Origin: Achromobacter pulmonis
Lineage (GTDB): Bacteria > Pseudomonadota > Gammaproteobacteria > Burkholderiales > Burkholderiaceae_B
Assembly (NCBI RefSeq): GCF_002885955.2
Contig: NZ_POQS01000001.1
Location: forward strand, 270,595 to 334,594
DNA length: 64,000 nucleotides
Direction: 5' to 3'
The position numbers were made by a program, and so were the translations under genes. Shown piece after piece: positions 1 through 64,000 of the stretch (position 1 is the first letter of the stretch; each line of letters opens with the position of its first letter). The notes beneath the pieces were generated by a model that worked only from the letters and a program-made list of their open reading frames with translations, searched no databases and was not told where the DNA came from.

Positions 1-519
1 AACGTGGCGCGGGCGCTGGCCAGCGCGCCCGACCTGATCGTCTGCGACGAACCCGTGTCGGCGCTGGACATCGCCATCCGCGCGCAGATCCTGAACCTGC
101 TGCGTCGCATCCAGCGCGAGCAGGGCCAGTCCTTTCTGTTCATTTCCCACGACATGGCGGTGGTCGAGCACATCTGCGACGACATCGCGGTCATGTACCT
201 GGGCAAGATCATCGAACAGACCACGCGCGAAGCGTTCTTCTCGCGCCCGCTGCATCCCTACAGCGTGGCCCTGATGTCGGCGGTGCCTACCGTCAAGGGC
301 GGACGCGAGCTGGCCGCGCGCCGCGTGCGGCTGGCCGGCGACCCGCCCAGCCCGGTGGACCCGCCGCCGGGCTGCCGCTTTGCCGGGCGCTGCCCGGCCG
401 CCCAGCCCATGTGCGCCGCGCAGGAGCCGGCGCTGCGCGAGGTCGCGCCGGGCCACCGCGTGGCCTGCCATTTCGTCGAAACCCGCAACGGCGTGCTGAC
501 TTCGCCGCTGCAGGGCTGA
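1..519 (+). CDS. Peptide/nickel-type ABC transporter ATP-binding protein, C-terminal part (5' end outside window)
   Basis: This is the C-terminal part of an Opp/Dpp-type ABC ATPase; the frame is open to the first base, so the start, Walker A and most of the signature motif lie upstream. Visible are the end of the signature helix (VARALA), Walker B (LIVCDEPVSALD), the switch histidine in ISHDM, and the C-terminal oligopeptide/dipeptide domain with its family cysteine pattern (GCRFAGRC, then MC). The last gene-like feature is the typical HPYSVALMSAVP segment. It would power import of peptides or a similar small substrate at the inner membrane. The amidohydrolase gene follows after 27 bases, so the two are probably in one operon and the transporter may feed that enzyme its substrate. 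The substrate cannot be read from this fragment. Confidence 0.9.
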   Translation, partial: NVARALASAPDLIVCDEPVSALDIAIRAQILNLLRRIQREQGQSFLFISHDMAVVEHICDDIAVMYLGKIIEQTTREAFFSRPLHPYSVALMSAVPTVKGGRELAARRVRLAGDPPSPVDPPPGCRFAGRCPAAQPMCAAQEPALREVAPGHRVACHFVETRNGVLTSPLQG

Positions 520-546
520 CCCCGGATAGCCAGAGGAGAGAGCCGG

Positions 547-2187
547 ATGAACACCACGATCTATGCCGCACGCAGCATCCTGACGATGAACCCGGCGCAG
601 CCGCGCGCCACCCACGTCGCCGTGCGCGACGGCCGCATCCTCGGGGTGGGCACCAAGGAGTCGCTGGCCGGCTGGGGGCCGGCCCGGCTGGACGAGCGCT
701 ATGCCGGCCAGGTGCTCATGCCGGGGCTGGTGGAAGGCCATTGCCACCTGCCCGAAGGCGGCATGTGGAAGTTCGTCTACGTCGGCTTCTATGACCGGCG
801 CGGGCCCGACGGCCGGCTGTGGGAAGGGCTCAAGAGCTTCGAGGCGGTCGCCGCGCGGCTGCGCGAGGCCGAGCGCGCGCTGGCCCCGGACGCCACGCTG
901 ATCGGCTGGGGCTTCGATCCCATCTTCTTCGAAGGCCGGCGCATGGACGTGCGCGACCTGGACGCCGTTTCGGCGCAACGGCCGGTCGTGGTCATGCACG
1001 CCAGCATGCACCTGATGAACGTCAACACGCCCATGCTGGCGCGCGCCGGCATCGACCGCGACACCGACATCGAAGGCATCACCCGCATGGACGACGGCCA
1101 GCCCAGCGGCGAGCTGTGCGAATTCGCTGCCATGTTCCCGGTCATGCGCCTGATCGGCAGCCCGTTTCGCACGCTGGGCGTGTCGGAAGAGGGGCTGCGC
1201 ATGTTCGGCCAGGTGGCGAAATGGGCCGGCGTGACCACCGCCACCGACCTGGTCAACGAGCTGACCGAGGAGGGCGCCGCCGCACTGGCGCGCGTGACCG
1301 CGGAGCCGGACTATCCGGTCCGCATCGTGCCGGCGGCCTCGGCCCTGACCTACGCCGGCGATCCGGCGGGCTGCCTGGCCCGGCTGGAGCGGGCGCGCGC
1401 GCAGAACCACGACAAGCTGCATTTCGGCATGGTCAAGCTGGTGGTGGACGGCTCGATCCAGGGCTTTACCGCGCGGGTGCGCTGGCCGGGCTATTACAAC
1501 GGCGCGCCCAATGGCATCTGGGTCACCGCGCCGGCGGAACTGGACGCGCTGGTGCAGACCTATCACGACGCCGGCGCGCAGCTGCACATCCATACCAACG
1601 GCGACGAGGCCACGCAGCTGGCCATCGAGGCGGTGGACCGGGCGCTACGCCGCAATCCGCGGCGCGACCACCGCCACACGCTGCAGCACTGCCAGATGGC
1701 CGACGCCGCGCAGTTCCGGCGCATGGCCAGCCTGGGCATGTGCGCCAACCTCTTCGCCAATCACATCTACTACTGGGGCGACGCCCACTACGCGCTGACC
1801 ATGGGCCCGGACCGCGCCAACCGCATGGACGCCTGCGCCACCGCGGCGCGCGCCGGCGTGCCGTTCGCGATCCACTCGGACGCGCCGATCACGCCGCTGG
1901 GGCCGCTGTTCACCGCGTGGTGCGCCGTCAACCGGCAGACCGCCTCCGGCCGGGTGCTGGGCGAATCCGAACGCATCGGCGTGGACGCGGCGCTGCATGC
2001 GGTGACGCTGGGCGCGGCCTACACCCTGCACCTGGATCATCTGGTCGGTTCGATCGAAGTCGGCAAGTACGCCGATTTCTGCGTGCTGGAGGACGATCCG
2101 CTGAGCGTGCCGGCCGACGGCCTGAAGGACCTGAAGGTGGCCGGCACCGTCATTGGCGGGGTGCCGCTGGCCTTGCAGGAGGGCTGA
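547..2187 (+). CDS. YtcJ-like metal-dependent amidohydrolase
   Basis: A 546-residue amidohydrolase-superfamily protein of the YtcJ type. The N-terminal beta-sandwich part leads into the first metal motif HCH (in GLVEGHCHLP, near residue 62). Further family markers are KLVVDGSIQGF, the metal-binding histidines of LHIHTNGDEA and the late aspartate of HSDAPITPLGP. The C-terminal GKYADFCVLEDDP strand is typical of the superfamily. Such enzymes are TIM-barrel hydrolases that use one or two divalent metals to cleave amide, ester or C-N bonds; the substrate here is unknown. No signal peptide is seen, so it should be cytoplasmic. An AGAGGAGAG-like ribosome site precedes the ATG. The stop codon overlaps the start of the CobW-type GTPase (TGATG), so the two are translationally coupled, suggesting a metal-delivery partnership. 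Confidence 0.85.
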   Translation: MNTTIYAARSILTMNPAQPRATHVAVRDGRILGVGTKESLAGWGPARLDERYAGQVLMPGLVEGHCHLPEGGMWKFVYVGFYDRRGPDGRLWEGLKSFEAVAARLREAERALAPDATLIGWGFDPIFFEGRRMDVRDLDAVSAQRPVVVMHASMHLMNVNTPMLARAGIDRDTDIEGITRMDDGQPSGELCEFAAMFPVMRLIGSPFRTLGVSEEGLRMFGQVAKWAGVTTATDLVNELTEEGAAALARVTAEPDYPVRIVPAASALTYAGDPAGCLARLERARAQNHDKLHFGMVKLVVDGSIQGFTARVRWPGYYNGAPNGIWVTAPAELDALVQTYHDAGAQLHIHTNGDEATQLAIEAVDRALRRNPRRDHRHTLQHCQMADAAQFRRMASLGMCANLFANHIYYWGDAHYALTMGPDRANRMDACATAARAGVPFAIHSDAPITPLGPLFTAWCAVNRQTASGRVLGESERIGVDAALHAVTLGAAYTLHLDHLVGSIEVGKYADFCVLEDDPLSVPADGLKDLKVAGTVIGGVPLALQEG

Positions 2188-3143
2188 TGGCCGCGCGCAT
2201 CGCGCTCACGGTGGTGGGCGGCTTCCTGGGCGCGGGCAAGACCACGCTGCTCAACCACGTGCTGGCCGACAGCCGCCGGCGCGCGGCGGTGCTGGTCAAT
2301 GACTTCGGCCCGGTCGACATCGACGCGGGCCTGATCGCCCAGCGCGCCGACGAGGTCATCCGGCTGGCCAACGGCTGCGTCTGCTGTTCGATGGCCGGCG
2401 GGCTGGACGACGCGCTGGCGCGCGTGCTGGCGCTGGACCCCTTGCCCGAATGGATCGTGATCGAGGCCAGCGGCGTGTCCGACCCGGCCCGCATCGCCCA
2501 GGTCGGCATGAGCGATCCGATGCTGCAGCTCGAAAGCGTGGTGGTGGTGGCCGACGCCGCCCACGTGCGGACGCTGGCCGCCGATCCGCTGCTGGCGGAC
2601 ACGCTGGAACGCCAGCTGCGCGCCGCCGACCTGCTGGTGCTGAACAAGACCGACCTGGCGCCGCCGCAGGAACGCGAGGCGCTGCGCGCCTGGCTGGACC
2701 GCATGACGGGCGGCGCCCCGCTCATCGAGGCCTGCGAAGGACGCGTGGACCTGCGCTATCTGCTGGGCGAAAGCGCCGCCGCGCCGGTGGAGGGCCATGC
2801 CTGCGCGGGCCCGGGCTGCAGCCATCCGGCGCACCATCACGAGGACCCGGCGCATCCGTTCGAAAGCTGGCTGTGGCCCGCGCCGGCCTTGCTGAACGCC
2901 GACCGGCTGGCCGAACGGCTCAGGCAGACGCCGCGCCAGCTGCTGCGCGCCAAGGGCTGGGTGCGCACGGACCGGCACGGACTGGTGCTGGTGCAGCTGG
3001 CGGGGCGCCGGGTGCGCTACGACACGCGGGCGAGTCCGCCGACAGAGGCGCCGCCGCAGGGGCTGGTGATGATAGGGCTGCGCGGGGCGCTCGACCGGGA
3101 CGCGTTGGCGGCGTGGCTGGCGGCGGCGGTTGTGGGGGGGTGA
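2187..3143 (+). CDS. CobW/COG0523-family GTPase, putative metal chaperone
   Basis: A 318-residue G3E GTPase. The Walker A motif is GFLGAGKTT (residues 11-19), the metal-binding CXCC motif lies in NGCVCCS (near 67-71), and the guanine-specificity motif is NKTD (near 152). A Cys/His-rich stretch near residues 208-225 (HACAGPGCSHPAHHH) separates the GTPase part from the CobW C-terminal domain. COG0523 proteins insert or deliver Zn, Co or Fe to client enzymes. Start overlap with the preceding metal-dependent amidohydrolase makes that enzyme the obvious candidate client (inference). The last codons run into a REP-like repeat: the TGA stop is the first base triplet of TGATGGG in that element. Substrate metal is not predictable from sequence. 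Confidence 0.88.
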   Translation: MAARIALTVVGGFLGAGKTTLLNHVLADSRRRAAVLVNDFGPVDIDAGLIAQRADEVIRLANGCVCCSMAGGLDDALARVLALDPLPEWIVIEASGVSDPARIAQVGMSDPMLQLESVVVVADAAHVRTLAADPLLADTLERQLRAADLLVLNKTDLAPPQEREALRAWLDRMTGGAPLIEACEGRVDLRYLLGESAAAPVEGHACAGPGCSHPAHHHEDPAHPFESWLWPAPALLNADRLAERLRQTPRQLLRAKGWVRTDRHGLVLVQLAGRRVRYDTRASPPTEAPPQGLVMIGLRGALDRDALAAWLAAAVVGG

Positions 3144-3282
3144 TGGGTTTCGCGCGTTCGATATTTGAGTTCTTGCATAAGGGATCGCGCGCTGCACCCA
3201 TCCTACGACCCGGCAACGTCGGATGGGTGCAGCGCGAGATTCCTTGCGCAAGCATTCGGTTATAGCGCGCGCGAAACCCATC
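3142..3282. repeat. REP/BIME-like element, inverted pair of ~65-bp units (copy 1)
   Basis: Two inverted units. The outer arms are GATGGGTTTCGCGCG (3142-3156) and its complement CGCGCGAAACCCATC (3268-3282). The inner arms are CGCGCTGCACCCATCC (3188-3203) and GGATGGGTGCAGCGCG (3221-3236). Each unit is itself an imperfect palindrome (GATGGGT...ACCCATC with CGCG cores). It starts at the cobW-type stop codon and fills most of the 263-bp gap before the next gene. Related copies lie near 13.4, 26.3, 35.8 and 62.7 kb. Confidence 0.88.
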
Positions 3283-3406
3283 GGTCCGCCCCAGATTCTG
3301 GTGCAAGCGATTTCCCGTTTCTGGTTCTAGACCCTGTCCCGGCGCTCACTTACCGTGGCTCATGAGCACTGGCGCGCCGTGCGCCGGCGCATACCGGAGG
3401 TTCGCA

Positions 3407-3799
3407 ATGCACAACACCGTCACCGAGGAAATGCTGGCCGACTTCGCGGCTGCCTGGAACCGCCACGATATCGACGCCCTGATGTCCTTCATGAGCGAGG
3501 ACTGCGTGTTCGAAACCGTGGGCGGGCCCGAGCAGTGGGGCACGCGGCATTCGGGGCGCGAGGCGGTGCGCGCCGCCTTCGCCGCGGCCTGGGCCGCCTT
3601 TCCCGACGCGCAATGGCGCAACGGCAGGCACTGGGTCGCGGGGGATCGCGGCGTGTCCGAATCGACCTTCACCGGCACCGCGGCCGACGGGTCGCGGGTG
3701 GAGGCGGACATGGTCGACGTCTTCACCTTCCAGGACGGCAAGATCCGCGTGAAGAACGCGTTCCGCAAGCAGCGGCCGGCCCTGCCGGCGCGTTCCTGA
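3407..3799 (+). CDS. SnoaL-like / NTF2-fold nuclear-transport-factor-2-like protein
   Basis: A 130-residue protein with the pattern of the SnoaL-like NTF2 fold: an N-terminal helix with AAWNRHDIDALMSFMSEDCVFE, a central GREAVRAAFAAAW segment and a C-terminal strand FQDGKIRVKNAFR. Members are small polyketide-cyclase-like or hydroxysteroid-isomerase-like enzymes, or simply ligand-binding cone-shaped domains, so no reaction is assigned. The ATG at 3407 is chosen over the in-frame ATG at 3362 because GGAGG sits six bases upstream and because the family starts close to the first helix. It is followed 50 bases later by a FAD oxidoreductase and is probably co-transcribed with it. Confidence 0.75.
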   Translation: MHNTVTEEMLADFAAAWNRHDIDALMSFMSEDCVFETVGGPEQWGTRHSGREAVRAAFAAAWAAFPDAQWRNGRHWVAGDRGVSESTFTGTAADGSRVEADMVDVFTFQDGKIRVKNAFRKQRPALPARS

Positions 3800-3849
3800 C
3801 CGTCGGCTCGCATCCGTCAGCCATGCATCCAACAACCGGAAGCCGCAGC

Positions 3850-5265
3850 ATGGATACCCAAATGTCCTTCGAATCCGCAGGTCCGGCCCGCCCGGGCGGC
3901 GCGGCCATCAACGCCTATAACCCGGCCTACGATCCGCTGGTCTCGCCGCCGGGGCGCGGGCAGGACTACGCGCCCACCTACTGGGTCGCGACGGCGGGCG
4001 AGCCGCCCGCCGACGACGGGCCGGTCGACGGCGATATGGAGGCCGACGTGGTCATCGTCGGTTCGGGCTTCACGGGCCTGTCCGCGGCGCTGACGCTGGC
4101 GCGCGACTTCGGCGTCAAGGCGGTGGTGCTGGAGGCCAACCGCGTGGTCTGGGGCTGCACCAGCCGCAACGGCGGCCAGGGCCAGAACGCCTCGGGCCGG
4201 CTGTACCGCTCGCAGTGGATCGCGCGCTGGGGCCTGGACACCGCCAAGCGCCTGGACGCCGAGATCCGCGACGGCTTCGAGTACTGGAAGAGCCTGGTCG
4301 CGCAGGTCGATTGCGACGCGCAGCCGGGCGGGCACCTGTACACCGCGCACCGCCAGAAGAAAATGGCGTTCCTGCAGAACGAGGCGCGCGTGATGCGCGA
4401 AGTGTTCGGCTACGACACGAAGATGCTGGGCAAGGCGGAACTGCGCGAGCGCTACATCGACGACCACGAGGCGGTGGGCGCCATGCACGAGCCCGACGGC
4501 GTGGGCGTGCATCCGCTCAAGCTCGCCTACGGCTATCTGCGGCAGGCGCGCGCGCTGGGCGTGCGCGTTCATCCGGGCAGCCCGGTGCTGGGCTGGCGCG
4601 CGGAAAACGGCCGGGTGCGGCTGCAGACGCCGGGCGGCGTGGTGCGCGCGCGGCGGGTGGCGTTCGCCACCGGCGGCTATACCGCGCAGGGCGTCAACCG
4701 GCTGCTGGACAACCGCATCATGCCGGTGCTGTCGAATTCGCTGGTCACGCGCGTGTTGTCGCCCGCCGAGCGCGAGGCCGCCGGCCTGAAGAGCACGGTG
4801 TTCATCACCGACACGCGCACGCTGCGCTTCTATTACCGCCTGCTGCCGGACGGCCGCATGCAGATAGGCAGCCGCAGCGCGCTGCGCGGCGCGGATGCGC
4901 AGCATCCCCGCCACCTGGCCTTGCTGCGCGAGGGGCTGGCGCGCAAGTTTCCCGCGCTCAAAGGGATAGAGGTGGCGTATTCGTGGTGGGGCTGGGTGGA
5001 CGTCAGCCACGACATGATGCCGCGGGTCACGCAGCCCGATCCGGCCCAGCCGGTGTATTACGCGTTCGGCTATGGCGGCAATGGCGTGGCGTTCTCGGCG
5101 CAGGCCGGCCGGCGGCTGGCGCAGCGCATGATGGGCCATGACGACCAGGCCTGGAACCTGCCCATCTACGACACCCCCTTGCCGGGACATCCGTTCGCGC
5201 CGTTCCGGCGGCTGGGCCAGGGGCTGCTGTACCGGTGGTACTACTTACGAGACGAACTGCTCTAG
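3850..5265 (+). CDS. FAD-dependent amine oxidoreductase (DAO family, PuuB-like)
   Basis: A 471-residue flavoprotein of the glycine oxidase/D-amino-acid oxidase family. The dinucleotide-binding motif is VVIVGSGFTGLSAALTLAR (near residues 62-80), followed by the acidic end of strand 2 (VVLEANRVVWGCTSRNGGQ). The C-terminal FAD-contact motif YYAFGYGGNGVAFS is intact. Closest in style are gamma-glutamylputrescine oxidase and related amine oxidases, which oxidise a C-N bond and pass electrons to oxygen. The ATG at 3850 has GGAAG seven bases upstream; an in-frame ATG at 3823 is an alternative. The last 21 bases overlap the end of the convergent MocR-type regulator gene. MocR proteins often regulate amine or taurine metabolism, so a link is possible but unproven. 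Confidence 0.82.
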   Translation: MDTQMSFESAGPARPGGAAINAYNPAYDPLVSPPGRGQDYAPTYWVATAGEPPADDGPVDGDMEADVVIVGSGFTGLSAALTLARDFGVKAVVLEANRVVWGCTSRNGGQGQNASGRLYRSQWIARWGLDTAKRLDAEIRDGFEYWKSLVAQVDCDAQPGGHLYTAHRQKKMAFLQNEARVMREVFGYDTKMLGKAELRERYIDDHEAVGAMHEPDGVGVHPLKLAYGYLRQARALGVRVHPGSPVLGWRAENGRVRLQTPGGVVRARRVAFATGGYTAQGVNRLLDNRIMPVLSNSLVTRVLSPAEREAAGLKSTVFITDTRTLRFYYRLLPDGRMQIGSRSALRGADAQHPRHLALLREGLARKFPALKGIEVAYSWWGWVDVSHDMMPRVTQPDPAQPVYYAFGYGGNGVAFSAQAGRRLAQRMMGHDDQAWNLPIYDTPLPGHPFAPFRRLGQGLLYRWYYLRDELL

Positions 5266-6816
5266 GGCGCTGAGGGCCGGGCCGGCCGGCTGCCGGCTTT
5301 CGGCCTGCGCGCGGTAGCGGGCCACCACCCTGGCCAGCCTGGCGATGCCCGGCTCGATGTGTTCCGGGCGGATGGACGTGAACCCCACGCGCAGGAAGTT
5401 GCGCGGCGCGCTGGCGCCGTCCATGAAGAACACGTCGCCCGGCTCGACCACCACGCCCTCGGCCAGTGCCGCCTCGGACAGCTCGGCGGCGTCCAGCCAG
5501 GGCGGGCCTTGCAGCCAGCACGAGGACGATCCGGTGATGGGGATGGCCTTGAAGTCGGGCAGGTGCTGCGCCAGCGCGCGCGCCAGCTCCTGGCCGCGCT
5601 TCTGGTAGGCCTGGGACTGCCGGCGCAGCAGCGCGTGGTGATGGCCCAGCGAGATGAACAGCGAGAACGCCCGCTGGATATAGGCCGACGGGTGGCGCAG
5701 CATCAGCCGGCGCAGCGCGCGCAGCTCGGCCGTGAGTTCGCGCGGGGCCACGATATAGCCGATGCGCAGGCCGGGCGCGAAGGACTTGGCCAGGCTGCCC
5801 ACGTAGATCACGCGGCCGTCGCGGTCCAGGCTCTTGAGCGCCGGGATGGCGCCTTCGCCCCAGCGGGTCTCGCTTTCGAAGTCGTCCTCGATGATCAGGC
5901 TGTCGGCCTGGCGCGCCAGCGCCAGCAGGGCCTGCCGGCGTTCGGGCGCGAGCGTGACCGTGGTGGGGCACTGGTGGCCGGGCGTGACGAACAGGTAGTC
6001 GCAGCCCAGCAGGTGCGTGCCGGTGCGCAGGCCCTGTTCGTCCACCGGCATGGGCAGCAGGTGGCGCGTGTGGCTGGCGAAGATGTTGCGGGCGTCGGGG
6101 TAGCCGGGATCTTCCATGCCGACCACCGTGTCCTCGTTGACCAGCAGGTCGGCCAGCAGGTAGAGCGCGTGCTGCGCGCCCACGGTGATGACGATTTCCT
6201 CGGCGTCGGCCCATACGCCGCGGCGCGGCAGCACCTGGGTGCGGATCTGCTCGATCAGCGCCGGGTCGTCATGGGTGATGAGGTCGGGCGCCCAACTGCG
6301 GATGTCCAGGACCGACAGGGCCTTGATGCAGCATTCGCGCCATTCGGCGGTGGGGAACAGGTCCTGGTCGAATTGCGCGTAGACGAAAGGGTAGGGCTGC
6401 TTCTGCCAGTCGCGCGGCTTGCTGATGTTGCGCTGGCGCGAGGGGCGGAAGCGCAGCCGTTCGTTCCAGCGCACGGCGGGCGCGCCGCCGGCCGGCGGCG
6501 CGGGATCGGAGGCGGGGCCGGAATGCCCCTGCATGACGGTCTCGCTGACGAAATGGCCGCTGCGCTCGCGCGAGACGAGGTAGCCTTCGCTGACCAGCTG
6601 CTGGTAGGCGAAGACGACGGTGTTGCGCGCGATCCGCAACTGGTCGGCGAGATGGCGGCTGGATGGCACCGGCGTGCCGGGCGGCAGGTGGCCGCTGAGG
6701 ATGGCGGACACCAGCATCTGGCGCACGCAGCCTTGCAGGCTGAGGTTGGGCGCGCTTTCGCGTTCGAACAGGCGCTCCCACAACACGGGCTTGAGCATCG
6801 AGGCCTGGCTGGACAT
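5245..6816 (-). CDS. MocR/PdxR-type regulator (GntR wHTH fused to aminotransferase domain), possibly TauR-like
   Basis: A 523-residue MocR-family transcription factor. Residues about 20-90 form the GntR winged helix (LPPGTPVPSSRHLADQLRIARNT, then VFAYQQLVSEGYLVSRERSG). The rest is a type I aminotransferase-like domain with the PLP-binding lysine in YVGSLAKSFAPGLRIGY and the ASPYPDAR-like EDPGYPDARN. These regulators use a PLP-ligand adduct (with GABA, taurine or PLP itself) as the effector. It lies 108 bases downstream of the tau-type ABC transporter genes on the same strand, and TauR of taurine catabolism belongs to this family, so control of taurine or amine uptake is plausible. The stop region overlaps the convergent oxidoreductase gene by 21 bases. 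Confidence 0.88.
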   Translation of the reverse strand: MSSQASMLKPVLWERLFERESAPNLSLQGCVRQMLVSAILSGHLPPGTPVPSSRHLADQLRIARNTVVFAYQQLVSEGYLVSRERSGHFVSETVMQGHSGPASDPAPPAGGAPAVRWNERLRFRPSRQRNISKPRDWQKQPYPFVYAQFDQDLFPTAEWRECCIKALSVLDIRSWAPDLITHDDPALIEQIRTQVLPRRGVWADAEEIVITVGAQHALYLLADLLVNEDTVVGMEDPGYPDARNIFASHTRHLLPMPVDEQGLRTGTHLLGCDYLFVTPGHQCPTTVTLAPERRQALLALARQADSLIIEDDFESETRWGEGAIPALKSLDRDGRVIYVGSLAKSFAPGLRIGYIVAPRELTAELRALRRLMLRHPSAYIQRAFSLFISLGHHHALLRRQSQAYQKRGQELARALAQHLPDFKAIPITGSSSCWLQGPPWLDAAELSEAALAEGVVVEPGDVFFMDGASAPRNFLRVGFTSIRPEHIEPGIARLARVVARYRAQAESRQPAGPALSALEQFVS

Positions 6817-6924
6817 GAGGGCTCCCCCTTGGGTGGACCGCGGGGACGGCGCTGCGTCCCGGGGCTGCCACTGAGAATAGAGGAGCGGGGTTGGCGAAGG
6901 AATGAGGGATTGCCCGGGCGGCGA

Positions 6925-7743
6925 TCAGACCCGTCCCTTCCAGGGTATGGCGAACTTTTCGAGGTAGCGCACCAGCAGGTCGAAGGCGAAGGCGAACACC
7001 CCGATCACGATGATGCCCATGATGACCGTGTCGCTGGCCAGGAACTGGGCGGCGTTGAGCACCATGAAGCCCAGGCCGCGATCGGCGGCCACCATTTCGG
7101 CGGCGACCAGCGTGGTCCAGCCCACCCCGATGCCGATGCGCATGCCGGTGAAGATTTCGGGCATGGCGGCCTTCAGGATCACGTGCCGGACGATCTGCGC
7201 GCGCGAGCCGCCCATGGCGTAGGCCGCGTGGATCTGCTCGATGGACACCGAGCGCACGCCGGCGCGCGCGGCGATCGCCATGGGCGCGAAAATGGCCAGG
7301 TAGATCAGCAGGATCTTGGGGAATTCGCCGATGCCGAACCAGATGATGATCAGCGGCAGGTAGGCCAGCGGCGGCAGCGGGCGGTAGAACTCGATGGGCG
7401 GATCGAATATGCCGCGGGCGTAGCGGTTCACGCCCATCAGGATGCCGACCGGGATGGCGGTGGCGCAGGCCAGGAAAAAGGCGCCGAAGACCCGCGACAG
7501 GCTGGCCAGCGCGTGCTCGGCCAGGGTGGAGTTGGCCACGCCTTCGGTCATGGCGAAGACGAACTTGTCGTAGACCGCCAGGGGCGAGGGCAGGAACAGC
7601 GGCCGCACCCAGCCGGAGGCCGTCACCAGGAACCACAGCGCGATCAGCGCCAGGCTGGTCAGCAGGCTGATGTGGCCGCTGTAGCCCGCGCCCGGCGCGC
7701 CGTACACCATGCCCGGCGCCGCGGGTTTGTGCCCCTTAGGCAT
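6925..7743 (-). CDS. tauC: ABC transporter permease, taurine/sulfonate/nitrate type (TauC-like)
   Basis: A 272-residue inner-membrane permease of the BPD_transp_1 family with about six transmembrane helices. The EAA-type cytoplasmic loop is [34 protein letters not shown]. The N-terminal region has the [22 protein letters not shown] segment typical of SsuC/TauC/NrtB. The start at 7743 is chosen because it overlaps the stop of the ATPase gene by eight bases (ATGCCTAA), whereas extending upstream would place the start inside that gene. It forms the transport pore of a three-gene importer with the ATPase and the TauA-like binding protein. Specificity for taurine is inferred from the binding protein. 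Confidence 0.85.
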
Positions 7744-8572
7744 GGAGGCCCGGCGACGAGGCGACGGCGCGCTCGTCGCCATAGATGATGCCGAGGACCT
7801 GCTCGCGCATGTCGATGAAGTCGGGACTGGATTTGATGCTGCGGCCATCTCGGGTCTCCAGGTAGCGTCGGTTGAAGTCCGGCGTGAAGGTGTGCGTGAT
7901 CCGCCCCGGGCGCGGCGACATGACGATCAGCCGCGAGCCCAGGAACAGCGCCTCTTCCACGCTGTGCGTGATGAAAAAGAACATCTTGCCGGTCTGGCGC
8001 CAGATGTCCAGCAGCAGCTCCTGGATGGTTTCGCGCGTCAGCGCGTCCAGCGCCGCCATGGGCTCGTCCATCAGCAGCATGGCGGGGTCGCAGGTCAGGG
8101 CGCGCGCGATGCCCACGCGCTGCTGCATGCCGCCGGACAGCTGGTAGATCATGTGGCGGTGGAAGTCCTGCAGCCCGACCAGTTCCAGGTTGCGGCGCGC
8201 CCGCGCGCGGCGGGTCTGCTTGTCCACGCCCTGCAGCATCAGGCCGAACTCGGTGTTCTCCAGCACGTTCAGCCAGGGCAGCAGGGCGTGCTTCTGGAAC
8301 ACCACGCCGCGGTCCGCGCCGGGGCCGACGATGGGCTTGCCGCCCAGCGTGATCTCGCCCTCGGTCGGCGAAAGAAACCCCGCCAGCAGGCTGAGCAGGG
8401 TGGTCTTGCCGCAGCCGGAGGCGCCCAGCGCGACCACGAACTCGCCCGGCTGGATGGTGAGGTTGACGTTCTGCAGCGCGATCACCGGGCCGCTGTCGTG
8501 CAGGCCGGGGTAGGTGACGCTGACGCTTTCCGCGCACAGGCGCTGCGCGGCGCTGGGGGATGGCTGGGTCAT
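7736..8572 (-). CDS. tauB: ABC transporter ATP-binding protein, TauB/SsuB-like
   Basis: A 278-residue ATPase. It has Walker [20 protein letters not shown]-loop [14 protein letters not shown], signature [16 protein letters not shown], Walker [13 protein letters not shown] and H-loop [14 protein letters not shown], in normal order. This subset (TauB/SsuB/NrtC) energises uptake of sulfonates, taurine or nitrate. The ATG at 8572 gives the family-standard length; the frame stays open further upstream but lacks a start with a ribosome site. It lies 29 bases after the binding-protein gene and overlaps the permease start, so the three are one operon read leftwards. Confidence 0.88.
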
Positions 8573-8601
8573 GCCGGCTCCTGGTTGAACGGCGGGGATG
8601 G

Positions 8602-9630
8602 CTACTTGGCCGCCGCCTTGGCGTACTGGCCGTTGACGTGGGCGCTGTAGTCGTCCAGGCTGCGATCGATCTGCTTCTGGTCTTTGAGGAACTTGGCGCT
8701 GGCCGCGAACGCGCGCGCCGCGCCCGACTCCTTGCCGCCGCCCAGCCACTCGTTGGAAGCCTGCTCCTGCGCGGTGGGAAACACCAGCAGCTTGAGCGCC
8801 TCGACCACGTCTTCGGGCTTGCCGCCGATCAGCTTGACCATGCCCTTGACCTGCGGCGAATCGGCCGTCCATTTGGCGCCGTTGGCGCGATAGTCGGCGT
8901 AGGACTTGGCCAGCACGGCGGTGAACGCCGCCATGAACTTGGGATGCTTGGCGGCCCAGGCCCGGTCGGCCACGATGCCGTCGAAGGTGGGCACGCTGGC
9001 CTTGCCGATCTGTTCCGAGTCCGCAATGATCTTGCCGGTCTTGGCGATCTCGGTGAGCGCCGGCGGCCAGACGTAGGCGGCGTCGATATCGCCGCGCTGC
9101 CAGGCGGCGACGATCTGCGGCGGCTGCATGTTCAAGAGGCGCACCTCGCGCGGGTTGATCTTCCAGACCTGCTCCAGCCCCACCAGCAGGTGGAAGTGCG
9201 AGGTGGAGACGAACGGCGTGGCGATGCGCTTGCCCTTCAGGTCGGCCGTGCCGTTGATGCCGGAGCCGTTGCGCGCCACCAGCGCTTCGGACTTGCCGAT
9301 GTTGTCCAGCACCCAGAAGAGCTCCATGTCCACGCCGCGCGTGGAAGCCGCGGTGATGCCGGTCGAGCCCAGCACGCCGACCGGCACGTTGCCCGAGGCC
9401 AGCGCGGTGGAGATGTCGCCGCCGGACGTGAACTGGCGCCAGTCCACCTGGTAGCCCGCCTGCTTGAGCGCGGCGTCGAAGCTGCCGTCGGCGATGGCGG
9501 ACAGGAACGGGCCGACGATCAGCTGGTATCCGACCACGAGCTTGGTCTGGGCGTATGCGGGAGCGGCCAGCAGCGCGGCGGCCAGGCCGGCCAGGGTGCA
9601 GCGGCGGATGAGGCGGGATATCGCGTTCAT
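8602..9630 (-). CDS. tauA: Periplasmic taurine/sulfonate-binding protein (TauA-like)
   Basis: A 342-residue periplasmic solute-binding protein with a clear signal peptide (positively charged [10 protein letters not shown], hydrophobic core, cleavage after AYA near residue 27). Its body strongly resembles Tau[41 protein letters not shown] and [19 protein letters not shown] are recognisable family segments. TauA delivers taurine to TauBC for use as a sulfur or carbon source. No tauD dioxygenase or taurine dehydrogenase is next to it, so substrate use must be encoded elsewhere, or the ligand is another sulfonate. The 139 bases upstream, between it and the lysR end, hold no other gene; I see no confident operator there. 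Confidence 0.82.
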
Positions 9631-9769
9631 GGTGATCTCCGTGGGTGAGACCGCGTTCCGGCGCGTCCGGCTACGCCGCGTTGCTGCGGTTTGATGTCAG
9701 TTTGCCCGGATGGATTCGGAACGCTAGGACCAGATGGGGAGATCAGTAGGTGCCAAAGAGACGGTGCGT

Positions 9770-10660
9770 TCAGGTCCGGCTGAATTGCTCGACCAGGAAA
9801 TCGAGAAAGGCGCGCAGCTTCGGGGCGACATGCTGTCTGGACGGATAGACCGCATAGAGCGTGGTTTCGACCGTGGCCCAGTCTTCGAGCGCCGCCTGCA
9901 GCCGTCCCGCTTTCAAATCGTCTTCGACGTAAGGACGAGGCATCAGGCTCAGGCCCAGCCCGCCGCGCAGCGCATCGCGCACGGCCAGGCTGGATGACAC
10001 GGAGTATTGCCCTTTGACCGCGATGCTTTCGGTGTGGCCGTTCTTGCTGAACTCCCATGCGTCCGCATGTCCCGAAAGGCTGAACCGGATGCAGTTCAGC
10101 GCCTTCAGGTCGGCGGGCGCTTGCGGCTTTCCATGCGCCTTGAAATAGGACGGCGCCGCGCACAGCACGTGCGGCATGACCGCCAGCTTTCTGGCGATCA
10201 GGCTGGAGTCTTCGAGCTTGTCGCTGCCGCGGACGGCGAGGTCGAAACCCTCGCGGATGAGGTCGACCCGCCTGTCGTCCAGATGCAGGTCGAGCCTGAG
10301 GTCGGGATGGCGCGCCAGGAATCCGGGGATGGCGGCCGACAGGCGCGTCAGGGTCACGGTCATGGGCGCGCTGACGCGCAGCGTGCCGCTGGGCGCCGCC
10401 TTGACCGGGCAGAGGGCCTGGTCCGCTTCGACCAGCGCGTCGAGCCCGCGCGTCACGTGCTCCAGGTAGATCCTGCCTTCTTCGGTCAGGGCCATGCGCC
10501 GCGTGGTCCGGTTGATGAGCCGCACGCCCACGTGCGCTTCCAGTTCGGCGATGTTCTTGCTGACGGCCGCGGGCGAGAGGCCGAGCCGGCGCCCGGCCTC
10601 GGCGAAGCTGTTGCGTTCCGCCACCTGGCGGAATACCTGCAAGGCGGTCAGGCGGTCCAT
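9770..10660 (-). CDS. LysR-family transcriptional regulator
   Basis: A 296-residue LysR-type regulator. The N-terminal helix-turn-helix (residues about 1-60, with NSFAEAGRRLGLSPAAVSKNIAELEAHVG) is followed by the LysR substrate-binding fold from about residue 88 (GTLRVSAPMTVTL). The style (TTRRMALTEEGR, LALRG-like FDLAVRGSD, GGLGLSLMP) is that of the large group resembling DmlR/PgrR. It is transcribed away from a nitroreductase/EamA gene pair across a 103-bp AT-rich gap and most likely controls that pair and itself. The effector is not known. Confidence 0.88.
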   Translation of the reverse strand: MDRLTALQVFRQVAERNSFAEAGRRLGLSPAAVSKNIAELEAHVGVRLINRTTRRMALTEEGRIYLEHVTRGLDALVEADQALCPVKAAPSGTLRVSAPMTVTLTRLSAAIPGFLARHPDLRLDLHLDDRRVDLIREGFDLAVRGSDKLEDSSLIARKLAVMPHVLCAAPSYFKAHGKPQAPADLKALNCIRFSLSGHADAWEFSKNGHTESIAVKGQYSVSSSLAVRDALRGGLGLSLMPRPYVEDDLKAGRLQAALEDWATVETTLYAVYPSRQHVAPKLRAFLDFLVEQFSRT

Positions 10661-10763
10661 GAATAATATTCTATCGGTAAATAATGAATTTATATTATCG
10701 AATATTATCTTTAATGGGTGAATTATGTATATTTTTCCGTAAGCCTTTCACGGTCACAACGGA
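10661..10763. promoter_or_regulatory. AT-rich divergent promoter region with paired GAATA-N-TATTC-like motifs
   Basis: This gap between lysR and the nitroreductase gene is sharply AT-rich against a GC-rich background. It has GAATAATATTC at 10661-10671, abutting the lysR start codon, and a related inverted copy, GAATATTATCT, at 10700-10710. The complement of the second matches the first at nine of eleven positions. Such spaced imperfect dyads are typical of LysR operators. Binding is inferred. Confidence 0.5.
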
Positions 10764-11381
10764 ATGACGATGAACCCCACGATCTCCCTTATCGAGCAGC
10801 GCGTCTCGGCCAATCGGTTCGATGCCTCGCACACCCTGGCGGACGCCGAAATCGAGGAACTGGCGCGTCTGGCCACGCGCGCGCCCACCGCCTACAACCT
10901 CCAGAACTGGCGTTTCATCGCGGTGCGCACGCCCGAAGGCAAGGCGCGGCTGCGCGGCCTGGCGCAAGGGCAGGCCAAGGTCTCGGACGCGGCCGTCACG
11001 TTCATCATCTGCGGCGTGCTTCCCGAGCCGGCCGCCATTGCGGACCGGCTGGCCGGCTTCGTGGCGTCCGGCTTCATGCCGGCGGACATGGCGTCCCGCT
11101 GGCAGGAAGGCGCCCGCGCGCAATACGCCGACCCGCAGACCGCGCGCGACGAAGCCCTGCGCTCGGCCACCTTCGGCGCCTCCACGCTGATCTACGCGGC
11201 CGGGGCGCTGGGCCTGGCCTCCGGGCCGATGGTCGGATTCGACGCCGAAGGCGTGGCGCGCGAATTCGGCCTGGGGCCGGCGGAGGTGCCGGCGATGCTG
11301 GTCGCGGTCGGCCGCGCCGCGGCCGGCAACTGGCCGCAGAAACCCCGCCGGCAATTGGCCGAGGTGCTGGAGATCGCATGA
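10764..11381 (+). CDS. Nitroreductase-family protein
   Basis: A 205-residue member of the nitroreductase (FMN-dependent) family. Visible are the N-terminal RVSANRFDASHTLADAEIEELARLATRAPTAYNLQNWRFIAV (FMN phosphate and ring contacts, TAYNLQNW) and the later AAGALGLASGPMVGFD segment. Family enzymes transfer electrons from NAD(P)H to nitroaromatics, quinones or enones as cytoplasmic homodimers. The start at 10764 is followed by a second possible ATG at 10770; GGAATG-like bases precede both. Its stop overlaps the EamA transporter start (ATGA), so the two proteins are coupled. The pair, under a divergent LysR regulator, looks like a detoxification unit (reduce, then export), which is inference. 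Confidence 0.82.
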   Translation: MTMNPTISLIEQRVSANRFDASHTLADAEIEELARLATRAPTAYNLQNWRFIAVRTPEGKARLRGLAQGQAKVSDAAVTFIICGVLPEPAAIADRLAGFVASGFMPADMASRWQEGARAQYADPQTARDEALRSATFGASTLIYAAGALGLASGPMVGFDAEGVAREFGLGPAEVPAMLVAVGRAAAGNWPQKPRRQLAEVLEIA

Positions 11382-12271
11382 GCACGCGCGGCGCCGATCT
11401 GCTGCTGACGGCCGTGGCCCCCGCCATATGGGGCACCACGTATATCGTCACGACCGAATTCCTGCCCGGCTTTGCGCCGATGACGGTGGCCATGCTGCGC
11501 GCGCTGCCGGCCGGGTTGCTGCTGCTCCTGGTCGTGCGGCGCCTGCCTGCCGGCATATGGTGGCTGCGCATCTTCGTCCTGGGCGCGCTCAATTTCTCCA
11601 TCTTCTGGAGCATGCTGTTCATCTCGGCGTACCGCCTTCCGGGCGGCGTCGCCGCAACCGTGGGCGCGGTCCAGCCGCTGATCGTGGTGTTGCTTGCCGC
11701 TGTTCTGCTGGGCAGCGCGCTGCGCGCGATAACGGTCGTGGCGGCCATCGCCGGCGCCTTCGGCGTGGCGCTGCTGGTGCTGACGCCGGGCGCCTCGCTC
11801 GATGCCGTCGGCGTCGCGGCCGGCCTGGCCGGGGCGGTGTCGATGGCGTTCGGAACGGTGCTGAGCCGCAAGTGGCGGCCGCCGGTGTCGCTGCTCACCT
11901 TCACCGCGTGGCAATTGACGGCGGGCGGCCTGCTGCTGGTTCCGGCGGCGCTGCTGTTCGATCCGTCCATGGGGCTGCCGACCGGACGCAACCTGATCGG
12001 ACTGGCATGGCTGGGGCTGATCGGCGCGGCCCTGACCTATATGCTCTGGTTCCGCGGCATCGCGCGGCTGGAATCGGCCGTCGTGTCCTCGCTGGGCTTT
12101 CTCAGCCCGGTCACCGCGGTGCTGCTCGGTTGGCTGTTCCTGGGCCAGACGCTGACCCCGGTTCAGCGCATCGGCGTGGCCCTCGTCATCGGCAGCATCT
12201 GGTTCGGCCAGCGCGCCGGCGTCCGGAACCAGACTGGAGGGATGGCTGCGCAGCAGCCGGAACGACGTTAA
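11378..12271 (+). CDS. EamA/DMT-family transporter
   Basis: A 297-residue inner-membrane protein with two tandem EamA repeats and about ten transmembrane helices. Landmarks are AIWGTTYIVTTEFLPGFAPMTVAMLRALPAG in repeat one and the second-repeat SMAFGTVLSRKW and ALTYMLWFRGIARLESAVVSSLGFLSPV segments. DMT proteins export metabolites or amino acids. Its start overlaps the nitroreductase stop by four bases. A tail of about 20 polar residues (GQRAGVRNQTGG onwards) lies in the cytoplasm. Substrate unknown. Confidence 0.85.
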   Translation: MSTRGADLLLTAVAPAIWGTTYIVTTEFLPGFAPMTVAMLRALPAGLLLLLVVRRLPAGIWWLRIFVLGALNFSIFWSMLFISAYRLPGGVAATVGAVQPLIVVLLAAVLLGSALRAITVVAAIAGAFGVALLVLTPGASLDAVGVAAGLAGAVSMAFGTVLSRKWRPPVSLLTFTAWQLTAGGLLLVPAALLFDPSMGLPTGRNLIGLAWLGLIGAALTYMLWFRGIARLESAVVSSLGFLSPVTAVLLGWLFLGQTLTPVQRIGVALVIGSIWFGQRAGVRNQTGGMAAQQPERR

Positions 12272-12305
12272 GCTCGATGCCGTCCACTGAACGGAGGCAT
12301 CCCCC

Positions 12306-13409
12306 ATGGCCCGCATCGAGTCCGTAGACATTTTCCTGGTCGACCTGCCGCCCAAGACCGTGCGCACCGACGCCGTGCAGAGTTTCGAACGGCAGGAAAC
12401 CCCAATCGTGCGCATCACCGACAGCGACGGCGCGGTGGGAGTGGGCTACAGCTACACCATCGGCACGGGCGGCTCGGCGGTGGCGCGCCTGCTGGACGAA
12501 CACCTGGCGCCCATGCTGCCCGGCCGCGAGGCCGAAGACATCGAAGGCCTGTGGCGGGACCTGATGTACCGGGTCCATGCGACCACGGTGGGCGCGCTGA
12601 CTTCCATCGCGCTGGCCGCCATCGACACCGCGCTATGGGATTTGCGGGCGCGCCGCGCCGGGCTGCCGCTGCACCGGCTGGCGGGCGGGGCCAAGGATCG
12701 CATCGCGCTCTACACCACCGAGAGCGGCTGGCTGCACCTGCCCGCGCAGGCCCTGGTCGAGGGCTGCCAGCAGGCGCGGGCCGATGGCCTGCGCGGCGCC
12801 AAGCTCAAGGTCGGGCGGCCTCACGTATCCGAGGACGTGGCGCGCATCGCGGCGGTGCGCGAGGCGATGGGAGAGGGCTGGGAGATCATGGTGGACGCCA
12901 ACCAGGGCTTTTCGCTGCCCGAGGCGATACGCCGGGCGCGCGCCTTCGAAGCGCTGGACCTGGCCTGGCTGGAAGAACCGATACATGCCGACGACGTGCA
13001 CGCGCATCGGCGCCTGTCGGAGTCCACCCGCCTGCCCATCGCGGTGGGCGAGTCGCTCTACAGCCTGTCGCAGTTCAAGGACTATCTGCATAGCGGCGCG
13101 TGCTCGGTGGTGCAGGTGGACGTGGGACGGATCGGCGGCATTACGCCGTGGCTGAAAGTGGCGCACCTGGCCGAAGCCTACAACGTGCCGGTCTGCCCGC
13201 ACTTCCTGATGGAAATCCACGTGGCGCTGTGCTGCGCCGTGCCCAACAGCCGCTGGCTGGAATACATCCCGCAGCTGGACCTGATAACCGAGTCGCGCCT
13301 GCGGATCGAGGACGGCCACGCGCTGCCGTCGCAGGAGCCGGGGCTGGGGATTGCGTGGGACTGGGCCGCGATCGAGCGGCTGACGGGGTCTCGCAGCCGG
13401 CATGGGTGA
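12306..13409 (+). CDS. Mandelate racemase/muconate-lactonizing-enzyme family protein
   Basis: A 367-residue enolase-superfamily enzyme. It has an N-terminal capping domain (residues 1-125) and a (beta/alpha)7-beta barrel. The KxK acid/base motif is KLKVG (near 165), the three metal ligands are the aspartate of DANQ and the glutamates of EEP and GES, and the opposite-face His-Asp dyad is likely formed by QVDVGRIGG and CPHFLMEIH. This residue set marks the mandelate-racemase subgroup, which mostly dehydrates acid sugars or racemises hydroxy acids using Mg2+. Substrate is not assigned. GGAGG lies before the ATG. It follows the EamA gene by 34 bases and may be co-transcribed. A single REP-like unit follows it. 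Confidence 0.86.
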   Translation: MARIESVDIFLVDLPPKTVRTDAVQSFERQETPIVRITDSDGAVGVGYSYTIGTGGSAVARLLDEHLAPMLPGREAEDIEGLWRDLMYRVHATTVGALTSIALAAIDTALWDLRARRAGLPLHRLAGGAKDRIALYTTESGWLHLPAQALVEGCQQARADGLRGAKLKVGRPHVSEDVARIAAVREAMGEGWEIMVDANQGFSLPEAIRRARAFEALDLAWLEEPIHADDVHAHRRLSESTRLPIAVGESLYSLSQFKDYLHSGACSVVQVDVGRIGGITPWLKVAHLAEAYNVPVCPHFLMEIHVALCCAVPNSRWLEYIPQLDLITESRLRIEDGHALPSQEPGLGIAWDWAAIERLTGSRSRHG

Positions 13410-13429
13410 TTGGCGGCCGGGGCCGCCCG

Positions 13430-13493
13430 ATGGGTTGCGCGCGCTCGAGGTTCTCTTTCTTGCCTATGGTTTCTCGCGCTGCACCCATCCTAG
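13430..13493. repeat. Single REP-like unit (copy 2) overlapping the folE stop
   Basis: A lone ~64-bp unit: GATGGGTTGCGCGCG at the left and CGCGCTGCACCCATCCTAG at the right, without the inverted partner seen elsewhere. On the minus strand, the TAG stop of folE (13490-13492) is the first triplet of the arm TAGGATGGGTGCAGCGCG, so the element abuts and supplies that stop. It fills the space between the convergent enolase-superfamily and folE genes. Confidence 0.8.
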
Positions 13494-14035
13494 CGGATCA
13501 GGCTGAGGAATTCCGCGCGGGTCGAGGGGTTGTCGTGGAACTCGCCCAGCATCACGGACGTGACCATGGACGAATTCTGTTTTTCGACCCCGCGCATCAT
13601 CATGCACATGTGCTGGGCCTCGATCACCACGGCCACTCCGGCGGCGCCGGTGACCGACTGCACGGCCTCGGCCACCTGGCGGCTGAGGTTTTCCTGGATC
13701 TGCAGGCGGCGCGCGTACATCTCGACGATGCGCGCCACCTTGGACAGGCCCAGCACCTTGCCGTTGGGCAGGTAGGCCACGTGCGCCTTGCCGATGAAGG
13801 GCAGCATGTGGTGCTCGCACAGCGAATACAGCTCGATGTTCTTGACCAGCACGATCTCGCGCGTGTCGGAGGTGAACAGCGCGCCGTTGACGATCTCTTC
13901 CAGGTTCTGGCCGTAGCCGCGGCACAGGTGGCGCATGGCCTTGGCGGCACGCGCCGGCGTATCGGCCAGCCCTTCGCGGGACGGATCTTCCCCCAGCTGT
14001 TCGAGTATGGCGGTGTAGCGTTGTTCCAATGACAT
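13490..14035 (-). CDS. folE: GTP cyclohydrolase I
   Basis: A 181-residue GTP cyclohydrolase I, which converts GTP to dihydroneopterin triphosphate, the first step of tetrahydrofolate (and tetrahydrobiopterin) synthesis. The zinc and active-site motif [10 protein letters not shown] is present, with the second conserved region [22 protein letters not shown] and the third zinc-cysteine region [12 protein letters not shown]. The protein is homodecameric and cytoplasmic in the family. The ATG at 14035 is chosen over upstream in-frame starts because AGGAGT sits seven bases before it. It lies 61 bases downstream of the NarL-type regulator on the same strand, although folate synthesis has no evident link to that sensor. 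Confidence 0.95.
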
Positions 14036-14096
14036 GGGGGACTCCTGGATGCTGCGGCGTTTTGCTGTTGCTCTGGGACGCAAGTCTACCTCAGGG

Positions 14097-14753
14097 TCAG
14101 ACCCCTCGGTTTTCTACGGCGTATTTGATGAGCTCGGCCTGGCCGTCTATGCCGAGTTTGCGCTTAATGTTCAGCCGGTGCGTTTCCACCGTGCGCACCG
14201 ACAGGCCGAGGTCGTGGGCGATCTGCTTGTTGGCGTGGCCGCTGGCGATGTGGCGCAGCACGTCGCGTTCGCGCTGGGTCAGCAGGGTGGCCGGCGCGCT
14301 GGCCTGGGACAGGCGCAGCGCGACGGCGGCGCTGAAGTAGCTGCGCCCGGCCATGACGGCCTCGATGGCGGTGACGATTTCGTGCGCCGGCTCGTCCTTG
14401 AGCAGATAGCCGCGCGCGCCCGCCTTGACGGCCTGCACCATGTATTCGGGGTTGTCGTGCATCGACAGCACCAGCACGGCGATCTGCGGGTAGCGCTCGT
14501 GCAGTTCGGCGGTCAGCTCCAGGCCGCCGACGCCGGGCATGTTCAGGTCCATCAGCGCCAGGTGCGGCAGCGTGCCGCCCTGCGGGTCCTCGGCCATACA
14601 GGCGCCCAGGAAGGCGCGGGCCGCGGCGGCGTTGCCGGCCTCGCCGACCACGCGCAGGTGCGGCACGGTCTCCAGGCGCAGGCGCAGTCCGTCGCGCACC
14701 AGCGGATGGTCGTCGATCAGCAGGAGTCGGACAGGGGCGGGCTTGGCGGTCAT
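14097..14753 (-). CDS. NarL/FixJ-type response regulator, partner of the Cache kinase
   Basis: A 218-residue two-domain regulator. The receiver domain (1-125) has the acidic pair LLIDDH, the phospho-acceptor aspartate in [10 protein letters not shown] and the conserved lysine of YLLKDE. The LuxR-type DNA-binding helix-turn-helix lies in [35 protein letters not shown] near residues 150-185. Its start overlaps the kinase stop by four bases (ATGA). The divergent neighbour is cstA, whose promoter carries three direct heptamer repeats suited to a NarL-type dimer. A role in activating cstA in response to a small carboxylate is therefore likely, by analogy with BtsSR/YpdAB control of pyruvate carriers in E. 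coli (different protein families). Confidence 0.9.
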
Positions 14754-16168
14754 GCTTGGGGCTCCGGAGCGGAGACGGCAGGCGGCAGGGGCAGCCAGGC
14801 CTGCAGGATCGTGCCGTGGGCGGTGGATCGGAAAGTCAGGTTACCCGATAGCGCATTCATGCGTTCGCGCATGTTGCGCAGGCCGATGCCGCGGCGCGGG
14901 TCCTGCTGCACTTCGTCGTAGTCGAAGCCGCGGCCGTCGTCGGCGATGGTCAGGCGCAGGTCGCGTTCGGAATAGGCCAGGGTCATGTCGGCGCGGGTCG
15001 CGCCGGCGTGGCGGATGACGTTGGTCAGCGCCTCCTGGGTCACGCGGAACAGGGCGGTGGCGTAGGCTTCGGGCAGCTTGACCGGACGGCCGGTGGTGTG
15101 CAGGCGCACGGCCAGCGGCGGCGCGCCGTCCGGGCTGGGGATGGCGAACTCGCGGCCCAGGTGTTCGAGCGCGGCCGGCAGGCCCAGGTCGTCGAGCAGG
15201 GTGGGGCGCAGGTTGTGCGAAATCCGCCGCACTTCGCCCACGGCGGTGTTCAGGCGCTCCAGCGCGCCGCCCAGCGGACCGTCGATGTGGGCCAGCGCGC
15301 CGGCGTCGGCCGGTAGCGACTGGCGCAGCCGTTCGCGCGCGGCTTCCAGCGACAGCTTGCTCGACACCAGCACCTGGCTGATGCCGTCGTGCAGCTCGCG
15401 CGACAGGCGGGCGCGTTCGTCCTCCTGGGTGCGCACCAGCTGCCGCGCCATCAGGCGCAGCTTGGCGTCGGACTGGCGGTGGTCGCTGATGTTCAGGGCC
15501 AGGCCGCAGGCGGCCACGCCCAGGATGGAGACGGCGGCGATGCCGGCCACCCAGGTGAACATATTGATGATGTTGGCCTGCGCCGCCGCGTCGATGCGCT
15601 CCAGCGCCTGTTCCACGTCGTCCAGGTAGATGCCGGTGCCCAGCATCCAGCCCCAGCGCTCCAGCACCACGACGTAGCCCAGCTTTTCCTCGGTCTGGTG
15701 GGTGGAGGGCTTTTCCCACAGATAGCGCACCGCCTCGCCTTCCTGGCCGCTGCGGCGGGCGGCGGTCAGCAGGTTCTGGATTACGGGCTGGCCGTGGGTG
15801 TCGCGCAGGTTCCACAGGTCCTGGCCCACCAGTTCCGGCTGGCGCGGGTGCATCAGGTTGCGGCCGTGCAGGTCATAGACGAAGAAATAGCCGTCGTGGC
15901 CGAATTCCATCTGCGCCAGCAGGTCCAGCGCGCGCTGGCGCGTGGCCTCGTCGTCGGACAGGGCCTGCAGCGGGGCGATGGCGCTGTAGGCCAGGTTCAC
16001 GTAGTGGCGCAGCTCGCCTTCCTTGCTGGCCAGCCAGGCGTTCTCGACCACCTGTTTCTCGCGCTGGGCCAGTTGCAGGCCCTGCACGTAGACGGCGACC
16101 GTGATGGCGGCCAGCGCCACCAGCAGGGGCACGGCCGCCAGCAGCAGGATTTTCAGGCGCAGCTTCAT
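14750..16168 (-). CDS. Sensor histidine kinase with periplasmic single-Cache domain
   Basis: A 472-residue membrane kinase. TM1 is at residues about 7-29. A periplasmic single-Cache (sCache_2) domain spans about 35-185, with HDGYFFVYDLHGRNLMHP and the WGWMLGTGIYLDDV end. TM2 is near 200-222. A HisKA_3 dimerisation domain carries the phospho-histidine in LSRELHDGISQVLV, and the C-terminal ATPase domain has the G-box DDGRGFD. sCache_2 domains commonly bind small carboxylates such as pyruvate, lactate or acetate (family knowledge). With its ATGA-coupled regulator and divergent cstA, the most economical reading is a pyruvate/carboxylate sensor controlling a pyruvate or peptide carrier. Ligand identity is inference. 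Confidence 0.9.
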   Translation of the reverse strand: MKLRLKILLLAAVPLLVALAAITVAVYVQGLQLAQREKQVVENAWLASKEGELRHYVNLAYSAIAPLQALSDDEATRQRALDLLAQMEFGHDGYFFVYDLHGRNLMHPRQPELVGQDLWNLRDTHGQPVIQNLLTAARRSGQEGEAVRYLWEKPSTHQTEEKLGYVVVLERWGWMLGTGIYLDDVEQALERIDAAAQANIINMFTWVAGIAAVSILGVAACGLALNISDHRQSDAKLRLMARQLVRTQEDERARLSRELHDGISQVLVSSKLSLEAARERLRQSLPADAGALAHIDGPLGGALERLNTAVGEVRRISHNLRPTLLDDLGLPAALEHLGREFAIPSPDGAPPLAVRLHTTGRPVKLPEAYATALFRVTQEALTNVIRHAGATRADMTLAYSERDLRLTIADDGRGFDYDEVQQDPRRGIGLRNMRERMNALSGNLTFRSTAHGTILQAWLPLPPAVSAPEPQA

Positions 16169-16483
16169 AGGGATTTGTATCAGCGCGGATTCGCTTGTTG
16201 CGATGCAATATCGCGTGGGCCCCGATGGAGGAACGTCCGGGGCATGCCGCAGATTTTACGATTTCCGGAAAATTATGTTGCGGCGCATTGCGTAGTAATA
16301 CGTAGCGGGCTTGCGTAGTTCCGCGCTTGTTGCTGCCGGGGCAAAACGAAATACTAGCGTCCGCGCTTACCGGGCGCAGTGTGGACGCGTGCGTCCGCCA
16401 CCCCACAACAATGAGTCTGCCTTCCGCGGGACGACAACAGCGTTTCCACGCCAAGAGCATGGCGGGAGGCAAGAGGAGCAGTT
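16169..16483. promoter_or_regulatory. Divergent control region of the Cache two-component system and cstA
   Basis: This 315-bp gap contains no gene. Three direct heptamers lie at 16290-16296 (GCGTAGT), 16300-16306 (ACGTAGC) and 16313-16319 (GCGTAGT). A sigma-70-like promoter follows: TTGTTG at 16327-16332, 17 bp, then AATACT at 16350-16355, giving a start near 16362. The heptamers would then be centred at about -69, -59 and -46, a good position for an activating NarL-type regulator. A perfect palindrome TTTCCGGAAA lies at 16262-16271. The cstA ribosome site is in AAGAGGAGCAG just before 16484. Confidence 0.55.
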
Positions 16484-18565
16484 ATGCAAACCAGCAGTAA
16501 AGGACTGGGTCAACACCTGGTCTGGCTGGCGGTTGCGGTGCTGGGCGCGTTCGCGCTGGGCACCGTGGCGCTGGCCAGAGGGGAGACCATCAACGCGCTA
16601 TGGGTGGTGATCGCCGCCGTCTGCGTCTATCTGATCGCGTATCGCTACTACAGCCGATTCATCGCCAACAAGGTCTTCCAGCTGGACCCCACGCGCATGA
16701 CCCCGGCCTGGAAGTACAACGACGGCCTGGACTACGTGCCGACCAACAAGCACGTGCTGTTCGGCCACCACTTCGCCGCGATCGCCGGCGCCGGTCCGCT
16801 GGTCGGCCCGGTGCTGGCCGCGCAGATGGGCTATCTGCCGGGCATGCTGTGGATCCTGGCCGGCGTGGTGTTCGCCGGCGCGGTGCAGGATTTCACCATC
16901 CTCTTCATCTCGACCCGCCGTGACGGCCGCTCGCTGGGCGACCTGGTCAAGTCCGAACTGGGCAAGGTCCCGGGCGTGATCGCGCTGTTCGGCGCCTTCA
17001 TGATCATGGTCATCATCCTGGCGGTGCTGGCGCTGATCGTGGTCAAGGCCCTGACGCACTCGCCCTGGGGCACGTTCACCGTGGCCGCGACCATCCCCAT
17101 CGCGCTGTTCATGGGCGTGTACCTGCGCTATATCCGTCCGGGCAAGATCGGCGAAGTCTCCATCATCGGCTTCGTGGGCCTGATGGCCGCCATCACTTTC
17201 GGCCAGGACGTGGCCGCGCACCCGGTGATCGGCCCGATGTTCGACTTCGACGGCAAGGGCCTGACCTGGATCCTGATCATCTACGGCTTCATCGCCTCGG
17301 TGCTGCCGGTGTGGCTGCTGCTGGCGCCGCGCGACTACCTGTCGACCTTCCTGAAGATCGGCACCATCGTCGGCCTGGCCATCGGCATCGTGGTGGTTGC
17401 GCCCGAGCTGAAGATGCCCGCGCTGACGCAGTTCGTCGACGGCACCGGTCCGGTGTGGTCGGGCAACCTGTTCCCGTTCCTCTTCATCACGATCGCCTGC
17501 GGCGCCGTGTCGGGCTTCCACGCCCTGATCTCCTCGGGCACCACGCCCAAGCTGATCGAGAACGAAACCCAGGCCCGCTACATCGGCTACGGCGGCATGC
17601 TGATGGAATCCTTCGTGGCCATCATGGCCCTGGTGGCGGCCTGCGTGATCGAGCCGGGCATCTACTACGCCATGAACAGCCCGGCCGCGGTCATCGGCAC
17701 CACGCCGGACCAGGTCGCCCAGGTGGTTTCCAGCTGGGGCTTCGTGGTGACGCCGGCCGACCTGGTGCAGACCGCCAAGGACGTGGGCGAAAGCACCATC
17801 ATCTCGCGCGCCGGCGGCGCGCCCACGCTGGCCGTCGGCATGGCGCACATCCTGCACCAGGCCCTGGGCGGCCCGAGCATGATGGCGTTCTGGTATCACT
17901 TCGCCATCCTGTTCGAAGCCCTGTTCATCCTGACGGCCGTCGACGCCGGCACGCGCGCGGGCCGCTTCATGCTGCAGGACCTGCTGGGCACCTTCGCGCC
18001 CTCGCTCAAGCGCACCGACTCGCTGCCCGCCAACCTGATCGCCACCGGCCTGTGCGTGCTGGCCTGGGGCTACTTCCTGTACCAGGGCGTGGTCGATCCG
18101 CTGGGCGGCATCAACACGCTGTGGCCGCTGTTCGGCATCGCCAACCAGATGCTGGCCGCGGTGGCGCTGACGCTGGGCACCGTGGTGCTGTTCAAGATGA
18201 AGCGCGACCGCTATGCGTGGGTCACCGTGCTGCCGACGATCTGGCTGCTGGCGTGCACGCTGACGGCCGGCTGGCAGAAGATCTTCGACGCCGATCCGCG
18301 CGTCAGCTTCCTGGCGCACGCCGCCAAATACAACGCGGCGATCGCCGAAGGCAAGGTCCTGGCCCCGGCCAAGTCGCTGGCCGAGATGTCCCGCGTGGTG
18401 TTCAACGACTACATCAACGCCGGCCTGTGCGGTATCTTCATCTTCGTCGTGGTGAGCATTCTGGTGTTCGGCCTGCGTTCGGTGCAGCGCGCGCGCAACG
18501 AGAACAAGCCCACCGCCCGCGAAACCCCGTACGAGACGCTGCCCGCCGGCGCCGGCGCGGATTGA
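16484..18565 (+). CDS. cstA: Carbon-starvation protein CstA (pyruvate/peptide transporter family)
   Basis: A 693-residue polytopic inner-membrane protein of the CstA family with about 16-18 helices. Recognisable family segments are YRYYSRFIANKVFQLD, the GHHFAAIAGAGPLVGP box near residue 90, GAVQDFTILFISTRRDGRS, and SGFHALISSGTTPKLIENE. CstA/BtsT-type proteins take up pyruvate and, in some organisms, peptides under carbon limitation. The next gene is a YbdD-like small protein, as at cstA loci in enterobacteria. The divergent Cache-kinase system is the probable regulator. The strong terminator at 18796 ends this operon. Confidence 0.93.
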   Translation: MQTSSKGLGQHLVWLAVAVLGAFALGTVALARGETINALWVVIAAVCVYLIAYRYYSRFIANKVFQLDPTRMTPAWKYNDGLDYVPTNKHVLFGHHFAAIAGAGPLVGPVLAAQMGYLPGMLWILAGVVFAGAVQDFTILFISTRRDGRSLGDLVKSELGKVPGVIALFGAFMIMVIILAVLALIVVKALTHSPWGTFTVAATIPIALFMGVYLRYIRPGKIGEVSIIGFVGLMAAITFGQDVAAHPVIGPMFDFDGKGLTWILIIYGFIASVLPVWLLLAPRDYLSTFLKIGTIVGLAIGIVVVAPELKMPALTQFVDGTGPVWSGNLFPFLFITIACGAVSGFHALISSGTTPKLIENETQARYIGYGGMLMESFVAIMALVAACVIEPGIYYAMNSPAAVIGTTPDQVAQVVSSWGFVVTPADLVQTAKDVGESTIISRAGGAPTLAVGMAHILHQALGGPSMMAFWYHFAILFEALFILTAVDAGTRAGRFMLQDLLGTFAPSLKRTDSLPANLIATGLCVLAWGYFLYQGVVDPLGGINTLWPLFGIANQMLAAVALTLGTVVLFKMKRDRYAWVTVLPTIWLLACTLTAGWQKIFDADPRVSFLAHAAKYNAAIAEGKVLAPAKSLAEMSRVVFNDYINAGLCGIFIFVVVSILVFGLRSVQRARNENKPTARETPYETLPAGAGAD

Positions 18566-18578
18566 GCAGGAGAGCCGC

Positions 18579-18791
18579 ATGCTGTTCGCCAACATGAGCT
18601 CGGCCGCCGGCGCGGCCGGCCGCTACCTGGGGCAGACGCTCCGGCTGATGGTGGGGGTGCCCGACTACGAGACCTACGTCGAGCACGTGCGGCGCACCCA
18701 TCCCGACCGGGAGCCGATGAGCTACGAAGAGTTCTTCCGCGAGCGCCAGGACGCGCGCTACGGCGGCAAGAAACGCATCGGCTGCTGCTGA
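18579..18791 (+). CDS. YbdD/YjiX-family small protein (DUF466)
   Basis: A 70-residue protein matching the YbdD/YjiX family. Its markers are the LGQTLRLMVGVPDYETYVEHVRR core, the HPDREPMSYEEFFRERQDARYGG block and the C-terminal cysteine pair GCC. These proteins are encoded directly after cstA or btsT in many genomes and are thought to be needed for full carrier activity. It begins 13 bases after the cstA stop with AGGAGAG as ribosome site. The family-typical end (GGKKRIGCC) shows it is complete. Confidence 0.9.
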   Translation: MLFANMSSAAGAAGRYLGQTLRLMVGVPDYETYVEHVRRTHPDREPMSYEEFFRERQDARYGGKKRIGCC

Positions 18792-18795
18792 CGCC

Positions 18796-18827
18796 AAAAG
18801 GCCTCGCCACCCGGCGAGGCCTTTTTT
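18796..18827. terminator. Bidirectional intrinsic terminator between the cstA operon and bfeA
   Basis: The stem GGCCTCGCC / GGCGAGGCC has nine G-C-rich pairs around an ACCC loop. It is flanked by AAAA on the left and TTTTTT on the right, so it can terminate from both sides. It sits five bases after the YbdD-like stop and nine bases before the end of the convergent bfeA gene. Confidence 0.93.
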
Positions 18828-18835
18828 CATGGCAC

Positions 18836-21016
18836 TCAGAACGAGGCCGTGAGGCTGGCGTAATAGGCGCGGCCGGGTTCGTTGTAGGTGGCCGCGCCGG
18901 CCTCGACCGCGTTGCCTTCGCGGTAGCGCTTCTTGTCCAGCAGGTTGCTCACGCCCACGCGCAGCCGCAGGTTGCGGTTGAACGCGTAGCCGGCGCTCAG
19001 GCCCACCAGGGCGTAGGGGCTGACGCCTTGCAGCCCGCGATCCGTGATCGCCTCGCCGCGGCGCGGGTTCAGGGTCGGGCCTTGCTGCCGGCCGTAGTAG
19101 GTCAGGTTGGCCTGCAGCGAAAGCCGTTCGGTGGCGTACCAGTCCAGCGTGGAATTGACGGTGTATTTCGGGATCACGCTCAGCGGCTGGCCGTCGTCCT
19201 TGCTTTCGCTGCGGATCATGTAGGTGAAGTTGGTGTTCCAGTCCAGGTCCGGCGCCAGGGCGATGAACAGATTGCCTTCCACGCCCTCGACCACCGCCTT
19301 GCCGGCGTTGCTCCATTGCAGCACGCGCGCGCCGTTGGCCAGGCGGTAGGCGATGTCGGTGCCGGCGACGATCTTGTTGCGGTAGTCGTTGCGGAAATAG
19401 GCCGCGCTCGCGCGCCAGCCGCCCGGGTCGTACTCGAAGCCGATTTCCTTGTTGACGCTGGTCTCGGGCGCCAGATCGCGGTTGCCGACGAGATAGCAGC
19501 CGTTGCGGTTGGCCTGCGATACCGGGCAGCCGTAGCCGCGGCTGTACATCAGGTAGTTGGGGTTGGACTGGTACAGGTTGGGCGCCTTGTAGGCGCGCGC
19601 GACGCCGCCTTTCAGGCGCAGCGCCGCGGTGAGCTCGTAGGCGGCGTTCAGGCTGGGGCTCCAGTTGCTGCCGAACTTGTCGTTGCGGTCGAACCGCAGG
19701 CCCGGCGTCAGCGTGGCGCGCGCGCCGGCCTGGATGTTGTCCTCCACGAAGAGCGCATAGCTGTTCTGGGCGGTTTTCGGGTCGCGGCCGTCCATGGCCA
19801 CGCCGCCGATGGCGCCGCCGGTATAGGTCTGGCGCAGGCTGGCGGCGTCTTCCAGCGATTCGCGCAGCCATTCCACGCCTATCGTGGCGACCTGCTCGAA
19901 GCCCAGCTCGAACGGCAGATTCACTTCGCCCACGGCGCTCCAGTTGCGCAGCCGCGACGTGGCCCGGCCCAGGTCCACCGGCATGCCTTCGCCGCCGCCG
20001 GCCAGGCCCTCGTTCTGGCGCGCATTGCGCGTGTAGTCGTAGCCCAGCGCGGCGCGCGATGTGCCCCAGTCCCAGACGCCGCGGTGGGTCAGGCCCAGGC
20101 TTTCGCGGTAGAGCGCGCTGGTTTCCTTGCCGTACAGGCTGTCGGAGAAGGACGAGGTGCTGTTGAGCATGGTGTCGCCGGCGTACAGATTGCCCTGGCG
20201 GCTGAACGCGGCCTCCAGGTCCACCGTGTTGCGGGCATCCGGGCGCCACGAGAACAGCGCGTTCAGGTCCTGGTTGACCACGCCTTCGCGGCCGGCCGAT
20301 TCCGCCAGGCCGTCGGCGTTGAGCTGCGAGCGCGCGGCGTTGATGTTGCGCGCGTCGGGATTGGTTTTGTTGTAGTTGCCGTAAAGCCGCAGGCTCAGGG
20401 TGTCGCTGATCGGGCCGCTCAGGCGGATGCCGACGCGGTTGGTATTGCCTTCGTCGCTGTCCTCGGGCTGGTTCAGGTAGTAGGTGAGCGACCCGCCGAA
20501 CCGGTCCGCGGGACGCTTGGTGATGATGTTCACCACGCCGCCCATCGCGCCCGAGCCATAGCGCGCGGCGGCCGGTCCGCGCAGCACCTCGATGCGCTCG
20601 ACTTCCTCGGCCGGCACCCAGTTGCTGTCGCCGCGGGTGTCGCGGTCGCCGTTCCAGCCGTAGCGCACCGCATTGCGCGACGTGGCGGGCCGGCCGTCGA
20701 TCAGGATCAGGGTGTTCTCGGGGCCCATGCCGCGGATGTCGATCTGGCGGCTGTTGCCGCGCGAGCCGCTGGCGCTGTTGCCGGTGAGGTTCACGCCGGG
20801 TTCGCGGCGCACGATGTCCGACAGATCGTTGACGGGCGGGCGGCGGGCGATCTCGTCGGCCGTGATCACCGAGACGCCGAGCGCTTCCTTGACTTCTTCT
20901 TCGGCGGTGCCCAGCACCTGCACGGTCGGCAGTTCCGGGACGGCCTGCGCGGCGGCGATGGTTCCATGCAGGCCGCAAAGCAGCAGGGCGGCGTAGTTCA
21001 GACGGTGCACTGACAT
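18836..21016 (-). CDS. bfeA: TonB-dependent ferric-enterobactin-type receptor (BfeA/FepA family)
   Basis: A 726-residue outer-membrane receptor. A signal peptide ends near AAAQA (residue 25). The TonB box is probably LPTVQVLGT. The plug domain covers about 40-165 (SVITADEIARRPPVNDLSDIVRREPGVNLTG..., IDIRGMGPENTLILIDG, IEVLRGPAAARYGSGAMGGVVNIIT). A 22-strand barrel ends with the aromatic TASF. A long extracellular loop contains a cysteine pair near residues 500-508. The sequence style and its divergent AraC-type neighbour match bfeA/bfeR of Bordetella, where BfeA imports ferric enterobactin and related catechols and transcription needs iron limitation plus the inducer. A Fur-type box lies just upstream. 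Confidence 0.85.
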   Translation of the reverse strand: MSVHRLNYAALLLCGLHGTIAAAQAVPELPTVQVLGTAEEEVKEALGVSVITADEIARRPPVNDLSDIVRREPGVNLTGNSASGSRGNSRQIDIRGMGPENTLILIDGRPATSRNAVRYGWNGDRDTRGDSNWVPAEEVERIEVLRGPAAARYGSGAMGGVVNIITKRPADRFGGSLTYYLNQPEDSDEGNTNRVGIRLSGPISDTLSLRLYGNYNKTNPDARNINAARSQLNADGLAESAGREGVVNQDLNALFSWRPDARNTVDLEAAFSRQGNLYAGDTMLNSTSSFSDSLYGKETSALYRESLGLTHRGVWDWGTSRAALGYDYTRNARQNEGLAGGGEGMPVDLGRATSRLRNWSAVGEVNLPFELGFEQVATIGVEWLRESLEDAASLRQTYTGGAIGGVAMDGRDPKTAQNSYALFVEDNIQAGARATLTPGLRFDRNDKFGSNWSPSLNAAYELTAALRLKGGVARAYKAPNLYQSNPNYLMYSRGYGCPVSQANRNGCYLVGNRDLAPETSVNKEIGFEYDPGGWRASAAYFRNDYRNKIVAGTDIAYRLANGARVLQWSNAGKAVVEGVEGNLFIALAPDLDWNTNFTYMIRSESKDDGQPLSVIPKYTVNSTLDWYATERLSLQANLTYYGRQQGPTLNPRRGEAITDRGLQGVSPYALVGLSAGYAFNRNLRLRVGVSNLLDKKRYREGNAVEAGAATYNEPGRAYYASLTASF

Positions 21017-21062
21017 TTCTCCAAGAGCAGAAAGGCAACCCGGAAGCGGGCGGCCATGTTTT

Positions 21063-21085
21063 AATTGAGAACGATTGCTATTTGA
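21063..21085. promoter_or_regulatory. Putative Fur box in the bfeA/bfeR divergent region
   Basis: AATTGAGAACGATTGC followed by TATTTGAA is an AT-rich island resembling Bordetella-type Fur sites (TGAGAAT...ATT...). It lies about 50 bp upstream of the bfeA start and directly before the bfeR start, so one site could repress both genes under iron excess. Judged by eye only; no matrix score was computed. Confidence 0.55.
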
Positions 21086-21099
21086 ATTTCGGCGAAATT

Positions 21100-22140
21100 A
21101 TGTCAGCGGCTACACGCGCCGGGGTTTGCGGCGCCACCACAAAACTTTGCGGCAGCGCCAACTCCCCAGAATCGGACCAAGAGAAAGCAGGCAGCGTGGG
21201 CGGGCCGCAACTGCTGCCGGCGCGCCCGGACGGGTATGGCCGGACGGCCGCGGCGCGTCCGCGCGCCATGCTGGAGGGCTGGTCCGACCTGACGGAACTG
21301 GCGCCGGGCATGGTGCTGCGGCGCCTGGACGTGCGCGATCTGCAGGGCGCGAGCGCGCGCGGCTCGCTGCGGCCGGGCCTGCACATTGCCCTGGTGGTGG
21401 GCGGGCGCGTGAACGTGACGCTGGCCGGCCAGCGGCTGGCCCTGGGGCCGCGCCCCGACGGCAAGGTGCTGGGCGTGGCGCTGTCGGTGCGGGAGCCGGA
21501 CGGCTTCGTGCGCGAATCGTGCCTGGGCGACATCGAGCGCACGGTGCTGCTGAGGCTGGAGCACGAATGGATGGATCGCCAGCGGCTTTGCGCCGGACTG
21601 CCGGCGCTGCGCAATTTCGCGCAACGCCACATGGCGTTGCGGACCTGGCAGGCGTCGGGGCCGGCGGTCGCGGCGGCGGAGCAGATGCTGCGTCCGCCCG
21701 TGATGGCGCCGTCGCTGTGGCGTCTTTACCAGCAGTCGCGCGCGCTGGCCATTATGGTGGACGCGTTGGAAGGGCTGCAGGATGGGGCGGCCGAACACAC
21801 GCCGGAACTCGGCCAGCGCGAGCGCCTGCGCATGATGGCGCTGCGCGAACTGCTGGACGAGGGCGGCGCCGATGCGCTGTCGCTGGCGCAGATCGCGGCC
21901 CGGGCGTGCATCAGCGTCAATACGCTGCAACGGCATTTCCGGGCGATGTGGGGCACCACGGTCGCCCAGTACCTGCGCGAGCGCAAACTGGCGCGCGCGC
22001 GGCTGGCGCTGGAGGTCGATGGCGTCAGCGTGACGCAGGCGGCATGGCTGGCCGGCTATAACAGCGCGGCCAATTTCGCCACCGCGTTCCGGCGCAGGTT
22101 CGGCATGACGCCGGGGCAGGTGCGCGCGCGCCGCCGCTGA
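21100..22140 (+). CDS. bfeR: AraC-family regulator, BfeR-like
   Basis: A 346-residue AraC/XylS-type activator. The C-terminal ~100 residues carry two helix-turn-helix motifs (LSLAQIAARACISVNTLQRHFRAMWG and VTQAAWLAGYNSAANFATAFRRRFGMTPGQ), typical of PchR/BfeR-like siderophore regulators. The N-terminal part (about 55-200) is the variable sensor, expected to bind the ferric siderophore. It is divergent from bfeA and shares a Fur-type site with it. The start is uncertain. The ATG at 21100 lacks a good ribosome site and leaves almost no leader after the Fur box; an in-frame GTG at 21196 (residue 33) would still give an intact protein. Confidence 0.8.
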   Translation: MSAATRAGVCGATTKLCGSANSPESDQEKAGSVGGPQLLPARPDGYGRTAAARPRAMLEGWSDLTELAPGMVLRRLDVRDLQGASARGSLRPGLHIALVVGGRVNVTLAGQRLALGPRPDGKVLGVALSVREPDGFVRESCLGDIERTVLLRLEHEWMDRQRLCAGLPALRNFAQRHMALRTWQASGPAVAAAEQMLRPPVMAPSLWRLYQQSRALAIMVDALEGLQDGAAEHTPELGQRERLRMMALRELLDEGGADALSLAQIAARACISVNTLQRHFRAMWGTTVAQYLRERKLARARLALEVDGVSVTQAAWLAGYNSAANFATAFRRRFGMTPGQVRARRR

Positions 22141-22167
22141 CGCAGCCGGGCGGCGCGGCGCGCGGGA

Positions 22168-22482
22168 TCAGCGCTTCATGCCGTCCTTGGACATGCCATC
22201 CTTGGCCATGCCGTCGTGCGACATGCCGTCCTTGCCCATCTTGTCCTTGGACATCTGGTCCTTGCCCATGGCGTCCTTGCCCATGGCGTCCTTGGACATG
22301 CCGTCCTTGCCCATCGCATCCTTGCCCATCTTGTCCTTGGACATCTGGTCCTTGCCCATGCCGTCCTTGGACATGGCGCTGTGGTCGCCGGCTTTCTTGT
22401 CCATGGCGTCGGCCGCGAGCGCCGTGGTGGCGGCGCCGAAGGCCAGGCAGATAGCGAATGCTGCGGTAGCGTAAGTCTTCAT
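22168..22482 (-). CDS. Secreted pentapeptide MxKDx repeat protein (methionine-rich, MrpX-like)
   Basis: A 104-residue precursor with a signal peptide (MKTYATAAFAICLAFGAATTALAA, cleavage near residue 24). After a short DAMDKKAGDHSA linker come thirteen tandem pentapeptides of the form M-(S/G/A/K)-K/H-D-x, ending MKR. Methionine occurs at every fifth residue and is flanked by Lys and Asp, so the mature chain is hydrophilic, probably disordered and full of exposed oxidisable methionines. At DNA level this is a 15-bp tandem repeat, with a longer block (MGKDQMSKDKMGKD) present twice. It is known as the MxKDx repeat family. The next gene downstream encodes a YedY-like molybdoenzyme, matching the MrpX-YedY1-YedZ1 hypochlorite-scavenging arrangement described in Azospira. 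Confidence 0.88.
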   Translation of the reverse strand: MKTYATAAFAICLAFGAATTALAADAMDKKAGDHSAMSKDGMGKDQMSKDKMGKDAMGKDGMSKDAMGKDAMGKDQMSKDKMGKDGMSHDGMAKDGMSKDGMKR

Positions 22483-22525
22483 GGTGTGTTCCTTTTAGAA
22501 CAGGGGTGGGGGAAAAAATCTTGGC

Positions 22526-23326
22526 CTAGCTGCCGCCGAACCAGTTGTAGCCCTGGTCCTCCCAGTAGCCGCCGGGATAGGTGTTGGTGACGAAGATCGC
22601 CTGGACGTGCTTGGGGTTCTTGTAGCCAAGCTTGGTCGGCATGCGCAGCTTCATGGGAAAGCCGTACTCGCGCGGCAGCGTGCGGCCGTCATAGGTCAGC
22701 GCCAGGATGGTCTGGGGATGCAGGGCGGTAGGCATGTCGATGCTGGTGTAGTAGTCGTCGGCGCACTTGAATCCGACGTACCTGGCGCTCAGGTCCGCGC
22801 CCACGCGCTTGAGGAAATCCGCGAACGGCACGCCGCCCCATTTGCCGATGGCGCTCCAGCCTTCCACGCAGATGTGGCGGGTCACCTGTTCGGCCTGGGC
22901 CATGGCGCGCAACTCCTCGAGCCGCCAGGCGCGGCGGTCGGCGACCAGGCCGCTGACTTCCAGCCGGAACGATTCCTCGTCCACGCGCGGCGCCTGGTCG
23001 ATGCCGTAATAGGCGTTGAACGGAAACGGCCGCGCGATCATGGATTCGGGATAGGTGGGAGCCAGCTGGGTCGGATCGAACAGCCAGCCCTGGACGCGGT
23101 CGTTCCAGCGCGACACCGTGGCCAGCGCGCGCTCCACGCCTTCGTCGTCGGCCAGCGAGCAGCCCGACAGCATGGCCAGCCCGCCCAGGGTCAGCCCGCG
23201 GCGCAGGAAGGCGCGGCGCGCCGGCTGCGGCAGGCGCTTTTCCAACAGCCCGCCGGCTTCGCGCAGGATCTCCGCGGCGTCCGGGCGGGCGGCGAGACGG
23301 TTTTTCGGCTTGGATTGCGGATTCAT
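22526..23326 (-). CDS. Sulfite-oxidase-fold molybdopterin oxidoreductase (YedY/MsrP-like)
   Basis: A 266-residue protein of the oxidoreductase molybdopterin-binding (sulfite oxidase) fold. It has a twin-arginine-like signal, RRAFLRRGLTLGGLAML, with arginines at 37-38 and a possible lipobox LSGC (Cys56), so it should be exported folded and perhaps lipid-anchored. The molybdenum-ligating cysteine is Cys153 in HICVEGWSAIGKWGG. The C-terminal PMKLRMPTKLGYKNPKHV and GGYWEDQGYNW blocks match the YedY family. YedY/MsrP reduces protein-bound methionine sulfoxide in the periplasm with electrons from a b-type cytochrome. Here that cytochrome is encoded 21 bases upstream on the same strand and a Met-rich secreted protein follows, fixing the likely substrate. 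Confidence 0.85.
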   Translation of the reverse strand: MNPQSKPKNRLAARPDAAEILREAGGLLEKRLPQPARRAFLRRGLTLGGLAMLSGCSLADDEGVERALATVSRWNDRVQGWLFDPTQLAPTYPESMIARPFPFNAYYGIDQAPRVDEESFRLEVSGLVADRRAWRLEELRAMAQAEQVTRHICVEGWSAIGKWGGVPFADFLKRVGADLSARYVGFKCADDYYTSIDMPTALHPQTILALTYDGRTLPREYGFPMKLRMPTKLGYKNPKHVQAIFVTNTYPGGYWEDQGYNWFGGS

Positions 23327-23347
23327 TCGTGGCTCCCGTTCGTTTGC

Positions 23348-23965
23348 TCAGCGCCCGCGGATCATGGCGGCCAGGCTGCGCGGCACCACGGCCACCATCA
23401 GCACGTGCACCGCGACGAAGGCCGCGAGCAGGGCCATGGCGTAGAAGTGCACCAGGCGAGCCCCTTCGTATCCGCCCATCAGTTCGCGGAGCAGTTCGAA
23501 CTGCACCGATTTCCACAGCACCAGGCCGGAGGCGACCAGCAGCGCGATGTCGGCCATCGCGAACAGGTAGGCCAGGCGCTGCAGCTGGTTGTAGCGGCGC
23601 GGGTCGGCGTGCGAGAGCCGGCCGCGCAAGGCCGCGCCCAGGTCGGCGGCCAGGCCGCGCAGGCTCAGCGGAAAGAATTTGCGGCGCAGCCGGCCGGTGG
23701 CGAGATTGGCGGCCAGGTACAGCACGCCGTTACCGGCCAGCAGCCACATGCCGGCGAAATGCCATTGCAGGGCGCCGCCCAGCCAGCCGCCGAGCGTGAC
23801 GCCGGCGGGGAAGCTGAAGTCGAACAGCGGCGAGGCGTTGTAGATGCGCCAGCCGCTGGCGGCCATGACGCCCACGGCCAGCGCGTTCAGCCAGTGCTGG
23901 ATGCGCAGCCAGCCGGGGTGGACAGGGCTGGCGCCAGGGGCGCGGTGGGCGGGAATGGCCGGCAT
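23348..23965 (-). CDS. Membrane b-type cytochrome (cytochrome b561/Ni-Fe hydrogenase b type, YedZ1-like)
   Basis: A 205-residue inner-membrane protein with four to five helices. Candidate haem-b histidines are in LRIQHWLNALAVG (TM1), WHFAGMWLLAGNGVLYL (TM2), and ARLVHFYAMALLAAFVAVHVLM (last helix, two His). It belongs to the prokaryotic cytochrome b561 / thiosulfate-reductase cytochrome b group and would pass quinol electrons to the exported molybdoenzyme encoded next. The ATG at 23965 is preferred over one at 23998 because GGAG precedes it. It is the first gene of the leftward operon and is divergent from the OmpR-type regulator; the 143-bp gap has an AT-rich patch near 24035-24055. Confidence 0.83.
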   Translation of the reverse strand: MPAIPAHRAPGASPVHPGWLRIQHWLNALAVGVMAASGWRIYNASPLFDFSFPAGVTLGGWLGGALQWHFAGMWLLAGNGVLYLAANLATGRLRRKFFPLSLRGLAADLGAALRGRLSHADPRRYNQLQRLAYLFAMADIALLVASGLVLWKSVQFELLRELMGGYEGARLVHFYAMALLAAFVAVHVLMVAVVPRSLAAMIRGR

Positions 23966-24108
23966 GGAAGGCTCCGGGTTGCTTGTCGTTGGCGACATTC
24001 TTGTCCGGGGCCGGTGGCGAAGTCCTCACGCAAACTTAAATTAAATGTGATAACTCGCCGCGCGCGGATTGGCGACAATACGCGCATCATTCCCCATCCG
24101 AGCTGCCC

Positions 24109-24837
24109 ATGGACACGCCCCGACGCGTACTGATAGTCGAAGACGACGCCCACATCGCGGAACTGCTGCGCATGCACCTGCGCGACGAAGGCTATGCGGT
24201 CGAACACGCCGCCGACGGCCACGACGGCATGCGCAGGCTGGAGGAAGGCAACTGGGACGCGCTGGTGCTGGACCTGATGCTGCCCGGCATCGACGGGCTG
24301 GAGATCTGCAAGCGGGCGCGCGGCATGGCGCGCTACATCCCCATCATCATCACCAGCGCGCGCTCCAGCGAAGTGCATCGCATCCTGGGCCTGGAGCTGG
24401 GCGCGGACGACTATCTGGCCAAGCCGTTCTCCATGCTGGAGCTGGTGGCGCGCGTGCGCGCGCTGCTGCGCCGCAGCGAGGCGCTGGAGCGCAACGCGCG
24501 GCTGGACGCCGGCAGCCTGTCGCTGCACGGCCTGGCCATCGATCCGCTGGCGCGCACGGCCGACGTCGACGGCCGCCGGCTGGAGCTGACGCCGCGCGAA
24601 TTCGACCTGCTGCTTTTCTTTGCGCGCAATCCGGATCAGGTGTTCTCGCGCCTGGACCTGCTGAACCAGGTGTGGGGCTACCGGCACGAAGGCTACGAGC
24701 ACACGGTCAACACCCACATCAACCGGCTGCGCGCCAAGATCGAGGCGGACGCGTCCAATCCGCAGCGCATCCTGACGGTCTGGGGCCGGGGCTACAAATT
24801 CGCGGCGGCGCCCGGCCGCGCGGGAGACGCGGCATGA
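24109..24837 (+). CDS. OmpR-type response regulator (HprR-like position)
   Basis: A 242-residue OmpR/PhoB regulator. The receiver domain has VEDD near residues 10-13, the phospho-acceptor aspartate in LVLDLMLPG and the lysine in LAKPFSM. The winged-helix effector domain ends with HTVNTHINRLRAKIE and VWGRGYKF. Its stop overlaps the start of the kinase gene (ATGA). It is transcribed away from the cytochrome-molybdoenzyme-MxKDx operon, the same relation as hprRS (yedWV) to msrPQ (yedYZ) in E. coli. It is therefore the likely activator of that operon under oxidative or chlorine stress (inference from synteny). Confidence 0.9.
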   Translation: MDTPRRVLIVEDDAHIAELLRMHLRDEGYAVEHAADGHDGMRRLEEGNWDALVLDLMLPGIDGLEICKRARGMARYIPIIITSARSSEVHRILGLELGADDYLAKPFSMLELVARVRALLRRSEALERNARLDAGSLSLHGLAIDPLARTADVDGRRLELTPREFDLLLFFARNPDQVFSRLDLLNQVWGYRHEGYEHTVNTHINRLRAKIEADASNPQRILTVWGRGYKFAAAPGRAGDAA

Positions 24838-26315
24838 AACGCCTGACGCTCACCCAACGCCTGTCGGGCGTGTTCGCGCTGCTGCTGCTGGCCTGCTGCG
24901 GCGCCTCGGCCTGGCTGCAGATCGCCGCCAATTCGCGCTACCAGCAGGAGGTGGTGCAACGCCTGTCCAGCGGGCTGGCGCAGCATATCGCCGGCACCAA
25001 CGAGCTGATGGACGTCAACGGCTGGCGGCCGCAGGCCGTGCGCTCGCTGTTCGACATGCTGATGGCGGTGAATCCGGCGGTGGAGGTCTATCTGCTGTCC
25101 AACGACGGCCACATCGTGGCCGACGCCGCGCCGCCCGGCGAAATCAAGCGCGGGCGCGTCGACATGAAGCCGATCCGCCGGCTGCTGGCCGGAGACATGA
25201 TGCCCATCGTCGGCGACGATCCGCGCAATCCGCAGGCGCGGAAAGTCTTCAGCGCCGCGCCGGTGCGCGTGGGCGGACAGGAGCAGGGCTATGTCTACGT
25301 GGTGCTGCAGGGCCAGGCGCGCGACGCGCTGGCCCAGGACGTGTCGCGCAGTTCGGTGCTGCGCATGACCTTGTGGTCCATCGGCCTGGTGGCGCTGCTG
25401 GGCCTGGCCGCCGGCCTGGCGGCGTTCGCGCTGATCACGCGACCGTTGCGCGGCCTGACGCGCGCGGTGCGCGCTTTCGGCACGGACGACGGCATGGCGC
25501 TGGCCGCGCTGGAAGGTCCGGACGACGGGCGCGCCGGCGAGCGCGGCGACGAAATCGAGGTGCTGCGCCGCAGCTTCGTGCAGATGGGCGCGCGCATCTC
25601 CGAGCAATGGCGCGAGCTGACGCGGCAGGACCAGCAGCGGCGCGACCTGGTCGCCAATATTTCGCACGACTTGCGCACGCCGCTGACTTCGCTGCACGGC
25701 TACCTGGAAACGCTCCGGCTCAAGGACGCCACGCTGGAGCCGGCCGAGCGGCGCCGCTACCTGGACATCGCGCTGGCGCAGAGCCGCAAGGTGGGCCGGC
25801 TGGCGCAGGAGCTTTTCGAGTTGGCGCGGCTGGAGTCAGGCCTGGTGCGGCTGGAGCCCGAAACCTTTTCGCTGCCGGAGCTGGCCCAGGACGTGATCCA
25901 GAAATTCGAGCTGGCCGCCGAGGCGCGCCAGCAGCGGCTGGCCACCGACATCGCGCACGGGCTGCCGCCGGTGCGCGCGGACCTGGGTCTGATCGAACGG
26001 GTGCTGACCAACCTGCTGGACAACGCCATCCGCCACAGCCCGCCGGGCGGGCGCATCGAACTGCGCCTGGGCGCGGCGCAGGACCGGGTGCGCGTACAGG
26101 TCAGCGATTCCGGCGACGGCATCCCGCAAGCGCTGCGCCCCGGGCTGTTCGTGCGGGCCAGCGCGCTGAACCGCGGGCCGGGGGAAGGCGGCGGGCTGGG
26201 GCTGGTGATCGTGCAGCGCATCCTGCAACTGCACCAGAGCGAGATCCGGCTGGTGGAGCAGGCGGGGCGGGGGGCGGTGTTCGAGTTTGAATTGGTGGCG
26301 GCTTTTGCCGCCTGA
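24834..26315 (+). CDS. Sensor histidine kinase of the OmpR-type system
   Basis: A 493-residue kinase. TM1 is at residues about 10-32. The periplasmic sensor covers about 35-175. TM2 (LWSIGLVALLGLAAGLAAFA) lies near 180-200, then a HAMP linker from TRPLRGLTRAVRAFG. The HisKA phospho-histidine is in NISHDLRTPLTSLHGYLETL. The ATPase domain has the N-box NLLDNAIRHSPPGG, G1 DSGDGIP and G2 GGGLGL. It is translationally coupled to the regulator. The final codons, GCCGCCTGA, are part of a hairpin that continues into a REP-like element, so the C-terminus has probably been shaped by the repeat. Confidence 0.9.
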   Translation: MKRLTLTQRLSGVFALLLLACCGASAWLQIAANSRYQQEVVQRLSSGLAQHIAGTNELMDVNGWRPQAVRSLFDMLMAVNPAVEVYLLSNDGHIVADAAPPGEIKRGRVDMKPIRRLLAGDMMPIVGDDPRNPQARKVFSAAPVRVGGQEQGYVYVVLQGQARDALAQDVSRSSVLRMTLWSIGLVALLGLAAGLAAFALITRPLRGLTRAVRAFGTDDGMALAALEGPDDGRAGERGDEIEVLRRSFVQMGARISEQWRELTRQDQQRRDLVANISHDLRTPLTSLHGYLETLRLKDATLEPAERRRYLDIALAQSRKVGRLAQELFELARLESGLVRLEPETFSLPELAQDVIQKFELAAEARQQRLATDIAHGLPPVRADLGLIERVLTNLLDNAIRHSPPGGRIELRLGAAQDRVRVQVSDSGDGIPQALRPGLFVRASALNRGPGEGGGLGLVIVQRILQLHQSEIRLVEQAGRGAVFEFELVAAFAA

Positions 26316-26475
26316 TGGGTTTCGCGCGTTTGACAGCAGGTTTCTTAAATCGGATGCCGCGCGCTGCACCCATCCTACGATCCGATCCCCGAACGTAGGA
26401 TGGGTGCAGCGCGAGATTCCTTATGCAAGAACTCGAATACCGAACGCGCGAAACCCATCAGGCGGCAAAAGCCGC
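26296..26475. repeat. REP/BIME-like inverted pair (copy 3) with GGCGGC hairpins at both ends
   Basis: Core 26314-26459: GATGGGTTTCGCGCG at the left and CGCGCGAAACCCATC at the right, with inner CGCGCTGCACCCATCC and GGATGGGTGCAGCGCG. Both ends extend into matching hairpins, GGCGGCTTTTGCCGCC (26299-26314) and GGCGGCAAAAGCCGCC (26460-26475). This makes a continuous inverted repeat with arms of about 37 bases. The left hairpin encodes the last residues and the stop of the kinase gene. The two adjacent genes converge on it, so it may also act as a terminator. Confidence 0.88.
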
Positions 26476-26481
26476 CACCGC

Positions 26482-29028
26482 CTAAACCCGCCGCACCGTC
26501 CCCCCGCCCGCATCCACCTCCAGCACGTCCCCGCTGCGGACTTCCCGCAATATCCCCTGCACGTTCACCACAGCGGGAATACCGAATTCCCGCGCCACGA
26601 TGGCGCCGTGCGACAGGTAGCCGCCGGCCTCCATGACCAGCGCCGCGGCGCGCAGGAACAGCGGCGTCCAGGCCGGATCGGTGGAGGGCGCGAGCAGGAT
26701 GCTGCCGGCCGGCATCTCCAGTCCCTCGGCCGGCGTGCGCGCGACGAAGGCGGGGCCGGTCGCCCGTCCGCCGGCCGCGGGCGTGCCGCGCCAGGCGCCC
26801 GAGGCGGATTGTCCGGCCGGGCGGCTTGCCGGCTGCGCCGGCGCCGGCGCGCCGCCCGCCGCGGGTTCGACGATCACGTCCGGGTCGGGCGTGGCGGCCC
26901 AGGTTTCCAGCTGGGCGCGGCGCAGGGCCGCGCGGCGGCCCGCCGCCACGGGTGCGAGCCGACCGTCGGCCAGCGCGAACAGTTCGGTGGCGGTCAGGTG
27001 GAATACGTCGTCCGCCGCCGCCAGGCCCTGGCCGAGATAGCGTTGTCCCAGCGCCAGCGCGCTGCGGCGCGCCGCCGCCAGGTAGGCCACCAGCACGCTG
27101 CGCGCGGCCTCGCGCTGCCGGCCTTCAAGGCGCGAGGCCTGCAGCAGTTTCGCGGCCAGCGGACGCTGCCAGAACGGCAGCGCGGCGCGCAACTGCTGCC
27201 AGGCCTGGCGCGCCGCATCTTCCTGGCGCGCGCGCAGCGCGCCGGCGTCGGCGCCGATCAGGTTGACCACGCTGTCGAGCAGGTAGCCCGGCGCCTCGCG
27301 CCAGCGCGGATTGCGCAGATAGGTTTCATACACGGCGCGATGGCCGTAGCGGCCCAGGAAGTCGGCGAAGGCCTGTTTGAACGGGCTGCCGTCGGGCAGC
27401 GCCTCGCGCCAGGCGGCGCTGTCGCGCTGCGGGCTGCGCAGCCAGGCCAGCGCCGCCGCGTCGGCCTGCGCCAGCTCGGCCAGCGCCATCAGCGCATAGC
27501 CCTGGCTCGCGGTCACGCTGGGCTCGCCGCCCGCCATCAGCGCGGCCGTCAGGGCATGGCCCTGGCCCGGACAGGCCTTCTCGACCAGTTCCAGCAGCTT
27601 CGACAGCGCGCCGCCGCCCGAGCCCTGCAGGAAGAACAGTTCGTCCGCGCCCAGCACCGTCAGGAACTGCGTGCGCAGGCGCGCGCCGAGTTCGGCGCCG
27701 GCGGCCGGCAGCGGCTCGTCCAGCCAGGCCCGGGCGCGCGCCAGCAGCCGTGGCAGGTCGGTCTCGGCGCGCTTGCGCAAGGGGGCGGCGCGGCGCAGGT
27801 AGCGCAGGATGCGCGCGGCATGGCGCAGGCGCTGCGCGGGCGTGGGCGCGGGCGCCTCGATCGCGGGCTGGGGGCCACCCAGCAGCGCGTTCATGGCCGC
27901 CGGCGGCACGCCCAGGGCGTCGTAGCCGACCCACTGGATGACCGAGGCGTCCAGGTACACGCGGCCCTGGAACAGCGCCGCCAGCCGCACGCCCGGCAAG
28001 GGCGCGTAACCGCTCAGTTCGAAACCGCTGCTCAGCATGCGCTGGGCCATGACCCGGCCGCTGTCCCATTCCAGCGCCGACATGGCCTCGGGCAGCACTT
28101 CGCGCGTGTTGCCGCGCGACCAGTACGAAGGCTGCGAACGCAGCGCGGGATAGGTGTAGCGCGCCGCCGCGGTGATCGGGCGCGCCTGCAGAATCCAGAA
28201 TTGCCGCCCGTCCCAAGCCCATTCGAGGTCGTGGCCGGCGCCGGCATAGTCCAGGGCGCGGGCCGCGTCGCGCGCGATCTCGCCCAGCGCCTCGGCCTGC
28301 GCATCGCTGAGCACGGGCTGCGCGGCCCGGGCGGCCGCGGTGTCGGCCAGTTGCGTGCCGCCGGCGGCGGCGGGCAGGCTGGCCTGGCGCTTGGCGCCCA
28401 CGCGCCGCGACGCCAGCGGCCAGGCCAGGCGCAGGTAGTCTTCGCGCAGCCGGTATTCGTCGCCGTCGGCCTGTCCGGCCACCAGCGATTCGCCCAGGCC
28501 CCAGTTGGCGTGGATCAGCATTTCGTCGCGGCGTCCGGACAGCGGGTCCATCGTGAACGCGATGCCGGAAGCGGCGGCCTCGATCAGCGGCATCACCACC
28601 ACGGCCATGCCGCCCTCGGCGTCCAGCCCCAGACGCTGGCGATAGGCCTGCGCCTGCGGCGTGGCCTGCGAATCCCAGACGCGCGCCAGCGCCTCCAGCA
28701 CGGCCTGTTCGCCGGTTACGTTCAGGCAGGAAAGATGGATGCCCGCGAAGGACGCGCCCGCCGAATCCTCCTGCGGCGCGGACGAGCGCAGCGCCAGCGG
28801 CCGCGCCAGCCAGCCGCGGTCGCGCAGCGCCTGCAGCAAGACGCGCTGCGTCTCGGGGGGCACCGGCTGGCCCGGCTGGCGGCCCAGGCTGGCCGCGGCC
28901 GCCAGCACGAAGCCTTCGGGCACGGGCACGCCGAGCTGCGCCATGCGCGCCAATTGCCAGCCCTTGCCGCCGGCGGCGCGCGGCCCGGCTTTTTCGGCCG
29001 CCGCCCAGTCCAGCACCAGCGCGTTCAT
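26482..29028 (-). CDS. PEP synthase-like dikinase of rifampin-phosphotransferase architecture
   Basis: An 848-residue protein. The N-terminal ATP-grasp domain of PEP synthase (about 1-310) has GGKGWQLARMAQLGVPVPEGF, the arginine motif LALRSSAPQED and SGIAFTMDPLSG, ending at WILQARPI. A long helical middle region spans about 320-740. The C-terminal swivelling phosphohistidine domain has the catalytic His in YLSHGAIVAREFGIPAVV. There is no PEP/pyruvate TIM barrel. That order and length (about 865 in the family) match rifampin phosphotransferases, in which the middle domain binds the acceptor. The substrate may be an antibiotic or an unknown small molecule. AAGGAGG precedes the ATG. The gene is coupled to tetR by a four-base overlap. 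Confidence 0.75.
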   Translation of the reverse strand: MNALVLDWAAAEKAGPRAAGGKGWQLARMAQLGVPVPEGFVLAAAASLGRQPGQPVPPETQRVLLQALRDRGWLARPLALRSSAPQEDSAGASFAGIHLSCLNVTGEQAVLEALARVWDSQATPQAQAYRQRLGLDAEGGMAVVVMPLIEAAASGIAFTMDPLSGRRDEMLIHANWGLGESLVAGQADGDEYRLREDYLRLAWPLASRRVGAKRQASLPAAAGGTQLADTAAARAAQPVLSDAQAEALGEIARDAARALDYAGAGHDLEWAWDGRQFWILQARPITAAARYTYPALRSQPSYWSRGNTREVLPEAMSALEWDSGRVMAQRMLSSGFELSGYAPLPGVRLAALFQGRVYLDASVIQWVGYDALGVPPAAMNALLGGPQPAIEAPAPTPAQRLRHAARILRYLRRAAPLRKRAETDLPRLLARARAWLDEPLPAAGAELGARLRTQFLTVLGADELFFLQGSGGGALSKLLELVEKACPGQGHALTAALMAGGEPSVTASQGYALMALAELAQADAAALAWLRSPQRDSAAWREALPDGSPFKQAFADFLGRYGHRAVYETYLRNPRWREAPGYLLDSVVNLIGADAGALRARQEDAARQAWQQLRAALPFWQRPLAAKLLQASRLEGRQREAARSVLVAYLAAARRSALALGQRYLGQGLAAADDVFHLTATELFALADGRLAPVAAGRRAALRRAQLETWAATPDPDVIVEPAAGGAPAPAQPASRPAGQSASGAWRGTPAAGGRATGPAFVARTPAEGLEMPAGSILLAPSTDPAWTPLFLRAAALVMEAGGYLSHGAIVAREFGIPAVVNVQGILREVRSGDVLEVDAGGGTVRRV

Positions 29029-29663
29029 GGCGCCTCCTTGGCGGCGCCGCCCAGAAACAGGCTCAGGGCTGCGTCGTACTCGTCGCGCAGGCTCGCGCCG
29101 GGCCGGTCCAGCCAGCGCAGCATCGCGCCCAGGTGCAGGAATTGCAGGTGGTGAGCCAGTTGCTCGGCGGACAGGTCGGCGCGCAGCTGGCCCGCGGCCT
29201 GCGCCTCGGCAATCAGCGAGGCGTACGCCGGTTGCAGGCCGCTGCGGGGATGGCGGGCGGTGTCGGACTGCGCATGGGCCAGGCGATAGCGCAGATACGG
29301 GCCCAGATACGCGCGATGCGATTCGGACCAGTCGGCCGAGGCGCGCAGGATGCGCGTCAGCCGTGCGGCGAACGAGGGCAGGGCGCGCAGCGCCGGCCAC
29401 AGCGCCGCCAGCGAGGCGGCGAGTTCGCCGTGCAGATGGTGCGCGAGCAGCGCCTCCTTGACCGGGAAATGGTTGTACAGCGTGCCCTTGGCGACGTCGG
29501 CCGCGGCCGCGATCTGCTCCATCGTGACGGCGTCGTAGCCCTGCGCCTCGAACAGGCCGAAGGCGGTGCGCGCCAGATGGTCCAGCGTCTGCAGGCGCTT
29601 GCGCTCGCGGCGGCCGGGATCGGCCGCCGGCGCGGCGGGCGAGAGGGATTCGGTGGCGGACAT
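29025..29663 (-). CDS. TetR-family transcriptional regulator
   Basis: A 212-residue TetR regulator. The helix-turn-helix is at residues about 22-70 (LDHLARTAFGLFEAQGYDAVTMEQIAAAADVAKGTLYNHFPVKEALL). The all-helical ligand domain follows. Its stop overlaps the dikinase start (ATGA), so repressor and enzyme form one operon. A palindromic site immediately upstream suggests autoregulation, with the ligand probably being the substrate of the dikinase (inference). Confidence 0.9.
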   Translation of the reverse strand: MSATESLSPAAPAADPGRRERKRLQTLDHLARTAFGLFEAQGYDAVTMEQIAAAADVAKGTLYNHFPVKEALLAHHLHGELAASLAALWPALRALPSFAARLTRILRASADWSESHRAYLGPYLRYRLAHAQSDTARHPRSGLQPAYASLIAEAQAAGQLRADLSAEQLAHHLQFLHLGAMLRWLDRPGASLRDEYDAALSLFLGGAAKEAP

Positions 29664-29679
29664 GGCGGCTCGGATTATC

Positions 29680-29709
29680 TGAACGATGAATAATATTATA
29701 CGTCGTTCA
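29680..29709. promoter_or_regulatory. Candidate TetR operator: nested palindrome upstream of tetR-dikinase operon
   Basis: TGAACGA (29680-29686) and TCGTTCA (29703-29709) form a perfect inverted repeat around a second, inner dyad ATAATATTAT (29690-29699). The site lies 17 bp upstream of the tetR start in an AT-rich island. Dyads of this size are typical of TetR-family operators; binding is inferred from position. Confidence 0.6.
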
Positions 29710-29750
29710 ATAATTTATCAAAGCCGCCGGGCGGGCGGTGGCCGCAGGGA

Positions 29751-30908
29751 TCAGGCGTTGGCGGGCATCTGTCCGTGCAGCAGGTAGTCCATCAGTTCGC
29801 GCACCGAGCGCATGGCGTTGCCGAAAGGCAGCTTGGATGCGCCGCGGAAGAACAGGCCGCGGCTGACTTCGCCGCGCATGGCGGCGGCCAGCTTGAGGTC
29901 GATGCAGAACTGGCCGAAGCGCGACAGCCCGTCGCGCAGGCCGCACTGCGTCAGGCAGTCCATGCGCTGGCTGCAGCGGCGCGCGTCGCAGCGGGTGTTT
30001 TCCTGCAGCGTCTTTTCCTGGCGCAGGTAGCGCGTCAGCCACGGCGTGGCCACGGCGCGCGCCGGCAGGCCGGCCACGCTGGTGAATTCCTTCAACTGGT
30101 CGGGGTCGGCGTCGATCAGCACGCGCTTGAAATTCTCGTGCGCGTCGCCCTCGATAGTGACGGCGAAGGCGGTGCCCACCTGCACGCCGTCGGCGCCGTG
30201 CCCCAGCCAGTGGCGCACCTGGTCGTGGCTGCCCACGCCGCCGGCCACGATGAGCTTGGGCGCGTCCTTGCCCAGCGCCAGTTCCTGGAACAGCTTGTGG
30301 CAATCGGCCAGCACGCGCTTGAAATCGAAGCGTTCGTCGTGCACGTCTTCGAGCCGCGCCGCGCCCAGGTGGCCGCCGGCGTGGCCGGGATGCTCGATCA
30401 CCACGGCGTCGGCCAGCCGGCCCTTCTTGATCCATTTCTTGAGCACCGCGGCCACACCGCGCGCTTCGGACAGAATCGGCACCAGCGCGACCTTGGGGAA
30501 ATCGGCGGTCATTTCGGGCAGGTCCAGCGGCAGGCCCGCGCCCATCACGATGGCCTGGGCGCCGCTTTCGCAGGCCTGGCGCACCAGGGCCGGGTGGCCC
30601 CGCACCGCCTTCATGACGTTGACGGCGACCAGGCCGCGGCCCTGCGCCGTGTCCAGCGCGGCGCGGATTTCGCGGTGCAGCGCTTCGAGGTTGGCGCTGT
30701 CGATCAGGTCGCGGTCATGGCAGCGCTCGGTCTTTTCGAGCAGATCCGGATGATGGTGGCGCAAATCGATGCTGGCGATGGTGCCCATGGCGTTCTGGCT
30801 GGCGACCGCGCCGGCCAGGCGATGGGCCGAGATGCCGACGCCCATGCCGCCTTGTACGATGGGCAGCAGTTCGCGTCCGGCGAGAGTGAGTGATTTGAAC
30901 CACGTCAT
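29751..30908 (-). CDS. Nitronate monooxygenase-like FMN oxidoreductase (NMO/2-nitropropane dioxygenase family)
   Basis: A 385-residue TIM-barrel flavoprotein. It has the N-terminal LPIVQGGMGVGISAHRLAGAVAS (FMN contacts) and GLVAVNVMKAV, the catalytic-histidine region VVIEHPGHAGGHLG, then LIVAGGVGSHDQVRHWLGHGADGVQVGTAF. Family members oxidise alkyl nitronates or act as enoyl/quinone reductases. Unusual is a C-terminal cluster of four cysteines within fourteen residues (CDARRCSQRMDCLTQC, near 320-335) plus one further on, which could hold a metal or Fe-S cluster. It stands alone between the TctA-type permease and the tetR operon, all on the minus strand. Confidence 0.82.
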   Translation of the reverse strand: MTWFKSLTLAGRELLPIVQGGMGVGISAHRLAGAVASQNAMGTIASIDLRHHHPDLLEKTERCHDRDLIDSANLEALHREIRAALDTAQGRGLVAVNVMKAVRGHPALVRQACESGAQAIVMGAGLPLDLPEMTADFPKVALVPILSEARGVAAVLKKWIKKGRLADAVVIEHPGHAGGHLGAARLEDVHDERFDFKRVLADCHKLFQELALGKDAPKLIVAGGVGSHDQVRHWLGHGADGVQVGTAFAVTIEGDAHENFKRVLIDADPDQLKEFTSVAGLPARAVATPWLTRYLRQEKTLQENTRCDARRCSQRMDCLTQCGLRDGLSRFGQFCIDLKLAAAMRGEVSRGLFFRGASKLPFGNAMRSVRELMDYLLHGQMPANA

Positions 30909-31030
30909 GATCAGGTCTTTCCTCAGGTCAAGTTGACAGAGGCTAGAGCAAGGGGCGTCCGATCGCCTTGCGCGGGATCAAGCGGCGGGGAATTGCGGAC
31001 GGGGCCGGGCCCCGTCCGATACGCGGTATT

Positions 31031-32419
31031 TCAGGCCAGCAGCTTGACGATCGCCGGCACCGACAGCACGGCGGTGTAATAGCCCATGAACTGCACGCCG
31101 GTGTTGAAGCCGAACAGGCGCGACAGCAGGCCGCCGAACAGGCCCATGGTGAGGATCACGAGCAGGCCCAGGAACTGGCCTTCCCAGACGCTGATGACGA
31201 TGATCAGGCCGACGAAGGTGGCGATGATGGCCTCGTGGCTGACCTTGCGCGACACGAACAGCGCGGCGCGGCGCGCAAAGTTCATGGCGAACGGATAGGA
31301 CACCACCGCGGCCAGCAATACCGCCAGCATGCCGTAGCCCAGGAACTCCCAGTGGTTCAGCAGGTTGTGCAGATTGTTGGTCTGGCCGGTGGCGGCGTCC
31401 ACCGTGAAGCGCGGCGGCGCGTTGAACAGGGGCGCCGCGGGGCCGGCGGCCACCGGACTGAGCGGCAGGCCGAAGGCGATCAGCGGAATCAGCGCCTCGG
31501 CGATGTAGGTGGCCTCGGTGACGCCGTTGCGCGCGCTCAGCACGGTGGTCAGGCGGTGATAGGCATGCTTGACGCGCGAGCCCACCAGCTCGCCCAGCAC
31601 CACGGTCATGGCCACGGGGCTGAACACGAAGGTGGCGCTGGAGACCGCGGCCGTGGCCAGCGTCCAGCGGGTCTGCGTGCGGTCCATGACCTTCAGCGGG
31701 TTGGGGAAGTAGCCCGACCAGCCTTTCACGTCCGGCGCCAGCGAGAAGGTGCGTACCTTGTCGCGCAGCATGCGCGAGCGCCCCTGCGGCGAGGCCACGC
31801 TGAACAGGTCCGCGATCAGCGGCCCGATGGCGATGCCCAGGAAGTAGCTGATGCTCAGCTTGACCCCGTACTTGGCGGTCAGGCTTTGCAGCGCGACGAT
31901 GAGCACGACGAACGGCGCCAGCAGCGCGACCGCGGCCCAGCGGCCGGCCGAGAAGTAGGCGATGAGCAGCGCCGCGGCCAGGAAGATCCAGGGCGCGAAC
32001 CGGGTGATGACCGCGCCGAACGGCGCCAGCAGCACCGCGAACAGCACGGCCAGCGGCACCGCCACGAACGCGGCGACGATGGCGCCGGACACCATCTTGC
32101 GCAGCGCGATGTGCGGCACGCCCAGCTTGCGCAGCATGTTCGCGTCCTGCAGCAGCGGCGTGGCCATGGTGTCGCCGGGTATGCCCAGCAGCGCCGTGGG
32201 CACGGCATGGGTCATGTGCTTGGCCACGGCGCCGGCCAGGAAGAAGGTGAAGACGCCCGCCGGCGGCACGCCCAGCAGCACCACCAGCAGGGTCAGCGGC
32301 GCCAGCGTGGTGGTTTCGTCGGTGCCGGACACCAGGCCGATGGCCGCGAACACCACCGCGCCCAGCAGGCCCATGGCGGCCGCCATCATGATTTGTTCGA
32401 GTAGCGCGGGATTGCTCAT
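31031..32419 (-). CDS. TctA-family (tripartite tricarboxylate type) permease
   Basis: A 462-residue inner-membrane protein with about 11-12 helices, most like the large TctA subunit. Indicative segments are the N-terminal MMAAAMGLLGAVVFAAIGLVSG and AVPTALLGIPGDTMATPLLQDANMLRK, which is the TctA box (IPGT...AA...DG in canonical members). Canonical TctA works with a four-helix TctB and a periplasmic TctC. Neither is obvious here; the partner is a two-helix protein of another kind. The start overlaps that partner's stop by four bases. As it follows an HMG-CoA reductase gene, mevalonate or another branched hydroxy acid is a plausible substrate (inference). Confidence 0.72.
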   Translation of the reverse strand: MSNPALLEQIMMAAAMGLLGAVVFAAIGLVSGTDETTTLAPLTLLVVLLGVPPAGVFTFFLAGAVAKHMTHAVPTALLGIPGDTMATPLLQDANMLRKLGVPHIALRKMVSGAIVAAFVAVPLAVLFAVLLAPFGAVITRFAPWIFLAAALLIAYFSAGRWAAVALLAPFVVLIVALQSLTAKYGVKLSISYFLGIAIGPLIADLFSVASPQGRSRMLRDKVRTFSLAPDVKGWSGYFPNPLKVMDRTQTRWTLATAAVSSATFVFSPVAMTVVLGELVGSRVKHAYHRLTTVLSARNGVTEATYIAEALIPLIAFGLPLSPVAAGPAAPLFNAPPRFTVDAATGQTNNLHNLLNHWEFLGYGMLAVLLAAVVSYPFAMNFARRAALFVSRKVSHEAIIATFVGLIIVISVWEGQFLGLLVILTMGLFGGLLSRLFGFNTGVQFMGYYTAVLSVPAIVKLLA

Positions 32420-32901
32420 GCCAGCGCCTCCTTGTTCGCGCCCTGCGGCGCTTCGGCGCGCGCGCGCGCATCGGGCGCGGGCGCGGCGGGCTGGGCGAAC
32501 AGCTCGTACAGGTCCAGCGCCTTGAGTTCGCGCACGGCGGCCTCGGGCAGATCGGCCAGCGTGCCCAGGCCGCCGGGCTGCTCGGCCAGCTCGGCCAGCA
32601 CTTCGGCGCGCCAGGCTGGGTCCTGGGTGGCGCTGTGTTCGACCACGATGCGCTTGGGCGGGAACAGGCGGGCGCAGATCAGGCCGGCCAGCACGCAGCC
32701 CGCCAGCCCGGCCAGCATGGCGTAGGCATGGGCCAGCTCGGGCGAGGCGACGACGCCGCGCAGCCAATGGCTGGCGGCATAGAATCCCGCCACGCTGATG
32801 ACGATGCCGATGCCGATGGCCCACGCCAGCTGGCGCAGGTCGACCGTGTCGCTCCAGACTTCCGCCAGGCGCGCAGGCGGCGCCGGGGTGTTCGGATTCA
32901 T
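32416..32901 (-). CDS. Small two-helix membrane protein, probable partner of the TctA-like permease
   Basis: A 161-residue protein I cannot place in a named family. It has two hydrophobic helices (LAWAIGIGIVISVAGFYAASHWL near 25-47 and AYAMLAGLAGCVLAGLICARLF near 58-80), then a soluble C-terminal tail of about 80 residues. That tail includes the conserved-looking AWRAEVLAELAEQPGGLGTLADLPEAAVRELKALDLYELFA and ends in an Ala-rich segment. The ATGA overlap with the TctA-like gene implies stoichiometric partner proteins. TctB has four helices, so this is either a divergent small subunit or an accessory regulator of the carrier. Confidence 0.7.
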   Translation of the reverse strand: MNPNTPAPPARLAEVWSDTVDLRQLAWAIGIGIVISVAGFYAASHWLRGVVASPELAHAYAMLAGLAGCVLAGLICARLFPPKRIVVEHSATQDPAWRAEVLAELAEQPGGLGTLADLPEAAVRELKALDLYELFAQPAAPAPDARARAEAPQGANKEALA

Positions 32902-32940
32902 GTCTCTCTCCTTGGTTCTTGTCAGGCCGGATGGCCGGGT

Positions 32941-34242
32941 TTATCGGGGCGCGCGCAATTCCTCCAGCAAGGCGCGCGCGCGGTCGCTGGTTACGTCCCG
33001 CAGGGCCGCCATGCGCTTGGCGACGGTGTCGATCTCGGCGCCCGCCGCGCCGGCGGCCAGGGCGATGTTGCGCGCGTGCAGCGCCATGTGGCCGCGCTGG
33101 ATGCCTTCGGTGGCCAGCGCCCGCAGCGCGCCCAGGTTCTGCGCCAGGCCCACGGCCACGGCGATTTCGCCCAGTTCCTGCGCGCTTTTCACGCCCATGA
33201 TCTTCAGCGCCAGGCGGGCCAGCGGATGGGTCTTGGTGGCGCCGCCCACCAGGCCCACGGGCATGGGCATTTCGATGGAGCCGACCAGCGCGCCCGCGGC
33301 GTCTTTCTCCCAGTGGGTGAGGGAGGTGTAGCGGCCGTCGCGGCTGGCGTAGGCGTGGGCGCCGGCTTCCACCGCCCGCCAGTCGTTGCCGGTGGCGACG
33401 ATCACGGGGTCGATGCCGTTCATGATGCCCTTGTTGTGCGTGGCCGCGCGGTAGGGATCGACCGCGGCGAAGGTGTAGGCGTCGAGCACGCCTTCGATGA
33501 TGTCGGCGCCGCTGCGCTCGGCCGTGTCCAGCGCCTGCGGCGTCAGGCGCACGCGGGCGCGCGCCAGGCGCAGGTCGGCCAGGTTGGACAGGATGCGCAG
33601 GCGCACGGAGCCGCCGGAAATTTCCTCGATCAGCGGCGCCACGGCCTCGGCCATGGTGTTGACGGCGTTGGCGCCCATCGCGTCGCGCACGTCCACGATC
33701 AGGTGCAGCACCAGCATGGGGCCGCGCGGGGTGTCGGGAAATACGTGGACTTCGATGTCCTGGCAGCCGCCGCCCAGCTCGACCAGGGTGCGGTCGCGGC
33801 TGTTGGCCAGCGCCACGATGCGCTCGCGTTCGCGCAGCAGCGCCAGCCGCGCGCCCTGCGGATCGCCCAGCCCCAGCACCTGCACCTGGGCGCGCATCAG
33901 CGGCCGGGTGCTGGAAGTCTCGAAGCCGCCGCAGGCGCGCGCCAGCTTGGCCATGTAGGACGCGGCGGCCACCACGGACGGCTCCTCGACCGCCATCGGC
34001 ACCAGCACGTCGCGGCCGTTGACCTGGAAGTTGGCGGCCACGCCCAGCGGCAGTTCGAACGCGGCGATGACGTTCTCTATCATGCCGTCGGCGCGGTCCA
34101 GGCCCAGCGCGCCGGGCGCGGCCAGCAGCCGGCGCTCCTCGGCGCTCAGGTCCACGGCGTCGGCCACGGCCGCGAGGCGGTCGGCGGGGGTGAGGGAACG
34201 GAAGTTGGGCAGGCGGGAATCGGCCACTTGCGGGGTCTCCAT
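32941..34242 (-). CDS. mvaA: Hydroxymethylglutaryl-CoA reductase, degradative (class II)
   Basis: A 433-residue class II HMG-CoA reductase, close in length and motifs to the Pseudomonas mevalonii enzyme (about 428). The catalytic glutamate is in [20 protein letters not shown], the lysine in [25 protein letters not shown] (with the catalytic aspartate in GID), and the flap-domain histidine in [11 protein letters not shown]. Class II enzymes in such bacteria run in the oxidative direction, converting mevalonate plus CoA to HMG-CoA for catabolism. The next step, HMG-CoA lyase, is not in the window. It heads an operon with the two-helix protein and TctA-like permease, divergent from a MocR regulator. 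Confidence 0.92.
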
Positions 34243-34274
34243 GTATCGGAATCGGGTGGCCAGATTCTAGGTAG

Positions 34275-34300
34275 ACTGTACCGGTATTGAGAGGTACAGT
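34275..34300. promoter_or_regulatory. Inverted repeat ACTGTACC-N10-GGTACAGT in the mvaA/mocR divergent region
   Basis: Perfect eight-base arms, ACTGTACC (34275-34282) and GGTACAGT (34293-34300), lie midway between mvaA (start 34242) and the mocR gene (start 34341). It is the obvious candidate operator for the MocR-type regulator acting on both directions. No experimental basis is available. Confidence 0.6.
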
Positions 34301-34340
34301 TTCGACAAACAGTGTCATTGCACTGCACCAATTTTCGCAT

Positions 34341-35759
34341 ATGTCCGGCAATCTTCCTCCCCTGGCGACGCGCCCGCCGCGCGCCGCGCCCATCGCCGAA
34401 AGCCTGGCCCGGCTGATCGGCCAGCAGATCGCCGACGGCGTGTACCGGGCCGGCGACAAGCTGCCGTCGCTGCGCGAGCTGGCGCAATTGCACCGCTACG
34501 CGAAGAACACCGTGGTGGTGGCGTTCGAAATGCTGGTCGCGCAGGGCCTGGTGGAGCCGCGCCGGGGTTCCGGCTTCTACGTGCTGGAGACGGGCAGGAC
34601 GCGCAAGGCCGCCGACGAGGAGCCGGGGCAGCTGAGCCGCGCCATGGACATCGTGTGGCTGATGCGCGAGCAGCTCAAGACCCAGCCCGACGCGGTCGCG
34701 GTGGGCGACGGGTTTCCGCCGGTGGAATGGCTGGCCGACATGCGCATGGACCGCTACCACCAGAAGGTGGTGCGCACCGGGCTGGGCGCCTTGTTCCGCT
34801 ACGGCAGCCGCTTCGGCTATGCGCCGCTGCGCGAAAGCCTGGTGCGCAAGTTGGGAGACGTGGGCATCAATGCGGCGCCGCCGCAACTGGTGCTGACGCA
34901 CGGCGCGAACGAGGCCATGGACCTGGTGATCCGCTACTTCGTGCCGCAGGACGCGCCGGTGCTGGTCGACAACCCCGGCTATTACCCCCTGTTCGGCAAG
35001 CTCAAGCTGGCCGGGGCGCGCATGCTGGGCGTGCCGCGCCTGCCGGACGGTCCGGACATCGCCGCGCTGGAAGCGCTGCTGCAGCGGGAAAAGCCACGCC
35101 TGTTCTTCACCCAGTCGCTGGCGCACAACCCCACGGGGTCGGACATCTCGCCGGCCAAGGCGTACCGGGTGCTGCAGCTGGCGGAGCGCCACAACCTGAT
35201 CCTGGTGGAGAACGATCCGCTGGCGGACTTCAAGCCCACGTCCGCGGTGCGCCTGGCGGCGCTGGACCAGCTGGAGCGCACCATTTACATCGGCAGCTTC
35301 TCCAAGTCATTCTCCGCCGCGCTGCGGGTGGGCTTCATCGCCTGCAACGCCGCGCTGGCCAGCGACCTGGCCGACCTCAAGGCGCTGGTGCACGTCAGCA
35401 GTTCCGAGTACTGCGAGCGCATGGTGGACGTGATGCTGCGCGACGGGCACTACGAGCGGCATCTGGTCAGGCTGCGCCAGCGCCTGGAAGCCGCCACCGG
35501 CCATGCGCTGCAGGTGCTGGATTCGCTGGGCGCCGAGGTCTTCGCCCGGCCCACCAGTTCGCTGTACCTGTGGTCGGCCTTTCCCGGCGTGGACGACACG
35601 CTGGCCCTGGCCGCCGAGCTGATGCCGGAAAAGATCATCATGGCGCCGGGGCGGGTGTTCAGCGTGGACCCCACGATCCGATCGCCCTGGGCGCGCTGCA
35701 ACGTCGGCGCCATCGGCTCGCCGCGTTTCCGGGAGGCGATGGCGCGGCGTGGAGGGTGA
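34341..35759 (+). CDS. MocR/PdxR-type regulator divergent from mvaA
   Basis: A 472-residue MocR protein. The GntR helix-turn-helix occupies about 25-85 (YRAGDKLPSLRELAQLHRYAKNTVVVAFEMLVAQGLVEPRRGSGFYV). The aminotransferase-like domain has the PLP lysine in YIGSFSKSFSAALRVGF, the DNPGYYPLFG segment and the NDPLADFK aspartate region. The ATG at 34341 is chosen as the first start compatible with the family N-terminus; no clear ribosome site precedes it, so it may be leaderless, and an upstream in-frame start at 34287 exists. Position and the intervening perfect dyad suggest that it controls the mvaA-permease operon, although MocR effectors are usually amines rather than mevalonate. Confidence 0.88.
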   Translation: MSGNLPPLATRPPRAAPIAESLARLIGQQIADGVYRAGDKLPSLRELAQLHRYAKNTVVVAFEMLVAQGLVEPRRGSGFYVLETGRTRKAADEEPGQLSRAMDIVWLMREQLKTQPDAVAVGDGFPPVEWLADMRMDRYHQKVVRTGLGALFRYGSRFGYAPLRESLVRKLGDVGINAAPPQLVLTHGANEAMDLVIRYFVPQDAPVLVDNPGYYPLFGKLKLAGARMLGVPRLPDGPDIAALEALLQREKPRLFFTQSLAHNPTGSDISPAKAYRVLQLAERHNLILVENDPLADFKPTSAVRLAALDQLERTIYIGSFSKSFSAALRVGFIACNAALASDLADLKALVHVSSSEYCERMVDVMLRDGHYERHLVRLRQRLEAATGHALQVLDSLGAEVFARPTSSLYLWSAFPGVDDTLALAAELMPEKIIMAPGRVFSVDPTIRSPWARCNVGAIGSPRFREAMARRGG

Positions 35760-35782
35760 CGCGCGGGTTGGCGTGGGGCGGG

Positions 35783-35848
35783 CGTAGGATGGGTGTAGCG
35801 CGAGAATACTTAAGCAAGAATTCAACAATTCAACGCGCGTAACCCATC
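35783..35848. repeat. REP-like unit (copy 4a)
   Basis: A unit in reverse orientation: GTAGGATGGGTGTAGCGCG (from 35784) to CGCGCGTAACCCATC (ending 35848), followed by a GGCGGCGCCAGCCGCC hairpin (35850-35865). It faces away from unit 4b, so the pair has the opposite order to copies 1, 3 and 5. Both units here share variant bases (TGTAGCGCG and GTTACGCGCG), suggesting that they spread or converted together. Confidence 0.82.
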
Positions 35849-35906
35849 AGGCGGCGCCAGCCGCCGCCTTTCGAGGCAAGAGACAAACCGCCGGCTCTCG
35901 CCGGCC

Positions 35907-35972
35907 GATGGGTTACGCGCGTTCGGAGTCGGAATTCTTACCCGCCGGTTGCCGCGCTACACCCATCCTACG
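35907..35972. repeat. REP-like unit (copy 4b)
   Basis: GATGGGTTACGCGCG at 35907-35921 to CGCGCTACACCCATCCTACG ending at 35972, inverted relative to 4a across a 58-bp spacer. Together they fill most of the 285-bp gap between the convergent mocR and nrdG genes. Nothing else is recognisable in that gap apart from a CATGGTTCATGGTTC direct repeat just after the unit. Confidence 0.82.
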
Positions 35973-36044
35973 ACCCAATATCATGGTTCATGGTTCGACC
36001 CGCAGCCACGTGCCCACGCCATGGTTCCACGCAACGCCACCCCT

Positions 36045-36857
36045 TCAGCGATACTCGAACGTTTCGAACCATTCCCGCATCCGGCTTTCGGCCTGCGCGC
36101 TCAAGTGGCGCGCGGCCGGCGAGTCCGGCGTGCTGCGCGCGCCCTGCACGGCGAAGCGCCGCACGCCGCGGCGGGACAGTTCCCGGGCCACGTCCAGCAG
36201 CCGGGTCTCGTCGAACCAGTCGGGATGCCAGGTGACGCGGCATTCGAAATCGCGCCGCGCCGACAGCAGCTGGGCCAGGCACGACATGGCGGGACGCTCG
36301 GAATCGCGGCGGCCGGTGATGTCGTCGTAGCCGGCGGCGTCGGCCTTGATGTCCAGGCCGACCCAGTCCAGGTGCTGCAGCACGTCGGCCAGGCGCAGCG
36401 GATAGATGCCGGCGGTGTGCATGCCGACCTGGTAGCCCATGCGCCGCACGTCGCGGATCATCTGGGCCAGGCGCGGCTCGCTCAGGGGTTCGCCGCCGGA
36501 GAATACGACGGCGTCCAGCAGCCCCTTGCGGGTTTCGAGGAAAGCGCGGATGTCATGCCAGTCGTAGCGCGCGGTGCGCGTCTGCAATTCGGTGTTGTGG
36601 CAGTAATGGCAGCGCCAGGGGCAGCCGGCGATGAAGACCACGGCGGCCAGCTTGCCGGGCCAGTCCACGGTGGAAAAAGGCACCAGCCCGCCCACCGAAT
36701 GGGCGTGGCGCGGCAAGGGCTGCAGTACCGGCTGCGGCAAGGCGGCGTAGGCCGGCCTGACGGCCATCCTGCGCGCGGCGGGAGCGGACCCCGGCCCGCA
36801 GGCCGGGGCAGGACGCGCGCCCTCAGGCGCGGCGTTCGACGAAGAAGCGGCGTTCAT
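36045..36857 (-). CDS. nrdG: Anaerobic ribonucleotide reductase activating protein (radical SAM)
   Basis: A 270-residue radical SAM enzyme of the NrdG type, which uses S-adenosylmethionine and a [4Fe-4S] cluster to create the glycyl radical on NrdD. The cluster motif CPWRCHYC is in FIAGCPWRCHYCHNTELQ, preceded by GLVPFSTVDWPGKLAAVVF, and the SAM motif is VVFSGGEPLSEP. The N-terminal ~50 residues are Ala/Pro-rich and not family-typical. The start at 36857 overlaps the small glycyl-radical ORF by 35 bases; an ATG at 36767 is an alternative giving a more standard length. It is the last gene of the nrdD operon. Confidence 0.9.
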   Translation of the reverse strand: MNAASSSNAAPEGARPAPACGPGSAPAARRMAVRPAYAALPQPVLQPLPRHAHSVGGLVPFSTVDWPGKLAAVVFIAGCPWRCHYCHNTELQTRTARYDWHDIRAFLETRKGLLDAVVFSGGEPLSEPRLAQMIRDVRRMGYQVGMHTAGIYPLRLADVLQHLDWVGLDIKADAAGYDDITGRRDSERPAMSCLAQLLSARRDFECRVTWHPDWFDETRLLDVARELSRRGVRRFAVQGARSTPDSPAARHLSAQAESRMREWFETFEYR

Positions 36858-37005
36858 TGAATTCGCCTTGTTTGCCGGTGTTGAAGGACGAAACGGGACG
36901 GTGGTAGCCCATCACGCGGGTCCAGATCTCGCAGCGCACGCGCTGGCTGTCGTCCAGCATGGGGGCGGTGGCGGGGGCGATGTCGGGGGTGGTCAGGGTT
37001 TGCAT
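36823..37005 (-). CDS. Separately encoded glycyl-radical segment of anaerobic ribonucleotide reductase
   Basis: A 60-residue ORF whose second half (RCEIWTRVMGYHRPVSSF, then NTGKQGEFNERRFF) is the C-terminal glycyl-radical motif of class III NrdD; the radical glycine is in RVMGY. The preceding nrdD ORF ends after its zinc ribbon and lacks this motif. An AAGGA ribosome site stands six bases before the ATG at 37005, 35 bases after the nrdD stop, so it looks like a genuine small gene. It would act like an autonomous glycyl-radical subunit, comparable to GrcA/YfiD for pyruvate formate-lyase. A frameshift splitting one nrdD gene is the main alternative. It overlaps the nrdG start. Confidence 0.8.
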   Translation of the reverse strand: MQTLTTPDIAPATAPMLDDSQRVRCEIWTRVMGYHRPVSSFNTGKQGEFNERRFFVERRA

Positions 37006-37040
37006 AGGGGTTCCTTGGTAGAGGCCAGGGGGATATCCGG

Positions 37041-39035
37041 CTAGGCCGGGGTGCAGCATGACGATTGCCGGGCGAGCAGCTCGGCATCGCATTTGGGGCA
37101 GAACTCGTGGCGTCCCGCCAGATAGCCGTGGTTGGGGCAGATCGAGAAGGTCGGCGTGACGGTGATGTAGGGCAGGCGGAAATTCGACAGCGCGCGGCGC
37201 ACCAGCTCCTTGCAGGCGCCGGCCGAGGACACGGCCTCGTTCATGTACAGGTGCAGCACGGTGCCGCCGGTGTACTTGCCCTGCAGCGCTTCCTGAAGCT
37301 CCAGCGCATGGAAGGGGTCGTCCGTATGCCCCACCGGCAGCTGGCTGGAATTGGTGTAGTAGGGCTGCGCGTCGCTGCCGGCCTGCAGGATGTCGGGATA
37401 GCGCTTGCGGTCCTCGCGCGCGAAACGGTAGGTGGTGCCTTCGGCCGGCGTGGCCTCGAGGTTGTACAGGTGGCCGGTCTGTTCCTGGAACTCGGTCATG
37501 CGGGCGCGCACGCGGTCCAGCAGCCGGACCGCCATGGCGTGGCCCGGCCCGGTGGTGATGTCGTCCATATCGCCGGTGAAGTTGCGGATCATCTCGTTGA
37601 TGCCGTTCACCCCCAGCGTGCTGAAGTGGTTGCGCAGCGTGCCCAGGTAGCGGCGGGTGTAGGGATACAGGCCCTGGTCGATGTAGCGCTGCACCACCTT
37701 GCGCTTGGTTTCGAGCACGTCGCGCCCCAGCTCCAGCAGGTGGTCCAGGCGCGCCATCAGCTTGCCCTCGTCGCCGCGGCAGGTATAGCCCAGGCGCGCG
37801 CAGTTGACCGTGACCACGCCCACCGAGCCGGTCTGCTCGGCCGAGCCGAACAGGCCGTTGCCGCGCTTGAGCAGTTCGCGCAGATCCAGCTGCAGGCGGC
37901 AGCACATGGAGCGCACCATGTGCGGCTCCAGGTCGGAATTGAGGAAGTTCTGGAAATAAGGCAGGCCGTAGCGCGCCGTCATTTCGAACAGGCGTTCGGT
38001 GTTGGGATGGTCCCAGTCGAAGTCCGGCGTGATGTTGTAGGTGGGGATGGGGAAGGTGAAGACGCGGCCCTTGGCGTCGCCGGCCATCATGACTTCGATA
38101 TAGGCGCGGTTGATCATGTCCATCTCGGCCTGCAGGTCGCCGTAGGCGAACGGCATTTCCTCGCCGCCCACGTACGGAATCTGTTCGCGCAGGTCGGCAG
38201 GGCAGGTCCAGTCGAAGGTCAGGTTGGTGAACGGCGTCTGCGTGCCCCAGCGGCTGGGCACGTTGAGGTTGTAGATCAGCTCCTGCATGGCCTGCTTGAC
38301 CTGCGCGTAGGTCATGGCGTCGCGGCGGATGAAAGGCGCCATGTAGGTGTCGAACGAGCTGAAGGCCTGCGCGCCGGCCCATTCGTTCTGCAGCGTGCCC
38401 AGGAAGTTGACGATCTGGCCGATGGCGGCCGACATGTGGCGCGGCGGCGTGGCCTCGACCTTGCCGGGGATGCCGTTGAAGCCTTCGGTCAGCAGCTGGC
38501 GCAGCGACCAGCCGGCGCAATAGCCGCTCAGCATGTCCAGGTCGTGGATGTGGATGTCGCCTTCGCGGGGGGCGCGTCCGGCCTCCGGCGCGAAGACATT
38601 GGACAGCCAGTAGTTGGCGGTGACCTTGCCCGCGACGTTCAGGATCAGGCCGCCCAGGCTGTAGCCCTGGTTGGCGTTGGCGTTGACGCGCCAGTCGCGC
38701 TGCTCCAGGTATTCCTCCATGGCGCTTTCCACGTCCACCAGGGTGTGGCGCAGCGAGCGCAGGCGGGCGTGCTGCTCGCGGTAGACGATGTAGGCGCGCG
38801 CCGTGCGCCAGCGGCCGGCCTGGACCAGGACTTCCTCGACGCGGTTCTGGATGGTTTCGACGCCGGGGCAGGGCTGGTCGGCCAGCGCGTCGATGACGGC
38901 GTCGGTCAGCGCCTGCGCGCCCGCGAGGTCCAGTTCCCCGGTGCTCTGGCCGGCCGCGGCGATGGCGTGGGCGATCTTGTCGCGGTCGAACGCCACGACC
39001 CGGCCGTCGCGCTTGAGTATGTGCAGGATATGCAT
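37041..39035 (-). CDS. nrdD: Anaerobic ribonucleoside-triphosphate reductase, catalytic part lacking the glycyl-radical loop
   Basis: A 664-residue class III reductase large chain, which makes dNTPs without oxygen. An ATP-cone covers about 1-90 (LHILKRDGRVVAFDRDKIAHAI, IQNRVEEVLVQAG). The ten-stranded barrel includes the DIHIHDLDMLSGYCAGWSL, NLTFDWTCP and MCCRLQLDL (active-site cysteine) blocks and TGSVGVVTVNCARLGY. A zinc ribbon lies in ICPNHGYLAGRHEFCPKCDAEL. Translation stops eleven residues later, before the RVxGY glycyl-radical site expected in this family; that motif is in the next small ORF. The ATG at 39035 is preferred over 39047, which lies inside an NrdR-type box. An FNR-type box is further upstream. 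Confidence 0.9.
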   Translation of the reverse strand: MHILHILKRDGRVVAFDRDKIAHAIAAAGQSTGELDLAGAQALTDAVIDALADQPCPGVETIQNRVEEVLVQAGRWRTARAYIVYREQHARLRSLRHTLVDVESAMEEYLEQRDWRVNANANQGYSLGGLILNVAGKVTANYWLSNVFAPEAGRAPREGDIHIHDLDMLSGYCAGWSLRQLLTEGFNGIPGKVEATPPRHMSAAIGQIVNFLGTLQNEWAGAQAFSSFDTYMAPFIRRDAMTYAQVKQAMQELIYNLNVPSRWGTQTPFTNLTFDWTCPADLREQIPYVGGEEMPFAYGDLQAEMDMINRAYIEVMMAGDAKGRVFTFPIPTYNITPDFDWDHPNTERLFEMTARYGLPYFQNFLNSDLEPHMVRSMCCRLQLDLRELLKRGNGLFGSAEQTGSVGVVTVNCARLGYTCRGDEGKLMARLDHLLELGRDVLETKRKVVQRYIDQGLYPYTRRYLGTLRNHFSTLGVNGINEMIRNFTGDMDDITTGPGHAMAVRLLDRVRARMTEFQEQTGHLYNLEATPAEGTTYRFAREDRKRYPDILQAGSDAQPYYTNSSQLPVGHTDDPFHALELQEALQGKYTGGTVLHLYMNEAVSSAGACKELVRRALSNFRLPYITVTPTFSICPNHGYLAGRHEFCPKCDAELLARQSSCCTPA

Positions 39036-39040
39036 GACTG

Positions 39041-39087
39041 ACACCATATGTAGTAGGGTGGTGAAACTCTATCACCACATATGGTGT
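39041..39087. promoter_or_regulatory. Pair of NrdR-type boxes upstream of nrdD
   Basis: ACACCATATGTAGTAG (39041-39056) and TCACCACATATGGTGT (39072-39087) each match about 12 of 16 positions of the NrdR-box consensus ACACTATATATAGTGT. Their start-to-start spacing of 31 bp, about three helical turns, is the arrangement known for NrdR. NrdR represses ribonucleotide reductase genes when dATP is plentiful. Confidence 0.72.
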
Positions 39088-39123
39088 CGTCGACGTACGC
39101 GAGACGCGGGATTTCAGCCCTGC

Positions 39124-39137
39124 TTGATGCGCGTCAA
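39124..39137. promoter_or_regulatory. FNR/Anr-type box upstream of nrdD
   Basis: TTGATGCGCGTCAA fits TTGAT-N4-(A/G)TCAA exactly. Centred at 39130.5, it would lie at -41.5 for a transcription start near 39089, just before the second NrdR box. Oxygen-limited activation of nrdD is expected. No clear -10 hexamer was identified. Confidence 0.65.
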
Positions 39138-39165
39138 ACGCGTTTTTCGCGCCTTGCGCGGACCG

Positions 39166-39516
39166 TCAAAAGCCGATTCCGACCCCGGCCAGCGCGATCG
39201 CCAGGGCCAGCGCCGCGGTGCGCGCCGCCGGGCGCGGGGCCCACGACAGCATGCCGACCCACAGCAGGGCGCCGGCCGACAGCCAGCCCAGCCAGGCCAC
39301 CACGCCCACCGTATTGCCCCACAGGCTGACGCAGGGCAGGAGGGCCAGGGCCAGCAGCAGCAGGCCGGCGCCGCGCAGCACGCGGCTGTGTCCGGCCGAC
39401 GGGTCGCGGCCCCAGACCTGGTCGTAATGGCGCGGCATGGCCAGGCTCAGGCAGGCCATGCCGGAGTAGGTCAGCAGCAGGGCCATGCCGATGGCGTACA
39501 GGTCGTTGGAATTCAT
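39166..39516 (-). CDS. DUF3325-family small membrane protein
   Basis: A 116-residue protein with four hydrophobic helices (LYAIGMALLLTYSGMACLSLAM, GAGLLLLALALLPCVSLW, VAWLGWLSAGALLWVGML, AALALAIALAGVGIGF). Conserved-looking residues between helices are MPRHYDQVWGRDPS. It matches DUF3325, whose members are encoded beside PepSY-domain iron-regulated membrane proteins and TonB siderophore receptors. Its start overlaps the PepSY protein's stop by four bases. Molecular role is unknown; a part in ferric-siderophore reduction is suggested by context. Confidence 0.78.
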   Translation of the reverse strand: MNSNDLYAIGMALLLTYSGMACLSLAMPRHYDQVWGRDPSAGHSRVLRGAGLLLLALALLPCVSLWGNTVGVVAWLGWLSAGALLWVGMLSWAPRPAARTAALALAIALAGVGIGF

Positions 39517-41123
39517 GCCGCTGCCTCTTCGTTTGCGCGGGGGATGCGCTGCGAGGGCGCCGTAGCGGGCCGGCGCCATAACCGCAGGGCCGCCCAGCCC
39601 GATAGTACGCCGAAAGCCAGGGCGCTCAGTTCGACGCCGGCGCTTTCCCAGTCGCCGCGCGCGATCTGCGCGTACAGGTGGTCGCCTACGGCGGCGTACG
39701 ACATCAGCGGCAGCAGCAGGCACAGCGCCGACAGCAGGCCCAGCTGCATGATCCAGGCGCGGCGCGGGGCGCACAGCCAGGCATGCGGCAGCGTCAGCGC
39801 CCAGATCAGGAAGAAGACGCGCAGCTCCCAGGCGGCCCGGTCCTGCAGCGTCACCGGCAGCAGGCGATTGGCCCAGAAATAGCCGACGCAGGCGATGCCC
39901 AGCCCGGCCATCGCGGCCACGTTCAGTCCTTCGATCAGGCGGTAGACGCGCGCGGTGGCGGCGCCGAATTCGCCGCCGTGCCGGGCGCGGCGCTTGACCA
40001 TGAAGAGGATGGCGCCGGTGCCCATCAGGGCCGCGCCGGCCATGCCGCAGATGAAATACAGCCATTGCATGGCCACGCCGCCGAACCTGGCCATGTGCAG
40101 GTCGCTCAAGACCTGGCGCGTGCGCGGCGCGGCGCCGCCCAGCACTTCGCCGGCCGGGCGCACGCGCAGCAGTTCGCCGTCGCCCGTGAACTCCGCCATG
40201 CCGGTGGTGGCGCTGATGTTGCGCAAGGTGTCTGCCGGCTCGTTCCAGCCGTACACGCCGATGCGCATGGAGCTGTCTTCGGGGTTGCGGATGACGATGG
40301 CGCGGGCGGTCTGGCCGATCAGGCTTTCGGCCCGGGCGACGATGGGCTCCAGCGCCGGCACGGCCTGGGCGGCGCCGCTGCGCGCGAGCATCGGCTCGCC
40401 TTCCAGTTCGGCCAGATAGGCGCGCAGCGCCTGCGGGCCCTCGCCGTAGGTGGCGGAAACGGGAGCGGGCATGAGCGTCGCGCCGGAAATCACCACGCCG
40501 GTGTAGGCGATCATGAACAGAAAGGGCAGGGTCAGCACCGCGCTCGTATTGTGCGCGTCCAGCCACGAGCGCTGGCCCTTGTTGGCGCGGAAGGTGAAGA
40601 AATCCTTGAAGATGCGTTTGTGCGTGACCACGCCGGAAATCAGCGCCACCAGCATCGCCATGGTGGCGAAGGCCACGATCCACAGCCCCAGCCCGGCGTC
40701 GTGCAGGGTGTAGTGGAAGTCCACGAAGTGCTGGCCGCCCAGCGTGGCGCGGCTTTCGGCCTCGTCGTGGTGCTCGTCCAGTTCGGCGCCGATGACGGGG
40801 TCGAGCTCGGCGTCGGCGTAAAGGCCGTTCTGGTCGAACCAGTACACCGTCAGCCCATTGTCGTGGTGGCGGTTGACCGGCCAGATTTCCCACATGCCCG
40901 CGCCGGCATGGTTGCGGGCCATGTAGTCCACCGCCAGCCCGAAGCGGTGGGCGCGGTCCACCGGCGCGCCTTGCCGCTCGGCGGCCGAGGCTTCGGCAGC
41001 CTGGTGTTCGGGCGTCATCCAATGGGTGATGGGTTCGGAGAACACGGCCAGCGAACCCGTCAGGAAGACGGCGAACAGCAGCCAGGAGAACCACAGGCCG
41101 ACCCACGTATGGAGCCAGGCCAT
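39513..41123 (-). CDS. PepSY-associated TM protein (iron-regulated membrane protein, ferric-siderophore reductase-like)
   Basis: A 536-residue inner-membrane protein of the PepSY-TM/PiuB group. TM1 is MAWLHTWVGLWFSWLLFAVFLTGSLAVF (residues 1-28). There is a periplasmic segment, TM helices near 150, 200-220 and 345-370, then four to five helices towards the C-terminus. Histidines in LHTWVGLW, DFHYTLHDAG and LSDLHMAR are candidate haem or metal ligands. Relatives are implicated in reducing ferric siderophores. The ATG at 41123 has no ribosome site. Eight codons upstream, a CTG at 41147 follows AAAGAGG at ideal spacing and would add KSGFRLS, matching how relatives begin, so non-AUG initiation is possible. 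A Fur-like site lies upstream. Confidence 0.82.
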   Translation of the reverse strand: MAWLHTWVGLWFSWLLFAVFLTGSLAVFSEPITHWMTPEHQAAEASAAERQGAPVDRAHRFGLAVDYMARNHAGAGMWEIWPVNRHHDNGLTVYWFDQNGLYADAELDPVIGAELDEHHDEAESRATLGGQHFVDFHYTLHDAGLGLWIVAFATMAMLVALISGVVTHKRIFKDFFTFRANKGQRSWLDAHNTSAVLTLPFLFMIAYTGVVISGATLMPAPVSATYGEGPQALRAYLAELEGEPMLARSGAAQAVPALEPIVARAESLIGQTARAIVIRNPEDSSMRIGVYGWNEPADTLRNISATTGMAEFTGDGELLRVRPAGEVLGGAAPRTRQVLSDLHMARFGGVAMQWLYFICGMAGAALMGTGAILFMVKRRARHGGEFGAATARVYRLIEGLNVAAMAGLGIACVGYFWANRLLPVTLQDRAAWELRVFFLIWALTLPHAWLCAPRRAWIMQLGLLSALCLLLPLMSYAAVGDHLYAQIARGDWESAGVELSALAFGVLSGWAALRLWRRPATAPSQRIPRANEEAAA

Positions 41124-41198
41124 GGACAGGCGGAAACCGGATTTCAGGGTGAGCCTCTTTCTTGTGACGCCGCCGCGAACCGAGGCGGTCTGATTTTT

Positions 41199-41223
41199 AT
41201 TGAGAATAATTCCGATTCTAAAC
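41199..41223. promoter_or_regulatory. Putative Fur box upstream of the PepSY-TM/DUF3325 operon
   Basis: The AT-rich stretch ATTGAGAATAATTCC followed by GATTCTAAA resembles the TGAGAAT-type Fur site also seen before bfeA. It is about 80 bp from the PepSY gene start and lies in the 271-bp gap shared with the divergent ferritin-like gene. The remaining 170 bases of the gap towards 41395 show no convincing feature. Assigned by eye. Confidence 0.5.
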
Positions 41224-41394
41224 TAAATGGGGCCAGTGTTGTCCGGTCCGGGGCTTTGTATTTTCTGCACCCGGTGCGCGCAGGCGCGGCGTGCGGGGCG
41301 GCGCGGGAACGCCGGTTGCTGGGGTCGCGCAGGTCGCCAGGCCGCCGGTACGCGGCGGCGGTGGCGCGACACCACACAGACAGAGGAGCGTCCA

Positions 41395-42003
41395 ATGAAA
41401 CGCAAAGCCGGAAATGCCGCGCAGATCGAGGAACTGCTGTATCAGGCCCTGGAAACCGAGATCGGGGGATTGAAAATCTACGAGACCGCCGTGACCTGCG
41501 CCGTCAATGAAGACCTGAAGCAGGAATGGCAGGACTATCTGGAAGAAACGCGCACCCATCGCCGCGTGCTGCTGACCGTGTTCGAGCAGCTGGGGCTGGA
41601 CCCCGAGCGCGAGTCGCCGGGCCGCGAGGTCGTGCGCCATATCGGCGAGTCGCTGGTGAAGGCCATGAAGATGGCGATCGCCGCTGGCGACGCCGACGCC
41701 GCGCAGCTGGTCGCGACCGAATGCGTGGTGCTGGCCGAGACCAAGGACCACGCCAACTGGACGCTGATCGGCGTGATCGCCGAGCAGCACGGCGGCACCG
41801 AGGGCAAGGTGCTCAAACAGGCCTATGACGCGGTGGTCACCGACGAGGAACACCATCTCTATCACACCAAGGGCTGGTCGCGGGAGCTGTGGATCGAAGC
41901 CCTGGGCTATCCCGCCGTGCTGCCGCCGCCCGAAGAGGTCAAACAGGTGGAGTCCGCGATCGGCGCATCCCGCGCCGAGCAGTCCCGCGCCAAGATGCTT
42001 TAG
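41395..42003 (+). CDS. Ferritin-like-domain protein preceding catalase
   Basis: A 202-residue, mostly helical protein with the spacing of a ferritin-like four-helix bundle. Glutamates and histidines lie in ALETEIGGLKIYE (helix 1), YLEETRTHRRVL (helix 2), ATECVVLAETKDHANW (helix 3) and VVTDEEHHLYHTKGW (helix 4), giving E and ExxH-type di-iron ligand candidates. I cannot name a family more precisely. GAGGAG precedes the ATG at 41395. It is ten bases upstream of the large catalase gene and surely co-transcribed. A di-iron protein paired with catalase suggests combined iron storage and peroxide defence (inference). Confidence 0.72.
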   Translation: MKRKAGNAAQIEELLYQALETEIGGLKIYETAVTCAVNEDLKQEWQDYLEETRTHRRVLLTVFEQLGLDPERESPGREVVRHIGESLVKAMKMAIAAGDADAAQLVATECVVLAETKDHANWTLIGVIAEQHGGTEGKVLKQAYDAVVTDEEHHLYHTKGWSRELWIEALGYPAVLPPPEEVKQVESAIGASRAEQSRAKML

Positions 42004-42013
42004 GAGAACCGCC

Positions 42014-44407
42014 ATGCCAGGGAAGAAACCAGCCAAGGCGGGCGCCGCGCCGGCCGTCGATAGCGCCTACCAGAACACCGACAGCGGCCCCGGCGCCGCG
42101 CCCGAGGGCGGCGCGCGCGGCCGGGCGCGCAGTCCGGCGGCCAGGCGGGCCGCGGCCGTGGACGCCGCCGCATCCGCGCTGGACCACAACGCCGGCAAGG
42201 CCGCCGAGTATGGCGAGGAAGGCGCGCGCTGCCCGTATACGGGCGCCATCGTGTCCGCGACGGACCCGGCGGCGGGCGCCAGCTCCCTGTCCGAAAGCGC
42301 GGACTCGCCCAAGACCGGCGGGCCGGCCGCGCCCGGCGTCAACGCCGCCGACGGCCGGCTGGCGCGCGTGCGCGCCGACCCCACGGGCCAGCCGCTGACC
42401 ACCAACCAGGGCGTGCGCGTCAGCGACAACCAGCATTCGCTCAAGGCGGGGCTGCGCGGACCGGCGCTGCTCAAGGATTTCATCCTGCGCGAGAAGATCA
42501 CGCACTTCGACCATGAGCGCATCCCCGAGCGCATCGTGCACGCGCGCGGCTCGGCGGCGCACGGCTACTTCGTCTGCGAGCGCGCCCTGACCGACCTGAC
42601 CGCGGCCGCGCCGTTCGCCGAGGTCGGCAAGCGCACGCCGGTATTCGTGCGCTTCTCGACCGTGGCCGGCGAGCGCGGCTCCAAGGACACCGCGCGCGAT
42701 GTGCGCGGCTTCGCGGTCAAGTTCTACACCGACGAAGGCAACTGGGACCTGGTGGGCAACAACATGCCGGTGTTTTTCATCCAGGACGCGATGAAATTCC
42801 CGGACCTGGTGCACGCGGTCAAGCCCGAACCGCACCACGGCATGCCGCAGGCCGCGTCCGCGCACGACACGTTCTGGGACTTCGTGTCGCTGATGCCGGA
42901 ATCCACCCACATGCTGATGTGGCTGATGTCGGACCGCGCGATCCCGCGCAGCTTTCGCATGATGCAGGGCTTTGGCGTGCACACCTTCCGCTTCGTCAAC
43001 GCCGACGGCGAGTCGCGGCTGGTCAAGTTCCACTGGAACCCCTTGCTGGGCACGCATTCGCAGGTCTGGGACGAGGCCGTCAAGACGGCCGGCGCCGACC
43101 CCGATTTCCACCGGCGCGACTTGTGGGAGGCCATCGATTCCGGCACCCCCCCGCAATGGGAGCTGGGCGTGCAGGTCTTTACCGAGGAAGAGGCCGAACG
43201 CTTCAGCTTCGACGTGCTGGACGCCACCAAGATCGTGCCCGAGGAACTGGTGCCGGTGGTGCCGGTGGGCCGGCTGGTGCTGGACCGCAATCCCGACAAC
43301 TTCTTCGCCGAAACCGAGCAGGTGGCTTTCTGCGCGGCGCACGTGGTGCCGGGCCTGGACTTCACCAACGATCCCTTGCTGGCCGGACGCATCCATTCCT
43401 ATGTGGACACGCAGATTTCGCGGCTGGGCGGCCCCAATTTCCACGAGATCCCGATCAACGCGCCGCTGGCGCCGGTGCAGAACAACCAGCGCGACGGCAT
43501 GCACCGCCAGGCCATCCACCGGGGGCGGGCGGCCTACGAGCCCAATTCGCTGGGCGGCGGCTGTCCGTTCCAGGCCGGCATGGACGGTTTCGTGTCCTTT
43601 CCCGAGCCGGTGGCGGGCGACGAGCTGCGCGGCCATCCCGAGAAATTCGCCGAGCACTACAACCAGGCCACGCTCTTCTACCTGAGCCAGACCGAATGGG
43701 AGCGCCGCCACATCGCCAGCGCGTTCGCGTTCGAACTGAGCAAGGTCACGGTGCCGGCCGTGCGCCGGCGCATGGTGGCGTCCCTGCGCAACGTGTCCGA
43801 CGAGCTGGCCGGCTCGGTGGCGCAGCGCCTGGGCATGGCCTTGCCCGATCCGCTGCCGCGCGCCTGCGAACCGCCGGCGCCCGAGGTCGAGGTCTCGCCC
43901 GCGCTGTCGCTGACCGCGCGGCCCGGAGACGGCGGCGCGGCCACGCGCAAGGTCGCGATCCTGGTGGCCGAAGGCGTGGACGCCCGCGCCGTGCGCGCCT
44001 TGGCCGACGCGCTGATCGCCGCCGGCGTGGTGGTGCGGCTGGTCGGCCAGCGTATCGGGCCGCTATCGGGCGAGGGCGAAGTGCTGGACGCCGACGCATC
44101 GCTCGACAACCAGCCCTCGGTGCTGTTCGACGGCGCCATCGCGCCCGGCGGCGCGGCGGCGGCGGAGCGTCTGCACGCCGACGGACGGGCGCTGGAATTC
44201 CTGCGCGACGCCTATCGCCACGGCAAGACGCTGATGGGGCTGGCCGAAGGCAAGCAGCTATTCGTTGCGGCGGGCATCGAGCCGGACGAAGCCGACGGCG
44301 GCCTGCTGCTGGTCGACGGCGAGCCGGGCAACAGCGCGCCGCTGTTTCTGGAGGCCCTGGGCCGCCATCGCCATCCCGAACGGGAGACCGATCCGCCCGT
44401 CGTCTAG
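42014..44407 (+). CDS. katE: Large-subunit catalase, HPII/KatE type
   Basis: A 797-residue monofunctional catalase (2 H2O2 to O2 and water). Residues about 1-115 are a low-complexity, Ala/Gly-rich extension with GARCPYTGA. The catalase core follows: active-site His in [24 protein letters not shown]-type region [16 protein letters not shown], and the haem-ligand tyrosine in [14 protein letters not shown]-terminal flavodoxin/DJ-1-like domain (about 645-797, [21 protein letters not shown]) marks the large-subunit clade. AGGAGA precedes the ATG. It follows the ferritin-like gene by ten bases. Its long N-terminal arm probably wraps neighbouring subunits of the tetramer, as in HPII. Confidence 0.93.
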
Positions 44408-44444
44408 CCCCGTTGCGTCCGGGATCATCGTCCATCGGCGGAGC

Positions 44445-44473
44445 TTGACAACGCACGCGCGCCTGCCAATACT
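44445..44473 (+). promoter_or_regulatory. Sigma-70 promoter for the SYLF-domain gene
   Basis: TTGACA at 44445-44450, 17-bp spacer, AATACT at 44468-44473: a near-consensus housekeeping promoter, unusually clear for this GC-rich window. A small dyad CTTGC-TCGG-GCAAG (44472-44485) overlaps the expected start. Confidence 0.7.
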
Positions 44474-44533
44474 TGCTCGGGCAAGTCGGGGCGAGCGCGC
44501 GTGGCGCTTGCCGTCTTCATTCCAGGAGGCTGT

Positions 44534-45112
44534 ATGCGTCGCGTATCCGTTTTGCCTGTCAAGTTTCACGGTTGGCTGTGGGCCAGCCTTTTTTTATGGG
44601 TGGCCGGTTTCTGTATGGCGACCCAGGCCCGCGCCGAGTCGGCCGCCGACATCAGCCGCGATGCGCGGGCGGCGCTGGAACGGCTGTACCAGCAGGAGCC
44701 CAAGACCCGGGTGCTGGGCGAGAAGGCGGTCGCCGTGCTGGTGTTTCCCAGCATTCTCAAGGGCGGACTGCTGGTCGGCGCCGAGAGCGGCGACGGCGCC
44801 CTGATCCGCCACGGCAAGGTCCAGGCCTACTACAACATCACCGCGGTGTCCTTCGGCCTGCAGGCCGGCGCGCAGAAGTTCGGCTACGCGCTCTTCTTCA
44901 TGAACGAGGCGGCGCTGAAGTTCCTGGATCAGAGCGACGGCTGGTCGCTGGGTTCCGGACCCACGCTGGTCATGGTGGACGAAAGCTACGCGGCCAGCAT
45001 CACCACCACCACCCTGACCCAGGACGTGTACGCCGTGCCCTTCGGCGGACAGGGGTTGATGGCCGGGGTGGGGCTGCAAGGGTCCAAGATCACCTCGTTG
45101 AACCTCAATTGA
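44534..45112 (+). CDS. SYLF/Ysc84-domain lipid-binding protein
   Basis: A 192-residue exported protein. The signal peptide covers residues 1 to about 36 (FHGWLWASLFLWVAGFCMATQARA). The rest is a SYLF (Ysc84) domain: ALERLYQQEPKTRVLGEKAVAVLVFPSILKGGLLVGAESGDGALI, YYNITAVSFGLQAGAQKFGYALFFMNEAAL and GWSLGSGPTLVMVD. SYLF domains bind phosphoinositides in eukaryotes; bacterial members are periplasmic and of unknown role, perhaps in lipid binding or stress. AGGAGG stands just before the ATG at 44534, and the strong promoter at 44445 is its own. Confidence 0.85.
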   Translation: MRRVSVLPVKFHGWLWASLFLWVAGFCMATQARAESAADISRDARAALERLYQQEPKTRVLGEKAVAVLVFPSILKGGLLVGAESGDGALIRHGKVQAYYNITAVSFGLQAGAQKFGYALFFMNEAALKFLDQSDGWSLGSGPTLVMVDESYAASITTTTLTQDVYAVPFGGQGLMAGVGLQGSKITSLNLN

Positions 45113-45261
45113 GCGTTGGCGGCTCGGCGATGCCGGGCCGCGCTGTCATCGCGCGGATTGGTCAGCAAGAGCGTAGGCGCCTGGGTCGGCGCGGCCGCGC
45201 TTAAAATGCGCCTGTCGATGCGCGGCCCGTCGCCGCGCCACGCTGATGAAAGGCTCCCGCC

Positions 45262-46005
45262 ATGCAACAAAATCCGCCCGCCGCGCCGCAGCCGCGCCAG
45301 AACTTCGAAGCCCTTAGGCACGATTTGCAAGAGGCGCAGGCCCGGCTGTCCCGGTGGGGGCAGGTCGCGCAGGACTATGCGCAGCGGTACGCCGACGAGC
45401 TGGCGCCGCTGGAAACCATGGAAGTCGAATTGAAGGCCAGACTGGTCCTGTGTTTCGACCACGCCTGCAAACAGAAGGAACTCAGCAAGGGGCAGCGCCA
45501 GCTGGCCTCCGAAATCGCGGCGCAGCTTGCTGACGAAACCTTGTGTTCGCTGGAGCTGGACGGCACGCCCGGGGAATGCGACCTCGCGAAGCTGAAGGCC
45601 GTGTACCGCAAGCACGCGGGCAGCGATTTCGATGCGGACTATGCCGATGAGCGCGGCGCCGCAGACGCGCTGGCCGAGGAGCCGCCCGCCGCCTTGCCGC
45701 CGGCGGATGCGCCGGCCTTGCCGGAAGAGGCCGGGGCGCTGGAGGCGCGGCTGGCCGAGGTGCGGGCGGCGGTGGCCGGCGCCGAACGCGCGTTCAAGGC
45801 GCGCTACCGCTTCGACCCGGAACAGTCGATAGATCCGGCCGATCTGATGGAGGACCTGGAAGCCGAGATCGCCGACGTGCGCGAATATATCGGCGAGCTG
45901 GAATTCGAACTGGCGCAGTTCGTGGACATGCAGCAAGTCAAGGCCTGGCTCGATGCCATGAAACAGCAGATGGCGGCGCAGCGGCGTCGCGAAGCGCGCC
46001 GCTGA
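45262..46005 (+). CDS. Hypothetical helical protein
   Basis: A 247-residue, highly charged helical protein without signal peptide or membrane segment. Residues 10-60 and 150-245 look coiled-coil-like (LQEAQARLSRWGQVAQDYAQRY; EDLEAEIADVREYIGELEFELAQF), separated by a Pro/Ala-rich linker near 130-148. The central LKAVYRKHAGSDFDADYADE resembles a segment seen in some proteobacterial proteins annotated as DnaJ-related, but no J domain is present. I do not recognise a function. The 149-bp gap before it holds nothing clear. It is convergent with nnrS, ending 16 bases from it. Confidence 0.65.
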   Translation: MQQNPPAAPQPRQNFEALRHDLQEAQARLSRWGQVAQDYAQRYADELAPLETMEVELKARLVLCFDHACKQKELSKGQRQLASEIAAQLADETLCSLELDGTPGECDLAKLKAVYRKHAGSDFDADYADERGAADALAEEPPAALPPADAPALPEEAGALEARLAEVRAAVAGAERAFKARYRFDPEQSIDPADLMEDLEAEIADVREYIGELEFELAQFVDMQQVKAWLDAMKQQMAAQRRREARR

Positions 46006-46021
46006 ACGCATTGCGCGCGAT

Positions 46022-47272
46022 TCAGGCGGCCGGGCGTCCGGGAGCCGGCGCGACGCGCATGACCGGCGCGGCGGTTTTGCCGGCGTCGGCGCGCGGCCGG
46101 ATCATCATGGGGAAGAAGCGCCACAGGTACAGCGCGAAGCCCAGCGCCCACGCCGTGGCCGAGGCGTGCAGCAGGCCCAGCGCGGCCGCGGTGGGCAGCA
46201 GGGCGGCCAGGCGCAGCAGCGCGGCCAGTATCACCAGCACGTAACTGGCGACCATGCTGCGGTCGGCGCGCAGCGGCCGGCCCAGGTGGCCCAGCGCGGT
46301 GCGCGTGGCCATGCCGATGATCAGCACCGAAAACCCGGCCACGCCGACCACGTGCGCGGGCCAGGCGGTGCGCAGCACGAAGCCGGCCAGTTGCGCCGCG
46401 CCGACCAGCAGGCCCACGCCCAGTCCGAAATAGCCCGCGTACAGAATCCACAGCAGCGGCACGCGGCGCGCGGCCCAGGGCTTCCAGGAGATCCATTGCA
46501 CCAGCGCGATCAGCCCGGTCGCGGCCAGCGCCACGGCCGCGATCTGCGGACGTCCGGCCAGCAGGCAGGCGATGGCGACCACGCCCGTGCCCAGCTGCCA
46601 GTGGCCGCTGCGGGTATGCGGTGGAATGTCCAGGCCGGCCACGGCGCGCTTGGCGAAAAAGGGCAGGATGCGGCGCGCGATCAGCAGGGTCAGCACGGCC
46701 ATGCAGAGCAGGCCGGCGTTGAAGTAGCGCATCAGCGCGAAGTAGTCGCCCTGGACCGTGGCCCACAGGTACAGCGCGTTGGTCAGGGCCAGCGCCACCA
46801 GCAGCAGCGGTATGCCGTAGTTGCGCCGGTTGCGCGTGATGGCCACGGCGCGTCCCAGCGCGGCCGCGCCCCACAGGAAGAACAGCAGATCGGCCAGCGC
46901 GGCGATGAGAAACGCGGGCCGGCCCGGCGCCAGGTAGCCCGCGCGCGCCACGATCCATAGCACGCACAGCGCCGCCAGGGCATTGCCGCGCAGCGGATTC
47001 CTGCCGGTCCAGTTGCCGCCGGCGGTCAGCAGAAAGCCCACGGCGATGGTGGCGACGAAGCCCCACAGCATTTCGTGCGCATGCCAGGGCATGCCGCCCA
47101 GCACGCCGTTGAGCAGGGACGGGGCATGCACCCACAGCAGCACCGAGGCCAGCGCCCAGAAGCAGCCCGCCAGATACAGCGGGCGGAAACCCATTTCGGT
47201 GAAGGCGCGCCATTGCGGGCGCGCGCGGCGCGAGTCCTGGTCGGGTTCGTCGATGGTCAGCAGCGTGCTCAT
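46022..47272 (-). CDS. nnrS: NnrS-family membrane haem/copper protein
   Basis: A 416-residue inner-membrane protein with about twelve helices, matching NnrS. The N-terminal FTEMGFRPLYLAGCFWALASVLLWV and the GMPWHAHEMLWGFVATIAVGFLLTA block (with the conserved His pair) are diagnostic, as are the later FFAKRAVAGLD and HVVGVAGFSVLIIGMATRTALGHLGRPL. NnrS protects cells from nitric oxide by preventing toxic dinitrosyl-iron accumulation, and its gene is induced by NO. A near-consensus NsrR box sits 18 bp upstream. It is divergent from narK1, placing nitrosative-stress defence beside nitrate respiration. Confidence 0.9.
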   Translation of the reverse strand: MSTLLTIDEPDQDSRRARPQWRAFTEMGFRPLYLAGCFWALASVLLWVHAPSLLNGVLGGMPWHAHEMLWGFVATIAVGFLLTAGGNWTGRNPLRGNALAALCVLWIVARAGYLAPGRPAFLIAALADLLFFLWGAAALGRAVAITRNRRNYGIPLLLVALALTNALYLWATVQGDYFALMRYFNAGLLCMAVLTLLIARRILPFFAKRAVAGLDIPPHTRSGHWQLGTGVVAIACLLAGRPQIAAVALAATGLIALVQWISWKPWAARRVPLLWILYAGYFGLGVGLLVGAAQLAGFVLRTAWPAHVVGVAGFSVLIIGMATRTALGHLGRPLRADRSMVASYVLVILAALLRLAALLPTAAALGLLHASATAWALGFALYLWRFFPMMIRPRADAGKTAAPVMRVAPAPGRPAA

Positions 47273-47289
47273 GGGGGCCTGCGTTTTTA

Positions 47290-47312
47290 AAGGTGTATTT
47301 CAAATGCATATT
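47290..47312. promoter_or_regulatory. NsrR box upstream of nnrS
   Basis: AAGGTGTATTT, a central C, then AAATGCATATT matches about 20 of 23 positions of the NsrR dyad (AAGATGCATTT-C-AAATGCATCTT). NsrR is a NO-sensing Fe-S repressor, so nnrS should be derepressed by NO. The regulator gene itself is not in this window. Confidence 0.75.
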
Positions 47313-47346
47313 AATACGCCGCACCGCGCATCGCCAGCTTGGCGAA

Positions 47347-47360
47347 TTGATCCAACGCAA
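47347..47360. promoter_or_regulatory. Weak FNR/Dnr-like site between nnrS and narK1
   Basis: TTGATCCAACGCAA keeps the TTGAT half and the terminal CAA of an FNR-family box but not the full second half. It is about 104 bp upstream of the inferred narK1 start, so it is more likely to serve nnrS, or to be chance. Confidence 0.35.
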
Positions 47361-47376
47361 GCCCGGCCGCAACGGC

Positions 47377-47451
47377 GGGGTGACTAGTCACATCGACAGG
47401 CCGCTTCTGGTCGGCTGGCGAATGGTGCGCAAGGCGCGCCGTCCTTAGGCT
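47377..47451 (+). promoter_or_regulatory. narK1 promoter with TGACTAGTCA palindrome
   Basis: GGGGTGACTAGTCA (palindrome at 47381-47390), 30 bp, AATGGT (47421-47426), 19 bp, then TAGGCT (47446-47451) as a likely -10. The same three elements with identical spacing stand before narG. AATGGT is six-sevenths of a reversed NarL heptamer (AATGGTA). The inferred start near 47458 would place the palindrome at about -72. Confidence 0.6.
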
Positions 47452-47493
47452 TGGGGCAAGTCAGATTTCTTCGTGACCAAAGCGAGAATAACC

Positions 47494-48756
47494 ATGGCAG
47501 CAACCAGTCATTCCTCGGCCGGCGCGCCGATGCGGGTCCTGATATCCAGCACGTTCGCCTTCACCATCTGCTTCGCGGTGTGGATGATCTTCGCCGTACT
47601 GGGCATACCCATCAAGACGCAGCTCGGCCTGTCCGAAACCGAATTCGGCCTGCTGGCCGCCATGCCGGTGCTGACCGGTTCGCTGGTGCGGGTGCCGCTG
47701 GGCATCTGGACCGACCGCTACGGCGGCAGGCCGGTGTTCTTCGTCCTGATGCTGGTGGCCGTGGTGCCGATCTGGCTGCTGTCCTACGCGACGCAGTACT
47801 GGCAGTTCCTGGTGCTGGCGCTGTTCGTGGGCCTGACCGGCGGCTCGTTCTCGGTGGGCACGCCCTACGTGGCGCGCTGGTTTCCGCGCAACAAGCAGGG
47901 CCTGGCGATGGGCGTGTTCGGCGCCGGCAACTCCGGCTCGGCCATCACCAAGTTCGTGGCGCCCGCGCTGATCGCGGCCACCGCCGGATCGTGGATCATC
48001 GTGCCGCAGGTCTATGCGATCGCGCTGCTGGTGACGGCGGTGCTGTTCTGGCTGTTCTCGGCCTCGGACCCGTCGCACCGGGTGACCGGCGGGGCCAGCC
48101 TGTCGGCGCAGTTCGCCATGCTCAAGGATCCGCGCGTCTGGCGCTATTGCCAGTACTACTCGGTGGTGTTCGGCGGCTACGTGGCGCTGGCGCTGTGGAT
48201 GACCAAGTACTACATCGGCGAGTACGGCTTCGACATCAAGCTGGCGGCGCTGCTGGCGGCCTGCTTTTCGCTGCCCGGCGGCGTGCTGCGCGCGGTGGGC
48301 GGCTGGATCTCGGACCGCTACGGCGCCTACAAGACCACGTGGTGGGTCATGTGGGTGTGCTGGGTCGCCTTCTTCATCCTCAGCTATCCGCAAACGCACT
48401 TTACCGTGCTGACCACCGCGGGCGCGCGCAGTTTCGATATCGCGCTCGGACCGGTCGTATTCACCATTCTGCTGTTCGTGGTCGGCATCGCCATGGCGAT
48501 CGGCAAGGCCTCGGTGTTCAAGTTCATTTCGGACGAGTTCGGCGAGAACATCGGCGCGGTTTCGGGCATCGTCGGCCTGGCCGGCGGCCTCGGCGGATTC
48601 GTGCTGCCCATCCTGTTCGGCATCCTGCTCGACTACACGGGCGTGCGCTCCAGCGCCTTCATGCTGCTGTACGGCACGGTCTGCGTCTCTCTCATCTTCA
48701 TGCACTTCAGTTTCCGGCCGGAAAGCGCGGCGCTGGCCCGGCAACACGCCACCTGA
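47494..48756 (+). CDS. narK1: NarK1-type nitrate transporter (MFS)
   Basis: A 420-residue, twelve-helix major-facilitator protein of the NarK1 (nitrate/H+ symporter) group. Diagnostic segments are PLGIWTDRYGGRPVFFVLMLV between helices 2 and 3 and the nitrate-signature regions GLTGGSFSVGTPYVARWFP (TM5) and GIVGLAGGLGGFVLPILFG (TM11). The ATG at 47494 is chosen; a GTG at 47473 is also in frame. It heads a narK1-narK2-narGHJI locus as in Pseudomonas and other denitrifiers, where NarK1 starts nitrate import and NarK2 exchanges nitrate for nitrite. Confidence 0.9.
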   Translation: MAATSHSSAGAPMRVLISSTFAFTICFAVWMIFAVLGIPIKTQLGLSETEFGLLAAMPVLTGSLVRVPLGIWTDRYGGRPVFFVLMLVAVVPIWLLSYATQYWQFLVLALFVGLTGGSFSVGTPYVARWFPRNKQGLAMGVFGAGNSGSAITKFVAPALIAATAGSWIIVPQVYAIALLVTAVLFWLFSASDPSHRVTGGASLSAQFAMLKDPRVWRYCQYYSVVFGGYVALALWMTKYYIGEYGFDIKLAALLAACFSLPGGVLRAVGGWISDRYGAYKTTWWVMWVCWVAFFILSYPQTHFTVLTTAGARSFDIALGPVVFTILLFVVGIAMAIGKASVFKFISDEFGENIGAVSGIVGLAGGLGGFVLPILFGILLDYTGVRSSAFMLLYGTVCVSLIFMHFSFRPESAALARQHAT

Positions 48757-48783
48757 TCCAACCTCAATCTGGGAGCACCTATC

Positions 48784-50169
48784 ATGTCCACTCAAGTCCT
48801 GGCGCGCTGGGAGCCGGATAATCCCGGCTTCTGGAAACAGACGGGTTCGCGCGTCGCCAACCGCAATCTCTGGATCTCCATTCCCGCCCTGATGCTGGCG
48901 TTCTGCATCTGGATGCTGTGGAGCGTGGTCGTGGTCAACCTGGACCGCGCCGGCTTCATGCTGTCGAAGAACCAGATGTTCTGGCTGACGGCGCTGCCGG
49001 CGCTGTCGGGCGCCACGCTGCGCATCTTCTATTCGTTCCTGGTGCCGGTCTTCGGCGGGCGCAAGTGGACCGCCATTTCCACCGCCTCGCTGCTGATCCC
49101 GGCGCTGGGCATGGGCTTCGCGCTGCGCGATCCCACCACGACCTATCCGACCCTGCTGATCCTGGCGCTGCTGTGCGGCCTGGGCGGCGGCAATTTCAGC
49201 TCCAGCATGGCCAACATCAGCTTCTTCTTCCCCAAGGAAAAGAAGGGCCTGGCGACGGGGCTGAACGCCGGCATCGGCAACCTGGGCGTGTCGGTGGTGC
49301 AGTTCGTGGTGCCGCTGGTGATCTCCGCCAGCGTGTTCGGCGTGCTGGGCGGCGATCCCCAGACGGTGACCCGCGACGGCGCGCAGCACAGCCTGTGGCT
49401 GCAGAACGCCGGCTTCATCTGGGTGATTCCCATCGCGCTGGCCTCCATCGCCGCCTGGTTCGGCATGAATGACATCGCCGACGCGCGCGCTTCCTTCGCG
49501 GACCAGGCCGTCATCTTCAAGCGCAAGCACAACTGGCTGATGTGCTGGCTGTACGTGGGGACGTTCGGCTCCTTCATCGGTTTTTCGGCGGGCTTCGCCA
49601 TGCTGACCAAGACCCTGTTCCCGCAGGTCGATCCCACGGCCTACGCCTTCCTGGGCCCGCTGGTCGGCTCGCTGACCCGTCCGGTCGGCGGCTGGGTCTC
49701 GGACAAGCTGGGCGGCGCGCGCGTCACGCTGTTCACTTTCGCCGCCATGATCGCGGCGGTGCTGGGCGTGGTGGCCTACCTGCCGGGCGCCTCGGGCGCG
49801 GGCGACTTCAACGGCTTCCTGGCCATGTTCATCGTGCTGTTCGCGCTGACCGGCGTGGGCAACGGTTCCACGTTCCGCATGATCCCCGCGATTTTCCTGC
49901 GCGAGCGCATCCAGGCAGCCAAGGGCAAGGACGCGGCCGCGCAGAAGCAGGCGCTGGCCGACGCCGCCAAGGAATCGGCCGCGGTGCTGGGCTTCTCGGG
50001 CGCCATCGGCGCGTACGGCGGCTTCTTCATCCCGCGCAGCTTCGGCACCTCGCTGGAGATGACCGGCAGCGTGCAGGCCGCGCTGTACTGCTTCATTGCC
50101 TTCTACGCCACTTGCATGGCGATCACGTGGTGGTACTACGGCCGCCGCGGCGCGCCGGTGCCGTGCTGA
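48784..50169 (+). CDS. narK2: NarK2-type nitrate/nitrite antiporter (MFS)
   Basis: A 461-residue MFS carrier of the NarK2/NarU group. Nitrate signatures are GLGGGNFSSSMANISFFFPKEKKG (TM5) and LGFSGAIGAYGGFFIPRSFG (TM11). The long N-terminus before TM1 (residues 1-28, WEPDNPGFWKQTGSRVANRNL) and the cytoplasmic insert rich in Lys/Ala (RIQAAKGKDAAAQKQALADAA) are typical of the group. It exports nitrite in exchange for nitrate during respiration. It begins 27 bases after narK1 with GGGAGCA as ribosome site. A separate promoter follows it for narG, so the nar operon can be read independently. Confidence 0.92.
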   Translation: MSTQVLARWEPDNPGFWKQTGSRVANRNLWISIPALMLAFCIWMLWSVVVVNLDRAGFMLSKNQMFWLTALPALSGATLRIFYSFLVPVFGGRKWTAISTASLLIPALGMGFALRDPTTTYPTLLILALLCGLGGGNFSSSMANISFFFPKEKKGLATGLNAGIGNLGVSVVQFVVPLVISASVFGVLGGDPQTVTRDGAQHSLWLQNAGFIWVIPIALASIAAWFGMNDIADARASFADQAVIFKRKHNWLMCWLYVGTFGSFIGFSAGFAMLTKTLFPQVDPTAYAFLGPLVGSLTRPVGGWVSDKLGGARVTLFTFAAMIAAVLGVVAYLPGASGAGDFNGFLAMFIVLFALTGVGNGSTFRMIPAIFLRERIQAAKGKDAAAQKQALADAAKESAAVLGFSGAIGAYGGFFIPRSFGTSLEMTGSVQAALYCFIAFYATCMAITWWYYGRRGAPVPC

Positions 50170-50186
50170 CCGGCGGGCGCTTGGCC

Positions 50187-50261
50187 GGGGTGACTAGTCA
50201 TTCTGCCGCGCCCGGCCTATGCCACCGGGCAATGGTCCCGCAGACAGGCCAGGCCTAAAGT
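50187..50261 (+). promoter_or_regulatory. narG promoter with TGACTAGTCA palindrome
   Basis: GGGGTGACTAGTCA (palindrome at 50191-50200), 30 bp, AATGGT (50231-50236), 19 bp, TAAAGT (50256-50261). This reproduces the narK1 promoter layout base-for-base in spacing although the intervening sequence differs. No perfect FNR box was found at the expected -41.5 position. Confidence 0.6.
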
Positions 50262-50322
50262 GATTGCAACCGCATCGATCGCAGTATGCGCCGGCCGGGC
50301 CGGCGCTCTTGGAGAATAGAGA

Positions 50323-53300
50323 ATGAGCCATTTTCTGGACCGCTTGAAGTTCATGTCCAGGGTGAAGTCCACCTTCGCGAACGGACACGGCGAGACGGTC
50401 AACGAAGACCGCAGCTGGGAGAACGCCTACCGCGCCCGCTGGCAGCACGACAAGGTGGTGCGCTCGACCCACGGCGTGAACTGCACGGGTTCGTGCTCGT
50501 GGAAGGTGTACGTCAAGAACGGCCTGATCACCTGGGAGACCCAGCAGACCGACTACCCGCGCACGCGGCCGGACCTGCCCAATCATGAACCGCGCGGCTG
50601 TCCGCGAGGGGCTTCCTACAGCTGGTACGTGTATTCGGCCCAGCGCGTGAAGTATCCGATGATCCGCGGACGCCTGATGGAAATGTGGCGCGAGGCCCGC
50701 AAGACCATGGACCCCATCGCCGCCTGGGAATGGATCAGCCAGGACCCGGCGCGCGCCAAGCGCTACAAGGCCGTGCGCGGCCTGGGCGGTTTCGTGCGCG
50801 CCGACTGGGACACCGCCACCGAAATCATCGCCGCGGCCAATGCGTACACGATCAAGAAGTTCGGCCCCGACCGCCTGATCGGCTTTTCGCCGATCCCGGC
50901 CATGTCCATGGTCAGCTACGCCGCCGGCGCGCGCTACCTGAGCCTGCTGGGCGGCGCCTGCCTGAGCTTCTACGACTGGTACTGCGACCTGCCGCCGGCC
51001 AGCCCGCAGGTCTGGGGCGAGCAGACCGACGTGCCGGAATCGGCCGACTGGTACAACTCGACCTATCTGATGGTGTGGGGCTCCAACGTGCCCCAGACCC
51101 GCACGCCCGACGCCCACTTCTATACCGAGGTCCGCTACAAGGGCACCAAGACCGTGGCCGTGTCCAGCGACTACGGCGAAATGGTGAAGTTCGGCGACAT
51201 CTGGCTGGCCCCCAAGCAGGGCACCGACGCGGCGCTGGCCATGGCCATGGGCCATGTGATCCTGAAGGAATTCCACCTGTCCGGCGCCTCGGCCTATTTC
51301 CGCGACTACGTGAGCCGCTACACCGACATGCCCATGCTGGTGCAGTTGAAGGAGCGCGACGGCTGCTACGTGCCCGACCACTTCCTGCGCGCTTCGCACC
51401 TGGACGGCGCGCTGGGCGAGCAGAACAATCCCGACTGGAAGACGCTGGTCCTGGACGCCAAGAGCGGCGACCTGGTCGCGCCCAACGGCAGCATCGGCTT
51501 TCGCTGGGGCGAGGGCGCCGTCAACGGCGGCGAGAAGGTCGGACGCTGGAACCTGGAATCCAGGGACGGCGGCAGCGGCCGCGAGATCGAGCCCACGCTG
51601 ACGCTGCTGGGCCAGTCCGACGCCGTGGTCGGCGTGGGCTTTGCCTACTTCGGCGGCGAGCATGGCGATCTGCAGGTGCGCAACGTGCCGGCGCGCCGCA
51701 TCCGCCTGGCCGACGGCGGCGAGGCCCTGGTGGCCACGGTGTACGACCTGCAGATGGCCAACTACGGCCTGGACCGCGGCCTGGGTGGCGGCAACGTCGC
51801 CGGCAGCTATGACGACGACGTGCCCTACACGCCGGCCTGGCAGGAAAAGCACACCGGCGTGCCGCGCGCGCAGGTGATCCAGGTGGCGCGCGAGTTCGCC
51901 CAGAACGCGCACGACACCGAGGGCAAGTCCATGGTCATCGTCGGCGCCGGCCTGAACCACTGGTACCACATGGACATGATCTACCGCGGCATCATCAACA
52001 TGCTGATGATGTGCGGCTGTGTGGGCAAGAGCGGCGGCGGCTGGGCTCACTACGTGGGCCAGGAAAAGCTGCGTCCGCAGTTCGGCTGGGCCCCGCTGGC
52101 CTTCGCCGCCGACTGGGTGCGCCCGCCGCGCCAGATGAACGGCACCTCGTTCTTCTACGCCCACACCAGCCAGTGGCGCCATGAAAAGCTGGACGTCACC
52201 GAAGTGCTCGGCCCCACCGCCGACCGCGCCAAGTACGCCGACCTCAGCATGATCGACCTGAACGCCCGCGCCGAGCGCATGGGCTGGCTGCCGTCGGCGC
52301 CGCAGCTGCGCACCAATCCGCTGGACGTGGTGGCCGAGGCCGACGCGGCCGGCAAGGACCCGGTTGTCCACGCCGCCGAAAAGCTCAAGTCCGGCGAACT
52401 GCGCATGGCCTGCGAGAACCCGGACGACCCGGCCAACTTCCCGCGCAACATGTTCGTGTGGCGCTCCAACATCCTGGGCTCCAGCGGCAAGGGCCACGAG
52501 TACTTCCTGAAGTACCTGCTGGGCACGCAGAACGCGGTGTTCGGCGACGAGGCCCAGGCCATCCGGCCGTCCGAAGTCACCTACCAGGAAGACGCGGCCC
52601 AGGGCAAGCTCGACCTGCTGACGGTGCTGGACTTCCGCATGAGCACGACCTGCCTGTACGGCGACATCGTGCTGCCCACGGCCACCTGGTACGAAAAGGA
52701 CGACCTCAACACCTCGGACATGCACCCGTTCATCCACCCGCTGAGCGAAGCCGTGCAGCCGTTGTGGGAAAGCAAGACCGACTGGGAGATCTACAAGCTG
52801 CTGGCCAAGCGCTTCAGCGAGATCGGCGGCCCCTACCTGGGCAAGCGCCGCGACCTGGTGCTGACCCCGCTGATGCACGACACGCCGGGAGAACTCGGCC
52901 AGGCCTTCGAGCCCAAGGACTGGAAGCTGGGCGAGTGCGACCTGGTGCCGGGCAAGACCGCGCCGACCATGACGGTGGTCGAGCGCGACTACAACGACAT
53001 CTACCGCAAGTTCACCTCGGTCGGCCCCTTGCTGGACAAGCTGGGCAACGGCGGCAAGGGCATCAGCTGGAACACCGAGCACGAAGTGCGCGAGCTGGCC
53101 AACCTGAACGAGGCCGTGGCCGAAGCCGGCGTGAGCCAGGGCCGTCCGCGCCTGGACACCGCCATCGACGCCGCCGAGATGATCCTGACCTTCGCGCCCG
53201 AGACCAACGGCCACGTGTCGGTCAAGGCCTGGGAGGCGCTGGGCAAGATCACCGGCCGCGACCATACCCACCTGGCGCTGGGCCGCGAACACGACAAGAT

Positions 53301-54066
53301 CCGCTTCCGCGACATCGTGGCGCAACCGCGCAAGATCATCTCGGCCCCGACCTGGTCGGGCCTGGAAAGCGAGGAAGTCAGCTACAACGCCGGCTACACC
53401 AACGTGCACGAGCTGATTCCGTGGCGCACGCTGACCGGCCGCCAGCAGTTCTACCAGGACCACCGCTGGATGCTGGACTTCGGCGAAGGCTTCTGCGTGT
53501 ACAAGCCGGCCATCGACACCAAGACGGTGGCGCCCATGCTGGGCCGCTACCCGAACGGCGAGAAGGAACTCGTGCTGAACTGGATCACGCCGCACCAGAA
53601 GTGGGGCATCCACAGCACGTACTCCGACAACCTGCGCATGCTCACGCTCAGCCGCGGCGGCCCCCACGTCTGGGTGTCGGAAACCGAGGCCCGGCAGGCC
53701 GGGCTGGTCGACAACGACTGGGTCGAGGTGTTCAACGTGAACGGCACGCTGACCGCCCGCGTGGTGGTCAGCCAGCGCGTGCCGGTGGGCATGTGCCTGA
53801 TGTACCACGCGCAGGAAAAGATCGTGAACGTGCCCGGCGCCGAAACCAGCGGCAAGCGCGGCGGCATCCACAACTCGGTCACGCGCACGGTGCTCAAGCC
53901 CACCCACATGATCGGCGGCTACGCCCAGCAGGCCTATGGCTTCAATTACTACGGCACGGTGGGCGCCAACCGCGACGAGTTCGTGGTGCTGCGCAAGATG
54001 AAAAAGGTGGACTGGCTGGAAGGCCCGCTCGTCGAAGAATCGCAAGAGGAAGAGAAGCAATCATGA
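50323..54066 (+). CDS. narG: Respiratory nitrate reductase alpha subunit
   Basis: A 1247-residue cytoplasmic-facing catalytic subunit that reduces nitrate to nitrite at a Mo-bis(pyranopterin guanine dinucleotide) centre. The N-terminal FS0 [4Fe-4S] motif has His plus three Cys (STHGVNCTGSCSWKVYV, then HEPRGCPRGASYSW). The region of the molybdenum aspartate ligand is FYDWYCDLPPASPQVWGEQ, followed by WGSNVPQTRTPDAHFY. The length matches the E. coli enzyme (1247). GGAGAATAGAGA precedes the ATG. The stop overlaps narH (ATGA). Confidence 0.97.
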   Translation: MSHFLDRLKFMSRVKSTFANGHGETVNEDRSWENAYRARWQHDKVVRSTHGVNCTGSCSWKVYVKNGLITWETQQTDYPRTRPDLPNHEPRGCPRGASYSWYVYSAQRVKYPMIRGRLMEMWREARKTMDPIAAWEWISQDPARAKRYKAVRGLGGFVRADWDTATEIIAAANAYTIKKFGPDRLIGFSPIPAMSMVSYAAGARYLSLLGGACLSFYDWYCDLPPASPQVWGEQTDVPESADWYNSTYLMVWGSNVPQTRTPDAHFYTEVRYKGTKTVAVSSDYGEMVKFGDIWLAPKQGTDAALAMAMGHVILKEFHLSGASAYFRDYVSRYTDMPMLVQLKERDGCYVPDHFLRASHLDGALGEQNNPDWKTLVLDAKSGDLVAPNGSIGFRWGEGAVNGGEKVGRWNLESRDGGSGREIEPTLTLLGQSDAVVGVGFAYFGGEHGDLQVRNVPARRIRLADGGEALVATVYDLQMANYGLDRGLGGGNVAGSYDDDVPYTPAWQEKHTGVPRAQVIQVAREFAQNAHDTEGKSMVIVGAGLNHWYHMDMIYRGIINMLMMCGCVGKSGGGWAHYVGQEKLRPQFGWAPLAFAADWVRPPRQMNGTSFFYAHTSQWRHEKLDVTEVLGPTADRAKYADLSMIDLNARAERMGWLPSAPQLRTNPLDVVAEADAAGKDPVVHAAEKLKSGELRMACENPDDPANFPRNMFVWRSNILGSSGKGHEYFLKYLLGTQNAVFGDEAQAIRPSEVTYQEDAAQGKLDLLTVLDFRMSTTCLYGDIVLPTATWYEKDDLNTSDMHPFIHPLSEAVQPLWESKTDWEIYKLLAKRFSEIGGPYLGKRRDLVLTPLMHDTPGELGQAFEPKDWKLGECDLVPGKTAPTMTVVERDYNDIYRKFTSVGPLLDKLGNGGKGISWNTEHEVRELANLNEAVAEAGVSQGRPRLDTAIDAAEMILTFAPETNGHVSVKAWEALGKITGRDHTHLALGREHDKIRFRDIVAQPRKIISAPTWSGLESEEVSYNAGYTNVHELIPWRTLTGRQQFYQDHRWMLDFGEGFCVYKPAIDTKTVAPMLGRYPNGEKELVLNWITPHQKWGIHSTYSDNLRMLTLSRGGPHVWVSETEARQAGLVDNDWVEVFNVNGTLTARVVVSQRVPVGMCLMYHAQEKIVNVPGAETSGKRGGIHNSVTRTVLKPTHMIGGYAQQAYGFNYYGTVGANRDEFVVLRKMKKVDWLEGPLVEESQEEEKQS

Positions 54067-55631
54067 GGATACGCGCCCAAATCGGCATGGTGCTGAACCT
54101 GGACAAGTGCATCGGCTGCCACACTTGCTCGGTCACCTGCAAGAACGTCTGGACCAGCCGCGACGGCGTCGAGTACGCCTGGTTCAACAACGTCGAGACC
54201 AAGCCCGGCATCGGCTATCCCAAGGAATGGGAGAACCAGGCCAAGTGGAAGGGCGGCTGGGTCCGCAACGCCGCCGGCAAGCTCGAACCGCGCCAGGGCA
54301 GCAAGGTGCGCATCCTGGCCAACCTGTTCGCCAACCCGAACCTGCCGCAGATCGACGACTACTACGAGCCGTTCACCTTCGACTACGAGCACCTGAAGAA
54401 CGCGCCGCTGTCGCAGACGCCGCCGACGGCGCGGCCGGTGTCGGTGCTGACCGGCCAGAAGATGGACAAGATCCACTGGGGCCCGAACTGGGAAGACGAC
54501 CTGGGCGGCGAGTTCAGCGCGCGCAGCCGCGACGCGCTGTTCGAGGGCGTGCAGAAAGAGATGTACTCGACCTTCGAGAACACCTTCATGATGTACCTGC
54601 CGCGCCTGTGCGAGCACTGCCTGAACCCGACCTGCGTGGCAAGCTGTCCGTCTGGCTCGATCTACAAGCGCGAGGACGACGGCATCGTGCTGGTCGACCA
54701 GGACAAGTGCCGCGGCTGGCGCATGTGCATCTCGGGCTGCCCGTACAAGAAGATCTACTACAACTGGAACAGCGGCAAGGCCGAGAAGTGCACCTTCTGC
54801 TATCCGCGCATCGAGGCCGGCCAGCCCACGGTCTGCTCGGAAACCTGCGTGGGCCGCATCCGCTACCTGGGCGTGCTGCTGTACGACGCCGACCGCATCG
54901 AGGCCGCGGCGTCCGTGGCCAGCGAGCAGGACCTGTACGAATCGCAGCTCGGCCTGTTCCTGGACCCGCACTCGCCCGAGGTCATCGCCGCCGCGCGCGA
55001 GCAGGGCATTCCGGAAGCCTGGCTGGAGGCCGCGCGCAATTCGCCGGTCTACAAGATGGCGGTGCAATGGCGCGTCGCCTTCCCGCTGCACCCGGAATAC
55101 CGCACGCTTCCGATGGTCTGGTACATCCCGCCGCTGTCGCCGATCCAGTCGGCCGCCGAGTCGGGCAAGATGCCGCAGCGCACCCTGGGCAAGAGCGCCA
55201 TCATCCCGGACGTCTCCAGCCTGCGCATTCCGGTGCGCTACCTGGCCAACCTGCTGACCGCCGGCAAGGAGGCCCCGGTGCTGCTGGCGCTGGAACGCAT
55301 GCTGGCCATGCGCGCCTACAAGCGTTCGGAAACCGTGCATGGCGAGCGCGACACCAGCGTGCTGGCGCCGGTCGGGCTGTCCGAGGAAATGGTGCAGGAC
55401 ATGTACAAGATCATGGCCATCGCCGACTACGAGGACCGCTTCGTCATTCCGTCCAGCCACAAGGAGATGGTGGAGGACAGCTTCAACGAGAAGGGCAGCT
55501 GCGGCTTCACCTTCGGCAACGGCTGCTCGGGCGGCGCTTCGGACAGCACCCTGTTCGGCCGCAAGCCGCAGGGCAGCGAGATCTTCATCGAGATGCCGAA
55601 ATCCCGCAAGAAGAAGGCCGCTTCGGTCTAG
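54063..55631 (+). CDS. narH: Respiratory nitrate reductase beta subunit
   Basis: A 522-residue electron-transfer subunit. Four cysteine clusters are intact: CIGCHTCSVTC near residue 16, CEHCLNPTCVASCPSG near 184, CRGWRMCISGCPYKK near 217, and CTFCYPRI followed by CSETC near 244-268. The tryptophan in CRGWRMC marks the [3Fe-4S] centre; the others hold [4Fe-4S]. It passes electrons from NarI haems to NarG. It starts within the narG stop and ends 14 bases before narJ. Confidence 0.97.
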   Translation: MRIRAQIGMVLNLDKCIGCHTCSVTCKNVWTSRDGVEYAWFNNVETKPGIGYPKEWENQAKWKGGWVRNAAGKLEPRQGSKVRILANLFANPNLPQIDDYYEPFTFDYEHLKNAPLSQTPPTARPVSVLTGQKMDKIHWGPNWEDDLGGEFSARSRDALFEGVQKEMYSTFENTFMMYLPRLCEHCLNPTCVASCPSGSIYKREDDGIVLVDQDKCRGWRMCISGCPYKKIYYNWNSGKAEKCTFCYPRIEAGQPTVCSETCVGRIRYLGVLLYDADRIEAAASVASEQDLYESQLGLFLDPHSPEVIAAAREQGIPEAWLEAARNSPVYKMAVQWRVAFPLHPEYRTLPMVWYIPPLSPIQSAAESGKMPQRTLGKSAIIPDVSSLRIPVRYLANLLTAGKEAPVLLALERMLAMRAYKRSETVHGERDTSVLAPVGLSEEMVQDMYKIMAIADYEDRFVIPSSHKEMVEDSFNEKGSCGFTFGNGCSGGASDSTLFGRKPQGSEIFIEMPKSRKKKAASV

Positions 55632-55645
55632 GAAAGGAGAAAACC

Positions 55646-56287
55646 ATGAGTCCGTACCGCCTGCTTTCCGCCTTGCTGTGTTATCCCGAGCCCGAGCTGC
55701 TGGACGCGCTGGGCGAGATCGAAACCGCGCTGGCCGACGATCCCGACGCCGAAGAGGCCTTGCAGCCGCTGATGGCGTACCTGGCCACCCACGACCTGAT
55801 TTCGCTGCAGGAGAACTACGTGGCCACCTTCGACCGCAACCGCTCGCATTCGCTGCACCTGTTTGAGCACGTGCACGGCGAAAGCCGCGACCGCGGCCAG
55901 GCCATGGTGGATCTGCTGCAGACCTATCGCCAGCACGGCTTCGAGCCGGTGGCCGCCGAGCTGCCCGACCACGTGCCGCTGTTCCTGGAATTCCTGGGCG
56001 TGATCGACCCCGACCAGGCCCAGGCGCTGCTGGACGACGCCATCCACGTGCTGGCGGCGATCGGCGCGCGCCTGGCCCGTGACGACAGCCCCTACGCCTG
56101 CGTCTTCGCCGTGCTGCGCGCCCGGTCGCGAGTGATCCCGCGCGAGCAGACCGATGCGCCCGTGCGCGACATGGACGAGGCCATGGAGATGTACGGCGCC
56201 GGCCATGACGGCGTGGAACCGCTATTGCGGCCGTTCTCGGGCGATGGCGCGCAGACCGTGCGCTTCCATCCGCGCATGGCCCATTAA
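55646..56287 (+). CDS. narJ: Nitrate reductase assembly chaperone
   Basis: A 213-residue TorD-like helical chaperone that holds NarG for molybdenum-cofactor and FS0 insertion and blocks premature membrane attachment. Recognisable are LLCYPEPELLDALGEIE at the N-terminus, the ENYVATFDRNRSHSLHLFEHVHGESRDRGQAMVDLL core and LPDHVPLFLEFL. AGGAG stands just before the ATG. It is not part of the mature enzyme. Confidence 0.94.
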   Translation: MSPYRLLSALLCYPEPELLDALGEIETALADDPDAEEALQPLMAYLATHDLISLQENYVATFDRNRSHSLHLFEHVHGESRDRGQAMVDLLQTYRQHGFEPVAAELPDHVPLFLEFLGVIDPDQAQALLDDAIHVLAAIGARLARDDSPYACVFAVLRARSRVIPREQTDAPVRDMDEAMEMYGAGHDGVEPLLRPFSGDGAQTVRFHPRMAH

Positions 56288-56305
56288 TCTTCAGGACGAC
56301 GCAAC

Positions 56306-56989
56306 ATGAACACCCTGAACCAGTTCTTCTTCGGCATCTATCCCTATATCGCGGGCGCCATCTTCCTGCTGGGCAGCCTGGTGCGCTTCGAGCGCGAGCA
56401 GTACACCTGGAAGTCGGACAGCTCGCAGCTGCTGCACCGCGGCCAGCTGCGGCTGGGCAACATCCTGTTCCACGTCGGCATACTGGGCCTGTTCTTCGGC
56501 CATCTGGTGGGCCTGCTGACCCCGGTGGTGGTGTGGGACGCGCTGGGAGTGTCGCATACGTTCAAGCAGGGCGTGGCCATGGCGGCCGGCGGGGTCATGG
56601 GCATCATCTGCCTGATCGGCCTGGCTATCCTGATCCACCGCCGCCTGAGCGATCCGCGCATCCGCGCCACCACGCGCACCGGCGACAAGGTGCTGCTGCT
56701 GTGGATCCTGGTCACGCTGCTGCTGGGCCTGTCCACCATCGTCGTGTCGGCCGGCCACATGGACGGCGAAATGATGGTGCGCCTGATGACCTGGGCCCAG
56801 CACATCGTCACCTTCCGCGGCGACGCCGCCAGCCATATCACGGACGCGCCGTTCCTGTTCAAGGCGCACCTGTTCATGGGCCTGACGCTGTTCCTGATCT
56901 TCCCGTTCACCCGGCTGGTGCACATCTGGAGCGGCTTCGCCTCGCTGGGGTACCTGGGCCGCGCCTGGCAGCTGGTGCGCCCGCGCTGA
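56306..56989 (+). CDS. narI: Respiratory nitrate reductase gamma subunit (di-haem cytochrome b)
   Basis: A 227-residue inner-membrane protein with five helices that oxidises ubiquinol and ligates two b haems. Landmarks are NQFFFGIYPYIAGAIFLLGSLVRFEREQYTWKSDSSQLL, NILFHVGILGLFFGHLVGLL (haem His) and the C-terminal HLFMGLTLFLIFPFTRLVHIWS (haem His pair). The E. coli protein has 225 residues. It starts 18 bases after narJ. Confidence 0.95.
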   Translation: MNTLNQFFFGIYPYIAGAIFLLGSLVRFEREQYTWKSDSSQLLHRGQLRLGNILFHVGILGLFFGHLVGLLTPVVVWDALGVSHTFKQGVAMAAGGVMGIICLIGLAILIHRRLSDPRIRATTRTGDKVLLLWILVTLLLGLSTIVVSAGHMDGEMMVRLMTWAQHIVTFRGDAASHITDAPFLFKAHLFMGLTLFLIFPFTRLVHIWSGFASLGYLGRAWQLVRPR

Positions 56990-57011
56990 ACCCCGTCACC
57001 AGGAGCCGAAC

Positions 57012-57773
57012 ATGCCCGTCATCGTCAATGGCGTCGAACTGAACGACGCCGATCTGGAACAGGAACTGCCGCAGCACCAGCAGGCCGACAATCACATGCG
57101 CGCGGCGGTCACCGCCCTGGTGCTGCGCCGCGTGCTGCTGGACGAAGCCGGCCGGCAGGGGCTGGACGCCGCGGACGAGGAGGGCGCCATCGGCGAACTG
57201 CTGGCCCGCGAGGCGACCGCGCCCGAGGCCGACGAGGCGGCCTGCCGCCGCCATTACCAGATGCACCCCGAGCGCTTCATGGTGGGCGAGCTGGTCGAGG
57301 CCGACCACATCCTGTTCCAGGTCACGCCCGGCGTGAACCTGGACATGCTGCGCGGGCACGCCACCATGGTGCTGGAAGCGCTGCTGGCCGACCCCTCGCG
57401 CTTTGCCGAGGTGGCGCGCGAGCAGTCCAACTGCCCGTCGGCCGCGGTCGGCGGCAGCCTGGGCCAGCTGGGCCGCGGCGATACGGTGCCGGAGTTCGAG
57501 CGCGCGCTGTTCGCGCTGCCGGCCGGCGGCCTGCTGCCGCAGCTGCTGCAGACGCGCCACGGCCTGCACATCCTGCGGGTGACGCGCCGCATCGAAGGGC
57601 GGCTGCTGCCCTACGAACACGTGGCCGGCCAGATCGCCGCGGCGCTCACGGCCATGAGCCGCGACACCGCCTGGCGCCAGTACATCAAGCTGCTGGTCGG
57701 CCGCGCCCGGATCGAAGGCATCGACCTGGACGACGGCGAACCCGAGCGCGTCTACAGCGCAGGCCCCGCATGA
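57012..57773 (+). CDS. Parvulin-type peptidyl-prolyl isomerase in the nar operon
   Basis: A 253-residue cytoplasmic PpiC/NifM-like protein: an N-terminal helical domain (1-95) and a parvulin domain (about 98-200) with EADHILFQVTPG, PSRFAEVAREQSNCPSAAVGGSLGQLGRGDTVPEFERALFAL and TRHGLHILRV. There is no signal peptide, so it acts inside the cell, probably on a nitrate reductase subunit during folding; parvulins in this position are common in proteobacterial nar loci. It follows narI by 22 bases and overlaps moaA by four. Confidence 0.9.
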   Translation: MPVIVNGVELNDADLEQELPQHQQADNHMRAAVTALVLRRVLLDEAGRQGLDAADEEGAIGELLAREATAPEADEAACRRHYQMHPERFMVGELVEADHILFQVTPGVNLDMLRGHATMVLEALLADPSRFAEVAREQSNCPSAAVGGSLGQLGRGDTVPEFERALFALPAGGLLPQLLQTRHGLHILRVTRRIEGRLLPYEHVAGQIAAALTAMSRDTAWRQYIKLLVGRARIEGIDLDDGEPERVYSAGPA

Positions 57774-58768
57774 TGGACGCGCCATCCGCTTCACCGCTGC
57801 AAGACGGCTACGGACGCCGCATCGATTACCTGCGCGTGTCCGTCACCGACCGTTGCGACCTGCGCTGCAGCTATTGCCTGCCCAAGGATTTCAAGGGCTT
57901 CGAAACGCCGGCCAACTGGCTGGACCACGCCGAAATGCAGCGCCTGGTCGGCCTGTTCGCCGGGCTGGGCGTGCGCAAGGTCCGGCTGACCGGCGGCGAG
58001 CCGCTGCTGCGCCGCGGGCTGGCGGGCCTGGCCGGCGCCATCGCCGCCATGCCGGGGCTGGCGGATCTGTCGGTCTCGACCAACGGCACCCGGCTCGCGC
58101 GCCACGCACAGGCCTTGCGCGCCGCCGGCGTGACGCGCCTGAACGTCAGCCTGGACACGCTGGACGCGGCCGCCTTCGGCCGCATCACCGGCCGCGACTG
58201 CCTGGCATCGGTGCTGGAAGGCCTGGACGCGGCGCGCCGCGCGGGCTTCGCGCCCATCAAGCTCAACAGCGTGGTGCACGCGGCCACGCCCGAGGCCGAG
58301 GTGCGCCGGTTGCTGGACTACGCACTGGCGCAGGGCTTCGTGCTGCGTCTGATCGAGCCCATGCCGATGGGCGAGTGCGGCCGCGGGTTCAGCCATACCG
58401 ACCTGAACGCGATGGGCGCGCGCCTGGCCCGCGACGCCGGCCTGGTGCCGGCGCTGGCGCCCGCGGGCGGCGGCCCCGCGCGCTACTGGGGCACGGGCGA
58501 TGGCGCGCCGGCGCTGGGCGTGATCACGCCCATGTCGCGCCATTTCTGCGCCAGCTGTAATCGCGTCCGGCTGGGCGTGGACGGCACGCTGTACCTGTGC
58601 CTGGGCCAGGAAGACCAGGTGCCGCTGGGCCGGCTGCTGCGCGAGGGCGCGAGCGACGCCGACCTGGTGCGCGCCATCCGGGCCGGCATCGCGGCCAAGC
58701 CGGAGCGGCACGAGTTCTCCAGCCGGCCGGAACGCATCGTACGGTTCATGGCCCAGACGGGAGGATGA
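57770..58768 (+). CDS. moaA: GTP 3',8-cyclase of molybdenum-cofactor synthesis
   Basis: A 332-residue radical SAM enzyme converting GTP to the cyclic precursor on the way to molybdopterin. The first [4Fe-4S] site is CDLRCSYC (in VTDRCDLRCSYCLPK). The SAM motif is LTGGEPLLRRG, and the C-terminal substrate cluster is CASCNRVRLGVDGTLYLC. Its start overlaps the isomerase stop (ATGATGG; two possible ATGs three bases apart). Presence in the nar operon ties cofactor supply to nitrate reductase synthesis. Confidence 0.95.
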   Translation: MMDAPSASPLQDGYGRRIDYLRVSVTDRCDLRCSYCLPKDFKGFETPANWLDHAEMQRLVGLFAGLGVRKVRLTGGEPLLRRGLAGLAGAIAAMPGLADLSVSTNGTRLARHAQALRAAGVTRLNVSLDTLDAAAFGRITGRDCLASVLEGLDAARRAGFAPIKLNSVVHAATPEAEVRRLLDYALAQGFVLRLIEPMPMGECGRGFSHTDLNAMGARLARDAGLVPALAPAGGGPARYWGTGDGAPALGVITPMSRHFCASCNRVRLGVDGTLYLCLGQEDQVPLGRLLREGASDADLVRAIRAGIAAKPERHEFSSRPERIVRFMAQTGG

Positions 58769-58769
58769 T

Positions 58770-59453
58770 ATGCGCGACATCGAACGCCTGGTCGACGGTT
58801 TCCAGCGTTTCCAGCAGCAGTACTACGAGGACGCGCCCTCGCTGTACCGCAGCCTGCGAGACGGGCAGCACCCCAGCACGCTGCTGATCGGCTGCTGCGA
58901 TTCGCGCGTCGACCCCGCCATGCTGCTGGGCTGCGACCCGGGAGACATCTTCACCGTGCGCAACGTGGCCAACCTGGTGCCGCCGTCCAACATGGACCGC
59001 GGCCTGCAAGGCGTGCTGGCGGCCATCCAGTTCGCGGTCGAGCAGCTGCAGGTCAGCCGCGTCATCGTGCTGGGCCACGGGCAATGCGGCGGCATCCGCA
59101 CCCTGATGGAGCGCGGGACGGGCAGCCGGCCCGCGCGGCGCGCCGACGCGGGCGGCGAGCCCGACTACATCGAGCGCTGGATGGACATCGCCGAGCCGGC
59201 GCGCAGCCGGGTGCTGCAGCAGATGCCCGAGGCCACGCCCGCCGAGCGCCGCCGCGCCTGCGAGCAGGCCTCCATCCTGATCTCGCTGCGCAACCTGGAA
59301 GAGCTGTCCTTCGTGCGCCGGGCGCTGGAGGCCGGCCGCCTGACCCTGCATGGCTGGTACTTCGACCTGGCCGCCGGCGCTTTGCTGGCATACTCGGCCC
59401 GGGCAGACGCGTTTCTGCCCATCGTATGCCCATTGTTCACGGAGCTAGGATGA
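58770..59453 (+). CDS. can: Beta-class carbonic anhydrase
   Basis: A 227-residue zinc enzyme interconverting CO2 and bicarbonate. Zinc ligands and the catalytic dyad are in CCDSRVDP (Cys, Asp, Arg) and [10 protein letters not shown] (His, Cys). [12 protein letters not shown] and [23 protein letters not shown] are family-typical. It starts one base after the moaA stop and overlaps mobB by four bases, so it is an integral part of the nar-moa-mob transcription unit, an uncommon place for this gene. It may supply bicarbonate or buffer pH during anaerobic growth. Confidence 0.92.
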
Positions 59454-59947
59454 GCCCAGTTTTCGCTATCGCCGGCCGGTCCGGCAGCGGCAAGACCACC
59501 CTGATAGAGGCCATGCTGCCGGTGCTGGCCGCGCGCGGCCTCAAGGTCAACGTGGTCAAGCACAGCCACCACGATTTCCAGATGGAGCCGCCGGCCAAGG
59601 ACAGCGCGCGCTTTCGCGCGGCGGGCGCCCAGGAGGTGATGATCGCCTCGCCGTTTCGCTTCGCCATCGTCCACGAACTGCGCGGCGCGCCCGAACCCAC
59701 GCTGGACGAGCAGCTGGCGCGCCTGTCGCCGGCCGACCTGGTGCTGGTCGAAGGCTTCAAGCGCGCCGAGGTGCCGCGGCTGGAAGTCTACCGGCCGGCC
59801 GTGGGCAAGCCGCCGCTGCATGCCGAAGACCCCGGTTTCCTGGCGGTGGCGACCGACGTGCCGCTCGATATCGCACTGCCGTGTCTTCCGCTGGGCCAGC
59901 CGGCCGAGGTCGCGGCCTTCATCTGCCGCGCCCTGGGGCTGACGTGA
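59450..59947 (+). CDS. mobB: Molybdopterin-guanine dinucleotide biosynthesis adapter protein
   Basis: A 165-residue P-loop GTPase. Walker A is [35 protein letters not shown] and [20 protein letters not shown] are MobB hallmarks. MobB assists MobA in attaching GMP to molybdopterin, the cofactor form used by NarG. GGAG precedes the ATG at 59450, within the carbonic anhydrase end; an upstream ATG at 59426 is in frame but lacks that ribosome site. Confidence 0.93.
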
Positions 59948-60042
59948 ACGTCCGGGCCGCCGCGCGGCCGGGGCCGGCGGGCGCGTCGGGCTACACTGAT
60001 GGCCGTTATACCGCTCCACGGGCGCAGACCGCTCCCAACCCC

Positions 60043-61977
60043 ATGAATCCGCCAGCTCCTGCCGACTCCGACAGCCTGCCATCGCCCCGGCACCGGCTGT
60101 CCACGCGCATCGTCGCCAGTTCCCTGGTGGCCCTGGTGGTGGTGCTGGCCATGGTCAGCTGGACGCTGTGGGTCTCCTGGCAGCTGGAAGGCGCCGGCGC
60201 GGCCATCAACGACACCGGCAGCCTGCGCATGCGGGCCAACCGCGTGGCGGTGGAGCTGATGCGGCCGCAGGCCGGGCGCGAGTTCCGCACGCGCGAGCAG
60301 ATCGACGTCATGGACGACACCATCGCGCGCCTGGAGCGCGGCAATCCGGCCCGTCCGCTGTTCCTGCCCAACGACGAGGCCATCCGGCTCCAGTGGCGGG
60401 AAGTGGCCAGCTACTGGAACGACATCATGAAACCGGTGGCCCTGCGCGCCCTGGGGCAGCCCAGCGCCGCGGCCTACCTGGAAACGCTGCCGGAGTTCGT
60501 CGAGCGCGCCGATTCGCTGGTGCGCATGATCGAGCAGGACAACGCCGGCAAGACCGCTTCGCTGCGCCTGTCGCAGGGCGTGCTGGCCGCCATCGCCAGC
60601 GCCGGCACCCTGGCCATGATCTACCTGCTGTATCTGTGGATCATCTCGCCGGTGCTGCGCCTGCGCGACGGCCTGCAGCGCATGGCCGCGCGCGAATTCA
60701 GCACCCGGCTGCCGGTGGAAAGCCAGGACGAGTTCGGCGTGCTGGCGCGCGGCTACAACCGCATGGCCGACGAATTGCAGGATCTCTACACCGGCCTGGA
60801 ACGGCGCGTGGAGGAAAAAACCGCCCAGCTGGCCGCGCAGAACCGCGACATCGGCGCGCTCTACGACATGGCGGCCTTCCTGAACCAGCCCAACGAGATC
60901 GAGGCGCTGTGCGACGGCTTCCTGCGCCGCGTGATGCTGCAGTTCGACGCCGAAGGCGGCAGCATCCGCGCGCTCGACCCGGCCACCGACAAGCTGAACC
61001 TGATGGTCTCGGTCGGCCTGTCCGACGCGCTGGTCGAGTCCGAGCATTGCATGAACGTGGACGACTGCTATTGCGGCACGGCCACGCGCCAAAAGAGCGT
61101 CATCGTCATCCAGGACCTGAGCAAGGCGGCGCTGGCCAGCAGCCTGAGCTGCCGGCGCGAAGGCTACGCCAGCGTGGCGGTGTTCCGCATCGTCACGCGC
61201 GACGAGGTGCTGGGTTCGTACTCGCTGCATTTCCGCCGGGAGCGCCAGCTCACGCCGGGGGAATCGCAGATGCTGGAAACGCTGGGACGGCACCTGGGCG
61301 TGGCGCTGGACAACCGGCGCCTGGGCGCGCAGGCGCGCCAGCTGGCCGTGGTGCAGGAGCGCGGGCTGGTGGCCCAGGGGCTGCACGACAGCCTGGCCCA
61401 GGGCCTGAATTTCCTGAATCTGCAGCTGCAGATGCTGGACGCGGCGGTCAAGCGCGGCGACGCCGACGAAATCGAGGAAATCCTGCCGCTGCTGCGCGCC
61501 GGCGTGGACGAAAGCTACCAGGACGTGCGCGAGCTGCTGACCAACTTCCGCAGCAAGCTGGCCCAGGGCGACCTGCAGGCCGCCATCGAGGACACGGTGG
61601 AGCGCTTCCGCCGCCAGACCGGCATCGCCACCGAGCTGCGCTTCGGCCAGGGGCAGGGCGCGCCGCTGCCGCCGGAGCAGCAGCTGCAGGTGCTGTTCAT
61701 CCTGCAGGAAGCCCTGTCCAACGTGCGCAAGCATTCCGAGGCCGACCGCGTCGAAGTCGCCGTCGACAACGGCCGCGATTTCAGCCTGCTGGTGGCCGAC
61801 AACGGCCAGGGGTTCGACCCCGCCGAGGTGGCCGAGCGCGGCGAATCGCATGTCGGACTGCACATCATGCGCGAGCGCGCCGCCCGCATGCGCGCCATGA
61901 TAAAACTCGAATCGCAGCCCGGCGCCGGCACGCGCGTGCGGCTGAACCTGCCGGGCAGCGAACGCCAGGCCGCTTGA
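60043..61977 (+). CDS. narX: Nitrate/nitrite sensor histidine kinase
   Basis: A 644-residue NarX-type kinase. TM1 is at residues about 22-44. The periplasmic nitrate-binding P-box is INDTGSLRMRANRVAVEL near 62-79. TM2 is near 180-205 and is followed by a HAMP domain (SPVLRLRDGLQRMAAREF). A central GAF-like module has a cysteine cluster (HCMNVDDCYCGTA, then LSC). The HisKA_3 phospho-histidine is in VAQGLHDSLAQGLNFLNLQLQML, and the ATPase domain has DNGQGFDP. It phosphorylates NarL on sensing nitrate. It lies 95 bases after mobB and 13 before narL. Confidence 0.95.
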   Translation: MNPPAPADSDSLPSPRHRLSTRIVASSLVALVVVLAMVSWTLWVSWQLEGAGAAINDTGSLRMRANRVAVELMRPQAGREFRTREQIDVMDDTIARLERGNPARPLFLPNDEAIRLQWREVASYWNDIMKPVALRALGQPSAAAYLETLPEFVERADSLVRMIEQDNAGKTASLRLSQGVLAAIASAGTLAMIYLLYLWIISPVLRLRDGLQRMAAREFSTRLPVESQDEFGVLARGYNRMADELQDLYTGLERRVEEKTAQLAAQNRDIGALYDMAAFLNQPNEIEALCDGFLRRVMLQFDAEGGSIRALDPATDKLNLMVSVGLSDALVESEHCMNVDDCYCGTATRQKSVIVIQDLSKAALASSLSCRREGYASVAVFRIVTRDEVLGSYSLHFRRERQLTPGESQMLETLGRHLGVALDNRRLGAQARQLAVVQERGLVAQGLHDSLAQGLNFLNLQLQMLDAAVKRGDADEIEEILPLLRAGVDESYQDVRELLTNFRSKLAQGDLQAAIEDTVERFRRQTGIATELRFGQGQGAPLPPEQQLQVLFILQEALSNVRKHSEADRVEVAVDNGRDFSLLVADNGQGFDPAEVAERGESHVGLHIMRERAARMRAMIKLESQPGAGTRVRLNLPGSERQAA

Positions 61978-61990
61978 TATTTTCCAGACC

Positions 61991-62662
61991 ATGCCTATCC
62001 GTATCCTCCTCGTCGACGACCACACCCTGTTCCGTTCGGGCGTGCGCCTGCTGCTGCAGCGCCAGCCGGACTTCGAGGTCGTGGCCGAGGCCGGCGACGG
62101 GGTCGAAGGCCTAAAGCGCGCCAAGGAGCTCAAGCCCGACGTGGTGCTGCTCGACCTCAACCTGCCCGGGCTGTCCGGGCTGGAAACCCTGCAGCTGCTG
62201 ACGCAGGACCTGCCGTCCTGCGCCGTCATCATCCTGACCGTTTCCGAAGAGGCCGACGAGCTGGGCCAGGCGCTGCGCGACGGCGCGCGCGGCTACCTGG
62301 TCAAGAACATTGACGCCGACGCGCTGACCGCCGCCATCCGCCGCGCCGCCGGCGGCGAGCCGGTGATCGCCGACAGCATGACCGCCAAGCTGGTCGAGCA
62401 GTTCCGCGGCCAGGCCGGCCAGGGCGGGGCGGGCGCGCAGGCCGCGGGCAGCGGCGACCGCCACCGCCTGACCGCGCGCGAACGGCAGATCGTGCAGTGG
62501 CTGGCGCGCGGCGCCAGCAACAAGGTCATCGCGCGCGAACTCGACGTGAGCGAAAGCACGGTCAAGATCCATGTGCAGAACGTGCTGAAGAAGCTCAATC
62601 TCACCAGCCGGGTGCAGGTGGCGGTGTACGCGGTGGAGCATGGGTTGTATGTGGAGGAATAG
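61991..62662 (+). CDS. narL: Nitrate/nitrite response regulator
   Basis: A 223-residue NarL-family regulator. The receiver domain has LLVDDHTLFRSGVR, the phospho-acceptor aspartate in VVLLDLNLPGLSG and the lysine in GYLVKNID. A LuxR-type helix-turn-helix lies near 160-200 (LTARERQIVQWLARGASNKVIARELDVSESTVKIHVQNVLKKLNL). As partner of NarX it should activate narK1, narK2 and narG; both promoters carry AATGGT, a near match to a NarL heptamer. A REP-like pair follows its stop. Confidence 0.94.
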   Translation: MPIRILLVDDHTLFRSGVRLLLQRQPDFEVVAEAGDGVEGLKRAKELKPDVVLLDLNLPGLSGLETLQLLTQDLPSCAVIILTVSEEADELGQALRDGARGYLVKNIDADALTAAIRRAAGGEPVIADSMTAKLVEQFRGQAGQGGAGAQAAGSGDRHRLTARERQIVQWLARGASNKVIARELDVSESTVKIHVQNVLKKLNLTSRVQVAVYAVEHGLYVEE

Positions 62663-62839
62663 GGCGGCTGGCGCCGCCTGATGGGTTTCGCGCGTTCGAT
62701 GGCCGGGTTCTTGCGCGGAATCTCTCGCGCTGCACCCATCCTACGATGACGCATCCGTAGGATGGGTGCAGCGCGAGCGTCCTCAACCAAGAACACCTAT
62801 ATCAAGCGCGCGAAACCCATCGGGCGGCGCCAGCCGCCA
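62663..62839. repeat. REP/BIME-like inverted pair (copy 5) with terminal hairpins
   Basis: Core 62680-62821: GATGGGTTTCGCGCG to CGCGCGAAACCCATC, with inner CGCGCTGCACCCATCC and GGATGGGTGCAGCGCG. GGCGGCTGGCGCCGCC (62663-62678) and GGCGGCGCCAGCCGCC (62824-62839) close it as matching hairpins. It begins immediately after the narL stop and separates the nar genes from ubiU. Confidence 0.88.
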
Positions 62840-62854
62840 TCCCACCCCCCGCAT

Positions 62855-62896
62855 TTGATCTGCGACAAGGCCCGGCATGCCCCCGGCCCATAGACT
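62855..62896 (+). promoter_or_regulatory. FNR/Anr-dependent promoter of ubiUV
   Basis: TTGATCTGCGACAA (62855-62868) matches TTGAT-N4-GTCAA in nine of ten positions and is centred at 62861.5. TAGACT (62891-62896) is a plausible -10. The implied start near 62903 puts the box exactly at -41.5, the class II activator position. This fits anaerobic induction of oxygen-independent ubiquinone synthesis. Confidence 0.72.
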
Positions 62897-62924
62897 GGCC
62901 GGCATGCATACTCGAACCTCACCC

Positions 62925-63920
62925 ATGGAGCTCGTGGCTCCCGCCGGCAGCCTGGCTGCGCTGAAAGCGGCGCTGGAGGCCGGCGCCGACACCGTCTATC
63001 TCGGCCTGAAGAACGCCACCAACGCGCGCAACTTCGCCGGGCTCAATTTCACCGAAGCCGACATCCGCGCCGGCGTGGAGCTGGCCCACAGCCGCAAGCG
63101 CCAGGTGCTGTTCGCCATCAACACCTTCGTGCAGGCGGGCAGGGCGCAGGAATGGCGCGCCGCCGTGGACGCGGCCCACGGCCTGGGCGCCGACGCAGTC
63201 ATCATGGCCGATCCGGGCCTGCTGGCCTACGCCAGCGACCGCTATCCCGACCTGCGCCTGCACCTGTCGGTGCAGGGCTCGGCCACCCACGCCGACGCCA
63301 TCGAGCTCATGAAGGAACAATTCGGCATCCGCCGCGTGGTGCTGCCGCGCGTGCTGACGCTGGCCGAGATCGCGCGCATCTGCGCCAACGTCAGCGTCGA
63401 GGTCGAGGTCTTCGGCTTCGGCAGCCTGTGCGTCATGGCCGAAGGCCGCTGCCTGCTGTCGTCCTACGCCACCGGCGACTCGCCCAACAACAAGGGCGTG
63501 TGCTCGCCGGCGCACGCGGTGCGCTGGGAGGAAACCGACGGCCGCATGGACGCGCGCCTGAACGGCATCCTGATCGACCGCTACGAACCGGGCGAGCCGG
63601 CCGCGTATCCCACGCTGTGCAAGGGCCGCTTCGAGGTCGACGGCCAATCCGACCACGCGCTCGAAGAGCCCACCAGCCTGAACGCCATCGGCCTGCTGCC
63701 GCGCCTGGCCGGGATGGGCGTGTCCGCCATCAAGATCGAAGGCCGCCAGCGCAGCCCGGCCTACGTCACGCAAGTGGTGTCCACGCTGCGCGCCGCGCTC
63801 GACAGCGCGCATGCCGACGCCGCGCGTTTTTCTCCGCGCCCCGAATGGAACGCCATGCTGGCGCGCCATGCCGAGGGTTCCCAGGTCACTCAAGGGGCAT
63901 TCGAACGTCCATGGAAATAA
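62925..63920 (+). CDS. ubiU: Oxygen-independent ubiquinone hydroxylation protein UbiU (U32 family)
   Basis: A 331-residue U32-peptidase-like protein close to E. coli UbiU (YhbU). It begins MELVAPAGSLAALKAALEAGADTVYLGLK and keeps the four [4Fe-4S] cysteines in FGSLCVMAEGRCLLSSY, NKGVCSPAH and TLCKGRF. With UbiV it hydroxylates the ubiquinone ring without O2, supplying quinone for nitrate respiration. The ATG at 62925 is chosen by homology and because the inferred transcription start is near 62903. In-frame ATGs at 62904 and 62877 exist, the latter upstream of that start. It overlaps ubiV by ten bases. Confidence 0.92.
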   Translation: MELVAPAGSLAALKAALEAGADTVYLGLKNATNARNFAGLNFTEADIRAGVELAHSRKRQVLFAINTFVQAGRAQEWRAAVDAAHGLGADAVIMADPGLLAYASDRYPDLRLHLSVQGSATHADAIELMKEQFGIRRVVLPRVLTLAEIARICANVSVEVEVFGFGSLCVMAEGRCLLSSYATGDSPNNKGVCSPAHAVRWEETDGRMDARLNGILIDRYEPGEPAAYPTLCKGRFEVDGQSDHALEEPTSLNAIGLLPRLAGMGVSAIKIEGRQRSPAYVTQVVSTLRAALDSAHADAARFSPRPEWNAMLARHAEGSQVTQGAFERPWK

Positions 63921-64000
63921 CGCCCAACTTCTTCCAGATCTCGGTCGGCCCCCTGCTGTACTACTGGCCGCGGCGCGACACGCTGGACTTCTACGCCGCG
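63911..64000 (+). CDS. ubiV: UbiV (U32 family), N-terminal part, cut by window end
   Basis: The first 30 codons of the UbiU partner: MEITPNFFQISVGPLLYYWP followed by RRDTLDFYAA, which matches the SLGPVLYYWPK...FY start of UbiV (YhbV) proteins. It overlaps the ubiU stop by ten bases, so the two subunits are translated together. The remainder, including its Fe-S cysteines, lies outside the window. Confidence 0.88.
   Translation, partial: MEITPNFFQISVGPLLYYWPRRDTLDFYAA

Follow-up and report, generated by a model that had tools for sequence, protein, structure and literature searches.

A conserved promoter layout upstream of narK1 and narG in Achromobacter pulmonis, probably read by a NarL with a changed DNA alphabet

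In the nitrate-respiration cluster of Achromobacter pulmonis, the promoters of narK1 and narG share a conserved switch, whose probable reader is a beta-proteobacterial form of NarL with an altered DNA alphabet. We put at roughly 0.78 the probability that nitrate activates both promoters by way of the NarX–NarL pair encoded in the same cluster, reading variant half-sites. The window, that is, the whole stretch of 64,000 nucleotides analysed, contains the features collected in Table 1; every −N position is counted from the predicted −10 hexamer.

Table 1. Promoter elements and genes in the window
Feature	Position	Strand	Remarks
GGGGTGACTAGTCA, narK1	47377-47390	+	
Upstream site of narK1, GGGGTGACTAGTCACATC	47377..47394	+	putative NarL-type half-sites GTGACTA / TAGTCAC, overlapping, back-to-back, with a common CTAG
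nar-specific element of narK1, CTGGTCGGCTGGCGAATGG	47407..47425	+	centre about −42; overlaps −35
AATGGT, narK1	47421-47426		
Predicted −35 of narK1, TGGTGC	47423..47428	+	17-bp spacer
Predicted −10 of narK1, TAGGCT	47446..47451	+	
narK1, NarK-type nitrate/nitrite transporter	47494..48756	+	TIGR00886, 211.9 bits, under the cut-off of 311.7
narK2, NarK-type nitrate/nitrite transporter	48784..50169	+	TIGR00886, 348.5 bits, over the cut-off
GGGGTGACTAGTCA, narG	50187-50200	+	
Upstream site of narG, GGGGTGACTAGTCATTCT	50187..50204	+	same kind as the narK1 site
nar-specific element of narG, CTATGCCACCGGGCAATGG	50217..50235	+	about −42; one mismatch to the pattern
AATGGT, narG	50231-50236		
Predicted −35 of narG, TGGTCC	50233..50238	+	17-bp spacer
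Predicted −10 of narG, TAAAGT	50256..50261	+	
narG, respiratory nitrate reductase alpha subunit	50323..54066	+	TIGR01580, 2138 bits (cut-off 1084)
narX-type nitrate sensor histidine kinase	59881..61977	+	start codon uncertain
narL, response regulator	61991..62662	+	recognition helix ESTVKIHVQN; Gln at the position of E. coli NarL Lys192

Results

An earlier note on this DNA had described a layout common to the two promoters, and this layout is borne out. Upstream of both genes, GGGGTGACTAGTCA is followed after exactly 30 bp by AATGGT and, exactly 19 bp further on, by a −10-like hexamer (TAGGCT or TAAAGT), while the intervening bases differ between the promoters, as had also been stated. The palindrome of narK1 is centred at about −72.5 from the predicted start. 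The note's comparison of AATGGT with a reversed NarL heptamer is not upheld: since AATGGT spans about −37 to −32, its last four bases begin the predicted −35 hexamer, and the conserved stretch is a longer one, GGNGAATRG at about −42 (reading GGGCAATGG at narG of the window), which matches neither heptamer. AATGGT was accordingly rejected as a NarL site and is better described as the −35 region joined to the last bases of another element, which is nar-specific.

Exact copies of the 14-mer GGGGTGACTAGTCA in the window are limited to these two, and the genome scan that the note had suggested found the palindrome TGACTAGTCA only at the narK1 and narG sites in 6,940,984 bases, its reversed control giving one match. 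With up to one mismatch allowed, two matches to the 10-mer in the window were also reached in 5 of 100 shuffles. The rarity of the palindrome alone is weak evidence; the weight lies in its place, spacing and conservation. Searching the same genome with GGGTGACTAGTCAC at up to three mismatches yielded 73 matches, fewer than the 199 of the reversed control, and at up to two mismatches there were two further matches beyond both nar sites and their opposite-strand readings, so that we claim no additional sites in this genome.

The 14-mer was present in 23 of the 101 genomes searched, all 23 among the 43 members of the genus (its own genome included), and in none of the 58 genomes from other genera. 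It occurs at 33 places, and 29 of the 30 that were fetched lie 94–136 bp upstream of narK1 or narG, the exception being L012. Alignment of Achromobacter relatives, likewise proposed in the note, places the palindrome consistently upstream of the nar genes: the distance from CTAG to AAT is 37 bp in 20 of 24 narK1 upstream regions (36 bp in the other four) and in all 23 narG upstream regions. Palindrome, core and −10 taken together matched 14 times, in 11 of 399 genomes of the order (11 matches before narK1, three before narG), and the reversed pattern did not match in any of the 399.

The half-sites recur in the geometry of NarL 7-2-7 sites, TAGT-N8-ACTA, in 29 of 153 related beta-proteobacterial narK1/narG upstream regions (the beta set), as compared with 0.2 expected from shuffles, although counts over these regions are not independent because the regions are related. 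The next-best spacings of TAGT and ACTA, 17 and 16 bp, were found in six and four regions, respectively. The fuller dyad, CTAGTYC-N4-GRACTAG, has 12 sites in 36 beta-proteobacterial genomes, all 12 of them upstream of nitrate-respiration genes, at 89–160 bp from narG (nine), narK1 (two) or napF (one; NapF and NapA were assigned by family models). Across the 399 genomes there are 16 sites, and nine of the 15 fetched lie upstream of nitrate-respiration genes (narG, five; narK1, two; a narK2-type and a narX-type gene, one each). Three others adjoin EpsA and PEP-CTERM genes, one is flanked by a CRP/FNR-type gene and a cytochrome-d1 gene, and two (L222 and L231) are unexplained. The dyad is not exclusive to NarL, and its reversed control (about 70 matches by table count, against the 16 sites) calibrates chance poorly because GATC replaces the rarer CTAG.

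Unlike those of many relatives, the half-sites in the window overlap and are not arranged as 7-2-7. The E. coli-type site (TACYNMT-NN-AKNRGTA) has no perfect match in the 153 upstream regions of the beta set and six with one mismatch, compared with 1.0 in shuffles; two of the six are hybrids with the beta half-site. The E. coli consensus was therefore rejected for these promoters. The earlier remark, in which the palindrome went unrecognised as a site for NarL, is valid only with respect to that consensus; relatives carry the half-sites in 7-2-7 geometry.

The lack of a perfect FNR box, also reported previously, was confirmed in both promoters and extends to the whole beta set: the FNR/Anr class II box TTGATNNNNATCAA near −41.5 has no perfect match in the 153 regions and three with one mismatch, and the FNR consensus was likewise rejected. 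At two mismatches it appears in 40 of the 153 versus 10 in shuffles, 20 of the 40 being a box of the TTGA...CGCAA type that in Achromobacter precedes the palindrome. Elsewhere in this genome there are 11 perfect FNR boxes. GGNGAATRG with its −10, a strict search pattern built from these same promoters, gave 14 matches in the 36 genomes, every one upstream of nar genes (narK1, nine; narG, five). A dyad of the form C-Y-N-T-N-C ... G-A-A-T-R-G at −42 was rejected, and none is claimed, because no covariation was seen between positions −13 and +3 (n = 75: T-A 12, C-G 17, T-G 31, C-A 5, others 10). In 10 of 17 promoters without CTAG at −72, TG is kept at −27/−26 from AAT (TGC in five of the 17), so that another factor may touch this stretch. 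A dedicated factor for GGNGAATRG itself is possible.

The NarL of the window has as its best model, among 79 matched, the NarL model of NCBIfam (NF007935), although at 219.5 bits it is not called by that model, whose cut-off is 250. For the narX-type kinase the best models are NarQ (257 bits) and NarX (228 bits), neither reaching its cut-off. Between narK1 and narX, inspection by eye of ORFs of at least 120 amino acids revealed no other regulator gene. A NarL relative is encoded in all 36 beta-proteobacterial genomes, with 59–93% identity, and TVKIH[VI]Q was found in each of the 30 beta NarL proteins read, placing Gln at the position of Lys192, which together with Lys188 and Val189 makes the base contacts of E. 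coli NarL. In other orders of the class, where the helix residue was read in 38 of 40 comparison regions, position 192 is Lys in 36 NarL-like proteins and Arg in two, a comparison tilted toward Lys192 because the 40 regions were picked by similarity to E. coli NarL. The Asn that follows the Gln was rejected as diagnostic, since 13 of the 38 comparison proteins share it. TACY-N8-RGTA was found in 12 of 38 upstream regions from other orders (one inside a coding end), drawn from the 14 of 40 regions that hold nar genes, versus three of 153 in the beta set; for TAGT-N8-ACTA the figures are one of 38 versus 29 of 153. Setting beta-proteobacteria against the other orders of the class provides, in essence, a single evolutionary comparison.

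Discussion

The data show the sequences and their spacing, their conservation, the genes that they accompany and how helix and site correspond. In the mechanism that we favour, beta NarL would read the half-site CTAGTYC/GRACTAG in place of the E. coli heptamer TACYNMT; in many relatives two such half-sites would form the usual 7-2-7 dimer site, whereas at narK1 and narG of the window they would be fused back to back (GTGACTAGTCAC and GTGACTAGTCAT, respectively) some 72 bp upstream of the start. Bound to the palindrome, phosphorylated NarL would recruit polymerase from upstream to a weak promoter (−35 TGGTNC, −10 TAGGCT/TAAAGT), a dimer on the right or left half-site being centred near −65.5 or −79.5. 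GGNGAATRG would take the place that the FNR box has in other nitrate promoters; its likely binder is a further activator or an additional NarL unit. We infer the binding of NarL, the activation that follows from it and the mode in which the fused half-sites are occupied. Among the two explanations offered earlier, an unusual NarL arrangement is thus preferred, and the palindrome requires no dedicated regulator because relatives bear the same half-sites, as 7-2-7, upstream of nar and nap genes.

Two domains on half-sites with a common CTAG may clash, and the centre at about −72.5 is half a helical turn off −67.5 and −77.5; at E. coli ogt, most of the other positions tried reportedly supported little promoter activity (PMC7419079). 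In favour of NarL, the E. coli protein is reported to be able to activate ogt derivatives from a single site at −67.5 and weakly at −77.5, and the E. coli narG promoter to be devoid of 7-2-7 sites (PMC7419079, PMC4549865).

It is conceivable, though at odds well short of even, that the palindrome is the NarL site and that RegA/RoxR or an unusual member of the FNR family brings in the oxygen signal at −42. Whereas the 153 regions lack perfect FNR boxes, one does occur in a nap promoter that shares the NarL dyad (L201); in addition, RegAB is reported to stand over both NarXL and FNR as the master redox regulator of one beta-proteobacterium (PMC8191878). However, the site of a global regulator would be expected at many genes, whereas in the 36 genomes every match to the strict pattern of element and −10 precedes a nar gene, and the element contains no FNR half-site. 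This proposal concerns the −42 element and is compatible with the NarL explanation. Only tentatively would we advance the fuller picture, in which a hitherto undescribed, nar-dedicated activator acting at GGNGAATRG (about −42) replaced FNR at the nar promoters of beta-proteobacteria, beta NarL works in a new geometry with two half-sites sharing CTAG, and Lys192-to-Gln switched specificity from TAC to TAG, as happened independently in EpsA.

It appears improbable that NarL has no direct part and that some other regulator devoted to nar genes, such as a LysR-type protein with sites close to −65 and −42, occupies the palindrome as well as GGNGAATRG. In its favour, the −42 element equals the palindrome in its specificity for nar promoters (14 of 14 matches), and 10 of the 17 promoters that lack CTAG at −72 also have TG at a fixed place between the elements. 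Nevertheless, the half-site recurs in exact NarL geometry, a search pattern that leaves out the −42 element also found the dyad before nap and narX-type genes, the −42 element does not covary as a dyad, and the inspected ORFs between narK1 and narX offer no candidate. Chance, or the recent duplication of one promoter, might be suspected from two copies 2.8 kb apart and a 10-mer whose rarity is not in itself extreme, but intervening bases vary from one promoter to the other, both in the window and in aligned relatives, while elements and spacing are constant, and conservation in relatives virtually eliminates it.

Known systems offer partial parallels. The 16-bp inverted repeat of the relatives, with 8 bp between outer tetramers, resembles E. 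coli NarL/NarP 7-2-7 sites, as does its location upstream of nitrate genes, NarXL being encoded in the Achromobacter cluster; the differences are CTAGTYC for TACYNMT, the fused half-sites of the window and Gln for Lys192. The E. coli nirB and nrfA promoters have FNR at −41.5 and NarL near −70 to −75, so that a NarL-type site stands about equally far upstream, but GGNGAATRG is found here in place of the FNR box. Like the E. coli ogt and yeaR promoters, which are activated by NarL alone, those of narK1 and narG lack an FNR box and have sites near −35 and further upstream; in ogt the NarL sites are at −44.5 and −77.5 (PMC7419079), while here the element at about −42 poorly matches either NarL half-site and the palindrome is centred at about −72.5.

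A literature search for TGACTAGTCA gave no nitrate-regulation paper among its matches, judged by title and start of abstract, and we found no description of the beta half-site variant in the NarL and EpsA literature searched, from which subscription papers were mostly out of reach. Nitrate regulons are commonly predicted from the E. coli NarL and FNR consensus sequences, neither of which matches any of these 153 promoters perfectly; combined with the nar-specific element, the variant half-site provides a practical signature that can be applied to a large group of denitrifiers. The correspondence between helix and site also offers a one-residue test of a change of DNA alphabet in LuxR-type regulators. 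Among these, EpsA of PEP-CTERM systems (TIGR03020) shares K and Q with beta NarL at the corresponding places of the helix, and CTAGTYC-N4-GRACTAG adjoins its gene, although the dyad then stands by PEP-CTERM genes instead of nitrate genes: it lies between an epsA-type gene and a PEP-CTERM gene at L226 and L228 and, judging by the helix, also at L227.

Promoter architecture in the genome, the genus and its relatives

The earlier note had described before both narK1 and narG a 14-mer holding a perfect 10-bp palindrome, followed by 30 bp, AATGGT, 19 bp and a -10-like hexamer (TAGGCT and TAAAGT, respectively), with coordinates and spacings that proved exact on re-reading of the sequence. These are the only exact copies of the 14-mer in the window, and the genome scan that the note had proposed returned TGACTAGTCA at just these two nar places in 6,940,984 bases (reversed control, 1). 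Among 101 genomes searched, the 14-mer is present in 23, all of which belong to the 43 genus members, and in none of the 58 genomes of other genera. It occurs at 33 places, 30 of which were fetched, and 29 of these 30 lie 94–136 bp upstream of narK1 or narG. At the remaining place, locus L012 (1501–1514), GGGGTGACTAGTCA is not near nar genes, is flanked by ORFs that by eye appear transporter-like and efflux-type, and has no explanation.

Conservation was assessed in 153 upstream regions (81 of narK1 and 72 of narG), obtained from the window and 80 named narK1 loci, the best 80 of 310 relatives. The core, comprising AAT, 22 bases and TANNNT, was found in 122 of them and, once near-duplicates were removed, CTAG stood 36–38 bp upstream of AAT in 53 of 75. 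In the relatives' promoters, whose alignment the earlier note had advised, the CTAG-to-AAT distance within Achromobacter is 37 bp in 43 of 47 cases and 36 bp in the other 4. The aligned regions have the consensus RACTAGTCMC at the palindrome and, relative to AAT, a tendency to TGC near -27 and an element that has C at -9 (93%) and G at -4 (99%), -3 (80%) and -1 (89%). Palindrome, core and -10 combined gave 14 matches in 11 of 399 genomes, 11 preceding narK1 and 3 narG, while the reversed pattern gave 0.

The element at -42, as counted from the predicted -10, was searched as CYNNNCNNNYGGNGAATRG plus -10 in 36 beta-proteobacterial genomes. All 14 matches precede narK1 (9) or narG (5), against 1 for the reversed control; the pattern is strict and derived from such promoters, so that the count supports specificity only. 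With at most one mismatch, the element pattern matches, in the genome of the window, both nar promoters and one other place. Comparison of the nar upstreams with the FNR consensus ruled out an FNR box at -42, and a NarL heptamer was rejected as a poor match.

A candidate variant NarL site

Convergent TAGT...ACTA pairs peak at a spacing of 8 bp (29 of 153 upstreams, 0.2 expected), followed by 17 bp (6) and 16 bp (4). TAGT-N8-ACTA has the NarL 7-2-7 geometry, with TAGTYC replacing TACYNM. The full dyad, CTAGTYC-N4-GRACTAG, occurs at 12 sites in 11 of the 36 beta-proteobacterial genomes (reversed pattern, 7), lying 89–160 bp upstream of narG (9), narK1 (2) and napF (1). In this last promoter (L201), the dyad is followed by a perfect FNR box before napF, and napA comes next.

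Across 399 genomes of the order, 16 sites were found in 15 genomes; the reversed pattern, with about 70 matches, has GATC for CTAG and is hence no equal control. Of the 15 sites fetched, nine are upstream of nitrate genes: narG (5), narK1 (2), a narK2-type gene (1) and a narX-type gene (1). The others are L224, L226–L228, L222 and L231, neither of the last two being explained; in L231 a PEP-CTERM gene lies 554 bp from the dyad. In L224 (1501–1518) the dyad has a CRP/FNR-type regulator gene on one side and a cytochrome-d1 gene on the other. The dyad immediately upstream of the narX-type gene (L230:1501–1518) suggests narXL autoregulation.

The window site is probably best seen as two half-sites with a common CTAG, because single -72 sites are more often true palindromes than are the outer flanks of 7-2-7 sites: RA precedes CTAG in 19 of 27 non-Achromobacter single sites versus 9 of 44 outer flanks (Fisher P 4.6e-5, a guide since the sequences are related). 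Passages of the E. coli literature describe NarL as binding heptamers that vary in number and arrangement (PMC7380067) and a narG promoter without 7-2-7 sites (PMC4549865). The promoters studied here would work like NarL-activated promoters, yet fail the E. coli site definition, and are therefore filed as NarL-type with a proposed variant site. In the available excerpts of work on NarL regulation, structure, residues, beta-proteobacteria and the EpsA motif, we found no description of this variant.

NarL proteins and their recognition helix

Genes for narX-type and NarL proteins lie within the same cluster as both nar promoters. A NarL relative was found in all 36 beta-proteobacterial genomes at 59–93% identity (matched in two pieces in G123 and G129), the next-best listed relative reaching 51%, apart from an additional copy in genome G133 that is split into two. 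The window protein scores under NCBI's NarL cut-off. All 30 beta-proteobacterial proteins read have the helix TVKIH[VI]Q, with Q in place of E. coli Lys192. For comparison, similarity to E. coli NarL was used to choose 40 regions in other orders of the class. The helix could be read in 38 of them, with K (36) or R (2) at this position, and the nar genes in 14 of the 40 provided 38 upstreams. TACY-N8-RGTA was present in 12 of these (one within a coding end) versus 3 of 153 beta-proteobacterial upstreams, and TAGT-N8-ACTA in 1 of 38 versus 29 of 153. This helix/site correspondence is essentially one evolutionary contrast. EpsA has K and Q at the same helix places as beta-proteobacterial NarL, and the same dyad adjoins its gene; it is a second case. 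In L226, L227 and L228, from another family of the order, the dyad lies between an EpsA-type gene (in L227 assigned by helix alone) and a PEP-CTERM-type ORF.

Possible mechanism

Nitrate-activated NarL would bind the palindrome, at a distance of about 72 bp upstream, and from there recruit polymerase. Either another factor or another NarL unit may act at -42. What is observed here comprises the sequences, their spacing, conservation and gene association, and the helix/site correspondence. According to PMC7419079, NarL activates derivatives of the E. coli ogt promoter when a single site lies at -67.5, does so weakly from -77.5, and is poor at most other positions. The palindrome centre is half a turn off these sites; a dimer occupying the right half-site would have its centre near -65.5, and one on the left half-site near -79.5.

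Neighbouring sites

Features near the nar promoters and in the narL region
Feature	Position	Strand	Location
nnrS	46022-47312 (with the NsrR-type dyad)	-	divergent from narK1
NsrR-type 11-1-11 dyad	47290-47312		upstream of narK1
FNR/Dnr-like box TTGATCCAACGCAA, poor right half	47347-47360		between NsrR-type site and palindrome
Inverted repeat, GGGTTTCGCGCG-type arms	62680-62830		between narL and following gene

A box of the FNR/Dnr-like kind is the best FNR-like match in 20 of 24 Achromobacter narK1 upstreams. The NsrR-type dyad was assigned with the NsrR consensus, which with at most three mismatches is matched in 24 of the 153 upstreams. Three loci (L081, L083 and L092) come from metagenome bins labelled Bordetella parapertussis; their narK1 is just 78–80% identical to the query, and the labels look doubtful.
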